Of a stretch of DNA of 64,000 nucleotides, positions 1 through 64,000 are shown piece by piece (position 1 is the stretch's first letter; each line of letters begins with the position of its first letter). The position numbers and the translations under genes are program-made. The DNA lies in NCBI RefSeq assembly GCF_003955755.1, contig NZ_CP034465.1, positions 806,001 through 870,000 on the forward strand. Direction: 5' to 3'. A model generated the notes under the pieces. That model saw nothing but the letters and a program-made list of their open reading frames with translations, made no database searches and was not told where the DNA came from. Source of the DNA: Jeotgalibaca ciconiae. Lineage in GTDB: Bacteria > Bacillota > Bacilli > Lactobacillales > Aerococcaceae.

Positions 1-2407
1 TAGAAATCCAAGGCATTTCTCTAATATTTTTCCAAGTTTTTACTTCATTAAGTGTTTCTAATACCGGTACTGGAATCCCAGACTTGTCTGGATCAAGAAG
101 AATATCCCATGTTTTCTTTGCCAAATCCTCATCTTTGTAGTAGTTTGCAGCATAAGCCATCATTCCAGTTGCAAACATTGGCCAAGCAAAATGCTTATCA
201 TTCAGATCACCTCCACTTTCTATTAACTTTTCTTTATCAGAAAGAGCGTAAAAACGCCCGAATTCAGCCAACATCTCATTCCAACCATCATTTTTTATAT
301 TTTCAGCTAATTCCAACCAGACTTGCGGAGCACCAAATGAAATAACCATATGGTAACCACCTACATTTCCCGTTCCAAAGTAATGCAATTGTTTTGTTTT
401 TGGATCAAAATGATAAGTTGGGCCAGATAATAACTTCATTGGAGTATGATAAATTGAATCAATTCCAACCATAATTTGATCGAGATATTTTTTCTCCCCC
501 GTCAATTCATAGTATGTAAACCAATTAGATACTAATGCTGCCCAATCAGGACCCACTCTAATTGGAACCGTGGTTTCATTGGAAGAATAAAATTCTCTTA
601 GTGGTTCCAGCTTTTCGAAAACGCCTTCATTATCTTTTACTTCTTCTAGCAAATCTTTTGTCCTGCTGTCTCCAGTTAAGTAATAGTAATAGCGATGAAG
701 ACCAGCCATTGATATTCGAGCTTCTTTACACTGACATCCCCAATGCAGGACATTGTGGCGTGATCCTAGACCTTTGTACTCACCTAAATGATAAACATCT
801 ACTTCTGATGTATGTCTTGTCATCGCTTCAGCCAGTCGAAACACTTCTTCTTTTCCTGTTCTTAAAAAATATTGCCACAACCACATATTCGGTACTAATT
901 CCGTGTTTTGCCAAGCATATCCCCCTAAGTCATACCGCCACATATGGCGGTATGGATCGTAAGTATGCATCACATCACCATAATTCCAAAAGCCATACCA
1001 GTCTCGTTGCTCAACCTCTTTATAATAAAAATTGAATAATTCTTCCATCTGCTTTTCTAAAAACTTTTTTGTTTTATTTTCTTTGTTTGGAAGACTCCAG
1101 ACTCCGAAAACTTTCGTTTCATAGTACCTTTCTGGTGCCATAACAATTAAAGGAGCGTCAATTGTATCTAACGTCATATTCCATAAATCCTCACTTGTAG
1201 GACTTTCATCATACAAAGCAACTGTTAGCCTACTAGTGTTCGCAATTCCTATTGGAGTAGAACGAATTTCTTCCATACCTTCATAAGCACTTAACATATG
1301 GTCCCGTTTAGAATAATGGGTAAAATCTATCGGCTCACTTTCGGGTGACCATAGCCAAGCTGTGATTGTCGTTGCTGCCTCGTTCAAACCATCCACCCTT
1401 AATGACGCAGGATATTTCTCCCAAAAATCATTTAACACAAGGGCTGTTCCACCGTTCCTCCCTCCAGCATAAATCATTCCTTTCGATCGTTTTCCAGATC
1501 CCAATTTGATAAAGGTATGATTTTCATCTGTTTGTTTTTTTATTTCATAATGACTAGAAGACAGCTGTGAAACTTTATAGTTATTCCAAATGGCATTTTC
1601 TTTTGCGTGAGTTAACATCTCATCATTCTCTTCCGAAATCTCAACAATTTCACCACGAACTTGTTGGGAATAGAGACTATTTTTTATTGCATGCCTTCTT
1701 GAGAGTAATAACTGAGCAGGCTCTGAATATACGCCATCGTCCCCCCCGACGCGAACATGTCTATTCCAGGATTCCCCTACAATATTCGTTTTATAGTTCA
1801 ACCCCAATCCTTCTATATTATCGGAAGCTCCAATAATGACTGTATGTGTAATATCTATCGTATTAAGATTAGCAAAAAACTGAAAACGGGTCTCGAACTG
1901 ATACATTATTTCTTTATTTCTTTGTATCAAACTTGTTACCTTTACTACGGTTTTTATTGCTCCATTTTCTTCAATCTCAACTTTGTCAATAAGTGCAGGA
2001 ATCGTCTCTCCATCTACTTTTATAATCACTTGAAAATCGGCCAGTTTTATTTCATTATTTATCTTAACCCATTCCAACAAACTTTTTCCTTCTCCGTGTT
2101 TTGGAAAATATGCTGTCAATCGATTATTATTTATATAGATACCGTTATACTTATTTGTCGCAATCTCATCTCCATCGAATTCTCTTTCCTTTGATAAAAC
2201 TAATTCTGTACTGTGATCGAGGACAGCAGCGTGTCCTGTCCATTTTATTGAGCCATCCGGCCAAACAGCCATTATGTTTGTTTGAATGGGCGCTCCATCG
2301 AGAGATTGGTATTTCTCTACTTGATTTTTTTCTAACTCACCTTGTTTCCATGGATACCCCCACGAAATTCCTTTTTTTATTCTAGGTGCACTTCCTAACC
2401 ATTTCAT
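1..2407 (-). CDS. PcRGLX/YetA-like exo-rhamnogalacturonan lyase family protein, C-terminus outside window
   Basis: An open frame of at least 802 codons runs off the left edge with no stop, so the protein is partial at its C-terminus. It starts at ATG after AAGGAG. The opening residues (MKWLGSAPRIKKGISWGYPW) and the long body rich in Trp, Tyr and His resemble B. subtilis YetA (about 857 residues) and PcRGLX-type exo-rhamnogalacturonan lyases: an N-terminal RIFT-barrel/beta region, then a helical toroid domain from about residue 400. No signal peptide is seen, so it would act inside the cell on imported oligosaccharides. It is the last visible gene after YesU-like and YesL-like genes, 16 bp downstream of the latter. 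The family call is from recognition; lyase activity is inferred. The frame was followed across the full length without a frameshift. Confidence 0.8.
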   Translation of the reverse strand, partial: MKWLGSAPRIKKGISWGYPWKQGELEKNQVEKYQSLDGAPIQTNIMAVWPDGSIKWTGHAAVLDHSTELVLSKEREFDGDEIATNKYNGIYINNNRLTAYFPKHGEGKSLLEWVKINNEIKLADFQVIIKVDGETIPALIDKVEIEENGAIKTVVKVTSLIQRNKEIMYQFETRFQFFANLNTIDITHTVIIGASDNIEGLGLNYKTNIVGESWNRHVRVGGDDGVYSEPAQLLLSRRHAIKNSLYSQQVRGEIVEISEENDEMLTHAKENAIWNNYKVSQLSSSHYEIKKQTDENHTFIKLGSGKRSKGMIYAGGRNGGTALVLNDFWEKYPASLRVDGLNEAATTITAWLWSPESEPIDFTHYSKRDHMLSAYEGMEEIRSTPIGIANTSRLTVALYDESPTSEDLWNMTLDTIDAPLIVMAPERYYETKVFGVWSLPNKENKTKKFLEKQMEELFNFYYKEVEQRDWYGFWNYGDVMHTYDPYRHMWRYDLGGYAWQNTELVPNMWLWQYFLRTGKEEVFRLAEAMTRHTSEVDVYHLGEYKGLGSRHNVLHWGCQCKEARISMAGLHRYYYYLTGDSRTKDLLEEVKDNEGVFEKLEPLREFYSSNETTVPIRVGPDWAALVSNWFTYYELTGEKKYLDQIMVGIDSIYHTPMKLLSGPTYHFDPKTKQLHYFGTGNVGGYHMVISFGAPQVWLELAENIKNDGWNEMLAEFGRFYALSDKEKLIESGGDLNDKHFAWPMFATGMMAYAANYYKDEDLAKKTWDILLDPDKSGIPVPVLETLNEVKTWKNIREMPWIS

Positions 2408-2423
2408 TCTATAAAAACTCCTT

Positions 2424-3050
2424 CTAGTCACTTCCGTTTATTAGTCTTTCATTTCTTTCAAATGTTTGTAAATATATTCCTTGATTAACAAAAATCCATG
2501 TTCCAAAGCTATAAAAAGGTATTAAGCCGGGCAGACTGAATGATACGACGACACAAAAACCTATCCAAATAATCGCTAATAGTAAGGGAGCTAGATTTCT
2601 TATGGCAAATTGAATAAGCGTCCGATGATATCTCTTTGTATCAACCTCATAAAATATATAGATTGGGGCGATTAAAGTAAAATAAGACATAAGTAAGATG
2701 CTAATCGAAAGAAAAAGGTTATTTACAATAGAGTACTGTGTCCAATTTAAATCGTTTATAAAACGTATATCTAATAAAAGTAATACTACAATCAGCTCAA
2801 AAGGAAGAAAGATACTATTCGCCCTTTTGAATTCCTGCCTGTAAACTCTAACAAATTTCGCTATTGTTTGATTTCCTTTGCCTTGATAATAATCCTTTGC
2901 TAGTTCGTGAGAAGCAATTAAACTAGGTCCCAAGCCAAAAATGATTCCCCCAAGAAGAGTTCCTAATAAAAATAAAATATTTAATTTTGCACATATATAT
3001 AGAATAGAAAGTAGATTATAGACCCTATTAACAAAAGTTTGCGCTTTCAT
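2424..3050 (-). CDS. YesL-like DUF624 membrane protein
   Basis: A 208-residue integral membrane protein with about five or six hydrophobic segments. The early motif LGGIIFGLGPSLIASHEL and the spacing of later membrane helices fit the DUF624/YesL family. These proteins are found beside carbohydrate uptake genes in Bacilli; their exact role is unknown, and help with transport is a common guess. It starts 6 bp after the stop of the YesU-like gene and is followed 16 bp later by the YetA-like gene, so the three look like one operon. The ribosome site is weak (AGATGG), which suggests translational coupling. In B. subtilis yesL begins the yes rhamnogalacturonan operon, in keeping with the neighbours here. 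Confidence 0.8.
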   Translation of the reverse strand: MKAQTFVNRVYNLLSILYICAKLNILFLLGTLLGGIIFGLGPSLIASHELAKDYYQGKGNQTIAKFVRVYRQEFKRANSIFLPFELIVVLLLLDIRFINDLNWTQYSIVNNLFLSISILLMSYFTLIAPIYIFYEVDTKRYHRTLIQFAIRNLAPLLLAIIWIGFCVVVSFSLPGLIPFYSFGTWIFVNQGIYLQTFERNERLINGSD

Positions 3051-3056
3051 AAAAAA

Positions 3057-3734
3057 TCAACCATCTTTCTTTTTCAATGCATAAATTTTCAAATCTTTAT
3101 AAATAGCTTTCATAGGAGCCATTTGACGAAAACCTACCATACCAGAATTCAAAGGTTTCCCGTTTTTACCTTCATCTATCCAGTCCAATAATTTTAGGTC
3201 ATTTATATAGAACGTAATTCTATTCTGAAACTTTATTAATTTTACCTTGTAAAACTCTAGTGCATCTTCTACCGGCGGCAGTGGATCTGCTCCTTGCGCT
3301 GCAAAATGAAAACCGTAGCTTTTCCTTAAGTTACACGTTCTAAACGCTCGTTCTGTTTCATATTTATGACGAAAATAAGATAAATGATATGCATTCAGAT
3401 CTCCATGATGATATTGTGGATAATAACCAGTTCTTCTTTGTAGTGCCTCTGAAAAAATAGATTGATTATTTTTACCTTTTGCTGCAAAAAATACCATGCA
3501 TAAACCCGGTTCTCTTAATGGTTTAAATTTCCATTCAATTTTGATGTCGGATGGAAACTCTTGAGGAATCCAAAACGTCCAGTGAGCATAATCTCCTAAT
3601 TTTTCTGAAAGTGCATTCTCTAAAATTAATCCACCAGAGAAACTTCTTTTAATTGCTCCTTCTTCAACCCAGTCCTGAACATCTTTTTCTTCCCTTAATG
3701 CATTATCATAAATTAATGTTTCTTCCCATTCCAA
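3057..3734 (-). CDS. YesU-like DUF1961 family protein
   Basis: A 225-residue soluble protein without a signal peptide. It resembles B. subtilis YesU (DUF1961, about 220 residues), a concanavalin-like beta-sandwich protein of the rhamnogalacturonan cluster with no settled activity. Aromatic and charged stretches such as HWTFWIPQEFPSDIKIEWKF and FYINDLKLLDW fit a sugar-binding sandwich. The start is a TTG placed 5 bp after GGAGAGG; an ATG inside the next codons is out of frame. It is the first gene of the YesU–YesL–YetA-like set. A candidate promoter and cre-like site lie just upstream. Function in pectin oligosaccharide use is inferred from context only. Confidence 0.8.
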   Translation of the reverse strand: MEWEETLIYDNALREEKDVQDWVEEGAIKRSFSGGLILENALSEKLGDYAHWTFWIPQEFPSDIKIEWKFKPLREPGLCMVFFAAKGKNNQSIFSEALQRRTGYYPQYHHGDLNAYHLSYFRHKYETERAFRTCNLRKSYGFHFAAQGADPLPPVEDALEFYKVKLIKFQNRITFYINDLKLLDWIDEGKNGKPLNSGMVGFRQMAPMKAIYKDLKIYALKKKDG

Positions 3735-3776
3735 ATTTCCCTCTCCTTTCTTTGGCTTAATAAATCTTATAAAACA

Positions 3777-3830
3777 AGCATAATTAGAATACTTATTTCC
3801 ATCAATGGCTTCTTTTTGTAACCGCTTTAA
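3777..3830 (-). promoter_or_regulatory. candidate promoter with cre-like site before the YesU–YesL–YetA-like genes
   Basis: On the minus strand TTGATG (3805–3800) and TATGCT (3782–3777) are 17 bp apart, a fair sigma-A promoter. Upstream at 3817–3830 the plus strand reads TGTAACCGCTTTAA, one mismatch from the CcpA cre consensus TGWNANCGNTNWCA. Catabolite control is inferred. A cre upstream of the -35 box could act positively or be fortuitous. Confidence 0.45.
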
Positions 3831-3920
3831 ACCGTTGTCGTATAGCGGTTCGATTTGTTGTTTACAAAAAAGTACAAGAAGAGGAAATAGAAAATAAGGA
3901 CTGCAATCAGGTCTATTTGT

Positions 3921-4003
3921 CCCTTATGAAAAATAGGAGTACTCTCCTAGATTGCTTGGAACTTTCCGCTTTCATAGCTTAATTGAATGATACGTATTAG
4001 AAA
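3921..4003 (+). repeat. diverged copy of the dispersed intergenic repeat
   Basis: Aligns by eye over about 80 bp with the first half of the long form of the repeat (compare 20852–20930). Shared blocks in order are TATGAAAA.ATAGGA, CCT..ATTG, GGA.ACTT, CGCTT, then TTA.T.GAATGATA and TTAG. It retains the segment that is missing from the neighbouring short copy at 4056–4213, so it is an older long-type copy lying next to a fresh short one. The region 4004–4055 may be its decayed remainder. Confidence 0.55.
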
Positions 4004-4055
4004 GGTATATCTTATTCATTTTTGGGAAAATAGTCTTGGTCCGCTAGAACTTAAA

Positions 4056-4213
4056 TAAGAAAAGCGGACAAGTCCGCCTTGGCCTATGAAAAAATAGGAA
4101 ATTTGACCCTGAATGAGCAGCGAAGCGCGCAATGGGGCAAATTTATCTTTTTTTCACTAGGTCAGGACTTGGGAGCTAGACATTGATGGCTGAACTTATA
4201 ATCCCCTAGTCTA
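4056..4213 (+). repeat. dispersed palindromic intergenic repeat, copy A (short form)
   Basis: About 158 bp, nearly identical to 53198–53354 and to the outer parts of 20825–21031 and 29051–29258. It opens with AAGCGGACAAGTCCGCCTT (a GCGGAC/GTCCGC hairpin) followed by CCTAT..ATAGG, then AAATTTG/CAAATTT arms, and closes with ACTAGG...CCTAGT arms. No coding frame is convincing. It lies between the TRAP operon and the YesU-like operon, after the TRAP terminator. Confidence 0.85.
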
Positions 4214-4246
4214 GAAAAAAACTTAAAAAGTCTACATATTCAAAAA

Positions 4247-4284
4247 AAATAATGAGCTGGGATTTTTCCCGACTCATTATTTTT
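4247..4284 (-). terminator. terminator of the TRAP/GH105 operon
   Basis: Hairpin ATAATGAG / CTCATTAT with inner GGGA/TCCC pairs, flanked by an A-run and a T-run, 13 bp past the dctM stop on the minus strand. It could work in both directions. Confidence 0.85.
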
Positions 4285-4297
4285 TATCTTTCATTTT

Positions 4298-5593
4298 CTA
4301 CCCTGCTAAATTAGGCAGCCACATGATTAGTTGAGGGAAGTACGTAATCGCAAATAGTACAATCAAAATGATTACATAAAACGGTATCATTGGTTTTAGT
4401 AAACTTTCAACTTTTACTTTCGCTACACTCGCTCCAACATAAAGTCCTGTACCGACTGGTGGAGTTATGGATCCCACACAAAGATTCATGATTGAGAATA
4501 ATCCATAATGTACCGGATCAATACCAATACTTGTTACAATCGGCAAGAAAATCGGTGTGAAAATTAAGATTGCAGGTGCAACGTCCATGAACATCCCTAC
4601 TACAAGCAACACAATGTTAATTAACAGTAAGATAATAAAGGGACTATCCGTCAGCCCTAGTATTGCTCCGCTTATCGCTTGGGGAATTCCTGTAAACGCC
4701 ATAGCGAATGACATCATAGAAGATGTAGCTAGCAAGAACATGATTGTACCTGACATCTCAACAGCTTGAACAATCATACCCGGTATTTGTTTCCATGTAA
4801 CGGTTTTATAGTAGAACAATGACAATACCAATGCATAAACAACTGAAACAGCTGAAGCTTCGATTGCAGTAAATAATCCTGACATAATACCGCCAATAAT
4901 AATCACGATTAATAACAAACTTGGCACAGAATCAATCAACACTTTACCAGTGCTCTTACTTTTATCACGTTCAACAATTGGATAATTTCTCTTTTTAGCT
5001 AAAAAGATAGCAACAGCTATGATTCCTAAAGACCAAAGAATCCCCACAACATAACCACCTAGAAATAAACTAGAAATAGATGCTCCCCCAGCAATCGTTG
5101 AAAACATAATGAATGCAGTACTTGGTGGAACCACCATCCCAGTTGGTGCAGAAGCTATATTTACAGATGCCGCATATTCAGGATCATATCCTTCTTTTAC
5201 TTGTTGTGGCACTAGCACCCCGCCGATTGCGGTAGAGGCTGCAATGGCAGAACTGGAAATAGAGCCAAACAAAGCGTTCCCAATAACGTTTGTAATTGCC
5301 AATGCCCCCGGAATTCTTCCTGCAAAAAGCATAGCAAAGTCGACGAGCTTCTGGGCTATTCCTCCGTTATTCATGATAATCCCCGACAAAACAAAGAAGG
5401 GAATTGCTACGAGAGAAAAGCTATTAATACTACCTACCATCTTTTGCGCCGAACTGAATACTGCGATGTCGAATGGAATAACCAATAATAAGGTAGCCAT
5501 TGATGAAGCGGCAATACTAATGGCAATCGGCATTCCTAATACTAACAAAATCATAAAAACAACTAATAATATTAAACCAGCTTGTAATTCCAT
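4298..5593 (-). CDS. dctM: TRAP transporter large permease (DctM)
   Basis: A 431-residue membrane protein of the TRAP large permease family, with about 11–12 hydrophobic helices. Family-like stretches include LGMPIAISIAASS near the N-terminus and a glycine/proline-rich repeat (SITPPVGTGLYVGA) near the C-terminus. It drives solute import with the sodium or proton gradient together with DctQ and DctP. I take the ATG at 5593 after GGAAGGTG as the start; a longer frame to 5635 would overlap dctQ without a ribosome site. The gap from the dctQ stop is 7 bp. Order GH105–dctP–dctQ–dctM and nearby pectin genes suggest a uronide or unsaturated oligogalacturonide as cargo; the substrate is inference. 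Confidence 0.93.
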   Translation of the reverse strand: MELQAGLILLVVFMILLVLGMPIAISIAASSMATLLLVIPFDIAVFSSAQKMVGSINSFSLVAIPFFVLSGIIMNNGGIAQKLVDFAMLFAGRIPGALAITNVIGNALFGSISSSAIAASTAIGGVLVPQQVKEGYDPEYAASVNIASAPTGMVVPPSTAFIMFSTIAGGASISSLFLGGYVVGILWSLGIIAVAIFLAKKRNYPIVERDKSKSTGKVLIDSVPSLLLIVIIIGGIMSGLFTAIEASAVSVVYALVLSLFYYKTVTWKQIPGMIVQAVEMSGTIMFLLATSSMMSFAMAFTGIPQAISGAILGLTDSPFIILLLINIVLLVVGMFMDVAPAILIFTPIFLPIVTSIGIDPVHYGLFSIMNLCVGSITPPVGTGLYVGASVAKVKVESLLKPMIPFYVIILIVLFAITYFPQLIMWLPNLAG

Positions 5594-5600
5594 TTCATTT

Positions 5601-6128
5601 TCACCTTCCCTTATCCAAGACTTCTTCTGTTTCAATCATTTCTCTATTTGATGTTTCCATATTTGTATTGGTAAAAATACCATAGAGATTCATTAAACTA
5701 TAGATCAGCATAATGACACCAGAAACTGGGACAGACAGATAGATATATCCCATTGGAAGACTTAAGGACGGTGAAATTTGACTCATGGTAAGCGAAGTAG
5801 CTTTGCTGCCTCCATAAATCATGATAATAATAGAAAAAAGTACAAATAGTATTTGAACAATGATTTCTAAAATTCGTTTGTTCTTTTTGTTAAGACTATC
5901 ACTTAGTAAAGTAACTGCTAAGTGACTCTTTTTTCCAACCACATAAGCAGAGGAAAGCATCCCCAGCCATACTAGTGAAAAACGTACAAACTCTTCTGTT
6001 AATGTACTTGGATTATTTAAAATGGTTCGGGCAATCACTTGCCACATTACAACCAAAACCATGACAATTAATGTTATCCCACAAATCCATTCTAATGATT
6101 TATCTAAATATTTTTTTATTTGCTTCAT
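5601..6128 (-). CDS. dctQ: TRAP transporter small permease (DctQ)
   Basis: A 175-residue protein with four predicted membrane helices and the family motif region VRFSLVWLGMLSSAYVVGKKSHLAV, which covers the conserved Glu/Arg...W.G...A segment of DctQ subunits. It pairs with the large permease to form the membrane part of the carrier. It lies 15 bp after dctP and just ahead of dctM; its stop codon overlaps the AAGGTG used by dctM, which points to translational coupling. Length is typical. Confidence 0.92.
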   Translation of the reverse strand: MKQIKKYLDKSLEWICGITLIVMVLVVMWQVIARTILNNPSTLTEEFVRFSLVWLGMLSSAYVVGKKSHLAVTLLSDSLNKKNKRILEIIVQILFVLFSIIIMIYGGSKATSLTMSQISPSLSLPMGYIYLSVPVSGVIMLIYSLMNLYGIFTNTNMETSNREMIETEEVLDKGR

Positions 6129-6143
6129 GTTTCTATTACACTC

Positions 6144-7169
6144 CTATTCTTCCGCATCGCTTAAATCACGAATGGCTTTATACATATCCCCGTACTCTTC
6201 ACTATTTTTGAATTGATCGTGAAGGGGTTGAACTGCTTCTTGGAAAGGAGCTTTATCAACTTCATTAAATTGAACACCGAATCGTTCTACAGCAGCAGCT
6301 TTTTCTTCTTCAACCGCTTCTTTAAATACTTTTATTTCGTATTCTTTTGATTCTTCGGCTGCTTCATATATTGCTTTTTGTTGTTCTTCCGTTAAACCGT
6401 CTAATGTTTCTTGATTCATAATCATAATATCCGGCACTCGTGTATGTTCATCATAAGAATAATGCTTTGCAATATCACCGTGCCCGGCAGTTACAAGCAC
6501 AAACTCATTATTTTCTGCCCCATTAATCAAGTTGGATTGCATGGAAGTGTACACTTCGTCACTTCCCATAGGAGTTGGTGAACCACCTAGTAGTTCTACC
6601 ATTTGAATAGCGGTTTCACTTTGCAATACACGGACTTTTTTTCCTTTCAAATCATCGGGGTGATTTACCGGACCGTCTACCATATAAAAACTTCTTTGCC
6701 CAGAATCATAATAAGTAAGGCCGACAAATCCCAAATCCTTTGTTGACTGATAAATAGGATTCGTAATCGTGTCATCTTCCATCACACGGAAAAAATGGTC
6801 CTCGCTGTCAAACAAATAAGGAACTGAAAAAATAGCATAATCTTTGGAAAAACTTTCCAAAGCCGATCCACTTACTTTTGTAAAATCAATTGCCCCTGTT
6901 TGAGTCAGCTCAATTAATTCTCTTTCTCCACCTAATTGTCCATCAGGAAAATACTCAATTACAACTTCTCCATCTGATTTTTCTTCAACCAATTCTCCAA
7001 ATTTATTCATTGCATCGATAACTGGCTGGCTATTACTTGCATAAGAAAACCGAAGTACGACAGCTTCATCTGATCCTATTTCTCCATTTGTTGCTCCACA
7101 AGCCGCAAGCGAAAGCAATGATACACTTCCAAGGAGAGCGGTTTTCCATTTTTTTCTAAGTTTAATCAT
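6144..7169 (-). CDS. dctP: TRAP transporter solute-binding lipoprotein (DctP)
   Basis: A 341-residue extracytoplasmic receptor with a lipoprotein signal (hydrophobic run, then LAAC, Cys near residue 24). After processing it would be anchored to the outer face of the membrane. The body fits the DctP family: FGELVEEKSDGEVVIEYFPDGQLGGERELIELTQTG, and the central GKKVRVLQSETAIQMVELLGGSPTPM block that carries the conserved Arg for the substrate carboxylate. That Arg means an organic acid such as a uronate is the likely ligand. It follows the GH105 gene by 60 bp and precedes dctQ. Confidence 0.93.
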   Translation of the reverse strand: MIKLRKKWKTALLGSVSLLSLAACGATNGEIGSDEAVVLRFSYASNSQPVIDAMNKFGELVEEKSDGEVVIEYFPDGQLGGERELIELTQTGAIDFTKVSGSALESFSKDYAIFSVPYLFDSEDHFFRVMEDDTITNPIYQSTKDLGFVGLTYYDSGQRSFYMVDGPVNHPDDLKGKKVRVLQSETAIQMVELLGGSPTPMGSDEVYTSMQSNLINGAENNEFVLVTAGHGDIAKHYSYDEHTRVPDIMIMNQETLDGLTEEQQKAIYEAAEESKEYEIKVFKEAVEEEKAAAVERFGVQFNEVDKAPFQEAVQPLHDQFKNSEEYGDMYKAIRDLSDAEE

Positions 7170-7229
7170 TATTTAATTCTCCTCAATCTAACAAAAATCT
7201 ATACTAACTATTTCATAATTCTTTGATTT

Positions 7230-8336
7230 TTAAACAAACGATACTAATAATTCAGCTAACGCAAGGATTGTTAAAGATTGTCCATAAGGCATCGTCGTGA
7301 TTCCGATTTCTTTATAAAATTCAAGAGAATCACCCATCCCTGTTCCAATTGAAACTTTTTGAACTGCCCCAGTCTCATCAATTTCATTTAGTAAACCAAG
7401 CACAGCTTTTTCAGCTGTTTTTTCATAATCTTTACTAATATAACGTTTGTGTATTGATTTTAAGATTCCATATGCAAAGCCGGCAGTTGCAGACGCTTCC
7501 AAATAGGAAGTAGAATCGTTTAACAATGTGTGCCATAAACCACTTTCATCTTGAAGTTCTGCTAATGTTTTAATTTGATGGTTTAATGTATCCAATAAGA
7601 ATGTCCTCAAGAAGTCTCCTTCTTTTAATTCCAAGATTTCAATGATTTCTGGAATTGCAATCGTAATCCAACAATTTCCACGAGCCCACAATGCTTCTGC
7701 ATAGTTATGATTTTCTTCAAAGGTCCATCCGTGATACCAAAGACCTGTTTTCTTATCAGCTAGATATTTCACGTGAATAAGGAACTGTTTCTTTGCTTCT
7801 TCTAAATATTCTGGACGATTCAATAATTTACCAATCTTAGCTAAAGGAAGGACCGTCATCATTAATGTGTCATCCCATAATTGATTTTTATTTTCTGGTC
7901 CGTATGTCATGTGCTGCAATCCATCATCATTTGTTCGAGGCATATCATGCATTACCCATTCAGCCCATTGGTCTAAGTAAGGTAAGAAACGTTGATCTTG
8001 AAACTCTTCATACAAGAAAGCCATTGTCAATAGTGGTGCCATTGTATTAACATTTTTTGGAGGCGCTCCTTCTTCTAGGCGTTTTTCAAACCATTCCGTC
8101 ACAATCGTTAGCGCTTTTTCATCATTCGTGAGTTTCCAATATTTAAAAATACCGTATAGTCCTACCCCTTGAGGCCAGTTCCAAACAGACCAACTTTTAT
8201 CATCCACTTTTAATCCATCGAAATCTAATAAAAATTCACCTGTATCGTCTTTGATTTGAGTCAAATTATCCATCATCAAATCAATCGCTTTCAATATTTC
8301 TTCTTTTTCTACAAATAATTCATTTTTAATAATCAT
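7230..8336 (-). CDS. GH105 unsaturated rhamnogalacturonyl hydrolase (YteR/YesR-like)
   Basis: A 368-residue cytosolic (alpha/alpha)6-barrel hydrolase, close in length to B. subtilis YteR and YesR. It would remove the unsaturated galacturonyl residue from rhamnogalacturonan lyase products by hydrating the double bond. The LWDDTLMMTVLPLAKIG motif puts the catalytic Asp near residues 155–156, and LWARGNCWITIAIPEI covers the conserved W.RGN.W segment. No signal peptide. It is first in an operon with dctPQM behind a strong promoter (8376–8404). GH88 members are related, but the motifs fit GH105 better. Confidence 0.9.
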   Translation of the reverse strand: MIIKNELFVEKEEILKAIDLMMDNLTQIKDDTGEFLLDFDGLKVDDKSWSVWNWPQGVGLYGIFKYWKLTNDEKALTIVTEWFEKRLEEGAPPKNVNTMAPLLTMAFLYEEFQDQRFLPYLDQWAEWVMHDMPRTNDDGLQHMTYGPENKNQLWDDTLMMTVLPLAKIGKLLNRPEYLEEAKKQFLIHVKYLADKKTGLWYHGWTFEENHNYAEALWARGNCWITIAIPEIIEILELKEGDFLRTFLLDTLNHQIKTLAELQDESGLWHTLLNDSTSYLEASATAGFAYGILKSIHKRYISKDYEKTAEKAVLGLLNEIDETGAVQKVSIGTGMGDSLEFYKEIGITTMPYGQSLTILALAELLVSFV

Positions 8337-8375
8337 TTTATAATCCTCCCTTTTGTTTTCCCTTGATTCGCTTAC

Positions 8376-8404
8376 ATTATAACGAACATCAATACTAAAT
8401 TCAA
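8376..8404 (-). promoter_or_regulatory. promoter of the GH105–TRAP operon
   Basis: Minus strand TTGAAT (8404–8399), 17 bp, TATAAT (8381–8376): a near-consensus sigma-A promoter about 40 bp upstream of the GH105 start. The bases just after the -10 (GTAAGCGAATCA) vaguely resemble a cre site but miss the consensus; I do not claim one. Confidence 0.75.
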
Positions 8405-8515
8405 CATAAAATCACAATTAAACAAGTAAAACCACATTAATATATATTTTTTTCTTTTAGTTGCCTGCTTTTTGGTTGGTTTGTGTTATTTATTTTTGCT
8501 AAGTAGTGTGCAAAA

Positions 8516-8551
8516 ACAGCCTTAATCCAATAATCATTGGACTAAAGCTGT
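8516..8551 (-). terminator. hairpin, probable terminator
   Basis: Imperfect stem ACAGC..TTA.TCCAAT / ATTGGA.TAA.GCTGT followed on the minus strand by TTTTTG. It lies about 65 bp past the veg terminator and ahead of the GH105 promoter, so it may stop read-through from veg. Confidence 0.55.
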
Positions 8552-8614
8552 CTGCTAATTATTACTTTAACTTTTAAGAAATTATTAATAATTCTTCAAA
8601 AATATCTTCCAATC

Positions 8615-8655
8615 AAAAAAGCAGAACAAATCCACATGGACTGTTCTGCTTTTTT
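8615..8655 (-). terminator. veg terminator
   Basis: Hairpin AAGCAGAACA / TGTTCTGCTT with further TCC/GGA pairing, flanked by A- and T-runs, 36 bp past the veg stop. Confidence 0.85.
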
Positions 8656-8690
8656 AATTTAACTATTTATATACTATTGAATTGCGAGAA

Positions 8691-8948
8691 TTATGCATAT
8701 TCCCTGGTTTCTTCATCATAAAAAGAAATTTCTACTGAAGAAGTTAAAATATCTGCATAACTGTATGAAACACGTTTAAAAGCATTTTCCTCTTGATCTA
8801 AATCTACAACGAAAACAGAATGGTAAGTCTCACGTAAAATTCCCTTTCGTTCAATTTTACGTTTCCTTCCAGCTTGTGCAGTCAACAACACCTTTTTTCC
8901 TAAACGATTGTCAAGTTGTTCTTTGATTTCCATCAAACTATCTGGCAT
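8691..8948 (-). CDS. veg: Veg family protein
   Basis: An 85-residue protein matching the Veg family of Firmicutes over its whole length: IKEQLDNRLGKKVLLTAQAGRKRKIERKG, then Y.SVFVVDLDQEENAF.RVSYSYADILT. B. subtilis Veg influences biofilm matrix gene expression; the molecular action is unclear. Its place directly downstream of rsmA and its strong promoter are as in Bacillus. The start follows GTGAGGTGAAGGGGC, with AGGTG as the likely ribosome site. Confidence 0.93.
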   Translation of the reverse strand: MPDSLMEIKEQLDNRLGKKVLLTAQAGRKRKIERKGILRETYHSVFVVDLDQEENAFKRVSYSYADILTSSVEISFYDEETREYA

Positions 8949-8971
8949 GCCCCTTCACCTCACTGTGTGAT

Positions 8972-9000
8972 ATTGTAACACAATATAATGAAATTTTCAA
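8972..9000 (-). promoter_or_regulatory. veg promoter
   Basis: Minus strand TTGAAA (9000–8995), 17 bp, TACAAT (8977–8972), about 25 bp upstream of the veg start. The veg promoter of Bacillus is also close to consensus. Confidence 0.8.
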
Positions 9001-9063
9001 GTATATCACAGGGAGAAAAGGGATGCAAGTAAAAGATTTACATATTATTAATAATTGTGCATT

Positions 9064-9960
<897 letters not shown>

Positions 9961-10539
9961 CTATTTCATCTCCTTTTGAACAGCAGGCGGAATTGGGATC
10001 CCATTCTGTTCCATAGCTGCTAATATTTCTTCTTGCGTAATTTGGAACATACGAATTCTCTTTACAAACTGTTTGCCGTTTGTGTGCCCGATCCCTAAAT
10101 AATCACCTAACTGTTTTCGATATTCTGATGATTTTGGTTTGCCCAATAATCCCAGCTCCATAAAAAATGCAGACAAATCATTTTGATCTGTCTCAAAATA
10201 TGGCGTTTGTACATTTTCCAAAGCAGAACGTATCACTTCTTCGCTGGCATGCTCGATCCCTAAACTCCCGCCTTTTGGTGACTGGCAGTCTTCTTTTCGA
10301 ATAAAAGCATGTTTGACCCCTGGAATCCGTTGAATAATTATTTCCCGAATTTTACCACCAGGAAAATCTGGATCTGTTAAAACGATTACCCCTCGAATTT
10401 TCTGTGCCTTCTCAATTTGCTTGAGTATTTCCTCATCAATTGCAGAACCATTTGTTTCAATCGTATCTGCATTTACTGCTAATTGAACTTTCTTAGTATC
10501 ATCTCGGCCTTCAACTACAATAATTTCTTTTATCTTCAT
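9961..10539 (-). CDS. rnmV: Ribonuclease M5
   Basis: A 192-residue TOPRIM nuclease that cuts 5S rRNA precursor at both ends with help from ribosomal protein L18. The TOPRIM Glu motif is in IIVVEGRDDTKKVQLAV and the D.D motif in GVIVLTDPDFPGGKIRE. C-terminal KRIRMFQITQEEILAAM is also family-typical. Its start overlaps the tatD stop by 4 bp (ATGA type) and rsmA follows directly. The tatD–rnmV–rsmA order is standard in Firmicutes. Confidence 0.96.
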   Translation of the reverse strand: MKIKEIIVVEGRDDTKKVQLAVNADTIETNGSAIDEEILKQIEKAQKIRGVIVLTDPDFPGGKIREIIIQRIPGVKHAFIRKEDCQSPKGGSLGIEHASEEVIRSALENVQTPYFETDQNDLSAFFMELGLLGKPKSSEYRKQLGDYLGIGHTNGKQFVKRIRMFQITQEEILAAMEQNGIPIPPAVQKEMK

Positions 10540-11315
10540 ACTTCATCCAATCTAAATAAACGATTTGCATTACGACTAGTAATTTCTCCTATTTCTGAAA
10601 CATCTAATCCTCGTAATTCCGCAACTCTCTCCGCCACATATTTTACATAGGCGGGTTCATTTCTCTTACCTCGGTAAGGAACCGGCGCTAAATAAGGAGA
10701 GTCCGTTTCAATTAACAGGCGGTCAAGGGGCACTTCTTTCGCGACTTCATGCACTTCAATTGCTTTTTTAAAAGTAACGACTCCGCTCAGAGATATATGC
10801 ATTCCTAAATCAATAAAATGGTGCATATAAGCCACATCTCCACTGTAGCTATGCATGATTCCTCCAATAGATGAAACGTCTTCCTCACGAAGAATACGAT
10901 AGGTATCCTCGATTGCATCTCTCATATGGATGGAGATTGGTAATTGTAATTGTTTTGCAATTTGTATTTGTTGTCGGAATACTTTTTCTTGGACTTCCTT
11001 GGGGGATGTATTCCAATGATAATCAAGCCCCATTTCGCCCATTGCAACCACTTTATCTTCTGTTAATGAAATCATTAATCCATCTTGTATTTCAGAACTA
11101 TAGTTGCCTGCCTCAGTGGGATGCCAGCCGATAATGCTATATATTTCTGGATGCATTCTACTTAGTTCTAACGATTTTTTTATAGTTGGTGAATCGAAAC
11201 CAACAACGGCAAACCTTCCAACTCCTATTTCTTTTGCACGTTGAATGACTTCTTCGACATCTTCATCGAATGCATCAACATTCAAATGACAGTGTGTATC
11301 AAAGAGCACAGACAT
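10536..11315 (-). CDS. TatD family metal-dependent hydrolase
   Basis: A TIM-barrel metallohydrolase of about 259 residues. Metal ligands are visible in FDTHCHLNVDAFDED (HxH), GEMGLDYHWN (Glu), PISIHMRDA (His), GGIMHSYSGD (His) and LIETDSPYLAP (Asp). Family members are 3'–5' exonucleases or DNases. I choose the ATG of MSVLFDTH (5 bp after AAGGA) over a TTG six codons upstream. Downstream overlap with rnmV is 4 bp. B. subtilis YabD holds the same position between metG and rnmV. Confidence 0.94.
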   Translation of the reverse strand: MSVLFDTHCHLNVDAFDEDVEEVIQRAKEIGVGRFAVVGFDSPTIKKSLELSRMHPEIYSIIGWHPTEAGNYSSEIQDGLMISLTEDKVVAMGEMGLDYHWNTSPKEVQEKVFRQQIQIAKQLQLPISIHMRDAIEDTYRILREEDVSSIGGIMHSYSGDVAYMHHFIDLGMHISLSGVVTFKKAIEVHEVAKEVPLDRLLIETDSPYLAPVPYRGKRNEPAYVKYVAERVAELRGLDVSEIGEITSRNANRLFRLDEV

Positions 11316-11417
11316 CAACTTCCTTTCTAACAAGTATACTCTTCCCTATTATACTGTTTTTTCTGCTAAGTTTCTTTTTAGAATCCTGTTTTTAATAATA
11401 TTATCAGAAATTAGAAA

Positions 11418-11442
11418 AGCTGGAGGCAATTTTGCTCCAGCT
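11418..11442 (-). terminator. metG terminator
   Basis: Perfect stem AGCTGGAG / CTCCAGCT followed on the minus strand by TTTTCTAATTT, 16 bp after the metG stop. Confidence 0.8.
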
Positions 11443-11457
11443 CATCTCTTCTAATTA

Positions 11458-13563
<2,106 letters not shown>

Positions 13564-13574
13564 CTATGGATGCT

Positions 13575-14336
13575 TTATTTTTGAGTATAATCATAGATTG
13601 CATCACGCAAGAATTGTGCCGCTCCACTTCCAGCTGGTCCATCATAATATTTCCTGAAACGTTCATCCATGACGTACATATCACTTAGTCCTCGTTGCGC
13701 TTCTTCAGAGTACGATGGCCACGTATAAGTCAGCCATTTTTTATGTAATTCGACCACTTCAACTGCTTCTTCGCCAGCGATATCTTGTGTCTTCATAGCA
13801 TTTTTCAGTTTTTCTAAAATATCTGCCGCCATTTCCTGCATTTCGTTATATTGTTTTTCCGTTAAATTGGCAAATTTTTTGTTTGATTTTTCTACGGTTT
13901 CTTTTCCATAACGCTCTCTAATTTCTTCCCCGTATTTCTCTTCATTTTCTGCTAATTGTTTTTGTTTAAATCCTTCAAATTTTTCTTTATCGGTCATTTT
14001 TATCGTTCCTTTCTTACTTGCTAATGTTTTATCGATTGTCTGCAGTAGTTGATCCAGTTGTTGCCTTTTTGCCAGCAGCTGTTTTCTATGATTTTTTAAA
14101 GACGTTACGCTATCAAAGTTGTCATCATCCAAAATATTTTTTATTTCTTCCAACGGCAGTTCCAACTCCCTGAAAAATAGAATCTGTTGCAATCTTTCAA
14201 TTTCTTCCTCTCCATAAATACGATAGCCGGAAGAATTAACTCGCTTTGGTTTCAATAAATTGATTGAGTCATAATAACGAAGCGTGCGGCTGCTGACAGA
14301 AGCTAACTGACTTAATTTTTTGATGGTATATTCCAT
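13575..14336 (-). CDS. MerR-family regulator with TipAS effector domain
   Basis: 253 residues. Residues 1–70 form a MerR winged helix (YTIKKLSQLASVSSRTLRYYDSINLLKP...GYRIYGEEEIERLQQI), followed by a coiled-coil dimer helix. Residues about 120–253 are a TipAS/thiostrepton-binding-like domain (MADILEKLKNAM...LHKKWLTYTWPSYS...GLSDMYVMDERFRKYYDG..GSGAAQFLRDAIYDY). Such proteins (B. subtilis Mta) activate multidrug efflux or their own promoter. Its own promoter has the long 19-bp spacer expected for MerR control. No efflux gene is beside it, so its targets are unknown. Confidence 0.9.
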   Translation of the reverse strand: MEYTIKKLSQLASVSSRTLRYYDSINLLKPKRVNSSGYRIYGEEEIERLQQILFFRELELPLEEIKNILDDDNFDSVTSLKNHRKQLLAKRQQLDQLLQTIDKTLASKKGTIKMTDKEKFEGFKQKQLAENEEKYGEEIRERYGKETVEKSNKKFANLTEKQYNEMQEMAADILEKLKNAMKTQDIAGEEAVEVVELHKKWLTYTWPSYSEEAQRGLSDMYVMDERFRKYYDGPAGSGAAQFLRDAIYDYTQK

Positions 14337-14356
14337 TCACGTACCTCCCTATTGCT

Positions 14357-14387
14357 ATAATAGACCTTTACGTAACGTCAAGGTCAA
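14357..14387 (-). promoter_or_regulatory. MerR-type promoter with 19-bp spacer and operator
   Basis: Minus strand TTGACC (14387–14382), 19-bp spacer, TATTAT (14362–14357). A dyad GACCTT–N11–AAGGTC lies in the spacer. Over-long spacers with a dyad are the hallmark of promoters untwisted by MerR proteins, so self-activation is likely. The MerR-TipAS start lies 21 bp downstream. Confidence 0.85.
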
Positions 14388-14399
14388 GTGTTTTGAAAA

Positions 14400-14620
14400 A
14401 AATTATTATGAAATTTTGTAATTAGATGGATTATTCCGTCTAGTGAGTTGCAGTTTGAGCAGCATTAGATGGAATTACATTCTATTCTCATCTAGTGGAT
14501 TCCCGAAAATGATACTACTGAACGGAATAACAGTTTTTTCCGTCTAGTGGCGACTTTAAAGGGGCTTCAGTGGATTAAATACTCTCTTACTACTTGAGGT
14601 AGACTAAAATACTGGAGACA
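14400..14620. repeat. non-coding stretch with short imperfect TCTAGTG repeats
   Basis: No gene seen. TCCGTCTAGTG occurs twice (about 14427 and 14540), with variant CATCTAGTGG about 14491 and reverse-like TTAGATGGAAT about 14465. These are short and spaced irregularly; role unknown. Confidence 0.35.
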
Positions 14621-14623
14621 GAA

Positions 14624-14652
14624 AAAAGACAGCTCCGGAGAACTGTCTTTTG
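14624..14652 (-). terminator. terminator of the NlpC/P60 gene
   Basis: Stem AAAGACAG.TC / GA..CTGTCTTT around CTCCGGAG, followed by TTTTTTC on the minus strand, 18 bp after the stop. Confidence 0.8.
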
Positions 14653-14669
14653 TTTATTATTCATTTAAA

Positions 14670-16007
14670 TTATCTTGCTACGCGAACAGCGAAGCTTGGA
14701 GTGAAGTATTGTGTACTGTTTACTTCTACAACGCCGCCTTCGTCAGGAGCATGGATGTATTGACCATTTCCTAGAGCGATTGCCACATGATATGGGCTGC
14801 CTTTTGGTCCCCAGAATAGTAGGTCACCAGCTTGTGCTTGTGATACAGAGATTTGTGTTCCCGCATATTGTTGAGGACCTGTCCAGCCGCCAATTTCGAT
14901 TCCGTATGCTTCACGGAATACATATGCTGTAAATCCAGAACAGTCAAAACCACTTGGTGTTTTTCCACCCCACACATAAGGTACGCCTAGATATTTATAG
15001 GCTACACTAACTACATCACCAGTTGGCGCTGAAATTGTCGGAGCAGCTGGCTTTTCTTCAACTTTTTCAACAGGAGTTGAAGGAGCTGGTGCTGAAGGTT
15101 GTGAAACCTCAGTCGTTACCTCAGTATTCACTGTAGTATTTGTAGTATTGTTCGTTTGTGTTGGCGCTGTTACTGTTGGAGTTTGGTTTGATGCAACTTC
15201 AACTACTGACTCTTGTGCAGCTTCTTCAGCAGCTTTAGCTGCTTCAGCTTCTGCTAATAATGCAGCTTCCGCTGCAGCAATTGCTGCTTCTTCTGCAAGC
15301 CTTTGACGTTCTGCTTCTTCAGCAGCACGACGATCAGCTTCTTCTTTTTCTGCGATAGATCTTTGACGATCTTCTTCTGCAGTTGCTTTTTCAGCACTTA
15401 AAGCAGCTAATGCACTTTCTTGCTCAATATTTTTTACTTCTAATTGCCCTTTTAATTCTTCAAGCTCATATGTCATTGACATAATATCATTTAACTTTTC
15501 TTCAGATTCGACTTTTTTATCTTCCACTGCTTGTTGATCTTGAACTTGTTGCTCTACTAAATCTTTGTTAGCAGAAACCATTGTTGTAACTACGTCTACT
15601 CGAGAGATTAAGTCTGTCAAAGATTCTGAAGCAAAAATAAAGTTCATATAATTTGTGTTTGATCCATTTACTTGAACTGAACGAGCTTGTTCTTTCAATT
15701 GGCCTTCACGTTGATCGATAATTTGTTGTAATTGTGCAATTTCTTCTTTCAGTAAATCAATTTCTTCGTTTGTTGCCAGACGTTGATTTAATAATTCTGA
15801 TGCACGATCTTCAGCTGCTGTAATTTCAGCTTGTACTTCTGCAAGCACAGCTGCTGCAGAATCAACACGATTAGATAGTTCGTTAACTTTCTGTTCTTGT
15901 TCTTCAATTTTATCAGTTAGTTCATCAGCAGATGCCGCATATGGCGCTACAAAAGTTGCTGAAAGGATTGAACTAGTTAAAATAAGAGTAGCAAGTTTCT
16001 TTTTCAA
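14670..16007 (-). CDS. Secreted coiled-coil NlpC/P60 peptidoglycan hydrolase
   Basis: 445 residues. A Sec signal peptide ends near residue 27 (PYAASADE). Residues about 28–240 are a long coiled coil, rich in Glu, Gln and Ala, like PcsB/CwlO-type hydrolases; residues 240–330 are an Ala/Thr/Pro-rich linker. The C-terminal NlpC/P60 domain has catalytic Cys356 (GFDCSGF), His407 (PYHVAI) and a further His419 (YIHAP). Such enzymes cut the D-Glu–diamino acid bond or crosslink region of stem peptides and assist cell separation; PcsB-like forms are activated by FtsEX. Its 5' side faces the divergent tyrS promoter. Exact cleavage bond cannot be told from sequence. Confidence 0.93.
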   Translation of the reverse strand: MKKKLATLILTSSILSATFVAPYAASADELTDKIEEQEQKVNELSNRVDSAAAVLAEVQAEITAAEDRASELLNQRLATNEEIDLLKEEIAQLQQIIDQREGQLKEQARSVQVNGSNTNYMNFIFASESLTDLISRVDVVTTMVSANKDLVEQQVQDQQAVEDKKVESEEKLNDIMSMTYELEELKGQLEVKNIEQESALAALSAEKATAEEDRQRSIAEKEEADRRAAEEAERQRLAEEAAIAAAEAALLAEAEAAKAAEEAAQESVVEVASNQTPTVTAPTQTNNTTNTTVNTEVTTEVSQPSAPAPSTPVEKVEEKPAAPTISAPTGDVVSVAYKYLGVPYVWGGKTPSGFDCSGFTAYVFREAYGIEIGGWTGPQQYAGTQISVSQAQAGDLLFWGPKGSPYHVAIALGNGQYIHAPDEGGVVEVNSTQYFTPSFAVRVAR

Positions 16008-16229
16008 GTCGATTCCTCCGTTTTTCTTTACGCTTTATTTAAAACTTTAATGTTCATTTATATTTTTTTAAGAGTTTCTTTACTATTTTTCTCAACGTTG
16101 AAATCATATCACAGTTTATTTGTGAAAAATCACTTTTCGACAACTTGTAGCTGCTTTGTAACAGAACTGTAATGATAACCGACATATGTTTCAAATTCAC
16201 TCGTAGTTAGAAATATCGGTGAGACTATA

Positions 16230-16258
16230 TTGACTTTTTTTCTGTACTTGACTATACT
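16230..16258 (+). promoter_or_regulatory. tyrS promoter
   Basis: TTGACT (16230–16235), 17 bp, TATACT (16253–16258). The start point near 16265 fits the beginning of the T-box leader. Confidence 0.8.
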
Positions 16259-16264
16259 GATTTC

Positions 16265-16516
16265 AATAATTAAAAACAATGATAAGCATTGAAGGAACGC
16301 AGTAGAAATAAGGTTTTGCATAATAGAGAGCCAGGATTGGTGGAAACTGGTACACCCTTATCTTGAATTACATTCCCGAGCTTCTTTTAAAAGCGCGTGA
16401 CATACGATACATGTTAGAGTGGTTTCATTATTCATTTTTTAATGAAACAATTTGGGTGGTAACACGGTGAATAATCGTCCCTGATGAAGACAATTGTCTT
16501 TGTCAGGGATTTTTTT
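16265..16516 (+). promoter_or_regulatory. T-box riboswitch (tyrosine) with terminator
   Basis: A leader of about 250 nt. The T-box core GGGTGGTAACACGG sits at 16454–16467. The terminator stem TCCCTGA..AAGAC / GTCTT..TCAGGGA is at 16478–16509 with a T7 tail. A Stem I region starts near 16321 (AGAGAG), and the UAC at 16369–16371 followed by A is a plausible tyrosine specifier. Uncharged tRNA-Tyr pairing with the T-box bulge would favour the antiterminator and switch on tyrS. The gene behind it confirms the amino acid. Confidence 0.92.
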
Positions 16517-16542
16517 ATTTATAAAATAAAGGAGATGCAACA

Positions 16543-17814
16543 ATGGAAATGAGAAATATTATTGATGAATTACAATGGCGCGATGCGATTAACCAACAAA
16601 CAGATGAGGAAGGTCTTCGTGAATTAATCGAAAAGAAAAGCATCGGATTGTATTGTGGAATCGATGCAACTGGATCCAGCATGCATATTGGGCACTTGAT
16701 ACCTTTCATGATTCTAAAAAGATTTCAGTTAGCTGGTCATAAGCCCGTTATTCTTATTGGTGGTGCAACTGGTTCAATTGGGGATCCAAGTGGGAAATCT
16801 GAAGAACGTACTTTGCAATCAGAAGAAACGGTTGCATATAATGCTGAACAAATTACAAAACAAATGAAAAATTTGTTTCGAGCTGGAGAAGAAGATTCTG
16901 AAATACGTTTAGTTAACAACTTGGATTGGACAAAAAATCTGTCTTTATTAGATTTTTTACGTGATTTTGGAAAGAATTTTAATATTAACACCATGCTTGC
17001 AAAAGACATTGTTGCAAGCCGCTTGGAAACAGGAATCTCGTTCACTGAATTCTCATACCAAATCCTTCAATCCATGGATTACTTGCACCTATACCGCAAT
17101 TTGGATGTTCAATTACAAGTCGGCGGTGCAGACCAATGGGGTAATATTACAGCTGGACTAGAGCTTATTCGAAAAAAAGAAGGTGCAGAAGCAGAAGCCT
17201 TTGGATTAACAATTCCACTGATGTTAAAAGCAGATGGGACGAAATTTGGTAAGACTGCTGGCGGAGCAGTTTGGTTAGATCCAAAACAAACAACACCCTA
17301 TGAATTTTACCAATTTTGGGTAAACCAAGACGACCGCGATGTTGTGAAATACTTAAAATTCTTTACCTTCTTAACGAAGGAAGAAATCAATGCTCTAGCA
17401 GAAAAAGTGGCAACAGAGCCTCATAAGCGTGAAGCACAAAAAACATTAGCTGCTGAAATGACAAAATTTGTTCACGGCGAAAAGTCATTAGAAGATGCAT
17501 TAAAAATTACCGATGCATTATTTACGGGTGACGTTTCTCAACTTTCTGCTGATGAAATCGAACAAGGTTTCAAAAATATGCCTACATTTGAATCGGCTTT
17601 AACGGAACAAGAATTAGTTACTTGGTTAGTAGATACCGGTATTGAGCCTTCTCGCCGTCAATCCAGAGAAGATATTAAGAATGGTGCTATCTCTATTAAT
17701 GGTGAGAAAATTACTGATTTAGAATTTGTTATCACTGCGGAAAACTCATTTGAAAATCGTTTTATTATCGTTCGCCGCGGCAAGAAAAAATACTTCCTTG
17801 TAAAGTTGGTGTAA
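16543..17814 (+). CDS. tyrS: Tyrosyl-tRNA synthetase
   Basis: A 423-residue class I enzyme charging tRNA-Tyr. It has YCGIDATGSSMHIGHLIP (HIGH motif about residues 46–49), the tyrosine pocket QVGGADQWGNI, the KMSKS-like loop DGTKFGKTAGGAVW, and a C-terminal S4 RNA-binding domain (ROSRE-type segment PSRRQSREDIKNGAISINGE). It starts at ATG, with a second ATG two codons later, after AAAGGAGATG. Expression is governed by the T-box upstream. A GNAT gene follows 2 bp after the stop. Confidence 0.97.
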   Translation: MEMRNIIDELQWRDAINQQTDEEGLRELIEKKSIGLYCGIDATGSSMHIGHLIPFMILKRFQLAGHKPVILIGGATGSIGDPSGKSEERTLQSEETVAYNAEQITKQMKNLFRAGEEDSEIRLVNNLDWTKNLSLLDFLRDFGKNFNINTMLAKDIVASRLETGISFTEFSYQILQSMDYLHLYRNLDVQLQVGGADQWGNITAGLELIRKKEGAEAEAFGLTIPLMLKADGTKFGKTAGGAVWLDPKQTTPYEFYQFWVNQDDRDVVKYLKFFTFLTKEEINALAEKVATEPHKREAQKTLAAEMTKFVHGEKSLEDALKITDALFTGDVSQLSADEIEQGFKNMPTFESALTEQELVTWLVDTGIEPSRRQSREDIKNGAISINGEKITDLEFVITAENSFENRFIIVRRGKKKYFLVKLV

Positions 17815-17816
17815 TC

Positions 17817-18320
17817 ATGACTGCTACTCTAGAGCTAATAGCTGTACGAGACACGCTGCAAGCAGAAGATCTTGCTGAATTGGCGCACACAATTTGGCAT
17901 GAATACTATTTACCACTTTTAGGACAAGAGCAAGTCAGCTATATGTTAAAAACGTTTCAATCGACAGAGAAAATCATCGCAGATATTGCTGAGAATAAGG
18001 TGGAATACTTCATTATAGAAGCTGATGAAAAAGAAATTGGCTATGCTGGAATCGAATGGCAGGAAGATAGCCTCTTTATTAGTAAGCTCTACCTATTAAA
18101 GGAAGCGCGCGGTAAGGGTTATGCCTATCAACTTATACAGACCTTTATCCAAAAGGCCAAAGAACGCAGCAAAAAAACAATGACACTGACCGTGAATAAA
18201 GATAATAAAGATTCTATTCGTTTTTATGAAAAGGTTGGCTTTAAGCGCATCGATTCAGTTGTTTCTCCTATTGGAAACAACTTTGTAATGGATGATTATA
18301 TTTATGAATATGTGCTTTAA
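17817..18320 (+). CDS. GNAT family N-acetyltransferase
   Basis: 167 residues with a GNAT fold. The acetyl-CoA loop is visible as LYLLKEARGKGYAYQLIQTF (R/Q-x-x-G-x-G/A type) and the C-terminal NKDNKDSIRFYEKVGFKRID is typical. The acceptor substrate is unknown. It starts 2 bp after the tyrS stop, so it is co-transcribed with tyrS and probably translationally coupled. This link may be incidental. Confidence 0.88.
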   Translation: MTATLELIAVRDTLQAEDLAELAHTIWHEYYLPLLGQEQVSYMLKTFQSTEKIIADIAENKVEYFIIEADEKEIGYAGIEWQEDSLFISKLYLLKEARGKGYAYQLIQTFIQKAKERSKKTMTLTVNKDNKDSIRFYEKVGFKRIDSVVSPIGNNFVMDDYIYEYVL

Positions 18321-18321
18321 T

Positions 18322-18377
18322 AATAAAACGAAGCGGAGCGGAGCAAGTAATATGCTCCGCTCCGCTTCGTTTTATTT
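18322..18377. terminator. large bidirectional terminator between convergent genes
   Basis: A 23-bp inverted repeat (arms 18322–18344 and 18355–18377; AATAAAACGAAGCGGAGCGG on one arm) with A- and T-rich ends. It ends the tyrS–GNAT unit. The minus-strand gene's TAA lies inside the right arm, so the hairpin serves both sides. Confidence 0.9.
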
Positions 18378-18740
18378 TCCTATTTTCTCTTTAATCGCTC
18401 TTCGCTTGGTTTTTATCAATACATTTAGGAGGATCAAGATTATGCCTACGGTTAGCATAATGACAACGTTTGTGGCATTCAGCAACTGTAACAGGAAAAC
18501 AGCTACCCCATAAATTAAAATGGTGATTAAATTCAGTTTTTCTTCCCAATCATCTGTTTTTGGATAATCTTTCGAAATTTTTACAAAAAGAAAGTGAATC
18601 AAATAAAAACCAGCTAAAGCAATAAAAATGAATAGTGAGTTTTCATAATCGCCTAACAAGTAGCCGAAGTACCGCTTTAACAGTATACTAAACACCAGAA
18701 AAATGGATTGAAGAAGATTTTCTTTTTCTTTTATCGTCAT
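18372..18740 (-). CDS. Small membrane protein of unknown function
   Basis: 122 residues with four hydrophobic stretches (about [67 protein letters not shown]) and basic ends. I do not recognise a family. I place the start at the ATG after AAGGATGAAACT, just past the spxH stop (4 bp gap); an upstream frame into spxH lacks a ribosome site. It is the last gene of the spxH unit. Confidence 0.7.
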   Translation of the reverse strand: MTIKEKENLLQSIFLVFSILLKRYFGYLLGDYENSLFIFIALAGFYLIHFLFVKISKDYPKTDDWEEKLNLITILIYGVAVFLLQLLNATNVVIMLTVGIILILLNVLIKTKRRAIKEKIGK

Positions 18741-18744
18741 AGTT

Positions 18745-19602
18745 TCATCCTTGCTCTGCTTTATAATAACCCTGGCCAAGCAGTTTCCCTTGTTGATAAT
18801 TTTCTTTTCCAACAGTTAATTCAACAAAGCTTTCAACTTCTGTTTCAGACAAGTTATATAAGATTTCGATTTCTCGATTCAACATGAGCGGTGTATCTTT
18901 CATTAATATATCCAAACTTGGCACAGGGTCAGGTATTAGGTTCACTTCTGGTAATGCTTGCTTCAATGCCTCCACTAAAGCTTCAAGTGGTTGCGCTCCA
19001 ACGATTTTCAATCCTTGGCTCTGTTCATTCACTAACACAATACTTGGAAAACCAGATATAGTTAAGGCGCTAGCAAGACCTAAATCACCATTCAACAGCG
19101 TCCTGCCTTCAAATGAGTCGGCTTGTTCAGCAATCAATTCGCTATCTAAATCCATTTCTTCTAAAATCCCTTTTAAAACTTCTTCTTTGGAAATATCTTG
19201 ATTCCATAACATAACCGTTTCACGAAGTTTTCGTAAAAATAGTTGTGCTTTTTCCGGATGGTCTCTTTCTACAATTTGGTATACTTGGGAACTTGGAAAA
19301 GAGGAAGAGATTGGCTCATCCAACCAAATTCGTCCGTCAATGACCATTCTCGAATAGTCACCGATTTCACGCCAATGCTTCGCCACATCAACAGCGTCCG
19401 TAATACCATTTGCTCCATCTCCGCCAAACGTTTCCCATTTTTCAATCATGCCACCCATAATCGTGGTATCATTCGCAATATACTTCGCATATTGATAACG
19501 AAACTTTCTCAAAGTTGGTTCAAAAACCCAACAAAAAGAACACAGCGGATCGGTTCCATAATATAAATCTACTTTTGGTATCTGTCCGATTTCATTATTC
19601 AT
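18745..19602 (-). CDS. spxH: ClpXP adaptor SpxH (YjbH), DsbA-fold protein
   Basis: 285 residues. The N-terminus YYGTDPLCSFCWVFEPTLRKF carries the CxxC (Cys21, Cys24) of the YjbH/SpxH family, followed by a DsbA/thioredoxin fold with helical insertion (FLRKLRETVMLWNQDISKEEVL). The protein hands the redox regulator Spx to ClpXP for degradation; aggregation under stress frees Spx. The start overlaps the preceding 52-codon gene by 8 bp. Length is close to the B. subtilis protein. Confidence 0.9.
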   Translation of the reverse strand: MNNEIGQIPKVDLYYGTDPLCSFCWVFEPTLRKFRYQYAKYIANDTTIMGGMIEKWETFGGDGANGITDAVDVAKHWREIGDYSRMVIDGRIWLDEPISSSFPSSQVYQIVERDHPEKAQLFLRKLRETVMLWNQDISKEEVLKGILEEMDLDSELIAEQADSFEGRTLLNGDLGLASALTISGFPSIVLVNEQSQGLKIVGAQPLEALVEALKQALPEVNLIPDPVPSLDILMKDTPLMLNREIEILYNLSETEVESFVELTVGKENYQQGKLLGQGYYKAEQG

Positions 19603-19753
19603 CTTTTTTTCCTACTTCATTTTGTTTTTTTTCTTTCGGATTTTTGGCCGCTGATCCACAAATACCTGTTATCGGATCGCAATACGCTCCCTCATCCATT
19701 GAATCGTTCACGATTTCAATAAATGTGAATGTTTTTTTCTTTTCCTCTTCCAT
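19595..19753 (-). CDS. Small two-cysteine protein upstream of spxH
   Basis: A 52-residue frame with ATG at 19753 and TAA at 19595. It begins MEEEKKKTFTFIEIVNDSMD and continues through EGAYCDPITGICG to a Lys-rich tail. The CDPITGIC segment (two Cys, six residues apart) is followed by a disordered charged end. It overlaps the spxH start by 8 bp, so it is probably coupled to it. No family recognised. The upstream GGATGATGATTG is a weak ribosome site, and the gene is below common length cut-offs; composition and arrangement support it. Confidence 0.6.
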   Translation of the reverse strand: MEEEKKKTFTFIEIVNDSMDEGAYCDPITGICGSAAKNPKEKKQNEVGKKDE

Positions 19754-19778
19754 AATCAATCATCATCCTTTCTGACTA

Positions 19779-19961
19779 TCAGCCCCACTCTTTGGGACTC
19801 CACATCCGTCCGTCAATCTCGCCTTGAGTTTGCTCAATTCGCTTGTATTGCTCATTAATCAGTTTTGCGAATTCTTGAAATAGGGCGGTCTGTCGGTAAT
19901 CCTTGCTTCGTTCTTCTAATAGCTTTATTTGGTTAAGCATCCAGTCTTTTTGTTCCATCAT
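19779..19961 (-). CDS. Small hypothetical helical protein
   Basis: 60 residues, charged and mostly helical (MMEQKDWMLNQIKLLEERSK...), ending DGRMWSPKEWG. It has a good ribosome site (GAGG, 5–8 bp before ATGATG) and begins 7 bp after the stop of the flavodoxin-fold gene. A helical hairpin partner or regulator is possible, but I know no family. Confidence 0.6.
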   Translation of the reverse strand: MMEQKDWMLNQIKLLEERSKDYRQTALFQEFAKLINEQYKRIEQTQGEIDGRMWSPKEWG

Positions 19962-19968
19962 TTTTTCC

Positions 19969-20664
19969 TCACAACTCTTCTAGCTCTTGAAGTGTAAATA
20001 ATAAATCATCTAACTGTTCTCGGTTCTCTTCCATTTGTTCAATCAATAATTCAATTAATTGCTGGTCTTCTTCTGAAAAATCTTTTTTACCATAGGTTCT
20101 TAATTCTTGTTTGAACCACTGCTCTCTTGCAACTAACGAATCATCATTCTGATTCGTTAAGTATTGACGATATCGAATCAACAAGGCTTTTTTTTCCGAC
20201 TCAGACAAATAGTCAAAACGTGCAAGTAATAAAACAGGCAAATAAATCATTCCACACTTATTCGCTACCGCTTCAAATGGGCGCATTAATTCAGGGATTG
20301 TGAATTTTTCTTCTCTTCCAGCTTGATAGGCTCGTTCATGAACACCTGTTGTCACTATTAAGCCAAATTCTTTCCCTGTAAGAAGGTTTCCTGTCTTTCC
20401 GTAAGCAAATCCTTCAGTAAGGACTTCATCCTGCCATTGCTTCAATAAGGGCGGTGAGCTATACCAGTATAAAGGAAATTGAAAAAGAATCCGATCATGT
20501 TCTAATAATAGTGTTTGTTCTTTTTGAATATCAATTTGATTACTAGGATATTCCTTTTCTAAATGATGCCAACTGACACCTTCCTCTGGCAAACTTTCCC
20601 ACAAAAAACGTTGTGTATGCGAATCTGCAATGCTTGGGTGGGAAATAATCAATAATGTACGCAT
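19969..20664 (-). CDS. NAD(P)H dehydrogenase (quinone)-like flavodoxin-fold protein
   Basis: About 231 residues. The N-terminal TLLIISHPSIADSHTQRFL and LLEHDRILFQFPLYWYSSPPLLKQWQDEVLTEGFAYG...LTGKEFGLIVTTG fit the NQO/KefF-type flavodoxin-like fold (FMN or FAD, reduces quinones with NAD(P)H). The last ~65 residues form an acidic helical tail (FSEEDQQLIELLIEQMEENREQLDDLLF) beyond the usual domain. I choose the ATG at 20664 after GGAG; the longer frame lacks support. It leads a unit with two small genes and spxH. The redox theme suits Spx control, but that is inference. Confidence 0.82.
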   Translation of the reverse strand: MRTLLIISHPSIADSHTQRFLWESLPEEGVSWHHLEKEYPSNQIDIQKEQTLLLEHDRILFQFPLYWYSSPPLLKQWQDEVLTEGFAYGKTGNLLTGKEFGLIVTTGVHERAYQAGREEKFTIPELMRPFEAVANKCGMIYLPVLLLARFDYLSESEKKALLIRYRQYLTNQNDDSLVAREQWFKQELRTYGKKDFSEEDQQLIELLIEQMEENREQLDDLLFTLQELEEL

Positions 20665-20824
20665 AGCAACTCCGTCCTTCATTTTTATTTCTTCTAAAAT
20701 CATAGCAATCGACGAGCAACAATTCAATGAATTAGCTTACACAATTTTCGTAAAAAATTTCGTAATAGCGGTAATATATCTTTTCCAACACACATCAAAG
20801 TAAAAATTTAGCAGCTGGATAGAT

Positions 20825-21031
20825 TAGAAAAGCGGACAAGTCCGCCTTGGCCTATGAAAAAATAGGAAATTTGACCCTGAATTGTCAGGAGACTTCACGC
20901 TTCAGCGGGTTAGTCGAATGATATGCGTTAGCGAGCAGCGAAGCGCGCAATGGGGCAAATTTATCTTTTTTTCACTAGGTCAGGACTTGGGAGCTAGACA
21001 TTGATGGTTGAACTTATAATCCCCTAGTCTA
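20825..21031 (+). repeat. dispersed palindromic intergenic repeat, copy B (long form)
   Basis: About 207 bp. Same ends and arms as 4056–4213, but with about 50 extra bases after the GACCCTGA motif (20881–20930; contains CACGCTTCAGCGGGTTAGTC and GAATGATATGCGTTAGCG). One base differs near the end (GATGGTTG for GATGGCTG). It lies between the flavodoxin-fold gene and the GH2 gene, at the border of housekeeping and accessory DNA. Confidence 0.85.
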
Positions 21032-21074
21032 TGAAAAAAAACGGTTAGGAGCTACCACCCAACCGTCTTCCTTT

Positions 21075-23330
21075 TTACTTTTTAATTTTTTGTAACTGCT
21101 TATTTAGATGATTCACAGCAACTTCTGGAATATCAGGAACCAAAGTTCTCAACAACTCTTCCACTTTTCTGTCTTTCATCATGCCTAGAGAACCTTTTTT
21201 CAATAATGCTTTTGTAATCGCCCGTGCTGCCTCAATAAGAACATCACCAGCTTCTTCATTTTTCAATATTTCTCCTACTGTATCTTGAATGGAATAAGCA
21301 GAAGGATCAATTTCTATGTTAACTTGGTCCGCTTTAATATCATCAAACCAATTCTGTACATTGCTCATATCAACAGCGTCATCTAAAACGTAAGCTGGAT
21401 TCGATTTCGTTACTTTTCGGAAAGTTACGGAATCTGTCCATTCATCAGTTTGTGCCGATATCTGTATAAATTCATTTTCTAAAGGAACATTCTTAAAGAC
21501 AAATACTTTCTTTCCTTCCAAGGTACCAAACTCTTTTCCATTTACACTTAACGTAACAGATGGCTGATTACTATATACCTTCACATCCATTTTATCGTAA
21601 GGACGTTCTGCATAACGACGACCAGCAATGTGCACAAATGGTTCATTGCTCCAATAAGCTTTATAAATATAGAAAGAATCTTTCTTAATCTTTCGATCGA
21701 GAGTTACCAGGCCTTTATTATTTCTTCCCAATACGCCGCCTTCGTCTCGATTGTCCGCACCAAAATCGAACATGTTCCAGTTATGAGTTGCCCACAGCCA
21801 AGGGCGTTCTTCAATCATTTGAGCTAAATGCTCATGATAGATTGCTTGATACTCTTCTGAATAGTCACCGCGGCCTGGGTTATCAGTATGAATACGGATA
21901 TTCGCTTCACAACCATATTCTGATATTCCAATTGCCCGCTCAGGATATTTCGTATGGAAAGCATCAAACCATTGGTCGTTTTCTTCTATTTCACCAAAGT
22001 ACCAGCCAAAGTAATGATTATAAGAAACAATATCGGTGATTTGATTGTGTTCACTTTCCATTGGCAACATCGAAACTTGGGCCATAGTTGTTAAGCGAGT
22101 ATTATCAAGTGAATGAGTCAATTCATTTAGATCTTTCAAATTTTCAATCAGTTGCTCTGAGTCGCCGCTGATTGTAATTTCATTTGAGATTCCCCAGAAA
22201 CAAATAGAAGGATGGTTGTAATTTTGTACAATCAATTCTTGCATTTGTGAGCGAGCATTTACATGTGCCGATGGATCTGCGTTCATTGCAGAAATAAATG
22301 GAATCTCGGCCCATACAACAAAACCCAAAATATCACACGCATCATAGAAAGCTTGGTTATGTTGGTAGTGTGCAAGACGAACGGTATTGGCACCAATCTC
22401 TTTAATAATTAACGCATCTTCCCAATGGTCTGCTTCCGTTAATGCATTTCCAATACCACATTTATCTTGGTGACGAGATACCCCGCGCAACGGCATAGAC
22501 TTGCCATTCAAGAAGAAGCCCTTCTGAGGGTCTACGTGGAATTCACGAATTCCCAGTAAACAAGAAACTTCATCCACTACATCGTTATTACGGACAAGAC
22601 TTGCTGTCACATGATAAAGATAGGGGTCTTCAATACCTTGCCATAAGTGTGCATTTTGCACAAATAAAGAATGGGTTTGTTTTTCATTTGCACTTAAATA
22701 GGATTCTGAAACGATTTGTTCCGACTCATCATAAATAGTAACAACCACTTGATCGGTTTCCTGCGGATTAGTGATAAAGGTTTCTGCAGAAACCCATGCA
22801 TGTTCCCCATCAATTTTAGAAGAAACAGTGAGGCCTTTCCCGCCCCAAAAATCTAAATCAAAGTGAGTTTCTGGTACAACGATGCATTTCACATCTCGGT
22901 ACATTCCACCATAGAACGTAAAATCAGCCGTTTGTGGGTAGACATTGTCCTGATGCGAATTGTCAGCACTCACTACAATCAAGTTAGTACGATCTTTTTG
23001 CAGCGTCTCAGTAACATCTACTCGAAAAGTAGAAAAGCCGCCTTCATGTCTGATTATTTTTTTATCATTCACATATACTTCAGCAGTATTTCCTACCCCT
23101 TCAAATTCTAAGTAAACACGGTCGCCTGGATCAACGGATGAATAACCGATTTCTTTGGCATAATAACCGATCCCCCGATGAAAATCACTTCCCCCATCCT
23201 GTCCATCTATATTATTCCACGTATGAGGCACCGTCACATCTTCCCATTCCTCTGGAAGGATTGTTGGTCTTTCTTGTTCAATTTTTGAAAATTTCCAATC
23301 ATCATTCAAATAATAGATTTTTCTCATCAT
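21075..23330 (-). CDS. GH2 family beta-glycosidase (beta-galactosidase/glucuronidase type)
   Basis: 751 residues, no signal peptide, so cytosolic. Order: sugar-binding domain (about 1–150, LNDDWKF...VPHTWNN), immunoglobulin-like domain (150–265), TIM barrel (266–560). The acid/base Glu384 is in FWGISNEITISG and the nucleophile Glu471 in IGISEYGCEA. A beta domain and a C-terminal helical segment (TVGEILKNEEAGDVL...LNKQLQKIKK) follow. Substrate cannot be read from sequence; beta-galactoside or beta-glucuronide are both possible. It is the last gene of the AraC–Gfo/Idh operon, 123 bp after the previous stop, with AGGAGG before the start. Confidence 0.92.
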   Translation of the reverse strand: MMRKIYYLNDDWKFSKIEQERPTILPEEWEDVTVPHTWNNIDGQDGGSDFHRGIGYYAKEIGYSSVDPGDRVYLEFEGVGNTAEVYVNDKKIIRHEGGFSTFRVDVTETLQKDRTNLIVVSADNSHQDNVYPQTADFTFYGGMYRDVKCIVVPETHFDLDFWGGKGLTVSSKIDGEHAWVSAETFITNPQETDQVVVTIYDESEQIVSESYLSANEKQTHSLFVQNAHLWQGIEDPYLYHVTASLVRNNDVVDEVSCLLGIREFHVDPQKGFFLNGKSMPLRGVSRHQDKCGIGNALTEADHWEDALIIKEIGANTVRLAHYQHNQAFYDACDILGFVVWAEIPFISAMNADPSAHVNARSQMQELIVQNYNHPSICFWGISNEITISGDSEQLIENLKDLNELTHSLDNTRLTTMAQVSMLPMESEHNQITDIVSYNHYFGWYFGEIEENDQWFDAFHTKYPERAIGISEYGCEANIRIHTDNPGRGDYSEEYQAIYHEHLAQMIEERPWLWATHNWNMFDFGADNRDEGGVLGRNNKGLVTLDRKIKKDSFYIYKAYWSNEPFVHIAGRRYAERPYDKMDVKVYSNQPSVTLSVNGKEFGTLEGKKVFVFKNVPLENEFIQISAQTDEWTDSVTFRKVTKSNPAYVLDDAVDMSNVQNWFDDIKADQVNIEIDPSAYSIQDTVGEILKNEEAGDVLIEAARAITKALLKKGSLGMMKDRKVEELLRTLVPDIPEVAVNHLNKQLQKIKK

Positions 23331-23453
23331 TCGAACCTCCTGTGCTTTTCTAGCTTTATTTTAATATACAGCGTGTCATAAAAATAGTGAATCTATCACT
23401 CTTGAGAAAAGCTCATGATGCTAGATGTGGTAGGTGCTATTTTACTAATCGAA

Positions 23454-24542
23454 TCATACTGAAAAATCGCTAATAACAATTGCTTGTTCCTGTGCTTTCA
23501 AGCATAATTCCTGTGCTTTGAAAATATGATCTTGTGTCATAGCATTTTCTGTTCCGTTAATGATGTCAAGAATCATTTCCCCAAAGAACGGGAAGCCGAC
23601 TTCGCCAGTAACTGCATAATGCTCTTCGCTATCTTTTGTTACTAAGAATACATGATCTCCTGTCTCTTCAGTGGCAACATTGATATATTTACGGATTTCA
23701 ATCGTTCCTTCTGTCCCAGTAATAAAGGTACGTCCGTCTCCCCATGTACCAAGTCCATCAGGCGTGAACCAATCTACCTTGAAAATAAAGCTTGCACCAT
23801 TTTCCCCTACTAATGTTGCATCTCCGTAGTCTTCCAATTCAGGTGTATCAGGATTACTGTAATTCCCTACTTTACTATGAAGAACTTTTGCATCTTTATT
23901 CCCAGTATAATAGAGGAATTGCTCAATTTGATGACTACCAATATCTGTTAAAATACCCCCATATTGTTCTTTTTTGAAGAACCATTCTGGACGTTTTTCT
24001 TTATCAAGTCGGTGTGGTCCAAAACCAGTTACTTGGATGACTTTACCGATTTTCCCTTCATTGATTAGTTGACCTGCAAAAATAGCCCCCTCAACGTGTA
24101 TACGTTCACTGAAGTAAACCCAGTATCTACGTCCTGTTTCTGCAGCTACTTTTTTCGTTTCTTCTAATTGTTCCATCGTTGTAAAGCCTGTTTTATCAGT
24201 GAAGTAATCTTTACCGGCTCGCATTACTCGATTTCCTAAAGCACTGCGCAAGTTCGGTACCGCTGCAGCAGCTACTAATTGAATTTCTGGGTCTTCCAAA
24301 ATTTGTTCCAATGAATCCGCTGCTGGAATTGCTGGAAATGCTTCTTGATAAGCTTTTAGTTTTTCTGGATCCGGATCATACACATACTTAATTGTAGCTC
24401 CAGCTTCTAGCAATCCATTCGACATTCCGTTGATATGTCCATGATCAAGCGCAGTGACCCCCACAACGAATTCACCTGCTTCAACCACCTTATTTACTTC
24501 TTTTCCTTTTGGAGCATAATTCATTCCATCTTTCCCGGACAT
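23454..24542 (-). CDS. Gfo/Idh/MocA family oxidoreductase (third of three)
   Basis: 362 residues. An N-terminal NAD(P)-binding Rossmann fold (VVGVTALDHGHINGMSNGLLEAGATIKYVYDPD; the usual GxGxxG is replaced by ALDHGH) is followed by the alpha/beta C-terminal domain. Within GRRYWVYFSERIHVEG and GGILTDIGSHQIEQFLYYTG are the conserved GG..xDxGxHxxD-type active-site residues. It resembles the subgroup with HGHINGM near the start, in which a His replaces the usual loop. Substrate unknown. It follows the isomerase gene by 34 bp. Confidence 0.88.
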   Translation of the reverse strand: MSGKDGMNYAPKGKEVNKVVEAGEFVVGVTALDHGHINGMSNGLLEAGATIKYVYDPDPEKLKAYQEAFPAIPAADSLEQILEDPEIQLVAAAAVPNLRSALGNRVMRAGKDYFTDKTGFTTMEQLEETKKVAAETGRRYWVYFSERIHVEGAIFAGQLINEGKIGKVIQVTGFGPHRLDKEKRPEWFFKKEQYGGILTDIGSHQIEQFLYYTGNKDAKVLHSKVGNYSNPDTPELEDYGDATLVGENGASFIFKVDWFTPDGLGTWGDGRTFITGTEGTIEIRKYINVATEETGDHVFLVTKDSEEHYAVTGEVGFPFFGEMILDIINGTENAMTQDHIFKAQELCLKAQEQAIVISDFSV

Positions 24543-24576
24543 TTATATTCCCCTTTCCATCTAACTTATTCTCTAT

Positions 24577-25440
24577 TTAAAATAAATCCTCATAACCTAA
24601 ATCAATCAAATGTTGACGCGATTCAGCTAAACATTCGAATGGATCACGCCCATAAGTATCGTCTTGTTCTACTAATAAATAACGCACCCCTGACTCTAAG
24701 CTTTGTTCAATAATTCCTTTCAGATCAAGACTTCCTTGCCCTAATTCAGCAAATTGAACTAAATCAGCAAAGTGACGATGGAAGGTCTCATTATCCCCTT
24801 CACGAAAAGCCGCCATTGCTTCTTGGGGCATTTGACTGATACGGTAGTCTTTCAAGTGGATAAGCTCAACTTTTCCTGCATAATCTTTAATTACCTCGAT
24901 TGGATCTGCTCCTCCACGATAAATCCAATGAACATCCAATTCAAATCCCAGCAAGGGTGCATTTTCACGAATGATATCCAGCATATACTTACCATCATAC
25001 TTAGCGAATTCAACATGATGGTTATGATAATACAAAGTAATTCCATCTTCTTTTAATCGCTTTGTTACTTCATTCGCTTGTTCACAGAATGCTAAAACTG
25101 TTTCCAGAGATTCCATGGACTCGCGGGGCAACATCCCAATTCTTAGCAAGTCACAATTTAATGTACGACAATCATCTACAATTTTATCGTAATGTGTTGT
25201 TAAAGATTCTTCTCCTGGGCGATTTGGTTTCAGCCCTGCACTCAATGAAGCTATCTCGATATCAAACTCTTCGCTGGCACGTTTAATCTCCGCCACATTT
25301 TCGGCTGTCATTTCAACTTGAGAAATCTCTACAGCACCGTATCCTAAATCAGCAACTCTCTTCAACGTTTCATAGGGACCTAACTCTTTAAATTCTTTTT
25401 TAACCGTGAATCCTTGCACACCGATTTTTGCTTTTGTCAT
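24577..25440 (-). CDS. Sugar phosphate isomerase/epimerase family protein (AP-endonuclease-2 TIM barrel)
   Basis: 287 residues, TIM barrel of the IolE/IolI/xylose-isomerase-like family. Typical pieces are GYGAVEISQVEMTAENVAEI, LYYHNHHVEFAKYDG (His ligands), LGFELDVHWIYRGG (Asp/His ligands) and VELIHLKDYRI (His), ending LGYLLVEQDD-like YLLVEQDDTYG (Glu), which together make a divalent metal site. Start ATG is 9 bp after GGAGG inside the end of the preceding gene (41-bp overlap). Beside Gfo/Idh enzymes it could be a keto-sugar isomerase, epimerase or a 3-keto-glycoside eliminating enzyme. Confidence 0.87.
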   Translation of the reverse strand: MTKAKIGVQGFTVKKEFKELGPYETLKRVADLGYGAVEISQVEMTAENVAEIKRASEEFDIEIASLSAGLKPNRPGEESLTTHYDKIVDDCRTLNCDLLRIGMLPRESMESLETVLAFCEQANEVTKRLKEDGITLYYHNHHVEFAKYDGKYMLDIIRENAPLLGFELDVHWIYRGGADPIEVIKDYAGKVELIHLKDYRISQMPQEAMAAFREGDNETFHRHFADLVQFAELGQGSLDLKGIIEQSLESGVRYLLVEQDDTYGRDPFECLAESRQHLIDLGYEDLF

Positions 25441-26446
25441 TCTTTATTTCCTCCATTTCAATGGTTCGTTGTTCTCTCGAAGACTTTTTCATTGCATCAA
25501 TCATAAGCATAGATGGTAAAGCATCTTCCGCAGATACATATTCGTCTGTATCAGCTTCAATTGCATTATAAAAACTCTGAATAAAGGTTGCGTGACTTGG
25601 ACCATAGTAAGATTTTGTCCCCTCTGCTCTCGCGTCTACCGCCAAGCTTTCTACATTTCCTTCAAAATCAACTTTAAATAATTGATAATTTTTGATCGTA
25701 AAAGTCGCCTGATCCGTAACGACTTCCACTTCCACACTTGAATCAGTCGCATAGGCATTTGTGGACATATATAAACCTTTTGTCCCTTCTGCAAAAGTAA
25801 AGTTGGCTACCGCAGTATCTTCAACTTCGACTTCATAATCTGTGATATTCGAAAGACTGGCTTTACATGCTGTGAGTTCTCCTCCTATTAACTGCATCAA
25901 ATCAAGTGTATGGATTGCTTGATTAATAATTGTTCCTCCGCCAGCAGTATCCATCTTCCCCCGCCATGGTTTGTCAATATAGTATTGGTCTGCACGATGC
26001 CAAGCAACAAGCCCTTTAATTGCTTTCACTTCTCCACTACTTCCCTCGCTAAGTACTTCAAGTAATTTTTGGGAAGTTGCATTATAACGATTTTGGAAGC
26101 AAATCGCTATTTTACTATTGGTTTTTTCAGCTAATTCTTTTACACAAACGCCTTCTTGATAGTCTAGAGAAAGTGGTTTTTCCTGTAGTACATGGACACC
26201 TTTTTCTGCACATAATTTGGTTATCGGATAGTGAAGGTAATGTGGCAAACAAATATGTACAACATCTAGCTCTTCATTCTTTAACATCGTTTCAACATCC
26301 GTATAAAAAGGTAGGTCTGGATAGACAGTCTTTAGCGTTTCATCAATATCACACACTGCAACAAGCTCTCCATTTTGAGCTTGTTTGATTCCTGCATAAT
26401 GAACGGATGAAACAGTACCTAAACCGATAATTGCTGCTCTCAGCAT
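25400..26446 (-). CDS. Gfo/Idh/MocA family oxidoreductase (second of three)
   Basis: About 348 residues. Rossmann motif LRAAIIGLGTVSSVHYAGIK, then conserved VHICLPHYLHYPITKLCAEKGVHVLQEKPLSLD (the E-K-P motif) and the C-terminal GGGTIINQAIHTLDLMQLIGG active-site stretch. I prefer ATG 26446 to a GTG three codons upstream, which sits too close to AAAGAG. Its tail runs 41 bp into the isomerase gene. Probably an NAD-dependent sugar or sugar-alcohol dehydrogenase; substrate unknown. Confidence 0.88.
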   Translation of the reverse strand: MLRAAIIGLGTVSSVHYAGIKQAQNGELVAVCDIDETLKTVYPDLPFYTDVETMLKNEELDVVHICLPHYLHYPITKLCAEKGVHVLQEKPLSLDYQEGVCVKELAEKTNSKIAICFQNRYNATSQKLLEVLSEGSSGEVKAIKGLVAWHRADQYYIDKPWRGKMDTAGGGTIINQAIHTLDLMQLIGGELTACKASLSNITDYEVEVEDTAVANFTFAEGTKGLYMSTNAYATDSSVEVEVVTDQATFTIKNYQLFKVDFEGNVESLAVDARAEGTKSYYGPSHATFIQSFYNAIEADTDEYVSAEDALPSMLMIDAMKKSSREQRTIEMEEIKNDKSKNRCARIHG

Positions 26447-26466
26447 AATTGTCACGTCTCTTTCTA

Positions 26467-27633
26467 TTATCTGGTCTCGTATTTTCCTTCTTCTTTAATC
26501 TTTTCATTCAATAATTCTAGATATTTATCATCATCAAAGTTCTCCAGTGATACTTCCTCATCCAGCCAACTCGATAAATGAATCGCATTCGCCAAACGGA
26601 CTCCGTTAATTCCTTCTACTCCCGGTGCTAACAAATCTTCCCCATGAAGAATGTGGCGAGCAAAATTTTCAAGAACACCTGAATGTTGTGCCCCCCAAGC
26701 TGAATCTGTTGTAAATGTTTCTTCTTCAACTAATTCTCTTTGTGTTTTACCGCCAGGGAAAGTAAAGCTTGTTCCTTCCGCCTTTACTCCCGCATTGATT
26801 TCTTGTTCTGTCATCGATAATCTTTTAACCGTTACTTTATTGCTGTCTTCTACTATGATTTTTCCTTTATCACCAAATATTTCCAGACGATCTGTCCCGA
26901 TCAAATCGTGCGTACAAGTGATGAAGACACCTGTTGCACCATTTCCATAATCCAATACAGCTGTTACTTCATCTTCAACAGCAATATCACGCTGGTAACC
27001 ATTTGTCGTTTTTGCATAGACAGATTTTGGTACTCCTGCGATCCATTGAAGAAGATCAAGCTGATGCGGTGCTTGGTTTACGAGAACGCCGCCCCCTTCT
27101 GCTCCCCAAGTTGCACGCCATTCGCTTTGATTATAATATGCTTGCGGACGATACCATGTTGTAATAATCCAATTTGTGCGACGAATCGCTCCAATTTCTC
27201 CATTAGTAACAATTTCTTTGATGCGTTGATATAACGGATTGTTTCGTTGGTTGAACATTATTGCATAGGTTACATCTTCTTTTGATGCTGCATATTCATT
27301 TAGTTCTTTTACTTGCTTTGTATACACACCTGCTGGCTTCTCATTCAATACGTGAATCCCTTTCCCTAATGCATACATCGCAATCTCGGGATGGAAATAA
27401 TGGGGAACAGTGGTAATAATTGCTTCCACTTCTCCACTGTCAATCATTTCTTTGTAGTTAGAAAAAATAGCTTTTTCAGGATACTTTTCTTTAAGGCTTG
27501 TAATCTTTTCTGGATCAATATCACAGAAAGCCACTAAATCCATGCTTGGAACCATTCCATCTTCGATAAACTTTGTATAATACGAACCTTGTGTTCCAGC
27601 ACCAATAATTCCAAATTTAAGTTTCTTCTCCAT
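26467..27633 (-). CDS. Gfo/Idh/MocA family oxidoreductase (first of three)
   Basis: 388 residues. Rossmann GxGxxG is FGIIGAGTQGSYYTKF; IITTVPHYFHPEIAMYALGKGIHVLNEKPAGV holds the EKP motif; ATWGAEGGGVLVNQAPHQLDLLQWIAG is the active-site stretch. It starts one base after the AraC stop, with AAAGGAG before the ATG, so it is tightly linked to the regulator. The three Gfo/Idh proteins in this operon are clearly different from one another, so they are not a recent triplication. Confidence 0.9.
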   Translation of the reverse strand: MEKKLKFGIIGAGTQGSYYTKFIEDGMVPSMDLVAFCDIDPEKITSLKEKYPEKAIFSNYKEMIDSGEVEAIITTVPHYFHPEIAMYALGKGIHVLNEKPAGVYTKQVKELNEYAASKEDVTYAIMFNQRNNPLYQRIKEIVTNGEIGAIRRTNWIITTWYRPQAYYNQSEWRATWGAEGGGVLVNQAPHQLDLLQWIAGVPKSVYAKTTNGYQRDIAVEDEVTAVLDYGNGATGVFITCTHDLIGTDRLEIFGDKGKIIVEDSNKVTVKRLSMTEQEINAGVKAEGTSFTFPGGKTQRELVEEETFTTDSAWGAQHSGVLENFARHILHGEDLLAPGVEGINGVRLANAIHLSSWLDEEVSLENFDDDKYLELLNEKIKEEGKYETR

Positions 27634-28449
27634 TTAAAAAGCTCCTTTTCCGTTTGTATATTGATTATTTTTTCTATATTGGCTCGGGGTCATGCCTACA
27701 TTTTGTTTAAAAAATCTGCTAAAATGGGCATCGCTTTCAAAACCGTGTTCAAAAGCAATTACTTTAATTGACTTTGAATGATCATTCAATAACGCGTATC
27801 GTGCTTGTGACAAACGATATCCCATCACATAGTGCATAATGGTATAGCCGGTAATTTCTTTAAATACATGGGAAAGATAAGATTTACTTAGATTTAAAGT
27901 ACTTGCTACATCTTCGATTGTAAAAGACTCACGGTAATGCTCAAAAACATAGGAAGAGATTTCTTCAGCGATTTTGGTTCTTTCATCTTCATAGTTTTGT
28001 GCTTTATCCATGACTCTTACCGTCGCCGAGTCAATTTTCAATAGAATTTGCACTAAAGCTAATTTTCGCTTTGCCTCATTTTTATAAGAAGAGTCTAAAG
28101 CATCAAGTTTCTTCATTGCCAAAAACATATTTTCAATACTGACAAGATCTTCTTTTTCGAATGTCCGAATTAATCCGTTACGATTTTCAGTAAAGAATTT
28201 TAACAAATCATCAATTTGTAAATCTGCTAATAAGGGCTCTATCCACTTAGCATCAAAATGAATAACACTTCGTTCATAATTTTCTTCGTTGCCGAAAACA
28301 TAAGCTCGATGAACAGTCATGCCATCCATCATTAATAAATCTCCGGGATGAAGGTAATAAATTTGATTTCCGACCAAAAAGCGACAATTCCCTCCATGAA
28401 ACAAGAAAATTTCATATTCCGAATGGGTATGGAAGTCTAGCCCCTGCAC
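27634..28449 (-). CDS. AraC family transcriptional regulator with cupin sensor
   Basis: At least 271 residues. The N-terminal cupin (GLDFHTHSEYEIFLFHGGNCRFLVGNQIYYLHPGDLLMMDG) binds the inducer; the C-terminal double helix-turn-helix is at about 165–260 (IEDVASTLNLSKSYLSHVFKEITGY... and HGFESDAHFSRFFKQNVGMTPSQYRK). It leads the Gfo/Idh–GH2 operon and likely controls it. The given start is the first usual codon (GTG), but it has no ribosome site and cuts the N-terminus short. In frame 14 codons upstream is an ATT (28491–28489) placed 6 bp after GGGGGG; that start would restore KLKANYRQKGNVQGLDFH, which looks family-like. Confidence 0.88.
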   Translation of the reverse strand: MQGLDFHTHSEYEIFLFHGGNCRFLVGNQIYYLHPGDLLMMDGMTVHRAYVFGNEENYERSVIHFDAKWIEPLLADLQIDDLLKFFTENRNGLIRTFEKEDLVSIENMFLAMKKLDALDSSYKNEAKRKLALVQILLKIDSATVRVMDKAQNYEDERTKIAEEISSYVFEHYRESFTIEDVASTLNLSKSYLSHVFKEITGYTIMHYVMGYRLSQARYALLNDHSKSIKVIAFEHGFESDAHFSRFFKQNVGMTPSQYRKNNQYTNGKGAF

Positions 28450-28488
28450 ATTGCCTTTCTGCCGGTAATTTGCTTTTAATTTTCCAGA

Positions 28489-28553
28489 AATCTTTATCCC
28501 CCCTTATATTGAATTCACTAGTCATTATATCAATTCCATTTTTGTATTAACAA
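28489..28553 (-). promoter_or_regulatory. promoter and ribosome site of the AraC operon, with ATT start candidate
   Basis: Minus strand TTGTTA (28553–28548), 18 bp, TATAAT (28529–28524). The Shine-Dalgarno AAGGGGGG ends at 28498 and is followed by ATAAAG and then ATT (28491–28489). There is a stop just upstream of the G-run in this frame, and no ATG, GTG or TTG before 28449. Confidence 0.6.
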
Positions 28554-28782
28554 TGACTAATAGTGCTTTCATTCTTGTTTTATTGACTAGAACTCTTATC
28601 CTTGGTATTAGAATCTTTTTTAGCGGTTCTTTAGCATATAGTTAGCTTTTCGTGGTTAATTAGAAAAACTTTAGTAAACTCAGCATAACGAAACTGACCC
28701 AAAAAGGTCAGTCACGTTCTTCCCTATCCTTAATTTCTTTGAAGAAACTGGCGTACATCTCTTCGTACTCTTCAACAGCAGG

Positions 28783-28919
28783 TTAATTTTTTCCTGTTGC
28801 ATTCAACTGATTGTTTTTGTATTCCTTTGGTGTGACGCCAATATTACTTTTGAAATAACGACAAGAATGTGTAATACCTTTAAAACCACAATCATGAAGT
28901 TTATCTATAATTTGGATAA
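28783..28919 (-). pseudogene. 3' remnant of a second AraC-family regulator
   Basis: Minus-strand translation gives IDKLHDCGFKGITHSCRYFK, then SNIGVTPKEYKNNQLN and a TAA at 28783. This is the second helix-turn-helix of an AraC protein (GF....F.R.FK...G.TP..YR pattern). Nothing upstream in the same frame extends it to a full gene. It differs from the intact AraC next to it, so it is a separate decayed gene rather than a duplication. Confidence 0.75.
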
Positions 28920-28997
28920 GGATACTGTTACAAAAATGCAAATTTCTTTAAGCCGGGAAGATTGAGAAGTTCGAAAGACATCAATTATAATAAGCAA

Positions 28998-29034
28998 CAA
29001 AAAACGAGCTGGGTAATTTCCCATCTCGTTTTTT
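28998..29034. terminator. bidirectional terminator-like hairpin
   Basis: AAAAAACGAG..GGG / CCC..CTCGTTTTTT around 28998–29034. It lies between the AraC remnant and repeat copy C, and would end transcription from the HAD gene side on the minus strand. Confidence 0.75.
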
Positions 29035-29050
29035 GCTTCTATATTTTTTT

Positions 29051-29258
29051 TATAGACTAGGGGATTATAAGTTCAGCCATCAATGTCTAGCTTCCAAGTC
29101 CTGACCTAGTGAAAAAAAGATAAATTTGCCCCATTGCGCGCTTCGCTGCTCGCTAACGCATATCATTCGACTAACCCGCTGAAGCGTGAAGTCTCCTGAC
29201 AATTCAGGGTCAAATTTCCTATTTTTTCATAGATCAAGGCGGACTTGTCCGCTTTTCT
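29051..29258 (-). repeat. dispersed palindromic intergenic repeat, copy C (long form, reverse orientation)
   Basis: About 208 bp, the reverse complement of copy B with very few changes (for example GAGCTAGAC reads the same via CTAGCTTCC and CATAGATC for CATAGGCC). It includes the extra ~50-bp segment. It abuts the HAD gene: its end is 3 bp from that gene's stop codon, so it is transcribed as that gene's 3' tail. Confidence 0.85.
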
Positions 29259-29260
29259 TA

Positions 29261-30109
29261 TTAATCATATTTGCTTAATAAATCGTGGAATTCTTTTTTC
29301 AGACTTTCTTGGTACTCACCAGCATATTCACCATTCATGAATTTAGGTAATGCTTCGTTTACCAAACGGTCCCATGATTCTTTTTCTTTCCTGAATAAAA
29401 TTGGGTAGTAGTAAACACCATTCTCGTCAGCAGCTGCTTCATCTCCAGGCGCATCACCAACCATCAATACATGTTTTGTATCGTACCCTTTTGTCAATAA
29501 GTCTGCAATTGCTTCTGCCTTGCTGCCGCGATCTTGTGCATAAAAAGCATCAACCGAATCCAACAAATCATGGCGGATCCATTCACTTTCGACAGCTTCT
29601 TTATTTGCAGAACTTACGATCGCTACATCAGTCAACTGTGTAATGTGTGCCAAACCTTTTTTTACGCCTTCGAATGGACGATCTTCGCCAACTAATTCTG
29701 TTTCAATAGCATGGTTAACGCGCTTGCTCCAGTCGTATGTCTTTTCGAGATCTTCAGAAGGACTGTCTGCAATTAATTGTTCCAATGCATCGTTGGAAAG
29801 GGAACTTGCTGTTTCAGCCCAATTTTTCAAAGCGGTGATGTCACCTAAATCTTCGCCACGGTTCTGTGCATTCAATAGAGCCATTACCAATGCTTTGAAA
29901 CGATTAACGCCACGCGTGCTAGAGAATAAGTTGATACGATTCCAATCCTCTAAATAAGTTTCGCGGTCCTTTATGCCGAATACGTCAGCGGAGAACGGTC
30001 CGAAGAAACGTTCATGTTTGATGTCCATCGTGTCCATCGCACAACCGTCTGAGTCGACACACACCAAGAAATCTCTTTGTTTTTCAAAATTCTCAAATTT
30101 TTCTGTCAT
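29261..30109 (-). CDS. HAD family hydrolase
   Basis: 282 residues. Motif I is FLVCVDSDGCAMDTM (DxDG form, nucleophile Asp near residue 18), motif II is DVAIVSSANKEAVESEW (Ser), and motif III/IV lies in GSKAEAIADLLTKGYDTKHVLMVGDAPGDEAAADENGVYYYP. A helical cap sits between I and II. Likely a phosphatase; substrate unknown. It lies downstream of uxuB but is separated by a long terminator (30145–30210), so it may have its own expression. The motif TGAAACGC lies in its upstream region, like that in the uxu operator, but the match is short. Confidence 0.85.
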   Translation of the reverse strand: MTEKFENFEKQRDFLVCVDSDGCAMDTMDIKHERFFGPFSADVFGIKDRETYLEDWNRINLFSSTRGVNRFKALVMALLNAQNRGEDLGDITALKNWAETASSLSNDALEQLIADSPSEDLEKTYDWSKRVNHAIETELVGEDRPFEGVKKGLAHITQLTDVAIVSSANKEAVESEWIRHDLLDSVDAFYAQDRGSKAEAIADLLTKGYDTKHVLMVGDAPGDEAAADENGVYYYPILFRKEKESWDRLVNEALPKFMNGEYAGEYQESLKKEFHDLLSKYD

Positions 30110-30144
30110 TAAGGTTCCTCCTTCATCTTTCGAAAGCGTTTCAT

Positions 30145-30210
30145 AAAAAAATAGAAGAGCTCAATAGAAATCTTCATGTTATATGAAGCTATTTTCTATT
30201 AGGCTCCTCT
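30145..30210 (-). terminator. long terminator after uxuB
   Basis: Arms AGAGGAGCC.AATAGAAA and TTTCTATT..GCTCTTCT with an inner TTCAT/ATGAA stem, followed by TTTTTTT on the minus strand. It closes the eda–uxaC–uxuA–uxuB unit, about 23 bp past the uxuB stop. Confidence 0.85.
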
Positions 30211-30232
30211 CACTCACTTAATTAATTTCATG

Positions 30233-31081
30233 TTATACTCCGGAATAAGCGCTGAACCCACCGTCAATTGGCAGTACAACTCCGTTTACAAAGCTTGATG
30301 CTTTTTCATCAGCTAAGAACATCAATCCACCCAATAATTCGTCTGATTCACCAAAACGTCCCATTGGAGTGTTGTTAATGATTTTTTCACCACGAGGTTT
30401 TAGAGTCTTGTGGTCTTCTTCAAACATTAAATCAATATTTTGTTTTGAAACTAAGAACCCTGGTGCAATTGCGTTACAACGAATGCCAGCTTTAGAGAAA
30501 TGAACTGCTAACCATTGTGTAAAGTTAGAAATTGCTGCTTTTGCTCCTGAATATGCTGGAATTTTTGTAAGTGGTGTGAAAGCATTCATACTTGAAATAT
30601 TGATGATGTTTGCTCCTTCACGGCCTACCATGTCTTTAGCAAAAACTTGCGTTGGCAATAAAGTACCTAAGAAGTTTAAGTTAAATACAAATTCAACACC
30701 GCTTTGATCTAAATCAAAGAATGATTTTGTATCTTCTGGCATATTTGCTTCATGGAATTCGTTATCTGTTGTTGCGCGTGGGTTATTACCACCAGCACCA
30801 TTTACTAAGATATCGACTGTTCCAAGGTCTGCAACAACACCTGCTTGTGCTGCTTCGATTGATTCTCTATCTAATACGTTACATCTGTATGCTTTCGCAA
30901 CTCCACCTTCTGCAACGATTTCGTCAGCATATCCTTGAGCTGCTTCTTCGTTTAAGTCAAGTAATGCAACTTTTGCCCCTGCTTTTGAAAATGCTTTTGC
31001 AAATTCAGAACATAGAACGCCGCCGGCACCTGTAACGACTACTACTTTATCTGTAAAATCATGAACGAATGGGTTTGTCAT
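30233..31081 (-). CDS. uxuB: D-mannonate oxidoreductase (fructuronate reductase), SDR type
   Basis: A 282-residue short-chain dehydrogenase. It has VVVTGAGGVLCSEFAKAF (cofactor loop), ILVNGAGGNNPRATT (NAG-type), INISSMNAFTPLTKIPAYSGAKAAISNF (Ser...YxxxK) and a typical C-terminus (FVNGVVLPIDGGFSAYSGV). It interconverts D-fructuronate and D-mannonate with NAD(H). The SDR type resembles B. subtilis UxuB (YjmF), not the E. coli long-chain enzyme. Last gene of the uxu operon; a hairpin precedes it at 31129–31183. Confidence 0.9.
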   Translation of the reverse strand: MTNPFVHDFTDKVVVVTGAGGVLCSEFAKAFSKAGAKVALLDLNEEAAQGYADEIVAEGGVAKAYRCNVLDRESIEAAQAGVVADLGTVDILVNGAGGNNPRATTDNEFHEANMPEDTKSFFDLDQSGVEFVFNLNFLGTLLPTQVFAKDMVGREGANIINISSMNAFTPLTKIPAYSGAKAAISNFTQWLAVHFSKAGIRCNAIAPGFLVSKQNIDLMFEEDHKTLKPRGEKIINNTPMGRFGESDELLGGLMFLADEKASSFVNGVVLPIDGGFSAYSGV

Positions 31082-31128
31082 TATAATGAACCTCTTCCTG
31101 TTGTTTATTCCTTTTAGAAATTGAAATC

Positions 31129-31183
31129 AAGTCCTGACCCTGCTTTTTTGTCAGCAAGGGTCAATACGGACTTGTTCTGCTTT
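31129..31183 (-). repeat. intercistronic hairpin resembling a mini form of the dispersed repeat
   Basis: Stem AAGTCC-TGACCC-TGC / GCA-A-GGGTCA-GGACTT with a short bulge, followed by GTTCTGCTTTC. Read on the plus strand, AAGTCCTGACC at one end and GGGTCAA...CGGACTTGTTCTGCTTTCT at the other match the two ends of the large repeat (compare 29094–29105 and 29206–29259 in copy C), with the middle missing. It sits between uxuA and uxuB, where it could modulate read-through or mRNA processing. Confidence 0.5.
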
Positions 31184-31185
31184 CT

Positions 31186-32235
31186 TTATTTGTTTGCAGC
31201 TAGGTTTTTCTTAACAGCTTCTTCTAAACCATTTAGGTAAGTTGCACCTAGCGCACGGTCGTATAAACCGTAACCAGGTTTTCCTGTTTCTCCCCAGATC
31301 ATACGACCGTGGTCAGGACGAATTGCGCCTTCAAAGCCAGCTTCCACACATGCTTTAACTACTTCGTACATATCAATTGAACCCATTTCAGATAAATGAG
31401 CAGATTCTTCGAATGAACGTCCGCCAACCAACTTGATGTTACGAGCATGCATAAAGTTTACACGTTTTTTCGCTAACATATCTTTCAAGATTTCAACTGC
31501 GTCATTTTTAGGATCAGATGCGTATGAACCTACACATAGCGTTACTCCGTTATATTCGCTGTCATACAATTTGATGAAACGATTTAATGCTTCGCCATTC
31601 GTAATGATACGAGGCAGTCCAAAGATTGAATATGGAGGATCATCCGGGTGAATCGCCATTTTTACGTTTGCTTTTTCAGCTACCGGTAAAATTTCTTTAA
31701 TGAAGTATTCTAGGTTTTCCCATAGTTTTTCTTCATCAACTTCTTTGTACTCATCCATCAGAGCATTCATTTCTTCTGGCGTGTAGCTTTCATCCCAACC
31801 TGGAAGAGAAAGTGTACGTGGATCCATTTTATTAACTTCTTCTTCATCAAAAATCAAAGCATTTGAGCCATCTGGTAATTCGTATGCTAAATTTGAACGA
31901 GTCCAGTCAAAAATTGGCATGAAGTTGTAACATACTACAGGAATTCCAGCTTTACCTAAGTTGCGTAAAGTTTCTTTGTAAGCCTCGATATACTTATCAC
32001 GGTCTGGGCGTCCAATTTTAATTGATTCGTGAACCGGAACAGATTCGATAACATTAATTTTCAAGCCTTTTTCTTCAACATCAGCTTTCAATTGTTCGAT
32101 ACGTTCCAACGGCCAAGCTTCCCCTACAGGAATATCGTAAATTGCTGTAACAATTCCTTCCATTCCTGGAATTTGACGAATATTATCTAGTGTAACTGGA
32201 TCATCGTGTCCGTACCATCTGAATGACATTTCCAT
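31186..32235 (-). CDS. uxuA: Mannonate dehydratase
   Basis: A 349-residue TIM-barrel enzyme dehydrating D-mannonate to 2-keto-3-deoxygluconate. The N-terminal MSFRWYGHDDPVTLDNIRQIPGMEGIVTAI, the AIHPDDPPYSIFGLPRI block and MHARNIKL and RPDHGRMIWGE (metal-binding Cys/His/Asp environment) are diagnostic of UxuA. Length is a little short of the E. coli enzyme but normal for Firmicutes. Start is ATG 10 bp after AAGGAAG. It is between uxaC and uxuB in the operon. Confidence 0.96.
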   Translation of the reverse strand: MEMSFRWYGHDDPVTLDNIRQIPGMEGIVTAIYDIPVGEAWPLERIEQLKADVEEKGLKINVIESVPVHESIKIGRPDRDKYIEAYKETLRNLGKAGIPVVCYNFMPIFDWTRSNLAYELPDGSNALIFDEEEVNKMDPRTLSLPGWDESYTPEEMNALMDEYKEVDEEKLWENLEYFIKEILPVAEKANVKMAIHPDDPPYSIFGLPRIITNGEALNRFIKLYDSEYNGVTLCVGSYASDPKNDAVEILKDMLAKKRVNFMHARNIKLVGGRSFEESAHLSEMGSIDMYEVVKACVEAGFEGAIRPDHGRMIWGETGKPGYGLYDRALGATYLNGLEEAVKKNLAANK

Positions 32236-32266
32236 GTTAATAACACTTCCTTAATGTTTTTATTTT

Positions 32267-33682
32267 TTATTTATTAAAATTAAAGTATTCAACGGCGTTG
32301 TCATAACTAATGTTTTTGATTAGTTTTTCTAACAATGCATCATCATCAGGAATTTCACCACGTTCTACCAAATCCCCAATAAAGTCGCAAAGGATACGAC
32401 GGAAGTACTCATGACGAGTATAGGAAATAAAACTTCTTGAGTCTGTCAGCATTCCGACAAAGTTCATTAATAAGCCTGCTTCAGACAAAGCTTTCAATTG
32501 TTTCAACATTCCGTATTTCGTATCATTGAACCACCAACCAGATCCTAATTGAACTTTGCTCTTAATACCTTCGGAGTTCATTTGGAAGTTTGCTGCAGCT
32601 GTTCCTGCTAGATCAAAATAAGTTGGGTCAAGTGGATACATAATAAATTTCGGTAATTGGTTATTTTCGTCCATAGCACCCATTAAGTTATTTAGAGCAT
32701 AACTTACGTTTGGTTGATCTTGAATAGAATCAACACCTGCATCTGGTCCAATTTTCGCAAATATACGTCTGTTATTGTTACGGATTGCTCCAAAATGCAA
32801 TTGCATTACAAAGTCTTTCGCGTGATAAATTTTACCCAATTCTACCAATAATTTTGTTTGGAATTTTGTATATTCATCATGTGATACTGCTTCGCTGTTT
32901 GCTGCTTTTTGGAAAATTGCTTCGATTTCTTCATCGCTCGCTTCTACGTAATGAATCGTTGACAAACCGTGGTCAGAAATATTGGAGCCGCAATCTGCAA
33001 AATATTGGATACGTTCTTCAAGCCCTGCTAATAAATCAGCAAAATTATCCATCTTACGTCCGGTTACTTCTCTCATTTTTCCTAAAAAGTTGGTAAATTT
33101 CGCTGCATCTTGAACTGCAAATGCTTCATCAGGACGGAATCCTGGTGCAACTTTTACATCAAAGGAATCATCTTCAGCAATCTGTTTATGCCAAGCTAAA
33201 TCATCTGTTGGGTTATCAGTTGTACAAACAAAGGTTACATTTGAGTTTTTAATCAATTTACGAGCTGTTAAGTTTTCTTCTTCGATTACTTGATTACATT
33301 TATCGTAGATTTCTTTCCAATTTTTGCTTGTCAGTAACTCATCAATATGAAAGTAACGTTTCAATTCCAATGCAGACCAATGGAACAAAGGATTCCCTAC
33401 AGCGTTTTCACAAGCATACGCCCATGCTTCAAATTTTTCTTCGTCAGAAGCATTTCCAGTGATCTTTTCTTCGTCAATGCCCATTGCGCGCATTGCACGC
33501 CATTTATAATGGTCTCCTCCCAACCACAACTCTGTAACATTTTTGAATTTGTGGTCTTCAGCAATCTGCTGTGGAGATAAATGACAGTGATAGTCGAATA
33601 TCGGCATATCCTTTGAAAAATCATGATAGAGACGTTGAGCTGTCTCTGATTGAAGCATAAAATTATCATGAATAAATGACAT
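32267..33682 (-). CDS. uxaC: Glucuronate isomerase
   Basis: A 471-residue amidohydrolase-like enzyme that isomerises D-glucuronate to D-fructuronate and D-galacturonate to D-tagaturonate. Key stretches are MPIFDYHCHLSPQQIAED (HxH), VTFVCTTDNPTDDLAWHK, FVMQLHFGAIRNNNRRIF and GMLTDSRSFISYTRHEYFRRILCD. Only the glucuronate branch (UxuB, UxuA) continues in this window; tagaturonate reductase and altronate dehydratase are not here. It follows eda by 55 bp. Confidence 0.97.
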   Translation of the reverse strand: MSFIHDNFMLQSETAQRLYHDFSKDMPIFDYHCHLSPQQIAEDHKFKNVTELWLGGDHYKWRAMRAMGIDEEKITGNASDEEKFEAWAYACENAVGNPLFHWSALELKRYFHIDELLTSKNWKEIYDKCNQVIEEENLTARKLIKNSNVTFVCTTDNPTDDLAWHKQIAEDDSFDVKVAPGFRPDEAFAVQDAAKFTNFLGKMREVTGRKMDNFADLLAGLEERIQYFADCGSNISDHGLSTIHYVEASDEEIEAIFQKAANSEAVSHDEYTKFQTKLLVELGKIYHAKDFVMQLHFGAIRNNNRRIFAKIGPDAGVDSIQDQPNVSYALNNLMGAMDENNQLPKFIMYPLDPTYFDLAGTAAANFQMNSEGIKSKVQLGSGWWFNDTKYGMLKQLKALSEAGLLMNFVGMLTDSRSFISYTRHEYFRRILCDFIGDLVERGEIPDDDALLEKLIKNISYDNAVEYFNFNK

Positions 33683-33737
33683 TCGTTTCGTCTCCCCTCT
33701 TTTTTGAAAAGCTCCCAGCTGACTTCATTCTTAAAAA

Positions 33738-34385
33738 TTAGTCAGCTAGAATTGTCGCTAATTTATCAGCAAATTCTTTTGCTGCTGCTTCTACGCTTTC
33801 ATATCCGCCATCTTTAAGGCCTTTGGTTAGTGCGCTTCCTACTCCAACAGCCCAAGCTCCATTCGCAATCCATTTGTCCATATTATCTAATGAAACACCG
33901 CCTGATGGCATTGCTTCCACCCAAGGAATCGGACCATGTAAATCTTTAATGAAACCAGGACCTAACAAGCCGCCTGGGAACAATTTAACAACTTCACAAC
34001 CAGCTTCAAGAGCCATTGTTACTTCTGTAATTGAACCACAGCCTGGTAAGTATGGAACTGTGTATAGGTTACACATTTTAGCGATTTTTTCATTATAAGA
34101 AGGGCTTACAACAAATTTTGCACCATTTAAAATTGCAATACGTGCTGCGACTTCATCCAATACAGTCCCTGCTCCTACAACCATATCTGTTCCAGCAAAC
34201 TCATCTGAAAGTTGACGCATTACTTTTTCTGCATTTGGCGTAGAAAATGTTACTTCGATGTTTTTAATGCCACCCTTGTAGACAGCTTTCGAAACTTCGT
34301 AACCTTCTTCTTGTGTGGAACCACGAACTACTGCAAACAAAAAATTTTCTTGCAATTGGTTTAGAGTATCTCTTTTGACGCTCAT
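33738..34385 (-). CDS. eda: 2-keto-3-deoxy-6-phosphogluconate aldolase
   Basis: A 215-residue KDPG/KHG aldolase that splits KDPG into pyruvate and glyceraldehyde-3-phosphate. FAVVRGSTQEEGYEVSKAVYKGGIKNIEVTFSTPNAEKVM, VVGAGTVLDEVAARIAILNGAKFVVSPSYNEK (Schiff-base Lys region) and VKLFPGGLLGPGFIKDLHGPIP with MPSGGVSLDN are typical. It is the first gene of the operon behind a consensus promoter and an operator-like site. Its substrate needs a KDG kinase that is not found in the window. Confidence 0.94.
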   Translation of the reverse strand: MSVKRDTLNQLQENFLFAVVRGSTQEEGYEVSKAVYKGGIKNIEVTFSTPNAEKVMRQLSDEFAGTDMVVGAGTVLDEVAARIAILNGAKFVVSPSYNEKIAKMCNLYTVPYLPGCGSITEVTMALEAGCEVVKLFPGGLLGPGFIKDLHGPIPWVEAMPSGGVSLDNMDKWIANGAWAVGVGSALTKGLKDGGYESVEAAAKEFADKLATILAD

Positions 34386-34418
34386 TTTCTTCCTCCATTT
34401 CTCTCTTTGCGGTTTTAC

Positions 34419-34478
34419 ATTGTGAAACGCAATATCACATACCGATTTAATTATAAATAGAACTTAATTTTATGTCAA
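34419..34478 (-). promoter_or_regulatory. promoter and putative IclR/KdgR operator of eda–uxaC–uxuA–uxuB
   Basis: Minus strand TTGACA (34478–34473), 17 bp, TATAAT (34455–34450): a perfect sigma-A promoter. Just downstream of the expected start site lies the dyad ATTGTGAAACGCAAT (34419–34433 on the plus strand; arms ATTG/CAAT with inner G/C pairs). It is placed to block elongation or clearance, as expected for a repressor such as the IclR protein encoded next door. The repressor–site match is inference. Confidence 0.7.
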
Positions 34479-34480
34479 TC

Positions 34481-35272
34481 TCATTTACTCAGATAATTCA
34501 AAGAACCGCCTAATAATTGGGTAATTCTTTCAGCATATTCACAAGTTTTCCGTATATAGTGCTCTTTATTCGTTTTCTCCTCGATTGGCAATGAAATACT
34601 AATGGCACCTGCAACGGATTCTTTATAGCTAGAAAAAATAGAGCCTACGCAAAATACCCCATACTCAAACTCTTCATCATCCAGTGCATAACCATCCTCT
34701 CTTACTTTTTCTATTTCTTCGATAAAGTGCTTGTAATTCGTAAGAGTATGTTCTGTTTTCTGCTCAAGTTCTAAATTTTCCCAATAAGCACTAATTTCGT
34801 TATTTGTTCGCATCGCTAACATTGCTTTCCCAACTGCCGTACAATATAAGGGTGCTTTCAATCCAATTTTTGAGCGCATCTTAGACTCATGGTAGTCCCC
34901 ATATTTGTCAATGTAAAGGATTTCATCGTTATCTTCGATAACTAAATGGACTGTTTGTTTAATTTCTTCTGACAATTGTCTGATGTTACTTTTTGCAACG
35001 TTAATAAAGTCAATATTTTGCACTCTCTTGTTGCCCAACTCAAACATTCTTAACGACACTCGATATTGCTTCGTCTCATCTAATTGTTCAATAAATCCGT
35101 TCTCAATTAAGGAGTGAACGATTCTGTGAGTAGTTGCTTTATGCAGACCTACTTTTTCGCTTAGTTCTCCTAGTCCTAAACTACTGTGATCTGCTAGAGT
35201 TTCTAAAATTAATACTGCTCGGTCAATCGATTGTACTTTTGAAGTACCTAATTGTTCTTCTTTTGTAGCCAT
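34481..35272 (-). CDS. IclR family regulator (KdgR-type)
   Basis: 263 residues. N-terminal winged helix (SIDRAVLILETLADHSSLGLGELSEKVGLHKATTHRIVHSLIENGFIEQ) and C-terminal GAF-like effector domain (APLYCTAVGKAMLAM..., DDEEFEYGVFCVGSIFSSYKESVAGAISISLP). Next to uxuABC/eda genes it is very likely the KDG- or uronate-responsive repressor. Its stop codon is 3 bp from the -35 box of the eda promoter, in the same direction. No terminator between them is seen, so eda may also get read-through. Confidence 0.88.
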   Translation of the reverse strand: MATKEEQLGTSKVQSIDRAVLILETLADHSSLGLGELSEKVGLHKATTHRIVHSLIENGFIEQLDETKQYRVSLRMFELGNKRVQNIDFINVAKSNIRQLSEEIKQTVHLVIEDNDEILYIDKYGDYHESKMRSKIGLKAPLYCTAVGKAMLAMRTNNEISAYWENLELEQKTEHTLTNYKHFIEEIEKVREDGYALDDEEFEYGVFCVGSIFSSYKESVAGAISISLPIEEKTNKEHYIRKTCEYAERITQLLGGSLNYLSK

Positions 35273-35411
35273 TCATCTATCTTCCTTCGTTTAAGCTAAC
35301 ACTAAATTGCTTATTTTTTTCTCTTTGCTCTAGTATAACAATCATAGTTAGAAATGTGAAAAAAATATTGCACAGCAACCCGGCAATGAATAAAAAGCTT
35401 GTTTTTTTCTA

Positions 35412-35452
35412 AAAGTAAAATACAGGCAGACTTTGGAGGCTGTACTTTACTT
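35412..35452. repeat. AAAGTA..CAG / CTGTACTTT hairpin, copy 1
   Basis: Inverted repeat AAAGTAaAATACAG and CTGTAcTTTACTTT with A/T-runs outside. Related hairpins are at 53513–53545 and 59830–59862, where the loops differ. Probably a recurring terminator-like element. Confidence 0.5.
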
Positions 35453-35473
35453 TTGATACTTTTTTCCTTAATG

Positions 35474-35516
35474 AAATGACCCCAAAGGCCATAAATCTCC
35501 TTTGGGGTCATTTTTT
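35474..35516. terminator. terminator downstream of the ABC exporter genes
   Basis: Perfect stem AAATGACCCCAAAGG / CCTTTGGGGTCATTT with a 10-base loop and T6 on the plus strand. It is 5 bp from the exporter gene's stop and would act bidirectionally. Confidence 0.85.
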
Positions 35517-35520
35517 AGTA

Positions 35521-37278
35521 TTAGATTGCTTCCGCAATACTTTTCTTTTGCATACGATACATTTCCGCATATTTACCATTTTGTCTCAATAAGTAATCAT
35601 GGTTTCCTCGTTCAACAATTTCTCCATTATCCAATACTAAAATTTGATCGGCATGTTGAATGGTAGAAAGTCGATGGGCAATGATAAAGGTTGTTCTTCC
35701 TTCCTTTAACACGTCCATTGCATGTTGAATGATTTCTTCCGTTTCCGTATCGATACTAGAGGTTGCTTCATCCAAAATTAAAATTTTCGGATCGTACGCC
35801 AACGCTCTGGCAAAGGAAATTAATTGTCGTTGTCCAGAACTTAAGGTGCTTCCCTTCTCTACTACCGGTTCTTGAAGTCCTTTTTCAAAATGCGAAATCA
35901 TTTGGACTCCGCCTACTTTTTCTAACGCGTTTTTTGCCATTTCAGAAGTAATGGATGGATTTTCTAGCGAAATATTCGATTCAATCGTTCCAGTGAACAG
36001 AAATGGATCTTGCAAAACAATTCCCATTGATTCACGAACACTTTTACGAGAAGATTCTTTTGTATTTTGACCATCTATCCGAATCTCGCCTTCTTGCGGA
36101 TCGTAAAAACGGAACAGCAAATTCATAATGGAACTTTTCCCTGAACCCGTATGTCCGACTAAGGCTACCGTTTCTCCAGGGTTTGCCGTAAAATGAATAT
36201 TCTTCAATACTTTCGTTTCATCTGTATAACCAAAACTTACTTGATTAAATTCTACTTTTCCTTCCGCTATTTCCAAGGTTCCTTCAGCTTCTTCTTCCGT
36301 ACTTGTATCCAATAATTTAAAGACTCTTTCTCCAGCAGCAATGGCTTGTTGCACAAAAGCCATCTGTTGTATAATTCCTTGAATTGGATCATACAACCGT
36401 GTGATATAATCTCCAAATACATACAAGGTACCAATGGAAATCCCCAACACTCCGTCTAAGTATTGTGTTCCAAAATAAACCATCAGCAACAACAATGTAA
36501 TATGGCGCAACAATCCACCCAACGTAAATTGAGCAGCTGAATCGAGCAGTACATATTTCCGTTCTACTTCAAACCAGGCATTATTGACGGTATTAAATTC
36601 TTCCGCAACTTGTTCTTCTTGTTGGAATGCTTGGATAATTGACATACCTTGAACAGACTCATTAATTTTTCCATTAATTTCACTGTTCAATTCTCTTTCT
36701 TGACGACTGAATTTTCCTGCGTACTTACTGTACATCTTATGCCAAAAATACATCAAAGGCAGTAAAACCAGTAAAGCCAAGCCAAGACCTTTATGAAGCC
36801 TTGTAATCGCAAAATAGGTTCCAATTACATAAATCACATTTAACATGACATTACTGATTGTTACAACATAAAATTGTTGACGTAGCACTTCTGTGTCATT
36901 TGTAATTTGAGATACCACTTTTCCTGCTGGCAAGTTATCAAAATAACGAATCGGCAGCTTTTGTAAATGGCGGTATGCCTGATCACGGATGATTTTAACA
37001 ATTTTATTAGCTGTTTTCGTTAATAATAGAAAACTGATATAGCGCAAAATTGCAGTAACTAACATTAGTCCAGCGTATAACACTAACAGTCGAACCAACA
37101 CACTGCCGTAGGATTGCCCCGTAGCGGCTGAAGGAGTGATGACATCATCAATGACTTGTTGCGCAACCAGAGGTGCATACAAATCGGTAGAAACTGCAAT
37201 AATCAGCAACATAAAACCAAAAATAAATTTCAACTTATCATATTTCATATACGATAATAATCGTTTTACTGTTTTCAT
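35521..37278 (-). CDS. Heterodimeric ABC multidrug exporter, catalytic half (BmrD/YheH-like)
   Basis: 585 residues: six membrane helices (about 1–310), then a nucleotide-binding domain. Walker A is VGHTGSGKSSIM, signature TLSSGQRQLISFARAL, Walker B ILILDEATSSID with the catalytic Glu intact, and the H-loop is FIIAHRLST. The start overlaps the partner stop by 4 bp. Together with the other half it forms an exporter; the intact Glu means this half carries the competent site. Relatives include BmrCD, LmrCD and EfrAB. A leader peptide attenuator upstream favours the BmrCD type. Confidence 0.92.
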   Translation of the reverse strand: MKTVKRLLSYMKYDKLKFIFGFMLLIIAVSTDLYAPLVAQQVIDDVITPSAATGQSYGSVLVRLLVLYAGLMLVTAILRYISFLLLTKTANKIVKIIRDQAYRHLQKLPIRYFDNLPAGKVVSQITNDTEVLRQQFYVVTISNVMLNVIYVIGTYFAITRLHKGLGLALLVLLPLMYFWHKMYSKYAGKFSRQERELNSEINGKINESVQGMSIIQAFQQEEQVAEEFNTVNNAWFEVERKYVLLDSAAQFTLGGLLRHITLLLLMVYFGTQYLDGVLGISIGTLYVFGDYITRLYDPIQGIIQQMAFVQQAIAAGERVFKLLDTSTEEEAEGTLEIAEGKVEFNQVSFGYTDETKVLKNIHFTANPGETVALVGHTGSGKSSIMNLLFRFYDPQEGEIRIDGQNTKESSRKSVRESMGIVLQDPFLFTGTIESNISLENPSITSEMAKNALEKVGGVQMISHFEKGLQEPVVEKGSTLSSGQRQLISFARALAYDPKILILDEATSSIDTETEEIIQHAMDVLKEGRTTFIIAHRLSTIQHADQILVLDNGEIVERGNHDYLLRQNGKYAEMYRMQKKSIAEAI

Positions 37279-39017
37279 TCATCAGCACCTGCCTTTAACT
37301 CTTGGCGAAGATACTGGGTGTAATACCATCCATGTCTACCGATTAACTCATCATGACTGCCACGTTCAGTGATTTTCCCGTCTTCCATTACGATAATTTC
37401 ATCTGCTTGTTTGACTGCAGAAAGACGGTGAGTAGAAATAATAGTCGTTTTCCCTGTTCTTACTCGCTTGATATTTTCAACAATTTTCTGCTCAGTATTT
37501 GCATCAACCGCAGATAAAGAATCATCTAATATTAAAATTTCTGGGTTCTTTATTAATGCACGGGCAATGGATATCCGTTGCTTTTGACCGCCAGAAATCG
37601 AAACCCCTTTTTCACCAATCATGGTGTCCAATCCTTGCGACATTTTTTTCAAGTCATCTTCAAACGACGCAATCCTTACACTTTCCATCACTTCATCATC
37701 TGTGGCAGATCCTTTCCCGAAAGCAATATTATCTCGTACGCTCTTCGAAAAAAGGACATGATCTTGTGGCACATAACCAATCAGATTTTGGATAGCTTTT
37801 CCACGGTAATTTAAAATAGGATCTTCCCCTACTCTAAATTCACCGTTTCCTAAAGGATACTGGCGTAACAACTGACGAATAAAGGTTGTTTTTCCAGCTC
37901 CAGTTTTCCCAACAATTCCCAATGTTTTTCCTTTTGGAATCGTTATATCGATCCTATCGAGATTGAGATCCTGGCTGGATGGATACTTAAAGGATAAACC
38001 ATGCATGACAATATCATCTACTGTCTCAATTACTTTCTCACCACCAGATTCCATATCGTCACCGGTACCAAGAACTTTTTCAACACGTTCCATCGACGCG
38101 CTGCCTTGACGCAACACATTCGTCAGTTCTCCAATCGAAATAATCGGCCAAACGATCATACCCAGATACATTTGAAAAGCAACCATATCGCCCACTGACA
38201 AAGAGCCTCTCATGACCAGATTTGCTCCATATCCAAATGCGATCACATTACTCAAACTGATAATGATTTTTGTTAAGGGAGAAAACAGTGCATTCGCATC
38301 CGCAACTCGATTGTTTTTCTTCAACATGCTTTCAGTTTGCTGATGAAACTTTTCTACATAGTCATCTTCTTTTACGTAAGCTCGAATAACACGAATGCCA
38401 TCTACAACTTCTAACACATCATTGTTTAAAGAAGAGAAAGCCTCTTGTGCGGCTGAGTATCGTTTCTCAACAATATCCCCTAGTTTTCCAAATAGATACG
38501 CTAACAGAGCCAGTGGCAACAAACTAAAGAATGTTAATTTCCATGACACTGACATTCCCATCATTAAAACAATGACCGTTAAAAATAATGTCGCATTCAT
38601 TAATACCATCATTCCATAACCGGCAGTATCCGCGATGGAACGAATATCTTGCGTTGAACGAGCCATTAAATCACCGGTTCGAAACTTCTCGTAAAAAGTT
38701 GATCGCATTTTCAAGAAATGATCCATCATTTTTTTACGCATGCCTCTTTGAAGTTTTGCTGCACCTGTAAATAGATAATAGGACCAAATAAATTCTAATA
38801 GGTAGGCCGCAAGCAAACTAATTAAAAAGAGTGTGCCAAACGTTTTTAATAAAGGACTCGTTAGTTCCTCTCGAACGATTGAATCAATCATCCGACCAAT
38901 CAAAAAAGGAATAAATACGCTAAACAGATTACTTCCCATCATGGTTATTAATGAGATTGTGTAGTCTTTCCAATTCTCTTTAAAAAAGCCTTTCAACTTA
39001 AACATTACATCAAACAT
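37275..39017 (-). CDS. Heterodimeric ABC multidrug exporter, degenerate half (BmrC/YheI-like)
   Basis: 580 residues with the same transmembrane plus ATPase layout. Walker A VGKTGAGKTTFIRQ, signature SISGGQKQRISIARAL, Walker B ILILDDSLSAVDA. The Asp in place of the catalytic Glu after Walker B marks the degenerate site typical of BmrC/LmrC halves. It is first in the pair and directly behind the leader peptide and terminator (39085–39212). Expression is likely induced by ribosome-targeting drugs. Confidence 0.92.
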   Translation of the reverse strand: MFDVMFKLKGFFKENWKDYTISLITMMGSNLFSVFIPFLIGRMIDSIVREELTSPLLKTFGTLFLISLLAAYLLEFIWSYYLFTGAAKLQRGMRKKMMDHFLKMRSTFYEKFRTGDLMARSTQDIRSIADTAGYGMMVLMNATLFLTVIVLMMGMSVSWKLTFFSLLPLALLAYLFGKLGDIVEKRYSAAQEAFSSLNNDVLEVVDGIRVIRAYVKEDDYVEKFHQQTESMLKKNNRVADANALFSPLTKIIISLSNVIAFGYGANLVMRGSLSVGDMVAFQMYLGMIVWPIISIGELTNVLRQGSASMERVEKVLGTGDDMESGGEKVIETVDDIVMHGLSFKYPSSQDLNLDRIDITIPKGKTLGIVGKTGAGKTTFIRQLLRQYPLGNGEFRVGEDPILNYRGKAIQNLIGYVPQDHVLFSKSVRDNIAFGKGSATDDEVMESVRIASFEDDLKKMSQGLDTMIGEKGVSISGGQKQRISIARALIKNPEILILDDSLSAVDANTEQKIVENIKRVRTGKTTIISTHRLSAVKQADEIIVMEDGKITERGSHDELIGRHGWYYTQYLRQELKAGADE

Positions 39018-39077
39018 ATGCTATACTTCCCTCGTTTCTGCCTTCCAATAAAATTTCGCCTATAAAGAAAATGAACA

Positions 39078-39115
39078 CAAAAAAGGCGTAATCCGTCCTA
39101 AAAACAGATTACGCC
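39078..39115 (-). terminator. attenuator terminator between leader peptide and ABC exporter
   Basis: Perfect stem GGCGTAATC / GATTACGCC (39085–39115) followed on the minus strand by TTTTTTGTG. It lies 29 bp beyond the leader peptide stop and about 70 bp before the exporter start, the layout of a transcription attenuator. Confidence 0.85.
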
Positions 39116-39143
39116 AGCGTTAAAATTCCTTATAATACGGGCA

Positions 39144-39212
39144 TCAATTTTTTTCATGGAAGGAGGTTAATTGATATTCATTTGCGTGTAAAATCATTTC
39201 TGTTACTTTCAT
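39144..39212 (-). CDS. 22-residue leader peptide of the ABC exporter operon
   Basis: Minus-strand frame ATG (39212) to TGA (39144) coding MKVTEMILHANEYQLTSFHE followed by KN. It has a very strong ribosome site (AAGGAGG, spacing about 8). The same AAGGAGG is complementary to CCTCCTT in codons 16–18 of the peptide, with adjoining TTA/TAA pairs, so the RNA could fold back and hide the ribosome site. This is comparable to bmrB before bmrCD in B. subtilis, where ribosome stalling by drugs relieves termination. The peptide itself shows no known stalling motif. Confidence 0.72.
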   Translation of the reverse strand: MKVTEMILHANEYQLTSFHEKN

Positions 39213-39242
39213 CGTAACCCCTCCTTTTTTCAGTCTACCTAT

Positions 39243-39271
39243 ATTTTAATCGTTTTCACACAATAGAACAA
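39243..39271 (-). promoter_or_regulatory. promoter of the leader peptide–ABC exporter operon
   Basis: Minus strand TTGTTC (39271–39266), 17 bp, TAAAAT (39248–39243), some 30 bp before the leader ATG. Confidence 0.65.
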
Positions 39272-39376
39272 GCATAATATTGAATATTTAGAAAGTCTTT
39301 TTCTCTACACTATAAAAAGATTGAACAATCTGCTAAAATCATTAAAAAGATAGATATGAAATAAGGAGATGAAAAT

Positions 39377-40549
39377 ATGTATCATTGGTCGATTCTTTCC
39401 CAACAATATCCTGCCTCGAGTATACGCAAGATGGCCAAATTAGCTCGCCAGTTTGACGATACAATTATGTTAACAATGGGTGAGCCGAATTTTGAAACGC
39501 CTGATTTTATCAAACAAGCAGGAATAAATGCAATAAAAGAGAATCGGACACATTATGGACCGAATGTGGGAGAAGAGGCATTTCAACAAGCAGTGGCTGA
39601 TAAGTATAAAGTTTTGACCAAATCTTCTTTTTCCCCTAATGAAGTGATGGCGTCGTTCGGGGCAACAGAAGGGATTCTTTTGGTGATGATGTCCATTTTA
39701 AATGCCGGGGATGAGGTTTTGATTGCAAATCCTCACTATCCAAATTATTTGGGGCAAATTATGGGACTTGGTGCAAAAGTTGTTCAGGTACCGGTCTATG
39801 AGGGAAATCAATTTAAAATACAAGCAGAAGATATTGAAGCAGCTATTACAGAGCGAACAAAATTACTCATTATTAACTCACCGAATAATCCAATGGGATC
39901 GATTTTGACCCAAGAGGAAATGGAAGAAATTGCTGCTGTTGCAGATAAATATAAAGTAACGATTTTGTCTGATGAAGTGTATGAAAGTATTATGTATGAT
40001 GGACAAAAGCATTTTAGTCTCTTTCAAATTCCTGGGGCAAAAGAAAACCACTTTGTTGTAAACAGCTTTTCAAAAACTTATGCGATGACTGGATGGCGGG
40101 TGGGTTACGTTGTAGGGAATGCTGCCGCTATCGAACGTATGGCGGAATTCCGTGAAGGAGTCGGCTTTTGTGTGCCACCCTTTATTCAAGATGCCGCAGC
40201 CGAAGCTTTGAAATCAGATCAATCCATCGTCAAAGAGTATTTAAAAGCATACGACCGCCGCCGTCACGTGATTGTAGATGGCTTGAATAAAATTTCCGGT
40301 TTTCATTGCTTAAAGACAGAAGGAGCTTTTTACGCCTTCCCAAACATTCAAGCATTTGGCAAATCTTCTCAAGATTTCGCATTAGAACTATTAGAAGAAA
40401 CCCATGTGGCAATGACACCTGGTTCTGCTTTTGGTTCAATGGGTGAAGGTTATCTGAGAATTTCTTTTGCACAGTCAGAAGAAGTCTTGCAAGAAGCTGT
40501 GGAACGAATCCATCAGTATGTGTCAGAAACCTATCCGAATATAAAATAA
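39377..40549 (+). CDS. Aminotransferase class I/II (PLP)
   Basis: A 390-residue fold-type I aminotransferase. MGEPNFETPDFIKQAGINAIKENRTHYGPNVGEEAFQQAV, NSPNNPMGSILTQEEM (Asn), LSDEVYESIMYDG (Asp/Tyr) and NSFSKTYAMTGWRVGY (the PLP Lys in SKTYAMTGWR) are clear, as is the C-terminal GEGYLRISFA Arg. Candidate substrates are aspartate, alanine or aromatic amino acids. It is monocistronic, divergent from the ABC exporter operon, with AAGGAG before the ATG and a terminator after. Confidence 0.9.
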   Translation: MYHWSILSQQYPASSIRKMAKLARQFDDTIMLTMGEPNFETPDFIKQAGINAIKENRTHYGPNVGEEAFQQAVADKYKVLTKSSFSPNEVMASFGATEGILLVMMSILNAGDEVLIANPHYPNYLGQIMGLGAKVVQVPVYEGNQFKIQAEDIEAAITERTKLLIINSPNNPMGSILTQEEMEEIAAVADKYKVTILSDEVYESIMYDGQKHFSLFQIPGAKENHFVVNSFSKTYAMTGWRVGYVVGNAAAIERMAEFREGVGFCVPPFIQDAAAEALKSDQSIVKEYLKAYDRRRHVIVDGLNKISGFHCLKTEGAFYAFPNIQAFGKSSQDFALELLEETHVAMTPGSAFGSMGEGYLRISFAQSEEVLQEAVERIHQYVSETYPNIK

Positions 40550-40580
40550 GCTGGGGCTTTGGCCCCAGCTTATTTTATAT
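40541..40580 (+). terminator. terminator of the aminotransferase gene
   Basis: Perfect stem AAAATAAGCTGGGGC / GCCCCAGCTTATTTT; its left arm contains the stop codon. Confidence 0.9.
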
Positions 40581-40650
40581 AGTTTTTTTGAGCTGACAGT
40601 TTGCTTTATTAAGGAAACCAAGGATGATTGAGAGACACTTTCCTTGATAA

Positions 40651-41130
40651 TCATACAATATCAGTAAATTGTCCGTTAACTAGCAGAGCAAGTTCTTTTG
40701 GCGCTAGCTCTATTTGTAATCCTCTTCTTCCCGCCGAGACAGTAATTGTTTCATACTTCAATGCTGATTCATCAAAAAAAGTAGGGAACAACTTTTTCAT
40801 TCCAACCGGTGAGCAGCCTCCACGAATATAGCCGGTCAGTTCTTCTAACTCTTTCACATGAAGCATTTCTACTTTCTTATTTCCACTAGCTTTGGCGATT
40901 TTTTTCAAGTCTAATTCCTGATTGCTCGGAATAACCGCAACAATTGGTCCAGTCTTATTTCCGACCGCTACCAACGTTTTAAATATCCGACTCGGATCAG
41001 CGTTCAAATGCTCTGCTACGCTTTTGCCCGACAAGTCATCTTCTTGCCACGGATATTCATGCTCAATGTAAGATATTTTCTTCTGCTCCACAATCCGAAT
41101 CGCATTCGTTTTTGCTTTTTTCTTTGCCAC
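40651..41130 (-). CDS. YbaK/EbsC family Cys-tRNA(Pro)/Cys-tRNA(Cys) deacylase
   Basis: About 159 residues, a trans-editing enzyme that hydrolyses mischarged aminoacyl-tRNA. Visible parts are KKKAKTNAIRIVEQKKISYIEHEYPW, SGKSVAEHLNADPSRIFKTLVAVGNKTGPIVAVIPSNQELDLKKIAKASGNKKVEMLHVKELEELTGYIRGGCSPVGMKKLFPTFFDE, which match YbaK through its catalytic Lys and the GYxxGxxSPxG motif. GTG start 5 bp after GGAGAGG is chosen; an ATG 16 codons earlier lacks a ribosome site. Confidence 0.92.
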   Translation of the reverse strand: MAKKKAKTNAIRIVEQKKISYIEHEYPWQEDDLSGKSVAEHLNADPSRIFKTLVAVGNKTGPIVAVIPSNQELDLKKIAKASGNKKVEMLHVKELEELTGYIRGGCSPVGMKKLFPTFFDESALKYETITVSAGRRGLQIELAPKELALLVNGQFTDIV

Positions 41131-41203
41131 AATACCCTCTCCTTTATTCAAAAGAAAAAACTGAGAAATCCTCAGCAAATGAGTTTCTCTCAGCTAAATT
41201 TTG

Positions 41204-41740
41204 TTAATGAGTCGACTTTCGCTCTTGCAGTCCCATGATGAAATGATAAGCGTATTGAGTAAATGTAATGGCTGCTAGAATAGCTGTTACGATCTGGATC
41301 ATATATGATCCCGGCAATGTAAATACAGCAAATACAATCGTTACAAAAATTAATACAGTCGTCATTTTACCAAAAACATTTGCTGAAATAATCATCTTTG
41401 GTTTCATACTTACCATAATAATACCTAGTACAATTTGACAAATTTCTTTCACTAAAATAATCCAAAAGAACCATTTTTCTAATAATTCCACATCAGATAA
41501 TGAATATAAGACCGATACTTGCATTAATTTATCTGCAAACGGATCTGCTACCGTTCCAAATTTTGATACAACATCGTATTTTCTCGCTAAATAACCATCG
41601 AGTACATCTGTAAAACTAGCAATGATAAAAACAGCCAACGCCTGTCCTAAAGCATGTTCATTTCCTGAATAAAAAACGATAAAATAAACAGGAATCAATA
41701 ATAACCGTATAAAGGTTAATATATTGGGAATATGTTTCAT
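41204..41740 (-). CDS. pgsA: CDP-diacylglycerol–glycerol-3-phosphate 3-phosphatidyltransferase
   Basis: A 178-residue membrane enzyme of phosphatidylglycerol synthesis. The CDP-alcohol phosphotransferase motif DG(x)2AR(x)8G(x)3D(x)3D is seen as DVLDGYLARKYDVVSKFGTVADPFADKL. The N-terminal MKHIPNILTFIRLLLIPVYFIVF and four to five hydrophobic helices fit PgsA. It lies 18 bp after a small unknown gene; a hairpin (about 41158–41196) follows. Another phosphatidylglycerol-type transferase of this superfamily is the only real alternative. Confidence 0.9.
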   Translation of the reverse strand: MKHIPNILTFIRLLLIPVYFIVFYSGNEHALGQALAVFIIASFTDVLDGYLARKYDVVSKFGTVADPFADKLMQVSVLYSLSDVELLEKWFFWIILVKEICQIVLGIIMVSMKPKMIISANVFGKMTTVLIFVTIVFAVFTLPGSYMIQIVTAILAAITFTQYAYHFIMGLQERKSTH

Positions 41741-41758
41741 GTGCTTCCTCCTTTGCTT

Positions 41759-42016
41759 TTACGATAATAAGTTTTTTAAATAAAATTGAGCCTTCTCATA
41801 TTCATTTTTCTTTACAAAAATAATATATTGATAAGCCCCCTTCTCATCAAGACCATAAGAGCCAACTTTCCCTCTCTCTGCACCCATTCGAGAAACAGTT
41901 TTAACACGATACTTCACTCCATTGTTGTGAAGTTCTTCTGTTATTTCGCTTTGCTCTTTCATTGAAAAAGTTGTCATCAGTTCTTTTTGATTAAATAGAT
42001 TCAGCATATCTTTCAA
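41759..42016 (-). CDS. Small hypothetical protein upstream of pgsA
   Basis: 85 residues, soluble, basic. Pattern NNGVKYRVKTVSRMGAERG...YQYIIFVKKNEYEKAQFYLKNLL loosely recalls short ferredoxin-like signal-transducing (DUF2007-type) proteins, but I cannot assign it. It is co-directional with pgsA (18-bp gap). The start has an AAAGAT-like upstream stretch. Confidence 0.65.
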   Translation of the reverse strand: MKDMLNLFNQKELMTTFSMKEQSEITEELHNNGVKYRVKTVSRMGAERGKVGSYGLDEKGAYQYIIFVKKNEYEKAQFYLKNLLS

Positions 42017-42172
42017 CTCCCAAAAAAAGCATAGATTTTCTTAAATCATACCATAAAGTAATTAAATCATTATAAAGATTTAGCTATTTTTCATTGCTCT
42101 TTATTCAAAATAATGTATCTCTTATGCGAGAGCACGTATAATTAAGTTAAATAAGAATAGGAGGAATTACTT

Positions 42173-43342
42173 ATGAAAAGAATACTCTCTATCCTGCTTG
42201 CCGGCTTTTTCCTAGTTAGTTGTGGACAATCAAGTGAAAATGAGGTGGGCCATTCTTCTTCAGAAGAGCATTCGGAACCAGCTTCGTCTTCCCAAGCCCC
42301 TTCTTCTGTTGACGCTCCTGATTCAGTTACCTATTCGCTGCAAAGTACTTTTGAAGATATTACGTTTGAAGAACCTCTGGCTCTTGTCTTTCACCCCGAA
42401 GATCACACTCCATATGTTGTTGAGCGAACCGGTCGTATCTACCGAATAGAGAATCAAGAAAAAGAGTTGTTTATTGATTTAAGCACTCTTGTTCAAGCAG
42501 ATGGACAGGAACAGGGCTTACTAGGTTTTGCCTTCGATCCAAACTTTGCCACTTCACAACGCTTTTATGTAAATTATACAGAGGAAAATCAAACCCACAT
42601 TTCTCGCTTCCTAGGCGAAGAGGAGCTTCCGATCAATATCGAAACGGAGGAAATCATCCTTTCATTTGATCAGCCTTATTCCAATCATAATGGAGGCCAC
42701 TTAGCTTTTGGTCCTGATGACTATCTTTATATCGCAACTGGAGATGGCGGTTCTGCTGGGGATCCCATGTACAATGCACAACGTACAGATAATCTTCTTG
42801 GGAAAATCCTGAGAATCGATGTTTCTAGTGAGGAAGCTTATCTTAATCCTGAAGATAATCGAAAAGATGAAATATTTGCTTATGGATTTCGAAATCCCTG
42901 GAGATTCAGCTTCGACAACGAAACAGGGAATCTATGGGTAGCAGACGTAGGTCAAGATTCAAGAGAAGAAATCAATATTGTTGAAAACGGACGGAACTAT
43001 GGCTGGAATATTTTTGAAGGAACTCAGGATTATGATTCAGAAATGATGATGGATGGCACTACTTACTATGGTCCAATATGGGAATATGATCATACTCAAG
43101 GACAATCAATCACAGGTGGATATGTTTATAGAGGTGAACAATTCCCTGAATTGTATGGTATGTATCTCTATGGAGACTTTGTTTCTGGGACTATTTGGGC
43201 TTTAGAAACCGAAGATAATCAAGTAGTTGAAAATCACGAACTGCTTCAAACTGATTTGCGTATCGCTTCTTTTGGCGAAGACCCTGCCGGAGAAATCTAT
43301 GTAGTTGATTTTTCAGGTGTCGTTTATTCTTTATCACGCTAA
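42173..43342 (+). CDS. PQQ-dependent sugar dehydrogenase family lipoprotein (Asd/YliI-like)
   Basis: 389 residues. A lipoprotein signal ends at LVSC (Cys near residue 17), followed by a Ser/Glu/Pro-rich linker, then a six-bladed propeller of the soluble glucose/aldose dehydrogenase family: PLALVFHPEDHTPYVVERTGRIYRI, EQGLLGFAFDPNF, NHNGGHLAFGPDDYLYIATGDGG, NLLGKILRIDV, IFAYGFRNPWRFSFD, LWVADVGQDSREEINIVENGRNYGWN. It would sit on the outer membrane face and oxidise sugars if PQQ is present. PQQ synthesis is not expected here, so the partner cofactor and role are open. It has AGGAGG before the ATG. Confidence 0.88.
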   Translation: MKRILSILLAGFFLVSCGQSSENEVGHSSSEEHSEPASSSQAPSSVDAPDSVTYSLQSTFEDITFEEPLALVFHPEDHTPYVVERTGRIYRIENQEKELFIDLSTLVQADGQEQGLLGFAFDPNFATSQRFYVNYTEENQTHISRFLGEEELPINIETEEIILSFDQPYSNHNGGHLAFGPDDYLYIATGDGGSAGDPMYNAQRTDNLLGKILRIDVSSEEAYLNPEDNRKDEIFAYGFRNPWRFSFDNETGNLWVADVGQDSREEINIVENGRNYGWNIFEGTQDYDSEMMMDGTTYYGPIWEYDHTQGQSITGGYVYRGEQFPELYGMYLYGDFVSGTIWALETEDNQVVENHELLQTDLRIASFGEDPAGEIYVVDFSGVVYSLSR

Positions 43343-43438
43343 AAATATATTGATATATTTTTCACTCCTTTCATTTTCATCTCCCGAAACTGTATGTTAA
43401 ACTAAAACAAACATGTCTAATCATTTGGAGGAACAAAG

Positions 43439-44338
43439 ATGCTAGAAATTAAAAACCTCTCCAAATCTTTCGGAGATTTACATGCTGTGGATGATGTAAG
43501 TTTTACGATTGAAGATGGAGAAATCATGGGAATGATTGGCCAGAATGGGGCGGGAAAAACAACAACCTTCCGTCTTATCCTTGATTTTCTAACTGCCGAC
43601 CAAGGTACGATTCTGTGGAACGGAAAACCTTTAACAAAAAACGAGTACAATATCGTAGGCTACCTTCCTGAAGAAAGAGGTTTGTATCCGAAAGTTTCAA
43701 TTGAAGAACAGCTGATTTATTTTGCTCAACTTCGAGGGAAAAATAAAAAAGATATCAAACCTAAGATTGATTATTGGATGGATAAATTTCAAGTAAAAGG
43801 GAAGAAAACAGATAAAGTAAAAACTTTATCAAAGGGGAACCAACAAAAGGTTCAGTTGATTGCAACCCTGCTCCATGAACCAAAGCTTGTTATCCTAGAC
43901 GAACCATTCAGTGGCCTCGATCCGGTTAATGCCAGTTTATTAGAAACAGGAATTAAAGAGCTGCGACAAAACGGTTCCTGTGTTATTTTTTCCAGTCATA
44001 ATATGAACAATGTGGAAGAAATTTGTGATCATTTGATTATGTTAAGAGATGGACAACCAGTATTAAAAGGAACGGTAAATGAAATTCGTGAGCAGTTTGG
44101 ACGAACAAAACTATTTTTAGAAACACCTATCCCAACTTCCATACTACAGGCAATGCCCGGCGTGAAAAAGGTATCGGAAGGTTCCGATGGATTTAAAGTA
44201 TTGGATCTGGAAATTCCAGCATACGGACGAGATATCTTTAAAGAAGTGACAAAAAATGGCTATATCGCTACTTTCAGCCAACAACCGCCTTCTCTTGATG
44301 AAATTTTCCGTATGAAAGCAGGTGAGCCACGTGAATAA
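43439..44338 (+). CDS. ABC transporter ATP-binding protein (NatA/YhaQ-like)
   Basis: 299 residues. Walker A MIGQNGAGKTTTFR, signature LSKGNQQKVQLIATLL, Walker B KLVILDEPFSGLDP, H-loop VIFSSHNMN. A C-terminal extension of about 80 residues is typical of NatA/YhaQ/drug-type ATPases. Works with the following permease, overlapping by 17 bp. Its start has TTGGAGG at good spacing. Substrate (sodium, drug or peptide) is unknown. Confidence 0.92.
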   Translation: MLEIKNLSKSFGDLHAVDDVSFTIEDGEIMGMIGQNGAGKTTTFRLILDFLTADQGTILWNGKPLTKNEYNIVGYLPEERGLYPKVSIEEQLIYFAQLRGKNKKDIKPKIDYWMDKFQVKGKKTDKVKTLSKGNQQKVQLIATLLHEPKLVILDEPFSGLDPVNASLLETGIKELRQNGSCVIFSSHNMNNVEEICDHLIMLRDGQPVLKGTVNEIREQFGRTKLFLETPIPTSILQAMPGVKKVSEGSDGFKVLDLEIPAYGRDIFKEVTKNGYIATFSQQPPSLDEIFRMKAGEPRE

Positions 44339-45593
44339 ATTCTGGATTATTGTTAGTCAAGTATATAAGAAAAACGTTAAATCTATCGGCTTTGTTACAA
44401 TGATGCTCAGCCCTATTGTTATGATCGGTATTATTGCTGCTATTATCTATTTCGTGGGGAATTCATTCGATCAAACTCCTACCATTGCTGTCTTGACTGA
44501 ATCGGAAGAAGTTTCCCAAGTTCTTAAAGCAGAAGAAGAGTATTTTACAGTCGATGAAACAATTGTCACAAAAGAAGCAGCGGAAGAAACGATGGAACAA
44601 GAAGAAATTGACGGCTATTTAACTGTTACTTCTGAAAATGGACAAATAAACGCTTCCTATGTTGATCATTCTGGAAGTGAAAGTTTGGATATTGCTTATG
44701 TAACATCTTTATTATCTTCCATTCAATTAAATCAACAAGCTGTTGAACTTGGTCTTTCACAAGCAGATGTCGAAGCATTACTGACGCCCCCTACTGTTAC
44801 TACTTCTTCTATTTCTTTTGACGATGGTGAAGTAGTTGACGATGATGACATTGATGTCGCAATTAAAACAGGGGCTGCCTATTTTATCTGTATTGCTATT
44901 TTTATGTTTATCATGACTTACTCAAGCATCATTGCAGAAGAAATTGCTTCTGAAAAAGGAACGCGTATTATGGAAGTTATCTTATCTAGTGTCTCTTCTA
45001 CTACTCATTTCTTTGGGAAATTAACAGCGATTTTCTTAATCTGTATGACACAAATTGTTTTTTATGTCATAATCGGTTTGATTGCTTTCCAATTTGATAT
45101 TGTTCAAAATTTAATCCCAGATGGACTGGACATTGTCAACATGCTTAGCGGTATCGTTGGTGTTTCTCTGTTCTACTTCATTACAGGAATTACCCTTTAT
45201 GCGGTCATTGCGGCATTCTTAGGTTCACTCGTAACTAAAACGGAAGATGTTTCCAAAGCTGTGACGCCAATTGTCTTTATCGCTTTAGCCGGTTTCTATG
45301 GTGGCTTATTCGCCTTTGCAACCACAACAACCCCTATTGTAAAAATTGGTTCTCATATACCGTTGTTTACACCGTTTATCATGCCGTTTAGAATCGCTGC
45401 GGAGACCGTTTCAACGACAGAAGTTGTGGTTTCGATGGTTGTAATTGTTGCTTTTACTGTATTCGTTACATTCATTTCGTTACTCTTATACCGCTCGAAC
45501 GTACTGATTTATTCAGACAGCAATATGTTTAAAATTATTAAAACTTCCATCCGTAATGTTCGAAATGAACGACGGAATGTTCACAATAACTGA
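44322..45593 (+). CDS. ABC-2 type permease (NatB/YhaP-like)
   Basis: 423 residues. One N-terminal membrane helix, then an extracytoplasmic domain of about 130–170 residues, then five or six C-terminal helices, as in NatB and YhaP. The segment [29 protein letters not shown] is the family marker. It begins at GTG within the ATPase gene's last codons (17-bp overlap; a GTG three codons later is an alternative). Its 3' end overlaps yidD, on the other strand, by 13 bp. Confidence 0.9.
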
Positions 45594-45910
45594 TTCTTAT
45601 TTTTGTAATTCTCTGTATCTCTTTTGATTCGGTTTTGGAGTTCTTCACGCATTGCTTCTAGTTGCTCGTCAGAATCTTGGTTCCTTCTTAACGTAAATTT
45701 TTTCGGAACAGGATCGTAGCCGCCCTTTAAAAATGGCTGACAACGTAAGATTCGAGCCGTTCCCATTATGCTTCCTTTTACAGCGCCATGTGTCGCTAAT
45801 GCTTCTACCATGTAATTGGAACAAGTTGGGTAATAACGGCAGCTAGGTGGAAAAAGAGGTGAGATGTGCTTTTGATACCCTTTTACACCTTTAATAAGTA
45901 TTCTTTTCAT
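45581..45910 (-). CDS. yidD: Membrane protein insertion efficiency factor YidD
   Basis: About 109 residues. The start I choose is ATG of [20 protein letters not shown] after AAGGA. The invariant [49 protein letters not shown] motif with three Cys defines YidD, which assists YidC/Sec insertion at the membrane via an amphipathic N-terminus. A charged tail of ~30 residues follows. Its end overlaps the convergent ABC permease gene by 13 bp. Confidence 0.95.
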
Positions 45911-45974
45911 AACGAACTTCCTTTCTATTTCTCTATTATACTGATGGAAGAGAAAGAATAAAATAATTGAGATT

Positions 45975-46012
45975 GAAAAAGCCACTTTTCATTTTGAAAA
46001 GTGGCTTTTTAT
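45975..46012. terminator. bidirectional terminator
   Basis: Perfect stem AAAAAGCCACTTTTC / GAAAAGTGGCTTTTT with an ATTTT loop, just past the Na/Pi transporter stop on the minus strand. Confidence 0.9.
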
Positions 46013-47695
46013 TTAGATTACTTCTGCTACTTTACTTTGAGAGAATGGATAACGATAACCTAATGTATGTTTCGCAATTTTCACGGTATGATCACTCATA
46101 CGCTCTAGATTCGAAACAATATCGACAAATAATATACCATCAGAAGGTTGTCCAATCCCCGCATTCAACCGTTCAATATATTTTGCTCTTAAATGAATCT
46201 CTAATGCGTTAATTTCTTTTTCTCGGACTAATACTTTTTCTGCTAAATGTTTACGATTTTCACTAAATGATTGAATCGCATCTTGAATGTTTAGTTCAAC
46301 TAATTCAAACATATGCACCAAATCTTCATCAAATAGTCTCGTTTCTTTTTCATCATTTTCTTTTCGATAACGTTTATCAATTTGAGCACCATCTTTAATA
46401 TTTTTTAAAATACTTTCCGAATGGTCTCCGATACGTTCCAAATATTTTGTTATGTCCACCATTGTTGTATGCTCTTCGGAACTTTTAGCTGGTAGTTCTT
46501 CTCTTGCAATAACTGTCAGATACTCCGTTAATTTCATATCGATTTCATTCACGATTTCTTCTAGTTGCAATGCTTTTTCACGTACTTTTTCATCTGGTGT
46601 TTTAAAATAGGAAAAAACAGCACCGAATTCGTCTTTTACCACTTCACCCATTTCAACGATTTCCAATTTTGCTTGATTTAACGCCAATGCTGGTGAAGTT
46701 TGAACCATTGAAAAGTCTAAGCGCTTATCATCATAAGCAACTACTTTTTCTTCGCCTGGAATAATCTTAGTGACAAGCGCAGCGATTTGACTAATGAACC
46801 ACATTTGAATCAGTACATTAACCACATTGAATAACCCATGCGCAAATGCGAGCTGCATCGCAGGATTTAATTGAAATAAATCCCCTACCATGCGTACTAC
46901 ATTAGAGAAAGGATTTAAAACAAGCATAACCAAGATGGTTCCTACCAGATTAAATACAACATGGGACGCAGAAGTACGTCTAGCGGCAACACTTGTACCA
47001 ATTGCAGCTAATATTGCTGTAATGGTGGTTCCTATATTGCTACCGAAAAGCATCGGTAAAGCGGCTTCTAAAGTAATCGACCCTTGCGTATACAATTCTT
47101 GGATAATACCTATTAGGGCACTAGAACTTTGTACCAATAAAGTCAATACTGTTCCTAATGAAACACCTAAAATTGGATTATGAGATAAACTCAGCATTAA
47201 TTCACGGAATTGTGGCAAGGTTTCTAGCGGAGCCATCCCATTCCCCATTAATTCTAAACCAAAAAATAAAGCTCCAAATCCAAATATAATTTCTCCCATA
47301 TTGTTTATCAATTCCTTTTTAGTGAAAAATAAAAGCAAGGAACCGATTGCTATAATTGGTAAAGAGTACGCACTAATATTAATTCCAATAATAAAAGCAG
47401 TAACGGTTGTACCAATATTTGCTCCCATCACAACGCCAATGGCTTGCTTCAAGCTCATAAATCCGGCGCTCACTAGCCCAACCGTTAAAACAGTGGTAGC
47501 AGAACTACTTTGAATGATAACTGTTACAACCATTCCCGCTAAAATTGCACGAAAAGGATTGGATGTGAATTTATTTAAAATCGAGCGTAAGTTATCCCCT
47601 GCTGATCTTTGTAATCCGTCTCCCATAAACTTTAAACCGAATAGAAAAATACCCAAACCACCAAAGAATTCAAACAACATTTGTTGAATGTCCAC
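46013..47695 (-). CDS. Na/Pi cotransporter family protein with PhoU-like domain
   Basis: 560 residues. The N-terminal half has two Na/Pi-cotransporter repeats: IIQSSSATTVLTVGLVSAG and LLVQSSSALIGIIQEL (the QSSSA signatures), with about eight or nine helices. The C-terminal ~220 residues are helical PhoU-like (ITKYLERIGDHSESILKNI, IVSNLERMSDHTVKIAKHT). Related to NptA and B. subtilis YjbB. Likely exports or imports phosphate with sodium, and the PhoU part may sense status. GTG start after GGAGG. Its upstream region contains the 51-bp tandem repeats. Confidence 0.92.
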   Translation of the reverse strand: MDIQQMLFEFFGGLGIFLFGLKFMGDGLQRSAGDNLRSILNKFTSNPFRAILAGMVVTVIIQSSSATTVLTVGLVSAGFMSLKQAIGVVMGANIGTTVTAFIIGINISAYSLPIIAIGSLLLFFTKKELINNMGEIIFGFGALFFGLELMGNGMAPLETLPQFRELMLSLSHNPILGVSLGTVLTLLVQSSSALIGIIQELYTQGSITLEAALPMLFGSNIGTTITAILAAIGTSVAARRTSASHVVFNLVGTILVMLVLNPFSNVVRMVGDLFQLNPAMQLAFAHGLFNVVNVLIQMWFISQIAALVTKIIPGEEKVVAYDDKRLDFSMVQTSPALALNQAKLEIVEMGEVVKDEFGAVFSYFKTPDEKVREKALQLEEIVNEIDMKLTEYLTVIAREELPAKSSEEHTTMVDITKYLERIGDHSESILKNIKDGAQIDKRYRKENDEKETRLFDEDLVHMFELVELNIQDAIQSFSENRKHLAEKVLVREKEINALEIHLRAKYIERLNAGIGQPSDGILFVDIVSNLERMSDHTVKIAKHTLGYRYPFSQSKVAEVI

Positions 47696-47907
47696 AATAA
47701 ACCTCCAATATTTGACTTCCCACAGTCAATTGATACTACTATCTTATCCTTTCTTCCTTGTAATTTAAAGGATTATATTATAAAAATAGAACATGTTTGC
47801 ATTCGATTGAAAGAAAATCGTAAAACGTTCGAAGACTGCTGTTTTAGCAAGTGCCGTCTAAAATATCAGGTAGCGCTTACACTCGTTTAGCCTTATACGA
47901 AGAATCA

Positions 47908-48111
47908 GGGAGCTTCACTCTCACTTTCCGGGCTGAAGGTTACACTTTTGCAAATCACGGGAGCTTCACTCTCACTTTCCGAGTCGAAGGTTACACTTTT
48001 GCAAATCACGGGAGCTTCACTCTCACTTTCCGAGTCGAAGGTTACACTTTCGGAAATTATGGGAGCTTCACTCTCATTTTCCGGGCTGAAGGTTACACTT
48101 TCGGAATTTCA
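47908..48111. repeat. four tandem 51-bp repeats
   Basis: Units at 47908–47958, 47959–48009, 48010–48060, 48061–48111, each beginning GGGAGCTTCACTCTC and containing GAAGGTTACACTTT. Units 2 and 3 are closest (differences only near the end); unit 4 has CATTTTCC for CACTTTCC. Each unit itself looks like two related halves (read on the minus strand, CGGAAAGTGAGAGTGAAGC and CGAAAGTGTAACCTTC). As 51 is a multiple of three, a plus-strand frame stays open across them (FTLTFR.EGYTF), but no start site or family supports a gene. They lie about 210–415 bp upstream of the Na/Pi gene. Confidence 0.9.
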
Positions 48112-48126
48112 TGTCAAATTACAAGC

Positions 48127-48153
48127 AAAAAGGCTGAGCATTTCACTCAGCCT
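48127..48153 (-). terminator. terminator of the aminotransferase gene
   Basis: Stem GGCTGAG / CTCAGCC with TTTTTGCTTG on the minus strand, 52 bp after the stop. Confidence 0.8.
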
Positions 48154-48204
48154 CGTCATACTATATCTGCAATGTACAAACTAACCCCCAAGAAAATGAA
48201 GGAT

Positions 48205-49380
48205 TTATTTTTTATATTCTTCTCGTAAACATTTAATAAAACGTTCTACTCGGACAAACGCTTCCTTTAATTCTTGAATGGAATAAGCATAGGAAATTCG
48301 AATATATCCTTCTCCTGATTCTCCAAATGCACTCCCTGGTACAACTGCAACCTTTTCTTCTTGAACAAGCTTGGTAGCAAATTCTTCAGATGTTAGACCA
48401 AATTCAGAAATATTCGGGAAAATGTAAAAAGCACCATAAGGTACAAAACAAGGTAAATTCAACTTTTGAACAGCGTCCATTAAAAAGCGACGACGTTGAT
48501 TGTAGCTTTCTCGCATTTCAGCGACTTCTTTGTCACAATCGCGAATAGCAACAATTCCCGCATATTGACTGGAAGTTGGTGCAGCCATAATCGCAAATTG
48601 ATGAATTTTTGTCATTTGTTCCATGATTAATTTCGGGGCTGCAGCATAACCCAAACGCCAACCGGTCATCGCAAAACTTTTTGAAAAACCATTAATAACC
48701 ACAGTTCTGTCTCTCATTCCTGGAATAGCAGCAATACTGATATGATTATTTTGGTAAGAAAGTTCACTGTAGATTTCATCACTAATTACAAATAAGTCGT
48801 GTTTCAAAATCACTTTAGCAATCGCTTCTAAGTCTTCTTTCTCCATAATCGCTCCAGTTGGATTATTAGGATAGGAAAGAATGATTACCTTGGTTTTCTC
48901 TGTTATTACTGCTTCTAGTTCCTCTGCTTGTAAACGAAATTCATTTTCTTCTTTTAATTGAATCGTAACAGGTACACCATCCGCCAAAACGACACAAGGG
49001 AGATAAGACACATAGCATGGTTCTGCAATAATAACTTCATCTCCGGGATCAAGCATCGCCCGCAAAGCTAAATCAATGGCTTCGCTTCCTCCCACTGTAA
49101 CTAAAATTTCTTCTTTGGGATCATATGAAAGCTGGTAACGACGATTTAAGTAATACCCGATTTCTTCACGCAACTCTAACAGGCCGGCATTTGCTGTGTA
49201 GAAGGTATGTCCTTTCTGTAAGGTATACATCCCTTCATCGCGTATAATCCAAGGAGTGTCGAAGTCAGGTTCTCCTACCCCCAATGAAATCACTCCTGGT
49301 ATTTCATTCGCAATTTCAAAAAAACGACGAATTCCGGAGGGAGCAATTGCCTGGACTTTTTTATTTAAAGGATTTCTCAT
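48205..49380 (-). CDS. Aminotransferase class I/II (PatA-like)
   Basis: 391 residues. ISLGVGEPDFDTPWIIRDEGMYTLQKGHTFYTANAGLLELREEI, ILSYPNNPTGAIMEKEDL, VISDEIYSELSY, NGFSKSFAMTGWRLGYAAAP (PLP Lys) and GEGYIRISYAYS (Arg) mark a fold-type I aminotransferase. It resembles B. subtilis PatA and related N-acetyl-LL-diaminopimelate or alanine transaminases. The start overlaps the Lrp-type regulator by 4 bp, so they form an operon, an arrangement common for this pair in Lactobacillales. Confidence 0.9.
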   Translation of the reverse strand: MRNPLNKKVQAIAPSGIRRFFEIANEIPGVISLGVGEPDFDTPWIIRDEGMYTLQKGHTFYTANAGLLELREEIGYYLNRRYQLSYDPKEEILVTVGGSEAIDLALRAMLDPGDEVIIAEPCYVSYLPCVVLADGVPVTIQLKEENEFRLQAEELEAVITEKTKVIILSYPNNPTGAIMEKEDLEAIAKVILKHDLFVISDEIYSELSYQNNHISIAAIPGMRDRTVVINGFSKSFAMTGWRLGYAAAPKLIMEQMTKIHQFAIMAAPTSSQYAGIVAIRDCDKEVAEMRESYNQRRRFLMDAVQKLNLPCFVPYGAFYIFPNISEFGLTSEEFATKLVQEEKVAVVPGSAFGESGEGYIRISYAYSIQELKEAFVRVERFIKCLREEYKK

Positions 49381-49871
49381 GGAGAGACCACCATCCGTTT
49401 GTCTTCATCGTCATCCACAAATAAGGTCCCATGATCTTTGTAGCGTTTCAAAATAAAGTGAGTTGCTGTTGATTGTACTTCTTCAATAGTAGAAAGACGA
49501 CGTGCCACGAAAGAAGCAATATCTTTCATTGGTGCTTTTCTCATCTCAACCAACAAATCATAGGCACCTGACATTAAATAAACTGCTTCTACTTCAGGAT
49601 ATTGATAGACACGTTCTGCGATTTTGTCAAAACCAGATCCACGTTGCGGATTTACTTTTAATTCAATCACTGCAGAAACTTCATCATCCTCTGCTTTTTC
49701 CCAGTTTACTAAAGTATGATAACCACAAATTACTTTGCGATTCTCCATTTCTTTAATCGCTTCGGCAACTTCATCCGCTTCTAATCCCAACATGATTGCA
49801 ATTTCCTCAGGAGTTAACCGGCTGTCTTTTTCAATGATTTTTAAGATATTTTCATTCATTTCTTGGCTCAT
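49377..49871 (-). CDS. Lrp/AsnC family regulator
   Basis: About 164 residues. N-terminal helix-turn-helix (NILKIIEKDSRLTPEEIAIMLGLEADEVAEAIKEMENRKVICGYHTLVNW) and C-terminal RAM ligand domain (VIELKVNPQRGSGFDKIAERVYQYPEVEAVYLMSGAYDLLVEMRKAPMKDIASFVARRLSTIEEVQSTATHFILK). ATG at 49871 has AAGGGAT upstream; an earlier ATG does not. It probably controls the coupled aminotransferase in response to an amino acid. Confidence 0.93.
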   Translation of the reverse strand: MSQEMNENILKIIEKDSRLTPEEIAIMLGLEADEVAEAIKEMENRKVICGYHTLVNWEKAEDDEVSAVIELKVNPQRGSGFDKIAERVYQYPEVEAVYLMSGAYDLLVEMRKAPMKDIASFVARRLSTIEEVQSTATHFILKRYKDHGTLFVDDDEDKRMVVSP

Positions 49872-50040
49872 TGTGCTTATCCCTTTCAGCATAGCATTAG
49901 TAGGTTTTAAATATCTTCCATATTATCACTTGAAACGATAGAGTGCAATAAAAGGTTGTATAAATAAACTTTAAGCTTTGCATTAGATACATTCAAAAAT
50001 AGTTTAAATTATGTATTATTTTTTTAAAATTAATTGATTC

Positions 50041-50078
50041 AAAAAAACTCATTCGCCTTTTATAGCGAACGAGTTTTT
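50041..50078 (-). terminator. terminator of the GH3 gene
   Basis: Stem AAACTC.TTCGC / GCGAA.GAGTTT with flanking A/T-runs, 12 bp past the GH3 stop. Confidence 0.85.
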
Positions 50079-50089
50079 ATACTTTTTTA

Positions 50090-51850
50090 TTAGAATCTTG
50101 TGTCTTCGAATCCTGCAAATGCGTCTACTGGAGATACACCAACAAATTCAGAACGACCTAACATTTTTTCGATCAATGCTTTCATGGTAACTTCTTTAGC
50201 GTCGTATGCATTGATATACGTTTGTACTTGAGGCACATCCGCTAAATGGAATGGTGCTTGCAAGGAAACAAAAATTGTTGGCACTTCATGTACGTAGAAC
50301 GGAATGTCCGGAGTACCTTTTGAAGCTGGCCACTGAACACGTTGGTCTGTATTCGGGTTAACAACTGCTAAGTTGATAATCAAATCATAGTTATCCGTTA
50401 GTTCAGAGATTGGACGTTTTTGTGCATAAACATTACGCAGTTCAGCTTGACGTTCCTCAGCTGGTAATCGGTTGATACGTTCTTCTGCGGATTCCCAGAT
50501 AGAAACTTCAAATCCTTCTGCTTCCAGCAATTCTTTGAATTTAGCAGATGGTTTTTCATTGTTTCCAATCAACGCACCGAATCCACCTGAAGTACCTTTT
50601 ACGTCTACTAAAAGAACGCGTTTTTTACTTTCAGCTGAAATTGGGAAAATATTCTCGTTGTTTTTAACCAAAGTAATTGCTTTATCAGCAACTTCTTCTG
50701 CAACTTTAACGTTTTCTTCTAGGCCAATTTTAGCCATTGCTGCTTCTTTTGAAGGAAGAATTTCAGTTTTTTCTTTTTTATGTAATCCAAGCATTGCTTT
50801 CATACCTAGGATACGAGTTAAAGCTTCAGTCAAACGGTCTTCTGTGATAACGCCGTTCTTGTAGCCTTCCATCATCCATTGGAAATCTTCATCTGGATCA
50901 TTGAAGAATAAGAACAAGTCAGAACCAGCAGCAATTGCTTGTGGAAGCATATCTTTACGTTTCATAACGCTTGTCATAGCAACCATGTGACTTGCATCTG
51001 TAACAACTACACCATTAAAGTTCATTTTTCCGCGTAATAAATCTGTCAAAATTTCTTTACTTAATGTAGCTGGCATATTAGCTTCTTGAATAGTAGCCTC
51101 TGGATTAAAGTGGCGTACATATGATGGCAATGCAATGTGTCCAGCCATGATTGAAGGAAGACCTGCATCAAACAGTGATCCGTAAACTTTACCAAATGTT
51201 GCATCCCATTCTTCTACATCGTAGTGGTTAGGAGCAGCTGACAAATGTTGGTCACGCTCATCAATTCCATCTCCAGGGAAATGTTTTGCTGCTGGAGCAA
51301 TACCACTTTCTTGGATACCACGCATGTATTCTAAAGATAATTCGATTGTTTGATCTACATCTGCACTCCATGTACGAGTTGAGATGATTGGGTTACGCCA
51401 GTTGCGCAACAAGTCTACGATTGGTGCAAAACTCCAGTTACAACCAATTGCAGCTGCTTCCACACCAGAAATACGGCCTAATTCATAAGCGTATTTTTTA
51501 TCATTTGTTGCAGCAATCTTGATTTCATGACCAACGTATGTTCCGTCAGTACATGCGCCATTACCACCTGACTCTGTGTTCGCAGCAATCAGCATTGGAA
51601 TTTTGCTATTTTCTTGAAGAATACGATTTTGTTCATATACTTCTTCTGCCTTACCAGGGTTGTAACGAACCCCCCCAATATGATAGTTATTCAAAATGTC
51701 CGTCAAATATTCCTCTGTACGTTCAGCCCCCATGTTAATAAACAATTGACCGATTTTTTCTTCGTCAGACATATTTGCGATTGTTTCTTCAACCCATTTA
51801 ATTCCTTCGCCATCAAGGTTATAAGGCTTTGCAGTTAAATCTACTTTCAT
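50090..51850 (-). CDS. GH3 family beta-N-acetylhexosaminidase-like glycosidase
   Basis: About 586 residues, no signal peptide. The N-terminal TIM barrel carries KHFPGDGIDERDQHL (Lys189, His190, with the Asp200–His202 dyad of NagZ-type enzymes) and the nucleophile Asp285 in GVVVTDASHMVAM. A C-terminal alpha/beta domain (NPDTD..., VLLVDVKGTSGGFGAL) follows, as in two-domain Firmicutes NagZ. Expected substrates are beta-GlcNAc or beta-glucosyl ends of muropeptides or chitin-like sugars. Start ATG has AGGAG at good spacing; a TTG two codons before is less likely. Monocistronic with its own terminator. Confidence 0.9.
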   Translation of the reverse strand: MKVDLTAKPYNLDGEGIKWVEETIANMSDEEKIGQLFINMGAERTEEYLTDILNNYHIGGVRYNPGKAEEVYEQNRILQENSKIPMLIAANTESGGNGACTDGTYVGHEIKIAATNDKKYAYELGRISGVEAAAIGCNWSFAPIVDLLRNWRNPIISTRTWSADVDQTIELSLEYMRGIQESGIAPAAKHFPGDGIDERDQHLSAAPNHYDVEEWDATFGKVYGSLFDAGLPSIMAGHIALPSYVRHFNPEATIQEANMPATLSKEILTDLLRGKMNFNGVVVTDASHMVAMTSVMKRKDMLPQAIAAGSDLFLFFNDPDEDFQWMMEGYKNGVITEDRLTEALTRILGMKAMLGLHKKEKTEILPSKEAAMAKIGLEENVKVAEEVADKAITLVKNNENIFPISAESKKRVLLVDVKGTSGGFGALIGNNEKPSAKFKELLEAEGFEVSIWESAEERINRLPAEERQAELRNVYAQKRPISELTDNYDLIINLAVVNPNTDQRVQWPASKGTPDIPFYVHEVPTIFVSLQAPFHLADVPQVQTYINAYDAKEVTMKALIEKMLGRSEFVGVSPVDAFAGFEDTRF

Positions 51851-52078
51851 TTTCAATCTCCTCTCCTATTGATACAACTAATTGTATAGTATCTTTTTCG
51901 TTTTCTACAATTCATTAGACAAAACGATCGTTCTGCCCAATAATCCTTCTATAAGTATACGCTTTATCGGAAACGCACTCATTAACTTATCGTGCATTTC
52001 CATGTACTTTTATTGCAATTTAATTGTTCTTTCACAAGAAACAAATATACAAAAACTGCTTAGTCTACAAAAAAACAC

Positions 52079-52103
52079 CTCCTAAAGAACCAGCTTTAGA
52101 AGG
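52079..52103 (-). terminator. terminator of the FUSC-family gene
   Basis: Stem CCT.CTAAAG / CTTTAG.AGG followed by TGTTTTTTTG on the minus strand, 18 bp past the stop. Confidence 0.75.
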
Positions 52104-52120
52104 CATTTGATTGAATAATC

Positions 52121-53179
52121 TTATTTCAAAAATTTTATTCTTTTTTCGTGAATTCGAAGCGCTAGCTCAATTAAGGCCGCACCGACAAATCCGATAATAC
52201 TTCCCACCACTAATCCCAGTAGACGATATTGTACCAGATCATTTACAAAAAGACCGCTTGATAATTGCGCCAGCAACAGCGACACTGGATTTGTAAAGAA
52301 ATTAGCTACTCCATAATTTCTTACCATACAATATTCTACACAGAGCGTCAGAAAAACAATCAAGATAATGACGGGTACTATACCCAAATTCAACGATAAG
52401 AGGAAAAAACCAATTAACAAACCTACAAGTCCCCCTAGGATTCGCTGTAGATTTCGGTGAAAGATAACTCTTATTTCCTGTCCCGCTAATACAGCTACAG
52501 TAGATATCGTTACCCAATAAGGATTACCAAATCCAAGTTCCTGACTTAAGTAAGTCGCAAAGAAAATAATTCCCGCATGATGGATAGAAGAAAGCAATAA
52601 AACTGAATCATGTTCAATCGCATGGTTAATTCGCTCTTTATAACTAATTTCACTGCTATTCACTGGGCGATGAAAATAATGAGCGTTTATATATCCCGTT
52701 AAGCAAGCCATGAGGATGGACGTTAAAACACCGATTCCAACATATCCTACTGCCGGTAACATTTCCGAAAACGGCAATCTCATTCCAGTTCCCATTGAAG
52801 TAACCATGATGACAAAAAATGCTCCAGGATTTGGTATTTGCAATGTTCTTACCACTAAAAAGCCAATCAAACTCACCAAACTAATAACAATTGGAATGGT
52901 CCAAGGCACTAAGGTAGACAATAACCCTAAATAAAATCCTCCCATAATCCCTAAGCCGGCTTTCAAAATTCGTTTTGCCAATTTTGGTAAAGGCAGAGGT
53001 GTAAAAGATAGGAAGGCAAATGTTCCTAAAGCTCCTAAGGTTCCAAATTTCATATTTCCACTTATTAATCCAATTGACATGGGAATTGCGATATTTAATC
53101 CTGCTCCGATAACACGAATAATCGAATCATCCGTTTGTTTAAAATGAAATAGTTCTTTTAAGAAATTATTTTGTTTCAT
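52121..53179 (-). CDS. FUSC family membrane protein
   Basis: 352 residues with about ten or eleven hydrophobic helices in two blocks of similar kind separated by a charged loop (ISYKERINHAIEHDSV, about 178–193), as in FUSC/aromatic acid exporter-like proteins. GAGLNIAIPMSIGLISGNMKFGTLGALGTFAF opens the first block; ATYLSQELGFGNPYWVTISTVAVLAGQEIRVIFHRNLQRILGGLVG in the second holds the FUSC signature (PYW...T...V). Export of aromatic acids or drugs is a guess by family. Repeat copy D is 18 bp upstream. Confidence 0.88.
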   Translation of the reverse strand: MKQNNFLKELFHFKQTDDSIIRVIGAGLNIAIPMSIGLISGNMKFGTLGALGTFAFLSFTPLPLPKLAKRILKAGLGIMGGFYLGLLSTLVPWTIPIVISLVSLIGFLVVRTLQIPNPGAFFVIMVTSMGTGMRLPFSEMLPAVGYVGIGVLTSILMACLTGYINAHYFHRPVNSSEISYKERINHAIEHDSVLLLSSIHHAGIIFFATYLSQELGFGNPYWVTISTVAVLAGQEIRVIFHRNLQRILGGLVGLLIGFFLLSLNLGIVPVIILIVFLTLCVEYCMVRNYGVANFFTNPVSLLLAQLSSGLFVNDLVQYRLLGLVVGSIIGFVGAALIELALRIHEKRIKFLK

Positions 53180-53197
53180 TTACAATCTCCTTCATAT

Positions 53198-53354
53198 AAG
53201 AAAAGCGGACAAGTCCGCCTTGGCCTATGAAAAAATAGGAAATTTGACCCTGAATGAGCAGCGAAGCGCGCAATGGGGCAAATTTATCTTTTTTTCACTA
53301 GGTCAGGACTTGGGAGCTAGACATTGATGGCTGAACTTATAATCCCCTAGTCTA
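53198..53354 (+). repeat. dispersed palindromic intergenic repeat, copy D (short form)
   Basis: About 157 bp, almost identical to copy A (4056–4213), including the missing ~50-bp segment. It lies between the FUSC gene and the beta-glucoside cassette. The same deletion point in A and D shows that the short form has spread as such or that both were made by the same deletion. Confidence 0.85.
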
Positions 53355-53512
53355 CAAAAAAATATGCTCCCCCGATATAAGAAAAAGAGGAGGAGAAATC
53401 GTTTAAAAACTTTTTAAATTATCTTATCATGAAAAAAGAAAGTCTGCATAATTTTTGTATAACTACTCAAAGAAGGAGATGTTTGGGAAATATTCCTGTT
53501 TTTGCTGAGATT

Positions 53513-53545
53513 TAAAGTACAGAGCATTTTTGGGCGCTGTACTTT
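53513..53545. repeat. AAAGTACAG / CTGTACTTT hairpin, copy 2
   Basis: TAAAGTACAG and CTGTACTTTA arms with an 11–13-base loop. Nearly the same stem is at 59830–59862 next to the real arcC; here it is directly followed by the arcC fragment. Confidence 0.6.
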
Positions 53546-53550
53546 ACTTT

Positions 53551-53645
53551 TCCAGTCGACATAGACACAGACATTGTCTACCTCAATCAAAATAATCAAA
53601 TAATCAGCTCCAACTAATTCAGCAAGTTTTGCTACTGCAAAATCC
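53551..53645 (-). pseudogene. internal fragment of arcC (carbamate kinase)
   Basis: About 95 bp matching arcC 60215–60303 at roughly 90% by eye, with an extra 6-bp ACACAG and an altered stop. The translation [24 protein letters not shown] matches [24 protein letters not shown] in arcC. There is no start and no rest of the gene. It overlaps the last codons and the stop of the LacI gene. Confidence 0.85.
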
Positions 53646-54678
53646 CACAACTCTCCCTTTCAACTAATGAGACAGGTACTACATTTATAGATGGCTTCGT
53701 TTCACCTTCAATCGATGCAACAATCGACTTTGTGGCGATATCAGCCATTTCTCCTAACTTCATTTTCATAGAAGTCAATGGCGGATTAAAATATTTAGAC
53801 GATTCAATATCATCAAATCCTATAACAGAGATGTCATCTGGAACTTTGAGACCTCTTTCTTGAATAGCTTTGATTGCTCCAAATGCTATCTTATCATTAC
53901 TGGCAAAAATAGCCGAAAACTCACTATTTCCATTAAATAATTTTTTCGCAGCCTCATATCCAGCATTTTCCACAAATTCGCTATTTACAATCAAGTTCTT
54001 ATTTACTTCTATCCCTGCATCTTCTAATGCTTTTTTGTATCCTCTTATCCTGTCTTTAGAAGAGAATTTGACCGTACCGCCTGTAATATGTGCGATTTGT
54101 TTATGTTTTTTATCTATGAGATATTTTGTCGCACAATAAGCGCCGTTGTAATTGTCCGCATTCACTATCATGCACTGGTTATAGGTGGCATCTTCAGGTC
54201 TGATTGATTGATCGAGCAGCACAACTTTATACCCTCTATCAATGATTGTTTTTATCGATTCATCGTCGTCATTCTGGCCTATGAAAATCCCACCAGAAAT
54301 TGTCTTATTATAAAAACTCTCTTTAATTTTTTCATAGCCTGCGACGCTATGTATAATATGGACAAGAACCAGGTAATCCATCTCACTTGCTGTTTCTATC
54401 ACTGAACTAGTAAATTCTAGATAATACGGACTTTTGGTAATTCTATTTTTTAGTCCAACTTCTTCATGTATCAGGTCTATAATAAATAAGCCGATCACCT
54501 TATTTTGGCTTCCTGCAAGCATCCTTGCTGAAGCATGTGGCACATACTCATGTTCCTTAATTACTCTTAAAACCTTTTCTCTTGTTTCTTCCGAGACATT
54601 TGAATAATTATTTATCACTCTGGATACAGTACTGCGTGATACTCCGGCAATTTTTGCAATTTCAGTACTATTCATCAT
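53632..54678 (-). CDS. LacI family regulator of the beta-glucoside cassette
   Basis: About 348 residues. The N-terminal HTH and hinge are NSTEIAKIAGVSRSTVSRVINNYSNVSEETREKVLRVIKEHEYVPHASARMLAG; the C-terminal periplasmic-binding-like domain (VIGLFIIDLIHEE..., FASNDKIAFGAIKAIQERGLKVPDDISVIGFDDIESSKYFNPPLTSMKM) binds the inducer. I start at ATG 54678 after GGAG. The last residues and stop (C-G-I-L-Q-stop) fall within the arcC-like fragment, so the native C-terminal end may have been replaced. It likely binds CATRAACGCGCGTTYATG sites at 59586–59680 and a similar site at 54698–54715. Confidence 0.92.
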   Translation of the reverse strand: MMNSTEIAKIAGVSRSTVSRVINNYSNVSEETREKVLRVIKEHEYVPHASARMLAGSQNKVIGLFIIDLIHEEVGLKNRITKSPYYLEFTSSVIETASEMDYLVLVHIIHSVAGYEKIKESFYNKTISGGIFIGQNDDDESIKTIIDRGYKVVLLDQSIRPEDATYNQCMIVNADNYNGAYCATKYLIDKKHKQIAHITGGTVKFSSKDRIRGYKKALEDAGIEVNKNLIVNSEFVENAGYEAAKKLFNGNSEFSAIFASNDKIAFGAIKAIQERGLKVPDDISVIGFDDIESSKYFNPPLTSMKMKLGEMADIATKSIVASIEGETKPSINVVPVSLVERESCGILQ

Positions 54679-54697
54679 AAAGGCATCTCCTTTCGTT

Positions 54698-54715
54698 CGT
54701 AAACTCGTGTTCATA
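54698..54715. promoter_or_regulatory. putative LacI operator (autoregulation)
   Basis: CGTAAACTCGTGTTCATA matches the two cassette operators (CATAAACGCGCGTTCATG) at 13 of 18 positions, including TAAAC and GTTCAT. It lies 20 bp upstream of the lacI start codon. Confidence 0.6.
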
Positions 54716-54895
54716 CTGCAACACTATATTATTTGTCCATTTTTTTCAATCTTTTTCTGTTTTTCGAAAAACTCTGCCTGCTTCAGGATTCCAGCAAAAG
54801 GAGACTTTTGGCAATACCTTTCATGCAGAAACCATCAGCAAATGCCTTCAACCGCAGAACAAACCAACACCTCGGTGTTTTGTTCTAAAAATAAG

Positions 54896-54925
54896 GCACC
54901 CAGGATTATATTTCATCCTGGGTGC
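54896..54925 (-). terminator. terminator of the PTS/GH1 operon
   Basis: Perfect stem GCACCCAGGAT / ATCCTGGGTGC followed on the minus strand by CTTATTTTTAG, 86 bp past the IIA stop. The rest of 54716–55011 holds no gene I can support (a 19-codon frame at 54946–55005 is discussed elsewhere). Confidence 0.85.
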
Positions 54926-55011
54926 TCTATGTTTTGCTGCTGGCATCAGATTCTGCCTGTAAAGTAAGCAAGCAATTCTAGTTCGTCTAATATTTTCTCT
55001 TTCATGTTCAC

Positions 55012-55326
55012 TTATTTATTGTTTAACTGTTTGAACATTTCTATCATTTCTTCGATTAATAATTTAGTTGTCTCCGTCGACATCAATTGATCTTCTGCGT
55101 GCATGATGATTAACGAAAGTTCAACTTTTTCGCCAGCAGCTTCTTTTTGTATCAAAGAAGTATGTGCATGATGGCCTTTCACAAAATATTCCGATGCTTC
55201 AGCCATTTTCTTTTCTGCTTCATTGTACTTTCCTTCTCTGGCATCTCTTAATGCTTCAATAGCCAATGATTTGGCCATTCCAACATTACTGATTATACTA
55301 AAAGCAGTTAATTCAATTCCTTCCAT
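55012..55326 (-). CDS. PTS lactose/cellobiose-type IIA
   Basis: 104 residues, all helical, family typical. The phosphorylated His lies in the GHHAHTSLIQKEAAG segment (residues 51–65), and an Asp near residue 81 (MHAEDQLM) binds the trimer metal. It passes phosphate from HPr to the IIB subunit. It is the last gene of the cassette, 55 bp after IIC. Confidence 0.93.
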   Translation of the reverse strand: MEGIELTAFSIISNVGMAKSLAIEALRDAREGKYNEAEKKMAEASEYFVKGHHAHTSLIQKEAAGEKVELSLIIMHAEDQLMSTETTKLLIEEMIEMFKQLNNK

Positions 55327-55381
55327 GTGTAAATCTCCTATCTTGAATCTTTCGGTTTGTTCTCAGCGTACTGCAGCTTTT

Positions 55382-56746
55382 TTAAATCGATTCTACTACT
55401 TCTTGTGACTGTATTTCATTCTCCATTTCATCTTCAATAATCGCTGCTTTATTCGCTGCGATTACAAACGGCGAGTAAATCAATACACTCACCGCAAGAC
55501 AGATGAATCCGACAAACAGTGCGACGATATTTCCGCCTGTACCCAAGAAAGGCATCAATGGTCCTGGTGTTGTCCAAGGAATACCAATCGTTACCGGCGG
55601 CATAATCTTAAGAATCATAACTGCGGTATAACCAATCATAATGTTAACCAGTGGCGCAATAATAAATGGAATAATGTAAATCGGATTCAGAACAATCGGT
55701 AAACCAAAGATAACCATTTCGTTTATATTGAACAAACCGGGTGCCAAAGAAAGTTTGGCAATACTTTTTGATTCCTTATTTTTCGAGAAAATCAACATAG
55801 CAATGATTAGACCCAATGTCGCTCCTGAACCGCCATATTCAGAGAAAGCAGTAGCTAAACCACTGTACGTTATCGGATAAGGCGCTCCCCATGTAGTACC
55901 GCTTTCAGCATAATGTAAGAGGTTTGCGTTTCCGGCTTCCGAGAACATGGTATCTCGAATAGCTGCAATCGTATTTGGTCCGTGTATTCCCATAGCCCAT
56001 AGCGATTGAGATAATAATGCTAAAATAAGCACTGAGAATAAACTTTGACTCATTCTGGTCAATGGTGTTTGAATGATGTTATAAATTAATTCATGTAATC
56101 CGCCCGGTGCAGCCATTTTTACAAAGTAGTTGAGGACGGAGAAGAAAATCGTCGTGATGATAATCGGGATCAACACTTTGAAGGATCTTGCAACTGCTGA
56201 AGGTACTTGTTCTGGCATTTTAATTTCTAACTTATCTGATTTTGCTAATCTAGACATTAGTTCGCCGACCAAGAGCCCAACCAAAATTGCTACAAACAAC
56301 CCTTGTGCGCCCATATATTGATTTGTTAGATAATTTACTCCTTCATTATCGAAATAATCAGGATAGATGATGAAATAAACAGAGATTGCGGTCAAACCTG
56401 TCAACAAATCATCGCCTTCCATTAGTTTCGCAAGGTTTCTGGCTATCAAAAACACAATCAGAATCGAGAAAATATCAGCTGAACCTTTAACAACTGGAGC
56501 GAACACTGCTTGGAATTTAACAATACCCGGAAAAAGTTTATCGAATTGCAAGATTTTAAACATGAATCCATCTGCTGACAAGAAAACATTATTCAATAAC
56601 ACCATCAATGATCCTGCCATCGTTAATGGGAATGATAAAATAAAAGCATCTCTTACTGCGCATATATGTCTTTGAGCGTTCAACTTTGTAGCTACAGGCA
56701 CTAACAATCTTTCTATAGCACTTTGAAATTTGTCCATAAAACTCAT
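55382..56746 (-). CDS. PTS cellobiose-type IIC permease
   Basis: A 454-residue membrane component with about ten helices. The N-terminal FQSAIERLLVPVATKLNAQRHICAVRDAFILSFPLTMAGSLMVLLNN and central GIHGPNTIAAIRDTMF, GGSGATLGLIIAMLIF, FNINEMVIFGLPIVLNPIYIIPFI are conserved in the ChbC/CelB/LicC family. It transports beta-glucosides such as cellobiose coupled to phosphorylation. IIB lies 18 bp upstream. Confidence 0.95.
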   Translation of the reverse strand: MSFMDKFQSAIERLLVPVATKLNAQRHICAVRDAFILSFPLTMAGSLMVLLNNVFLSADGFMFKILQFDKLFPGIVKFQAVFAPVVKGSADIFSILIVFLIARNLAKLMEGDDLLTGLTAISVYFIIYPDYFDNEGVNYLTNQYMGAQGLFVAILVGLLVGELMSRLAKSDKLEIKMPEQVPSAVARSFKVLIPIIITTIFFSVLNYFVKMAAPGGLHELIYNIIQTPLTRMSQSLFSVLILALLSQSLWAMGIHGPNTIAAIRDTMFSEAGNANLLHYAESGTTWGAPYPITYSGLATAFSEYGGSGATLGLIIAMLIFSKNKESKSIAKLSLAPGLFNINEMVIFGLPIVLNPIYIIPFIIAPLVNIMIGYTAVMILKIMPPVTIGIPWTTPGPLMPFLGTGGNIVALFVGFICLAVSVLIYSPFVIAANKAAIIEDEMENEIQSQEVVESI

Positions 56747-56764
56747 TTTTTTTAGCCTCTTTTC

Positions 56765-57067
56765 CTAGTTTATTTTTTGTAAAGCATCTTCTAAAATCGC
56801 TTTTCCATTCATCATTCCATACAGCCGCATGTCCATCACTTCTACGGGAATTCTGCCTTTTACAAGTTTTTCAACGGTCCCTTTCTGGAAACGCACTTGT
56901 GGTCCTAAAAGAACGATATCGACATTATCAACGGCCGTACTTGCCTCTGCAACTGGAAGAGCATCTATTTCTACTTCAATTCCTTTTTCCTTTGCGGAGT
57001 TTCTCATTTTGGTCACAAGCAAACTTGTGGACATTCCTGCTGAACATACTAGTAAAATTTTTTTCAT
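56765..57067 (-). CDS. PTS cellobiose-type IIB
   Basis: 100 residues, phosphotyrosine-phosphatase-like fold. Phospho-accepting Cys8 is in KKILLVCSAGMSTSLLVTKM, followed by VDIVLLGPQVRF. Passes phosphate from IIA to the sugar in IIC. Third in the cassette, after the GH1 gene (47-bp gap). Confidence 0.95.
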   Translation of the reverse strand: MKKILLVCSAGMSTSLLVTKMRNSAKEKGIEVEIDALPVAEASTAVDNVDIVLLGPQVRFQKGTVEKLVKGRIPVEVMDMRLYGMMNGKAILEDALQKIN

Positions 57068-57114
57068 GGTCTATCTCTCCTTGTTTTTTCATATTCATTG
57101 ATTGTGAACGATTC

Positions 57115-58554
57115 TTATAACTCTTCTCCATTGGTGCGAATAACATTTTTGTACCAATAGAAGCTGTTCTTTTTGATTCTTCTCAAATCTTTTTGATCAT
57201 TTTCATCTCTGTCCACATACACAAATCCATAGCGTTTTTGATAACCATTCAACCAGCTTAACAAATCTGTAAATGACCACGTGCAGTAGCCTAGAAGATC
57301 AACACCATCTGTTATTGCTTCTTTACAAGCCTTGATATGTGCGCTCAAGTAATCGATTCTGTGAGCATCATTGACAGTGTCGTCTTCTTCAAGCTTGTCG
57401 AATTCTCCAAGCCCGTTTTCTGTAATAAGTATTGGAAGATTATATTTGCTGGTCAATCTTCTTAGTCCAATTCTTAAACCAGTAGGATCAATTGCCCAGT
57501 CCCAATTTGTTGTTTCCAGATGTGCATTTTTTGCATTTTTATAAACTCCGGGTAATCCGCTTTCTTTAGCGGTGCCTTTTTTACCTGTGTTATTGATACC
57601 TTCCGATTGCCCTACTCCATCAAGCGGATTGAATGCAACTGTGCTTGTTTGGTAATAATTTATTCCGATAAAATCTGGTTTTACTCTTTCCAATAATTCA
57701 AGATCTCCATCTTCAATAGTGGGTGCGATTCCAAGTCTTTCGTAATATTTAAAAGCGAACACTGGATATTTACCTTTGCAATAAACATCGAGCCACCAAT
57801 TGCAATTTAAATCCTCTGCATTTTCTGCGGATAAAACATCTTTTGGATCGCAACTGAATGGATAAACTGGTCCAAATGCAAAGCTTGGTCCAATCATGCC
57901 GTCTGGAACATATTTTTTGAAGGATTCAATTACGGTAGCATTAGCTAAGTTCGCTATATGATTCGCCTCAAGCATTCTCTTTTGATCTTTAACAGCTGGC
58001 GGGTGCATAGCGGTTACGTAACCTAGTGTTACAAATATATTTTGTTCATTCAATGATACCCAGTGCTTAACTTTATTCCCAAATCTCTTGAATAACGTTA
58101 CACAGTATTCATTAAAATCATGAATGATTTCTCTTGATTCCCATCCGCCGTACAAATCTTGAAGATGTTGAGGTAAATCCCAATGGTACAACGTAATGAT
58201 TGGTTGGATATTGTTCGCGATAAGTTCATCTATCAAGTTTTCATAAAATTTTAAGCCTTCTTCATTTACTTCATTTCTTCCATTGGGATAAATACGTGTC
58301 CATGCAATTGAGAATCTATAAGCTTTCAATCCCATTTCAGCCATTAAAGCTACGTCTTCTTTGTATCTATTGTAATGGTCGACCGCGATATTCCCGTTTG
58401 TATTCTTAAATGTTGTCCCCGGTTGGCGGGTGTACACATCCCATACACTTTCCCCCTTTCCATCTTTGTCCCATGCTCCTTCAACCTGATACGCTGCAGA
58501 TGCCGATCCCCATAGGAAATCATCTTGGAATTTGTCTAATTCTTCGTATATCAC
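57115..58554 (-). CDS. GH1 6-phospho-beta-glucosidase
   Basis: A 479-residue TIM-barrel hydrolase that splits imported phosphorylated beta-glucosides. Acid/base Glu170 is in WVSLNEQN; nucleophile Glu379 in ILITENGLGEFD. FLWGSASAAYQVEGAWDKDGKGESVWD is the N-terminal GH1 signature. The C-terminal region (YGFVYVDRDE) carries the segment that in family members binds the 6-phosphate less strictly, so a plain beta-glucosidase paired with the ROK kinase is possible. GTG start after GGAGGAG. Linked to IIB, IIC, IIA and the ROK kinase. Confidence 0.93.
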   Translation of the reverse strand: MIYEELDKFQDDFLWGSASAAYQVEGAWDKDGKGESVWDVYTRQPGTTFKNTNGNIAVDHYNRYKEDVALMAEMGLKAYRFSIAWTRIYPNGRNEVNEEGLKFYENLIDELIANNIQPIITLYHWDLPQHLQDLYGGWESREIIHDFNEYCVTLFKRFGNKVKHWVSLNEQNIFVTLGYVTAMHPPAVKDQKRMLEANHIANLANATVIESFKKYVPDGMIGPSFAFGPVYPFSCDPKDVLSAENAEDLNCNWWLDVYCKGKYPVFAFKYYERLGIAPTIEDGDLELLERVKPDFIGINYYQTSTVAFNPLDGVGQSEGINNTGKKGTAKESGLPGVYKNAKNAHLETTNWDWAIDPTGLRIGLRRLTSKYNLPILITENGLGEFDKLEEDDTVNDAHRIDYLSAHIKACKEAITDGVDLLGYCTWSFTDLLSWLNGYQKRYGFVYVDRDENDQKDLRRIKKNSFYWYKNVIRTNGEEL

Positions 58555-58627
58555 TGAATCTTCTCCTCCGTTTTCAATATAAATTTATTTTCAAACATTC
58601 TTTCTTGAAACAAAACTGTTGTGTATT

Positions 58628-59521
58628 TTAGATAGAAGCTTTTATAACAGCACCCAGTATGTTGGCATCGTTATTATGCTTGCATCTATTGATTTCGGTA
58701 GTAATAAAATCCGCTTCTAAATACTCCCTACAGGTTTTCTTATACGTTTCTCTTACTTTATTGATGAACCAGTTTTCTTCGGATATTCCTCCACCGATGC
58801 ATATCACTTCAGGATTATAAAAAACGGTGATTACTATTAATTGAGCCACTATGTTTCCTATCCATTCATCTACTGAAGACACAGCTGATTCATTTCCGTT
58901 TAGGTACTTCTTGCAAACCTCATTTCCATACTGAACCTGCTCCTCCCGATTAGCTTTTTTATTGTATAAATTAACCAATCCGGTTATCGAAGCATAATCA
59001 CCCATCTTATCAAGGCCGCCTATCTCAGCGTTTACAAAAGGCATATTATGGAATTCCCCCGCAAACGAATCTTTTCCATACACAACTCCGTTTTCGTCGC
59101 ATATGCATCCGCCTGTTCCTGTACCTATAATCAAAAACGCTGAAGATTTGTATCCCTTTGCATTTCCAATTTTAAACTCACATAAACCTGCCGCTTTTGC
59201 ATCATTGATTGCGGACACTTTTTTATTTGTCCTTTTGTTGATTTCATTATTGATATTTGTGCCGTACATTATAGCTACGTTAGGAGCAGCATAGGATTTA
59301 ACATTCGAATCTTCATCAATAAGGCCGGGTGCGCTTACACCGATTTTGTCAATTTCATCTACATTTCTTATATTTGAACATATATAATCGTAAAATTCGT
59401 CGGCTGTATTGTACTTAACCGTTTCGACTTTCCACTTCTCTTTGATGCGATGTTGCTTGTCTATTAATGCATACTTAATGAACGTCCCTCCTATGTCTAT
59501 TCCTAAACTTATTTTCCCCAT
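58628..59521 (-). CDS. ROK family sugar kinase (beta-glucoside kinase type)
   Basis: 297 residues. The phosphate loop is GIDIGGTFIKYALID and the second motif FLIIGTGTGGCICDENGVVYG. The usual ROK zinc motif CxCGxxGCxE is absent; the stretch there reads EFHNMPFVNAEIGGLDKMGDYASITGLV, as in BglK-like and some Gram-positive ROK kinases. It likely phosphorylates glucose or a beta-glucoside released in the cell. First gene of the cassette, behind two operators. Confidence 0.88.
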   Translation of the reverse strand: MGKISLGIDIGGTFIKYALIDKQHRIKEKWKVETVKYNTADEFYDYICSNIRNVDEIDKIGVSAPGLIDEDSNVKSYAAPNVAIMYGTNINNEINKRTNKKVSAINDAKAAGLCEFKIGNAKGYKSSAFLIIGTGTGGCICDENGVVYGKDSFAGEFHNMPFVNAEIGGLDKMGDYASITGLVNLYNKKANREEQVQYGNEVCKKYLNGNESAVSSVDEWIGNIVAQLIVITVFYNPEVICIGGGISEENWFINKVRETYKKTCREYLEADFITTEINRCKHNNDANILGAVIKASI

Positions 59522-59585
59522 AACATTTCTCCTTAAAATGAAGGTCTTGCAGTTTGCCTTCTTATATTGCAGCTTGATTCAAACT

Positions 59586-59714
59586 CATAAACGCGCGTTC
59601 ATGATTTGTTAAAAAGAAAAACGATACGCTCATTTCCACCTTTTTTTATACGATGAACATCCCATGAACGCGCGTTTATGGATATAGCATATACTGAAAC
59701 CAATTACATTTCAA
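59586..59714 (-). promoter_or_regulatory. promoter with two LacI operators for the beta-glucoside cassette
   Basis: Operators CATAAACGCGCGTTCATG (59586–59603) and CATGAACGCGCGTTTATG (59663–59680) are exact reverse complements of each other and 77 bp apart. Minus strand TTGAAA (59714–59709), 17 bp, TATGCT (59691–59686) makes a promoter whose start lies at the second operator. Two half-matched, in-phase-like sites could allow loop repression by the LacI protein at 53632–54678. The ROK start is 65 bp below the first operator. Confidence 0.85.
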
Positions 59715-59829
59715 TACTTTTTTTATTTTTTTTATTTTTAATGTGTAGTTTTTGTTTGAAAAGTACCTTTTAATTCCACCAATACTAAAAAATAAGGGAG
59801 CGATTTCATCTTCATTTAACCAGTTTTTT

Positions 59830-59862
59830 AAAGTACAGAGCAAATTTCTGGGCTGTACTTTA
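59830..59862. repeat. AAAGTACAG / CTGTACTTTA hairpin, copy 3
   Basis: Same stem as 53513–53545 (AAAGTACAGAGCA..., GGGC.CTGTACTTTA), T-rich on both outer sides. It sits downstream of the arcC terminator. With copy 2 it brackets the cassette. Confidence 0.6.
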
Positions 59863-59929
59863 TTTTTTTGACTTCAAAATTGATAGAAATGAACATTTTG
59901 ATTTTCATTATCATTTTTCAGAAAAAAAT

Positions 59930-59965
59930 ACCTTCTCAAGTTAATAAATCAACTTAAGAAGGTAT
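59930..59965 (-). terminator. arcC terminator
   Basis: Stem TACCTTCT.AAGTT / AACTT.AGAAGGTA followed by TTTTTTTC on the minus strand, 32 bp past the arcC stop. Confidence 0.9.
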
Positions 59966-59996
59966 AGATTTTTATCACGCTAAACTGTTAAAGCAA

Positions 59997-60938
59997 TTAT
60001 TTTATTACCGTTGTTACATCACCGTTACCATCAAATAATTTACCAGCATTTTCTAATGATGTAATAATCGCTTTTCCATCTTTCGCATTTTCAACAAATT
60101 CAATTGCTGCTTCTACTTTTGGTAACATGCTGCCAGGAGCGAATTGGTTTTGTTTTATATATTCTTTTAATTCATCGACCGTTACGTCGGTTAATTTTTT
60201 TTGGTCTGGTTTATTCCAATTGACATAGACATTGTCTACCCCAGTCAAAATAATCAAATAGTCCGCTCCAACTAATTCAGCAAGTTTTGCTGCTGCGAAG
60301 TCCTTATCAATAACCGCTTCAATTCCTGTAAATCCTTCCTCAGAGGCGATTACCGGAATTCCACCGCCACCGGCAGCAATCGTAATCACACCGTTATCTG
60401 TCAATGATTCTACAATTGGGTATTCTAAAATACTCTTTGGTTTTGGTGAGGGTACAACTTTACGCCAACCACGACCAGCATCTTCAATAAAGGTCCCGTT
60501 CCCTTTTTTCATTTCAACCTTTGCTTCTTCCTCGCTTAAAAATGGACCAATCGGTTTTGATGGATTTTCAAAAGCCGGATCATTTTCATCCACTTGTACT
60601 TGAGTAACTAAAGAAACAACTGGCTTTTCAATATTATGAGCAATCAATGCTTCACGTAAAGCATTTTGCATCCAAAAACCAATACTTCCTTGTGTCATTG
60701 CCACAAGAGAGTCCAGCGGAAATGCTGGATTTTTTTCTGAATCTGCTGCGGCATGCTGAAGCAACAAATTCCCTACCTGCGGACCGTTTCCATGAGTGAT
60801 CATAATTTGGTGGCCCTCTTTTACAAAACTGACTAAATGCTCACTTGTTTGACGCAATGATTCTTTTTGTGCTTCCGCTGTTGGAATATCTGTTAAAATG
60901 GCGTTTCCACCTAAAGCAACAACTATTTTTTTCGGCAT
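59997..60938 (-). CDS. arcC: Carbamate kinase
   Basis: 313 residues. [69 protein letters not shown] and [12 protein letters not shown]-like [16 protein letters not shown] are the classic family motifs. Enzyme transfers phosphate from carbamoyl-phosphate-derived carbamate to ADP, making ATP. With DUF2877 and FdrA–DUF1116 genes upstream it fits the catabolic carbamate kinase AllK (YbcF) rather than the arginine deiminase route; no arcA or arcB is in the window. An internal fragment is copied at 53551–53645. Confidence 0.96.
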
Positions 60939-60988
60939 ATTTCCATTCTCCCTTACTCTCGCTTATTATAAAAATCAACGACCGCTCT

Positions 60989-61831
60989 TCATGACAAAGA
61001 TTTCTCTAGTTTCTGCAAAAATAAAAAAATACCAAAAAGCGTGTCCCATCCGGAAGTGTGTCCATAATCAGCAATTCTTGAAATAGCTTCATTCCAGTCA
61101 GTCATTTTTTTATCTTTGATTATTTGCAACAGAGAGACAAACTGAGTGCTTATGTAACCAGATAACAAAGCTTTGTAGTAAGCATCACTTACTTTTGTTG
61201 TTTGTGTACGCTCTAATTGAGTTAAAATGAACGAAGACCATTCCATTGGCATAGAAAAAGAGTTTGACATCATAATCATGCCCATCAACATGTCATCCCC
61301 ACTTGGTGTAAGGCCTATCCCTCTTCCTAAAAAGTGAGCTACGAACTGCTGAAAAAACTCATGATTTTCCCAATTTGCATCCAAGAATTCTTCTATAAAC
61401 AATTGATCACGTTCATTTGCAACTAATTCAGTTTTCTCATCAATTCCTAAAGATTGGAAATTGTTCTTTAAATTATAAATCAACTTCGGGTTGATTTCAT
61501 CTATTTTAGGTATTTTACAATCAATTTCATTAAATTTATCCAGTTCTAACTTCCAAGTTATCTGTCTAGCATAAATCATCCAATTATTTTGACGGCTTTT
61601 TACACGATCCTCCACTTTGATACTTGTTAGTAATTTCTTCCATTGATTAGATGGAATACCAATACCAAATGAAGAAAGTTCTTTGCCAGTTTCGCTAAAA
61701 TGAATTAACTGATCCTTAAAAAGAACATTGAAGCTGTTTGTAAATATCGAATGAACATAACCAAACCCATCTTCTGAAAGAACATGGGATAAAAAATTAC
61801 TTTTTATCCCATGGCTAACATTCGTAATCAT
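60989..61831 (-). CDS. DUF2877 family protein (AllH/YlbF-like)
   Basis: 280 residues. The C-terminal half holds FVAHFLGRGIGLTPSGDDMLMGMIMM, the DUF2877 signature, and ends GYISTQFVSLLQIIKDKKMTDW...ISRIADYGHTSGWDTLFGIFLFL. In E. coli the family member YlbF (AllH) is one of three proteins needed for oxamate carbamoyltransferase (AllFGH). It starts 1 bp after the stop of the FdrA–DUF1116 gene and precedes arcC by 50 bp, so the three are an operon. Confidence 0.85.
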   Translation of the reverse strand: MITNVSHGIKSNFLSHVLSEDGFGYVHSIFTNSFNVLFKDQLIHFSETGKELSSFGIGIPSNQWKKLLTSIKVEDRVKSRQNNWMIYARQITWKLELDKFNEIDCKIPKIDEINPKLIYNLKNNFQSLGIDEKTELVANERDQLFIEEFLDANWENHEFFQQFVAHFLGRGIGLTPSGDDMLMGMIMMSNSFSMPMEWSSFILTQLERTQTTKVSDAYYKALLSGYISTQFVSLLQIIKDKKMTDWNEAISRIADYGHTSGWDTLFGIFLFLQKLEKSLS

Positions 61832-61832
61832 C

Positions 61833-64000
61833 TTATTCTACCGAAATTCCTAATGACTCAGCATAGGCAACTAACGCCTTTTCAAAACAAGCAAGCGGAG
61901 CTCTCACCGTACCAGCGCCTACTTGGCCTTTTCCGGCAATTTTATGCGCAATACCTGTATTGATAAGCGGTGTAATCCCTGTTTCCACTACTTTACGTAC
62001 ATCAATTCCAAGAACTGAACCTTTGAAGTCCCAAGTAGGAATCGTCCAATTTGGATTCAAGCTCACGGCAATTTTTTCCATTTCATTCGATACATCCAGC
62101 GCTTCTTGGAATCCGCCTGCTCCTACAAATCGGGTCACTCCAGGAGCAGCAATCATTGCCATCCCTCCAACCCCTACTGTTTCTGTAATGGCACTATCTC
62201 CAATATCCGGATTCGCATCCTCTTCCGTAAAGCCAGTGAAGTACAATCCGTTCGGGGTGTTTACTGGCGCAGTAAACCATTCATCTCCTAGTCCAGCAAT
62301 ACGAACTCCAAAGTTTTCTCCGTTTCGAGTCAATGTAGTTACTACCGTTCCCTCTTTAATCTTACGCGCATAATCGACCATTGCTTTTCCGATTGCCATC
62401 ATAATATTTAAGAAGAACTGGTCTGTCTGTGCTAAGAAGTCAATAACTGCTTTCTTATCCTTTTGATCAATATCCAATTCAATAATGGTTGGTGTAACTT
62501 CTTTTAGGAAAATGAGTGATGCTGCTATATTCCGTTGGTGGAATTCATCCCCCATCGTAATAGCTCTGGCAACAATTACATTCAGATTCAAGCCGCCTTC
62601 CAGCTTGCGCAGCGCTTTTCCTAAAACAGGTCCAAGAACATCTTTCATCCAAGTGAGGCGGTCCACTACTTCTTGTGAATAGGCACCAAAGCGGAGTACT
62701 TTCCCAATTCCTTCATTCATTGTACAGTATGCAGTTGTACCGTCTTGCTTGTTCTCAACCACTAGTACCGGCATGTTAGCAGAAGTGATTCCACCCATAG
62801 GACCTACTGCATTCACATGGTGACACGGAATAAATTCCACCTCTCCGCTTTCTAATTGACGACGAGCTTCTTCTTCCGAATCAGCCCAACCTTCAAACAA
62901 GCTGGCTCCCACACAAGAACCTTGCATCGGTCCAGTCATATTTTCGTATTTGATTGGAGGGCCTGCATGAAGCAATACTTTGCCGTCCAATTCCGGAATC
63001 ACACTGATAGCAGGAACGACATCCATCAAGAATGGTTGTGAATCTCTTAAACGTCCAATTACTTTCTCGTTGGCTTGGTCAATTTCTTCTGCATGCTTAT
63101 TCAACTCATTTAAAATGCGAATGAGTTTTTGATTCCCGCCAGCAACCGGTCTCCAATCAAATTGGATGGCTTTTCCGCCATAAGTTTCAATCGATTCAGT
63201 AAAGCTTTCAAGACCTACGTTGATGACTTGTGGTGTGGAATTTAATAAAGCGTCTACCTGTGGGCTGATTTCTGGCAGAGTCACTTTTTCTTTTTCGTAG
63301 GCCACGACTCCTTTGGGTTCTTCTACTAATTCTGCACCCATTAATTCTAAAGCAAGACGAATGGCACGAGCATTGCTATCCTCTACTAACACACCTGATT
63401 CTTTCAGTACTTCCACTGATTTATCGTAATCTTGCGGATCATATTTTGTACCACACACAGTTGCCACAATATAGAAATCGCGGTCAGCTTTTCTTGCTGT
63501 TTCAAAAGCTTCTTCAATAGCAGGACGCAAAGCATTTGCCATATCGGGATGCGAACCATATCCTAACACGATATCCAGTAAAATAATCCCAGTTGTTTCA
63601 TCTTCTACTGCTTCCTTGATTTTATTAATCCGTACTTCCGGATCAATCATCGGATGAGGTCTGCCTTGCGTATATACATCATCACCAAGGTCAACCACTT
63701 GGAATCCTTTTGCGTTTAAAATGTAACCTTCTTCTTTTTTCGATTCTTCTACGTTCAATACTTCTGAAATTAACATAGCAGCTTCATTTGCTAACGTCCC
63801 TCCAGAGTATAAGCCTTTTACTGTTTTTCCTTCCGGTAATGTTTTAGTTACTTCTGAACTAAGTGGCTCTAAATAGCGTTCTTTCACTTCATTTCCTTGC
63901 GCTAAATCAACCGCAATCTGAGCTGTTTCTTCCAAAGTATGGGCTAAATAAACATTCCCTTCGTGATTTTCCGGTTTTTCGCCTAAGAAAATCGCAACAA
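61833..64000 (-). CDS. Fused FdrA (C-terminal part) – DUF1116/YlbE protein, N-terminus outside window
   Basis: The frame stays open to the right edge (about 722 codons here), so the TTG near 63935 is not the true start. Edge residues VAIFLGEKPENHEGNVYLAHTLEET match the FdrA region before its second CoA-ligase-like domain (GYILNAKGFQVVDLGDDVYTQGRPHPMIDPEVR..., ILLDIVLGYGSHPD). After DSNARAIRLALELMG a short linker leads to DUF1116 (STPQVINVGLESFTESIETYGGKAIQFDWRPVAGGN ... to the end). In E. coli these are two genes, fdrA (allF) and ylbE (allG). Proposed role: carbamoyl transfer releasing carbamoyl-phosphate for ArcC; substrate (oxamate, or another carbamoyl donor) is inferred. Confidence 0.85.
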   Translation of the reverse strand, partial: VAIFLGEKPENHEGNVYLAHTLEETAQIAVDLAQGNEVKERYLEPLSSEVTKTLPEGKTVKGLYSGGTLANEAAMLISEVLNVEESKKEEGYILNAKGFQVVDLGDDVYTQGRPHPMIDPEVRINKIKEAVEDETTGIILLDIVLGYGSHPDMANALRPAIEEAFETARKADRDFYIVATVCGTKYDPQDYDKSVEVLKESGVLVEDSNARAIRLALELMGAELVEEPKGVVAYEKEKVTLPEISPQVDALLNSTPQVINVGLESFTESIETYGGKAIQFDWRPVAGGNQKLIRILNELNKHAEEIDQANEKVIGRLRDSQPFLMDVVPAISVIPELDGKVLLHAGPPIKYENMTGPMQGSCVGASLFEGWADSEEEARRQLESGEVEFIPCHHVNAVGPMGGITSANMPVLVVENKQDGTTAYCTMNEGIGKVLRFGAYSQEVVDRLTWMKDVLGPVLGKALRKLEGGLNLNVIVARAITMGDEFHQRNIAASLIFLKEVTPTIIELDIDQKDKKAVIDFLAQTDQFFLNIMMAIGKAMVDYARKIKEGTVVTTLTRNGENFGVRIAGLGDEWFTAPVNTPNGLYFTGFTEEDANPDIGDSAITETVGVGGMAMIAAPGVTRFVGAGGFQEALDVSNEMEKIAVSLNPNWTIPTWDFKGSVLGIDVRKVVETGITPLINTGIAHKIAGKGQVGAGTVRAPLACFEKALVAYAESLGISVE

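Follow-up and report, generated by a model that had tools for sequence, protein, structure and literature searches.

Gene cluster and domain layout

The window, i.e., the whole 64,000-nt stretch of DNA analyzed here, comes from the genus Jeotgalibaca (Carnobacteriaceae, Lactobacillales); that the host is a lactic acid bacterium had been supposed in an earlier note on this DNA. At its end, a minus-strand frame (61833-63998) is open and runs off the edge. The continuation was read on locus L003 (G000:C1:865001-885000; L003 position + 59000 = window coordinate), whose letters are identical to those of the window where the two overlap (window 59001-64000). On L003 the gene is complete: one ORF of 1000 aa at 2833-5835 on the minus strand, i.e., 61833 to an extrapolated 64835 in window coordinates. 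Its start is an ATG preceded by AAAGGAGG, a ribosome-binding site. The features within the window, with residues numbered along the complete protein, are as follows.

61833..64000, minus strand: in-window part of the AllF-S-AllG fusion, residues ~279-1000 and stop
63336..64000, minus strand: in-window part of the AllF (FdrA) core, residues ~279-500, with the Ligase_CoA domain at 342-495
63240..63335, minus strand: variable spacer, residues 501-532, mean column identity 0.545 in 36 fusions
63102..63239, minus strand: module S, residues 533-578, NxG...F...WxPxAGG
61836..63089, minus strand: AllG (DUF1116) part, residues 583-1000
60989..61831, minus strand: AllH (DUF2877), putative third subunit of oxamate carbamoyltransferase (OXTCase), 280 aa, PF11392 at 79.4 bits (cut-off 25)
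59997..60938, minus strand: carbamate kinase (arcC), 313 aa, TIGR00746 at 419.7 bits (cut-off 358.25)
59928..59965, minus strand: terminator-like stem of 17 pairs with a T run, 3' of arcC, by consensus match only

The front of the protein matches FdrA: the NCBIfam model NF004760 spans residues 1-579 with 707.3 bits (cut-off 433), and the AllF subunit is of full length, with the Pfam domains CoA_binding (190-285) and Ligase_CoA. The AllG part contains PF06545 at residues 666-881 (322.4 bits, Pfam cut-off 27) and has a fold match to 3clq. The fusion stop codon and the AllH start are separated by 1 nt, and carbamate kinase follows. The earlier note had described FdrA and DUF1116 in one uninterrupted chain, followed by DUF2877 and arcC in the E. 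coli order. Both statements hold, as extension past 64000 brought in the FdrA N-terminus, no stop lies between the domains, and all four models (NF004760, PF06545, PF11392, and TIGR00746) score over their cut-offs. The fixed 1:1 ratio of AllF to AllG, also proposed there, follows from the fusion, and the single chain ties AllF, S, and AllG at 1:1:1. The connection between the domains, taken for a plain short linker, had to be redrawn as a spacer (501-532), a conserved module (533-578), and, ahead of AllG, another short variable join roughly ten residues long (579-590). Along 36 fusions, mean column identity is 0.55 in the spacer, 0.71 in the module, 0.47 in the join, and 0.81 in AllG itself.

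Within NCBIfam, the window carbamate kinase stays below the cut-off of NF006926 (241.7 of 416 bits), an equivalog which we take to be AllK. Sites matching the terminator consensus number 22 in 16.8 kb, compared with 10.7 in shuffles. Beside arcC, window 53632-59521 holds a beta-glucoside PTS-like operon, named by eye from sequence, with a LacI-type regulator, PTS A, C, and B parts, a family-1 glycosidase, and a ROK kinase.

Upstream of the fusion and outside the window, the following genes were found on L003.

L003:5994-7610, plus strand: PucR-type regulator, divergent
L003:7704-8984, minus strand: MFS transporter
L003:9008-10252, minus strand: SDF symporter
L003:10389-12128, plus strand: second PucR-type regulator
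L003:12363-13592, minus strand: CodA-like amidohydrolase
L003:13617-14984, minus strand: permease-like protein, 455 residues, without family match
L003:15228-16289, minus strand: AllD, ureidoglycolate dehydrogenase, 604.7 bits (cut-off 496.2)

All of them except the two PucR-type regulators share the strand of the fusion. AllD lies 9.4 kb upstream of the fusion start, just beyond the window. The view that ureide genes are missing thus stands for the window itself and fails for its surroundings, since AllD is just outside and AllB, AllC, AllD, AllE, and an allantoin permease occur beside some related fusions. In the window genome, AllC gave no match at E 0.001, AllE reached at best 25.7 bits (cut-off 200), and AllB at best 243.7 bits (cut-off 357.85); the best AllB-like match lies within a pyrimidine-type (pyr) operon and is read as PyrC.

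Distribution and phylogeny of the fusion

The fusion was used as a query against one genome per species (GTDB r220), which gave 341 relatives. The best 80 were retained as named loci, a sample that favors fusions, the query being fused and only the best 80 of 341 being kept. By HMM scans, 77 of these 80 have AllF, S, and AllG in one frame, including L087, which is cut by a contig end; the split ones are L083 and L085 (Listeria) and L091 (Paenibacillus profundus). The best 80 of 341 belong to Bacillota, Actinomycetota (Olsenella, Collinsella), Chloroflexota, and Fusobacteriota. AllH is weakly conserved, with 26-48% identity to the window AllH in 71 named loci from the best 80 of 341.

Surveys by AllG were made at three levels. 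At the genus level, three of six genomes were positive and all three were fused (two of the five genomes besides that of the window). Of 395 genomes of the order, 108 were positive, 51 of which had a frame at least 1000 residues long. In a phylum-wide sample, 60 of 398 were positive, with a fusion in only two, the window's genome counted. The fusion is one of two main enzyme forms in the order; it is common, hence no surprise in itself, and its presentation as something unusual is not supported by the 51/108 order genomes and the named loci. The same recurrence bears on the idea that an assembly or frame artefact created the fusion. Apart from the two separate genes of E. coli nothing speaks for it, and with a single AllF-S-AllG frame recurring in relatives (51/395 order genomes in addition to the named loci, one-contig genomes among them), neither chance nor a hidden stop can account for it, and an artefact is scarcely credible.

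In a quick IQ-TREE phylogeny of AllG (107 rows, into which 31 of 84 fused frames were entered), the window protein shares a 36-row clade (SH-aLRT 100) with every fused row, the Listeria-type split pairs, and E. coli AllG; E. coli YahG and many other groups lie outside it. A quick tree of AllF and AllG together had 53 rows (36 fused, 14 split, 3 outgroup), and the window protein and E. coli were in a 50-row clade with support 100; E. coli forms a long branch in both trees. Thirty-five fused rows formed one clade (99), and L127 fell among split pairs. A single origin for all fusions was not rejected (AU p 0.351).

Neighboring genes were counted in flanks of up to 10 kb, some of them shortened by contig ends. 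Among the best 80 of 341, AllD was present in 24 flanks, AllC in 16, any of AllB, AllC, or AllE in 17, a class-V aminotransferase (taken for PucG) in six, and a CodA-like protein in 13. In L025, L026, and L042, AllB, AllC, AllD, AllE, and an allantoin permease are alongside the fusion; curated cut-offs were passed by AllC, the permease, and AllB of L025 and by AllE of L026, and the remaining names in these three loci come from clustering with those. In ten hand-chosen loci with split OXTCase pairs of the order, AllD was alongside in nine. An alpha/beta-hydrolase of the Abhydrolase_3 family was seen near PucR and the fusion in 67 of the 80 named loci (best 80 of 341). The corresponding gene of the window genome is intact and distant (L188:8274-9122; G000:C1:355274-356122), with 63% identity to that of J. 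caeni.

Enzyme identity and substrate

The fused protein together with AllH is probably OXTCase, to which we give a probability of about 85%, and the fused gene is most likely the Gram-positive, single-chain form of this enzyme. AllF, AllG, and AllH of E. coli constitute OXTCase and all three genes are required, as reported in PMC11326118, where AllF is a homodimer by crystal structure and AllG a predicted one. The E. coli cluster allF-allG-allH-allK (annotated as fdrA, ylbE, ylbF, and ybcF; AllK is the carbamate kinase) and that of Jeotgalibaca share families, order, clade, and a nearby AllD. They differ in that AllF and AllG are one chain in Jeotgalibaca, whereas E. coli AllF carries S at its end, and in regulation, with PucR-type regulators in Jeotgalibaca and AllS/AllR in E. 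coli. A further difference is that no AllB, AllC, or AllE passes its cut-off in the Jeotgalibaca genome.

Gene content, completeness, clade membership, and the conservation of S are shown by the sequences; we infer both the OXTCase activity of the fusion and its substrates. OXTCase would convert oxalurate, which arises in purine breakdown, and phosphate to oxamate and carbamoyl phosphate, and carbamate kinase would transfer the phosphate of carbamoyl phosphate to ADP, yielding ATP, ammonia, and CO2. Oxalurate would be formed from ureidoglycolate by AllD and perhaps, as a second source, by the opening of a cyclic ureide by the CodA-like hydrolase. The oxalurate-forming gene (AllD) and carbamate kinase are both present near the fusion above curated cut-offs, and the carbamoyl-phosphate, ATP-yielding route put forward in the earlier note is supported at the level of sequence. 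The poor conservation of AllH and the carbamate kinase score under the NF006926 cut-off weigh against the OXTCase assignment. Oxalurate is the best-supported substrate because AllD lies beside fusions and split OXTCase pairs, and allantoin genes beside some fusions. The absence of AllB, AllC, and AllE over cut-off makes allantoin unlikely as the starting point in the window genome, and ureidoglycolate would need import or another origin. The suggestion that the donor may differ thus retains some plausibility, the CodA-like hydrolase and the permease-like protein being another possible feed. Among the named loci, 40 of 80 (best 80 of 341) had no AllD, AllB, AllC, AllE, class-V aminotransferase, or CodA-like gene in their flanks, so the source of oxalurate is unseen in many relatives.

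This last count, half of the named loci (best 80 of 341), also fits a carbamoyltransferase of the same build acting on another N-carbamoyl compound, as is presumed for E. coli yahEFG and other AllG subfamilies. Several deep subfamilies exist inside the AllG family, and the second copy present in the window genome is placed with E. coli YahG (SH-aLRT 100). The fusion, however, clusters with E. coli AllG rather than with YahG, and AllD belongs to its cluster, so that another substrate appears improbable. The name of the FdrA model points to an acyl-CoA synthetase, and the front of AllF shares its fold with succinyl-CoA synthetase alpha and ATP citrate lyase. The succinyl-CoA ligase alpha models nevertheless score far under cut-off (NF004230, 59.7 of 336 bits; TIGR01019, 58.5 of 353.2 bits), and the E. 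coli complex is a transcarbamylase according to PMC11326118, which leaves very little room for such an activity. Aspartate or ornithine transcarbamylase was absent among the Pfam, NCBIfam, and fold matches of the fusion, the fold lists being filled by other domains.

With OXTCase as the preferred reading, the gene described here becomes a specific candidate for the enzyme of Gram-positive bacteria. OXTCase activity was assayed in S. allantoicus as early as the 1960s, yet it took until 2024 for its genes to be named, in E. coli (PMC11326118). Crude-extract OXTCase of Streptococcus (Carnococcus) allantoicus, Streptococcus D10, and S. faecalis ATCC 11700 catalyzes the same reaction as predicted here, also in lactic acid bacteria, and PMC11326118 states that the OXTCase gene of none of those strains had been found. 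The word "fused" is absent from that paper, whose sole "fusion" is a lacZ fusion, and a fused AllF-AllG is likewise unmentioned in the passages considered of CanOE 2012 (PMC3364942) and of a nitrifier paper (PMC12625717), both of which discuss the genes. Neither S nor the fusion was described in any title or abstract start found in the open-licence literature. The parts that look new are module S and a possible cyclic-ureide feed in a genome without AllB, AllC, or AllE at cut-offs. A single chain may also purify and crystallize more easily than mixed separate subunits.

The second, yah-type copy of the window genome is damaged (L004:8182-9369; G000:C1:1928182-1929369): the first ~57 residues of a permease run in frame into AllF, which begins there at about its residue 180. 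At the locus of a sister genome (L163), ~3.1 kb of extra sequence holds the permease, an ankyrin-repeat protein, and the full AllF; an ankyrin protein is also present in E. coli K-12 yahD-yahJ (L126). The E. coli cluster yahE-yahF-yahG-yahI-yahJ resembles that of Jeotgalibaca in grouping relatives of AllH, AllF, AllG, carbamate kinase, and CodA, and differs from the fusion in its AllG subfamily and in carrying S at the YahG start. Judged by these genes, it looks like a second carbamoyltransferase pathway.

The module between AllF and AllG

Residues 533-578 of the fusion form a conserved module of ~46 residues, S, which looks new and for which Pfam has no model. HMMs of the fusion parts were run over the retrieved loci to place S, and four settings were found: internal, in the fusion; C-terminal in AllF, as in E. 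coli, where the final residues of AllF are S and AllG begins past it; N-terminal in AllG, as in E. coli YahG, the end of YahF being without S; and as a free ORF. The free ORFs lie between AllF and AllG and measure 56-88 codons from stop to stop, with a gene of ~50-60 codons; 21 were gathered, and in several a GGAGG-like sequence was noticed by eye 5' of a possible start. The predicted secondary structure of S is beta-alpha-beta-alpha, and N, G, F, W, P, P, A, G, and L (NxG...F...WxPPAxG...L) are near-invariant in 34 diverse S sequences.

For free S, dN/dS was 0.04-0.10 in the four of 16 comparable pairs in which synonymous sites were unsaturated. In the other 12, synonymous sites were saturated and non-synonymous differences amounted to 6-28%. 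Because of the low ratios in the former and this discrepancy in the latter, free S looks like a real protein under selection. Two free S peptides had no match in Pfam and in NCBIfam aligned to nothing but the tail of the FdrA model, with scores far under its cut-off. A PDB search with the S profile gave a sole match, E. coli FdrA (3dmy).

The phylum sample of 398 was searched with an S alignment (A2), and 58 genomes had S, namely 57 of the 60 AllG-positive and one of the 338 AllG-negative; A2 was built mostly from loci of the same 398 genomes, so hits there are expected, and the near-absence elsewhere is not. The AllG-negative genome, G372, had a weak match (E 1e-4). The AllG-positive genomes without S were G028, G332, whose AllG is a weak partial match, and G210, whose AllG is a fragment with an internal stop. 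Free frames no longer than 83 codons made up 21 of the 65 stronger S places; one of these frames lies close to the end of a contig. Contrary to S accompanying every AllG, seven of 164 AllG frames were without S by a distance rule. We infer that S may supply a loop of a joint active site. Were S obligate, co-expression of AllF, AllG, and AllH without it would be expected to fail for bacteria that encode S separately, in a tiny gene of a size that annotation can miss.

In six loci (L049, L088, L140, L145, L149, and L179), two AllG copies near one another were accompanied by one free S, hinting at a heteromeric AllG.

A possible second feed from cyclic ureides

OXTCase could be fed in a second way, compatible with its proposed role: the CodA-like hydrolase and the permease-like protein may turn a cyclic ureide, in the simplest case parabanate, into oxalurate or ureidoglycolate, and the operon could then work without the allantoin enzymes. 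To ferment such a compound, OXTCase and carbamate kinase would need only a permease and a hydrolase that opens the ring. Hydrolysis of parabanate gives oxalurate (PMC5703782). In five loci the gene order is fusion-ArcC-Perm-CodA. Among the named loci (best 80 of 341), the CodA-like gene co-occurs with AllB, AllC, or AllE in none of 80 (~2.8 expected), and AllD is missing from 12 of the 13 CodA-like ones. The CodA-like subfamily, delimited at 667 bits or more, was present in 47 of 395 order genomes, of which 43 were AllG-positive (12.9 expected, relatedness ignored); within 25 kb of AllG it was found in 21 of the 47.

E. coli CodA has a catalytic Glu after the third His and a metal/base Asp. 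All 14 CodA-like proteins retain H56, H58, H206, and H238, and in all 14 Phe replaces the Glu and Asn the Asp; E. coli YahJ keeps both residues. As a cytosine deaminase the protein was rejected, having F and N at the catalytic positions and scoring under the three cytosine deaminase cut-offs listed. OXTCase of a Streptococcus is said to be induced by parabanic acid, by the title of a 1965 work of Tigier and Grisolia. Against a cyclic-ureide feed, the substrate is a guess that draws on chemical reasoning and on the wording of a title, the window cluster carries AllD too, four genomes of a single genus have the CodA-like gene without AllG, the gene is not within 25 kb of AllG in 26 of the 47 genomes, and loss of the Asp could also signify a dead or differently working enzyme. 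On balance we regard such a feed as tentative and rather doubtful. If real, the CodA-like/permease pair would suggest fermentation of purine oxidation products without allantoin enzymes.

Taken together with module S, a wider proposal can be made, to which we assign a little less than even odds. OXTCase and its relatives would consist of four parts, including S, an overlooked microprotein of ~50 residues whose WxPxAGG loop completes the active site, and the CodA-bearing operon would be a complete parabanate fermentation. S would be free between AllF and AllG in many genomes of the phylum and elsewhere attached to AllF, to AllG, or, as in the Jeotgalibaca fusion, to the two at once.

The permease-like protein (L003:13617-14984) had no Pfam, NCBIfam, or PDB match, and a relative of it was seen in 12 of 14 CodA-like loci and in one locus without the CodA-like gene.
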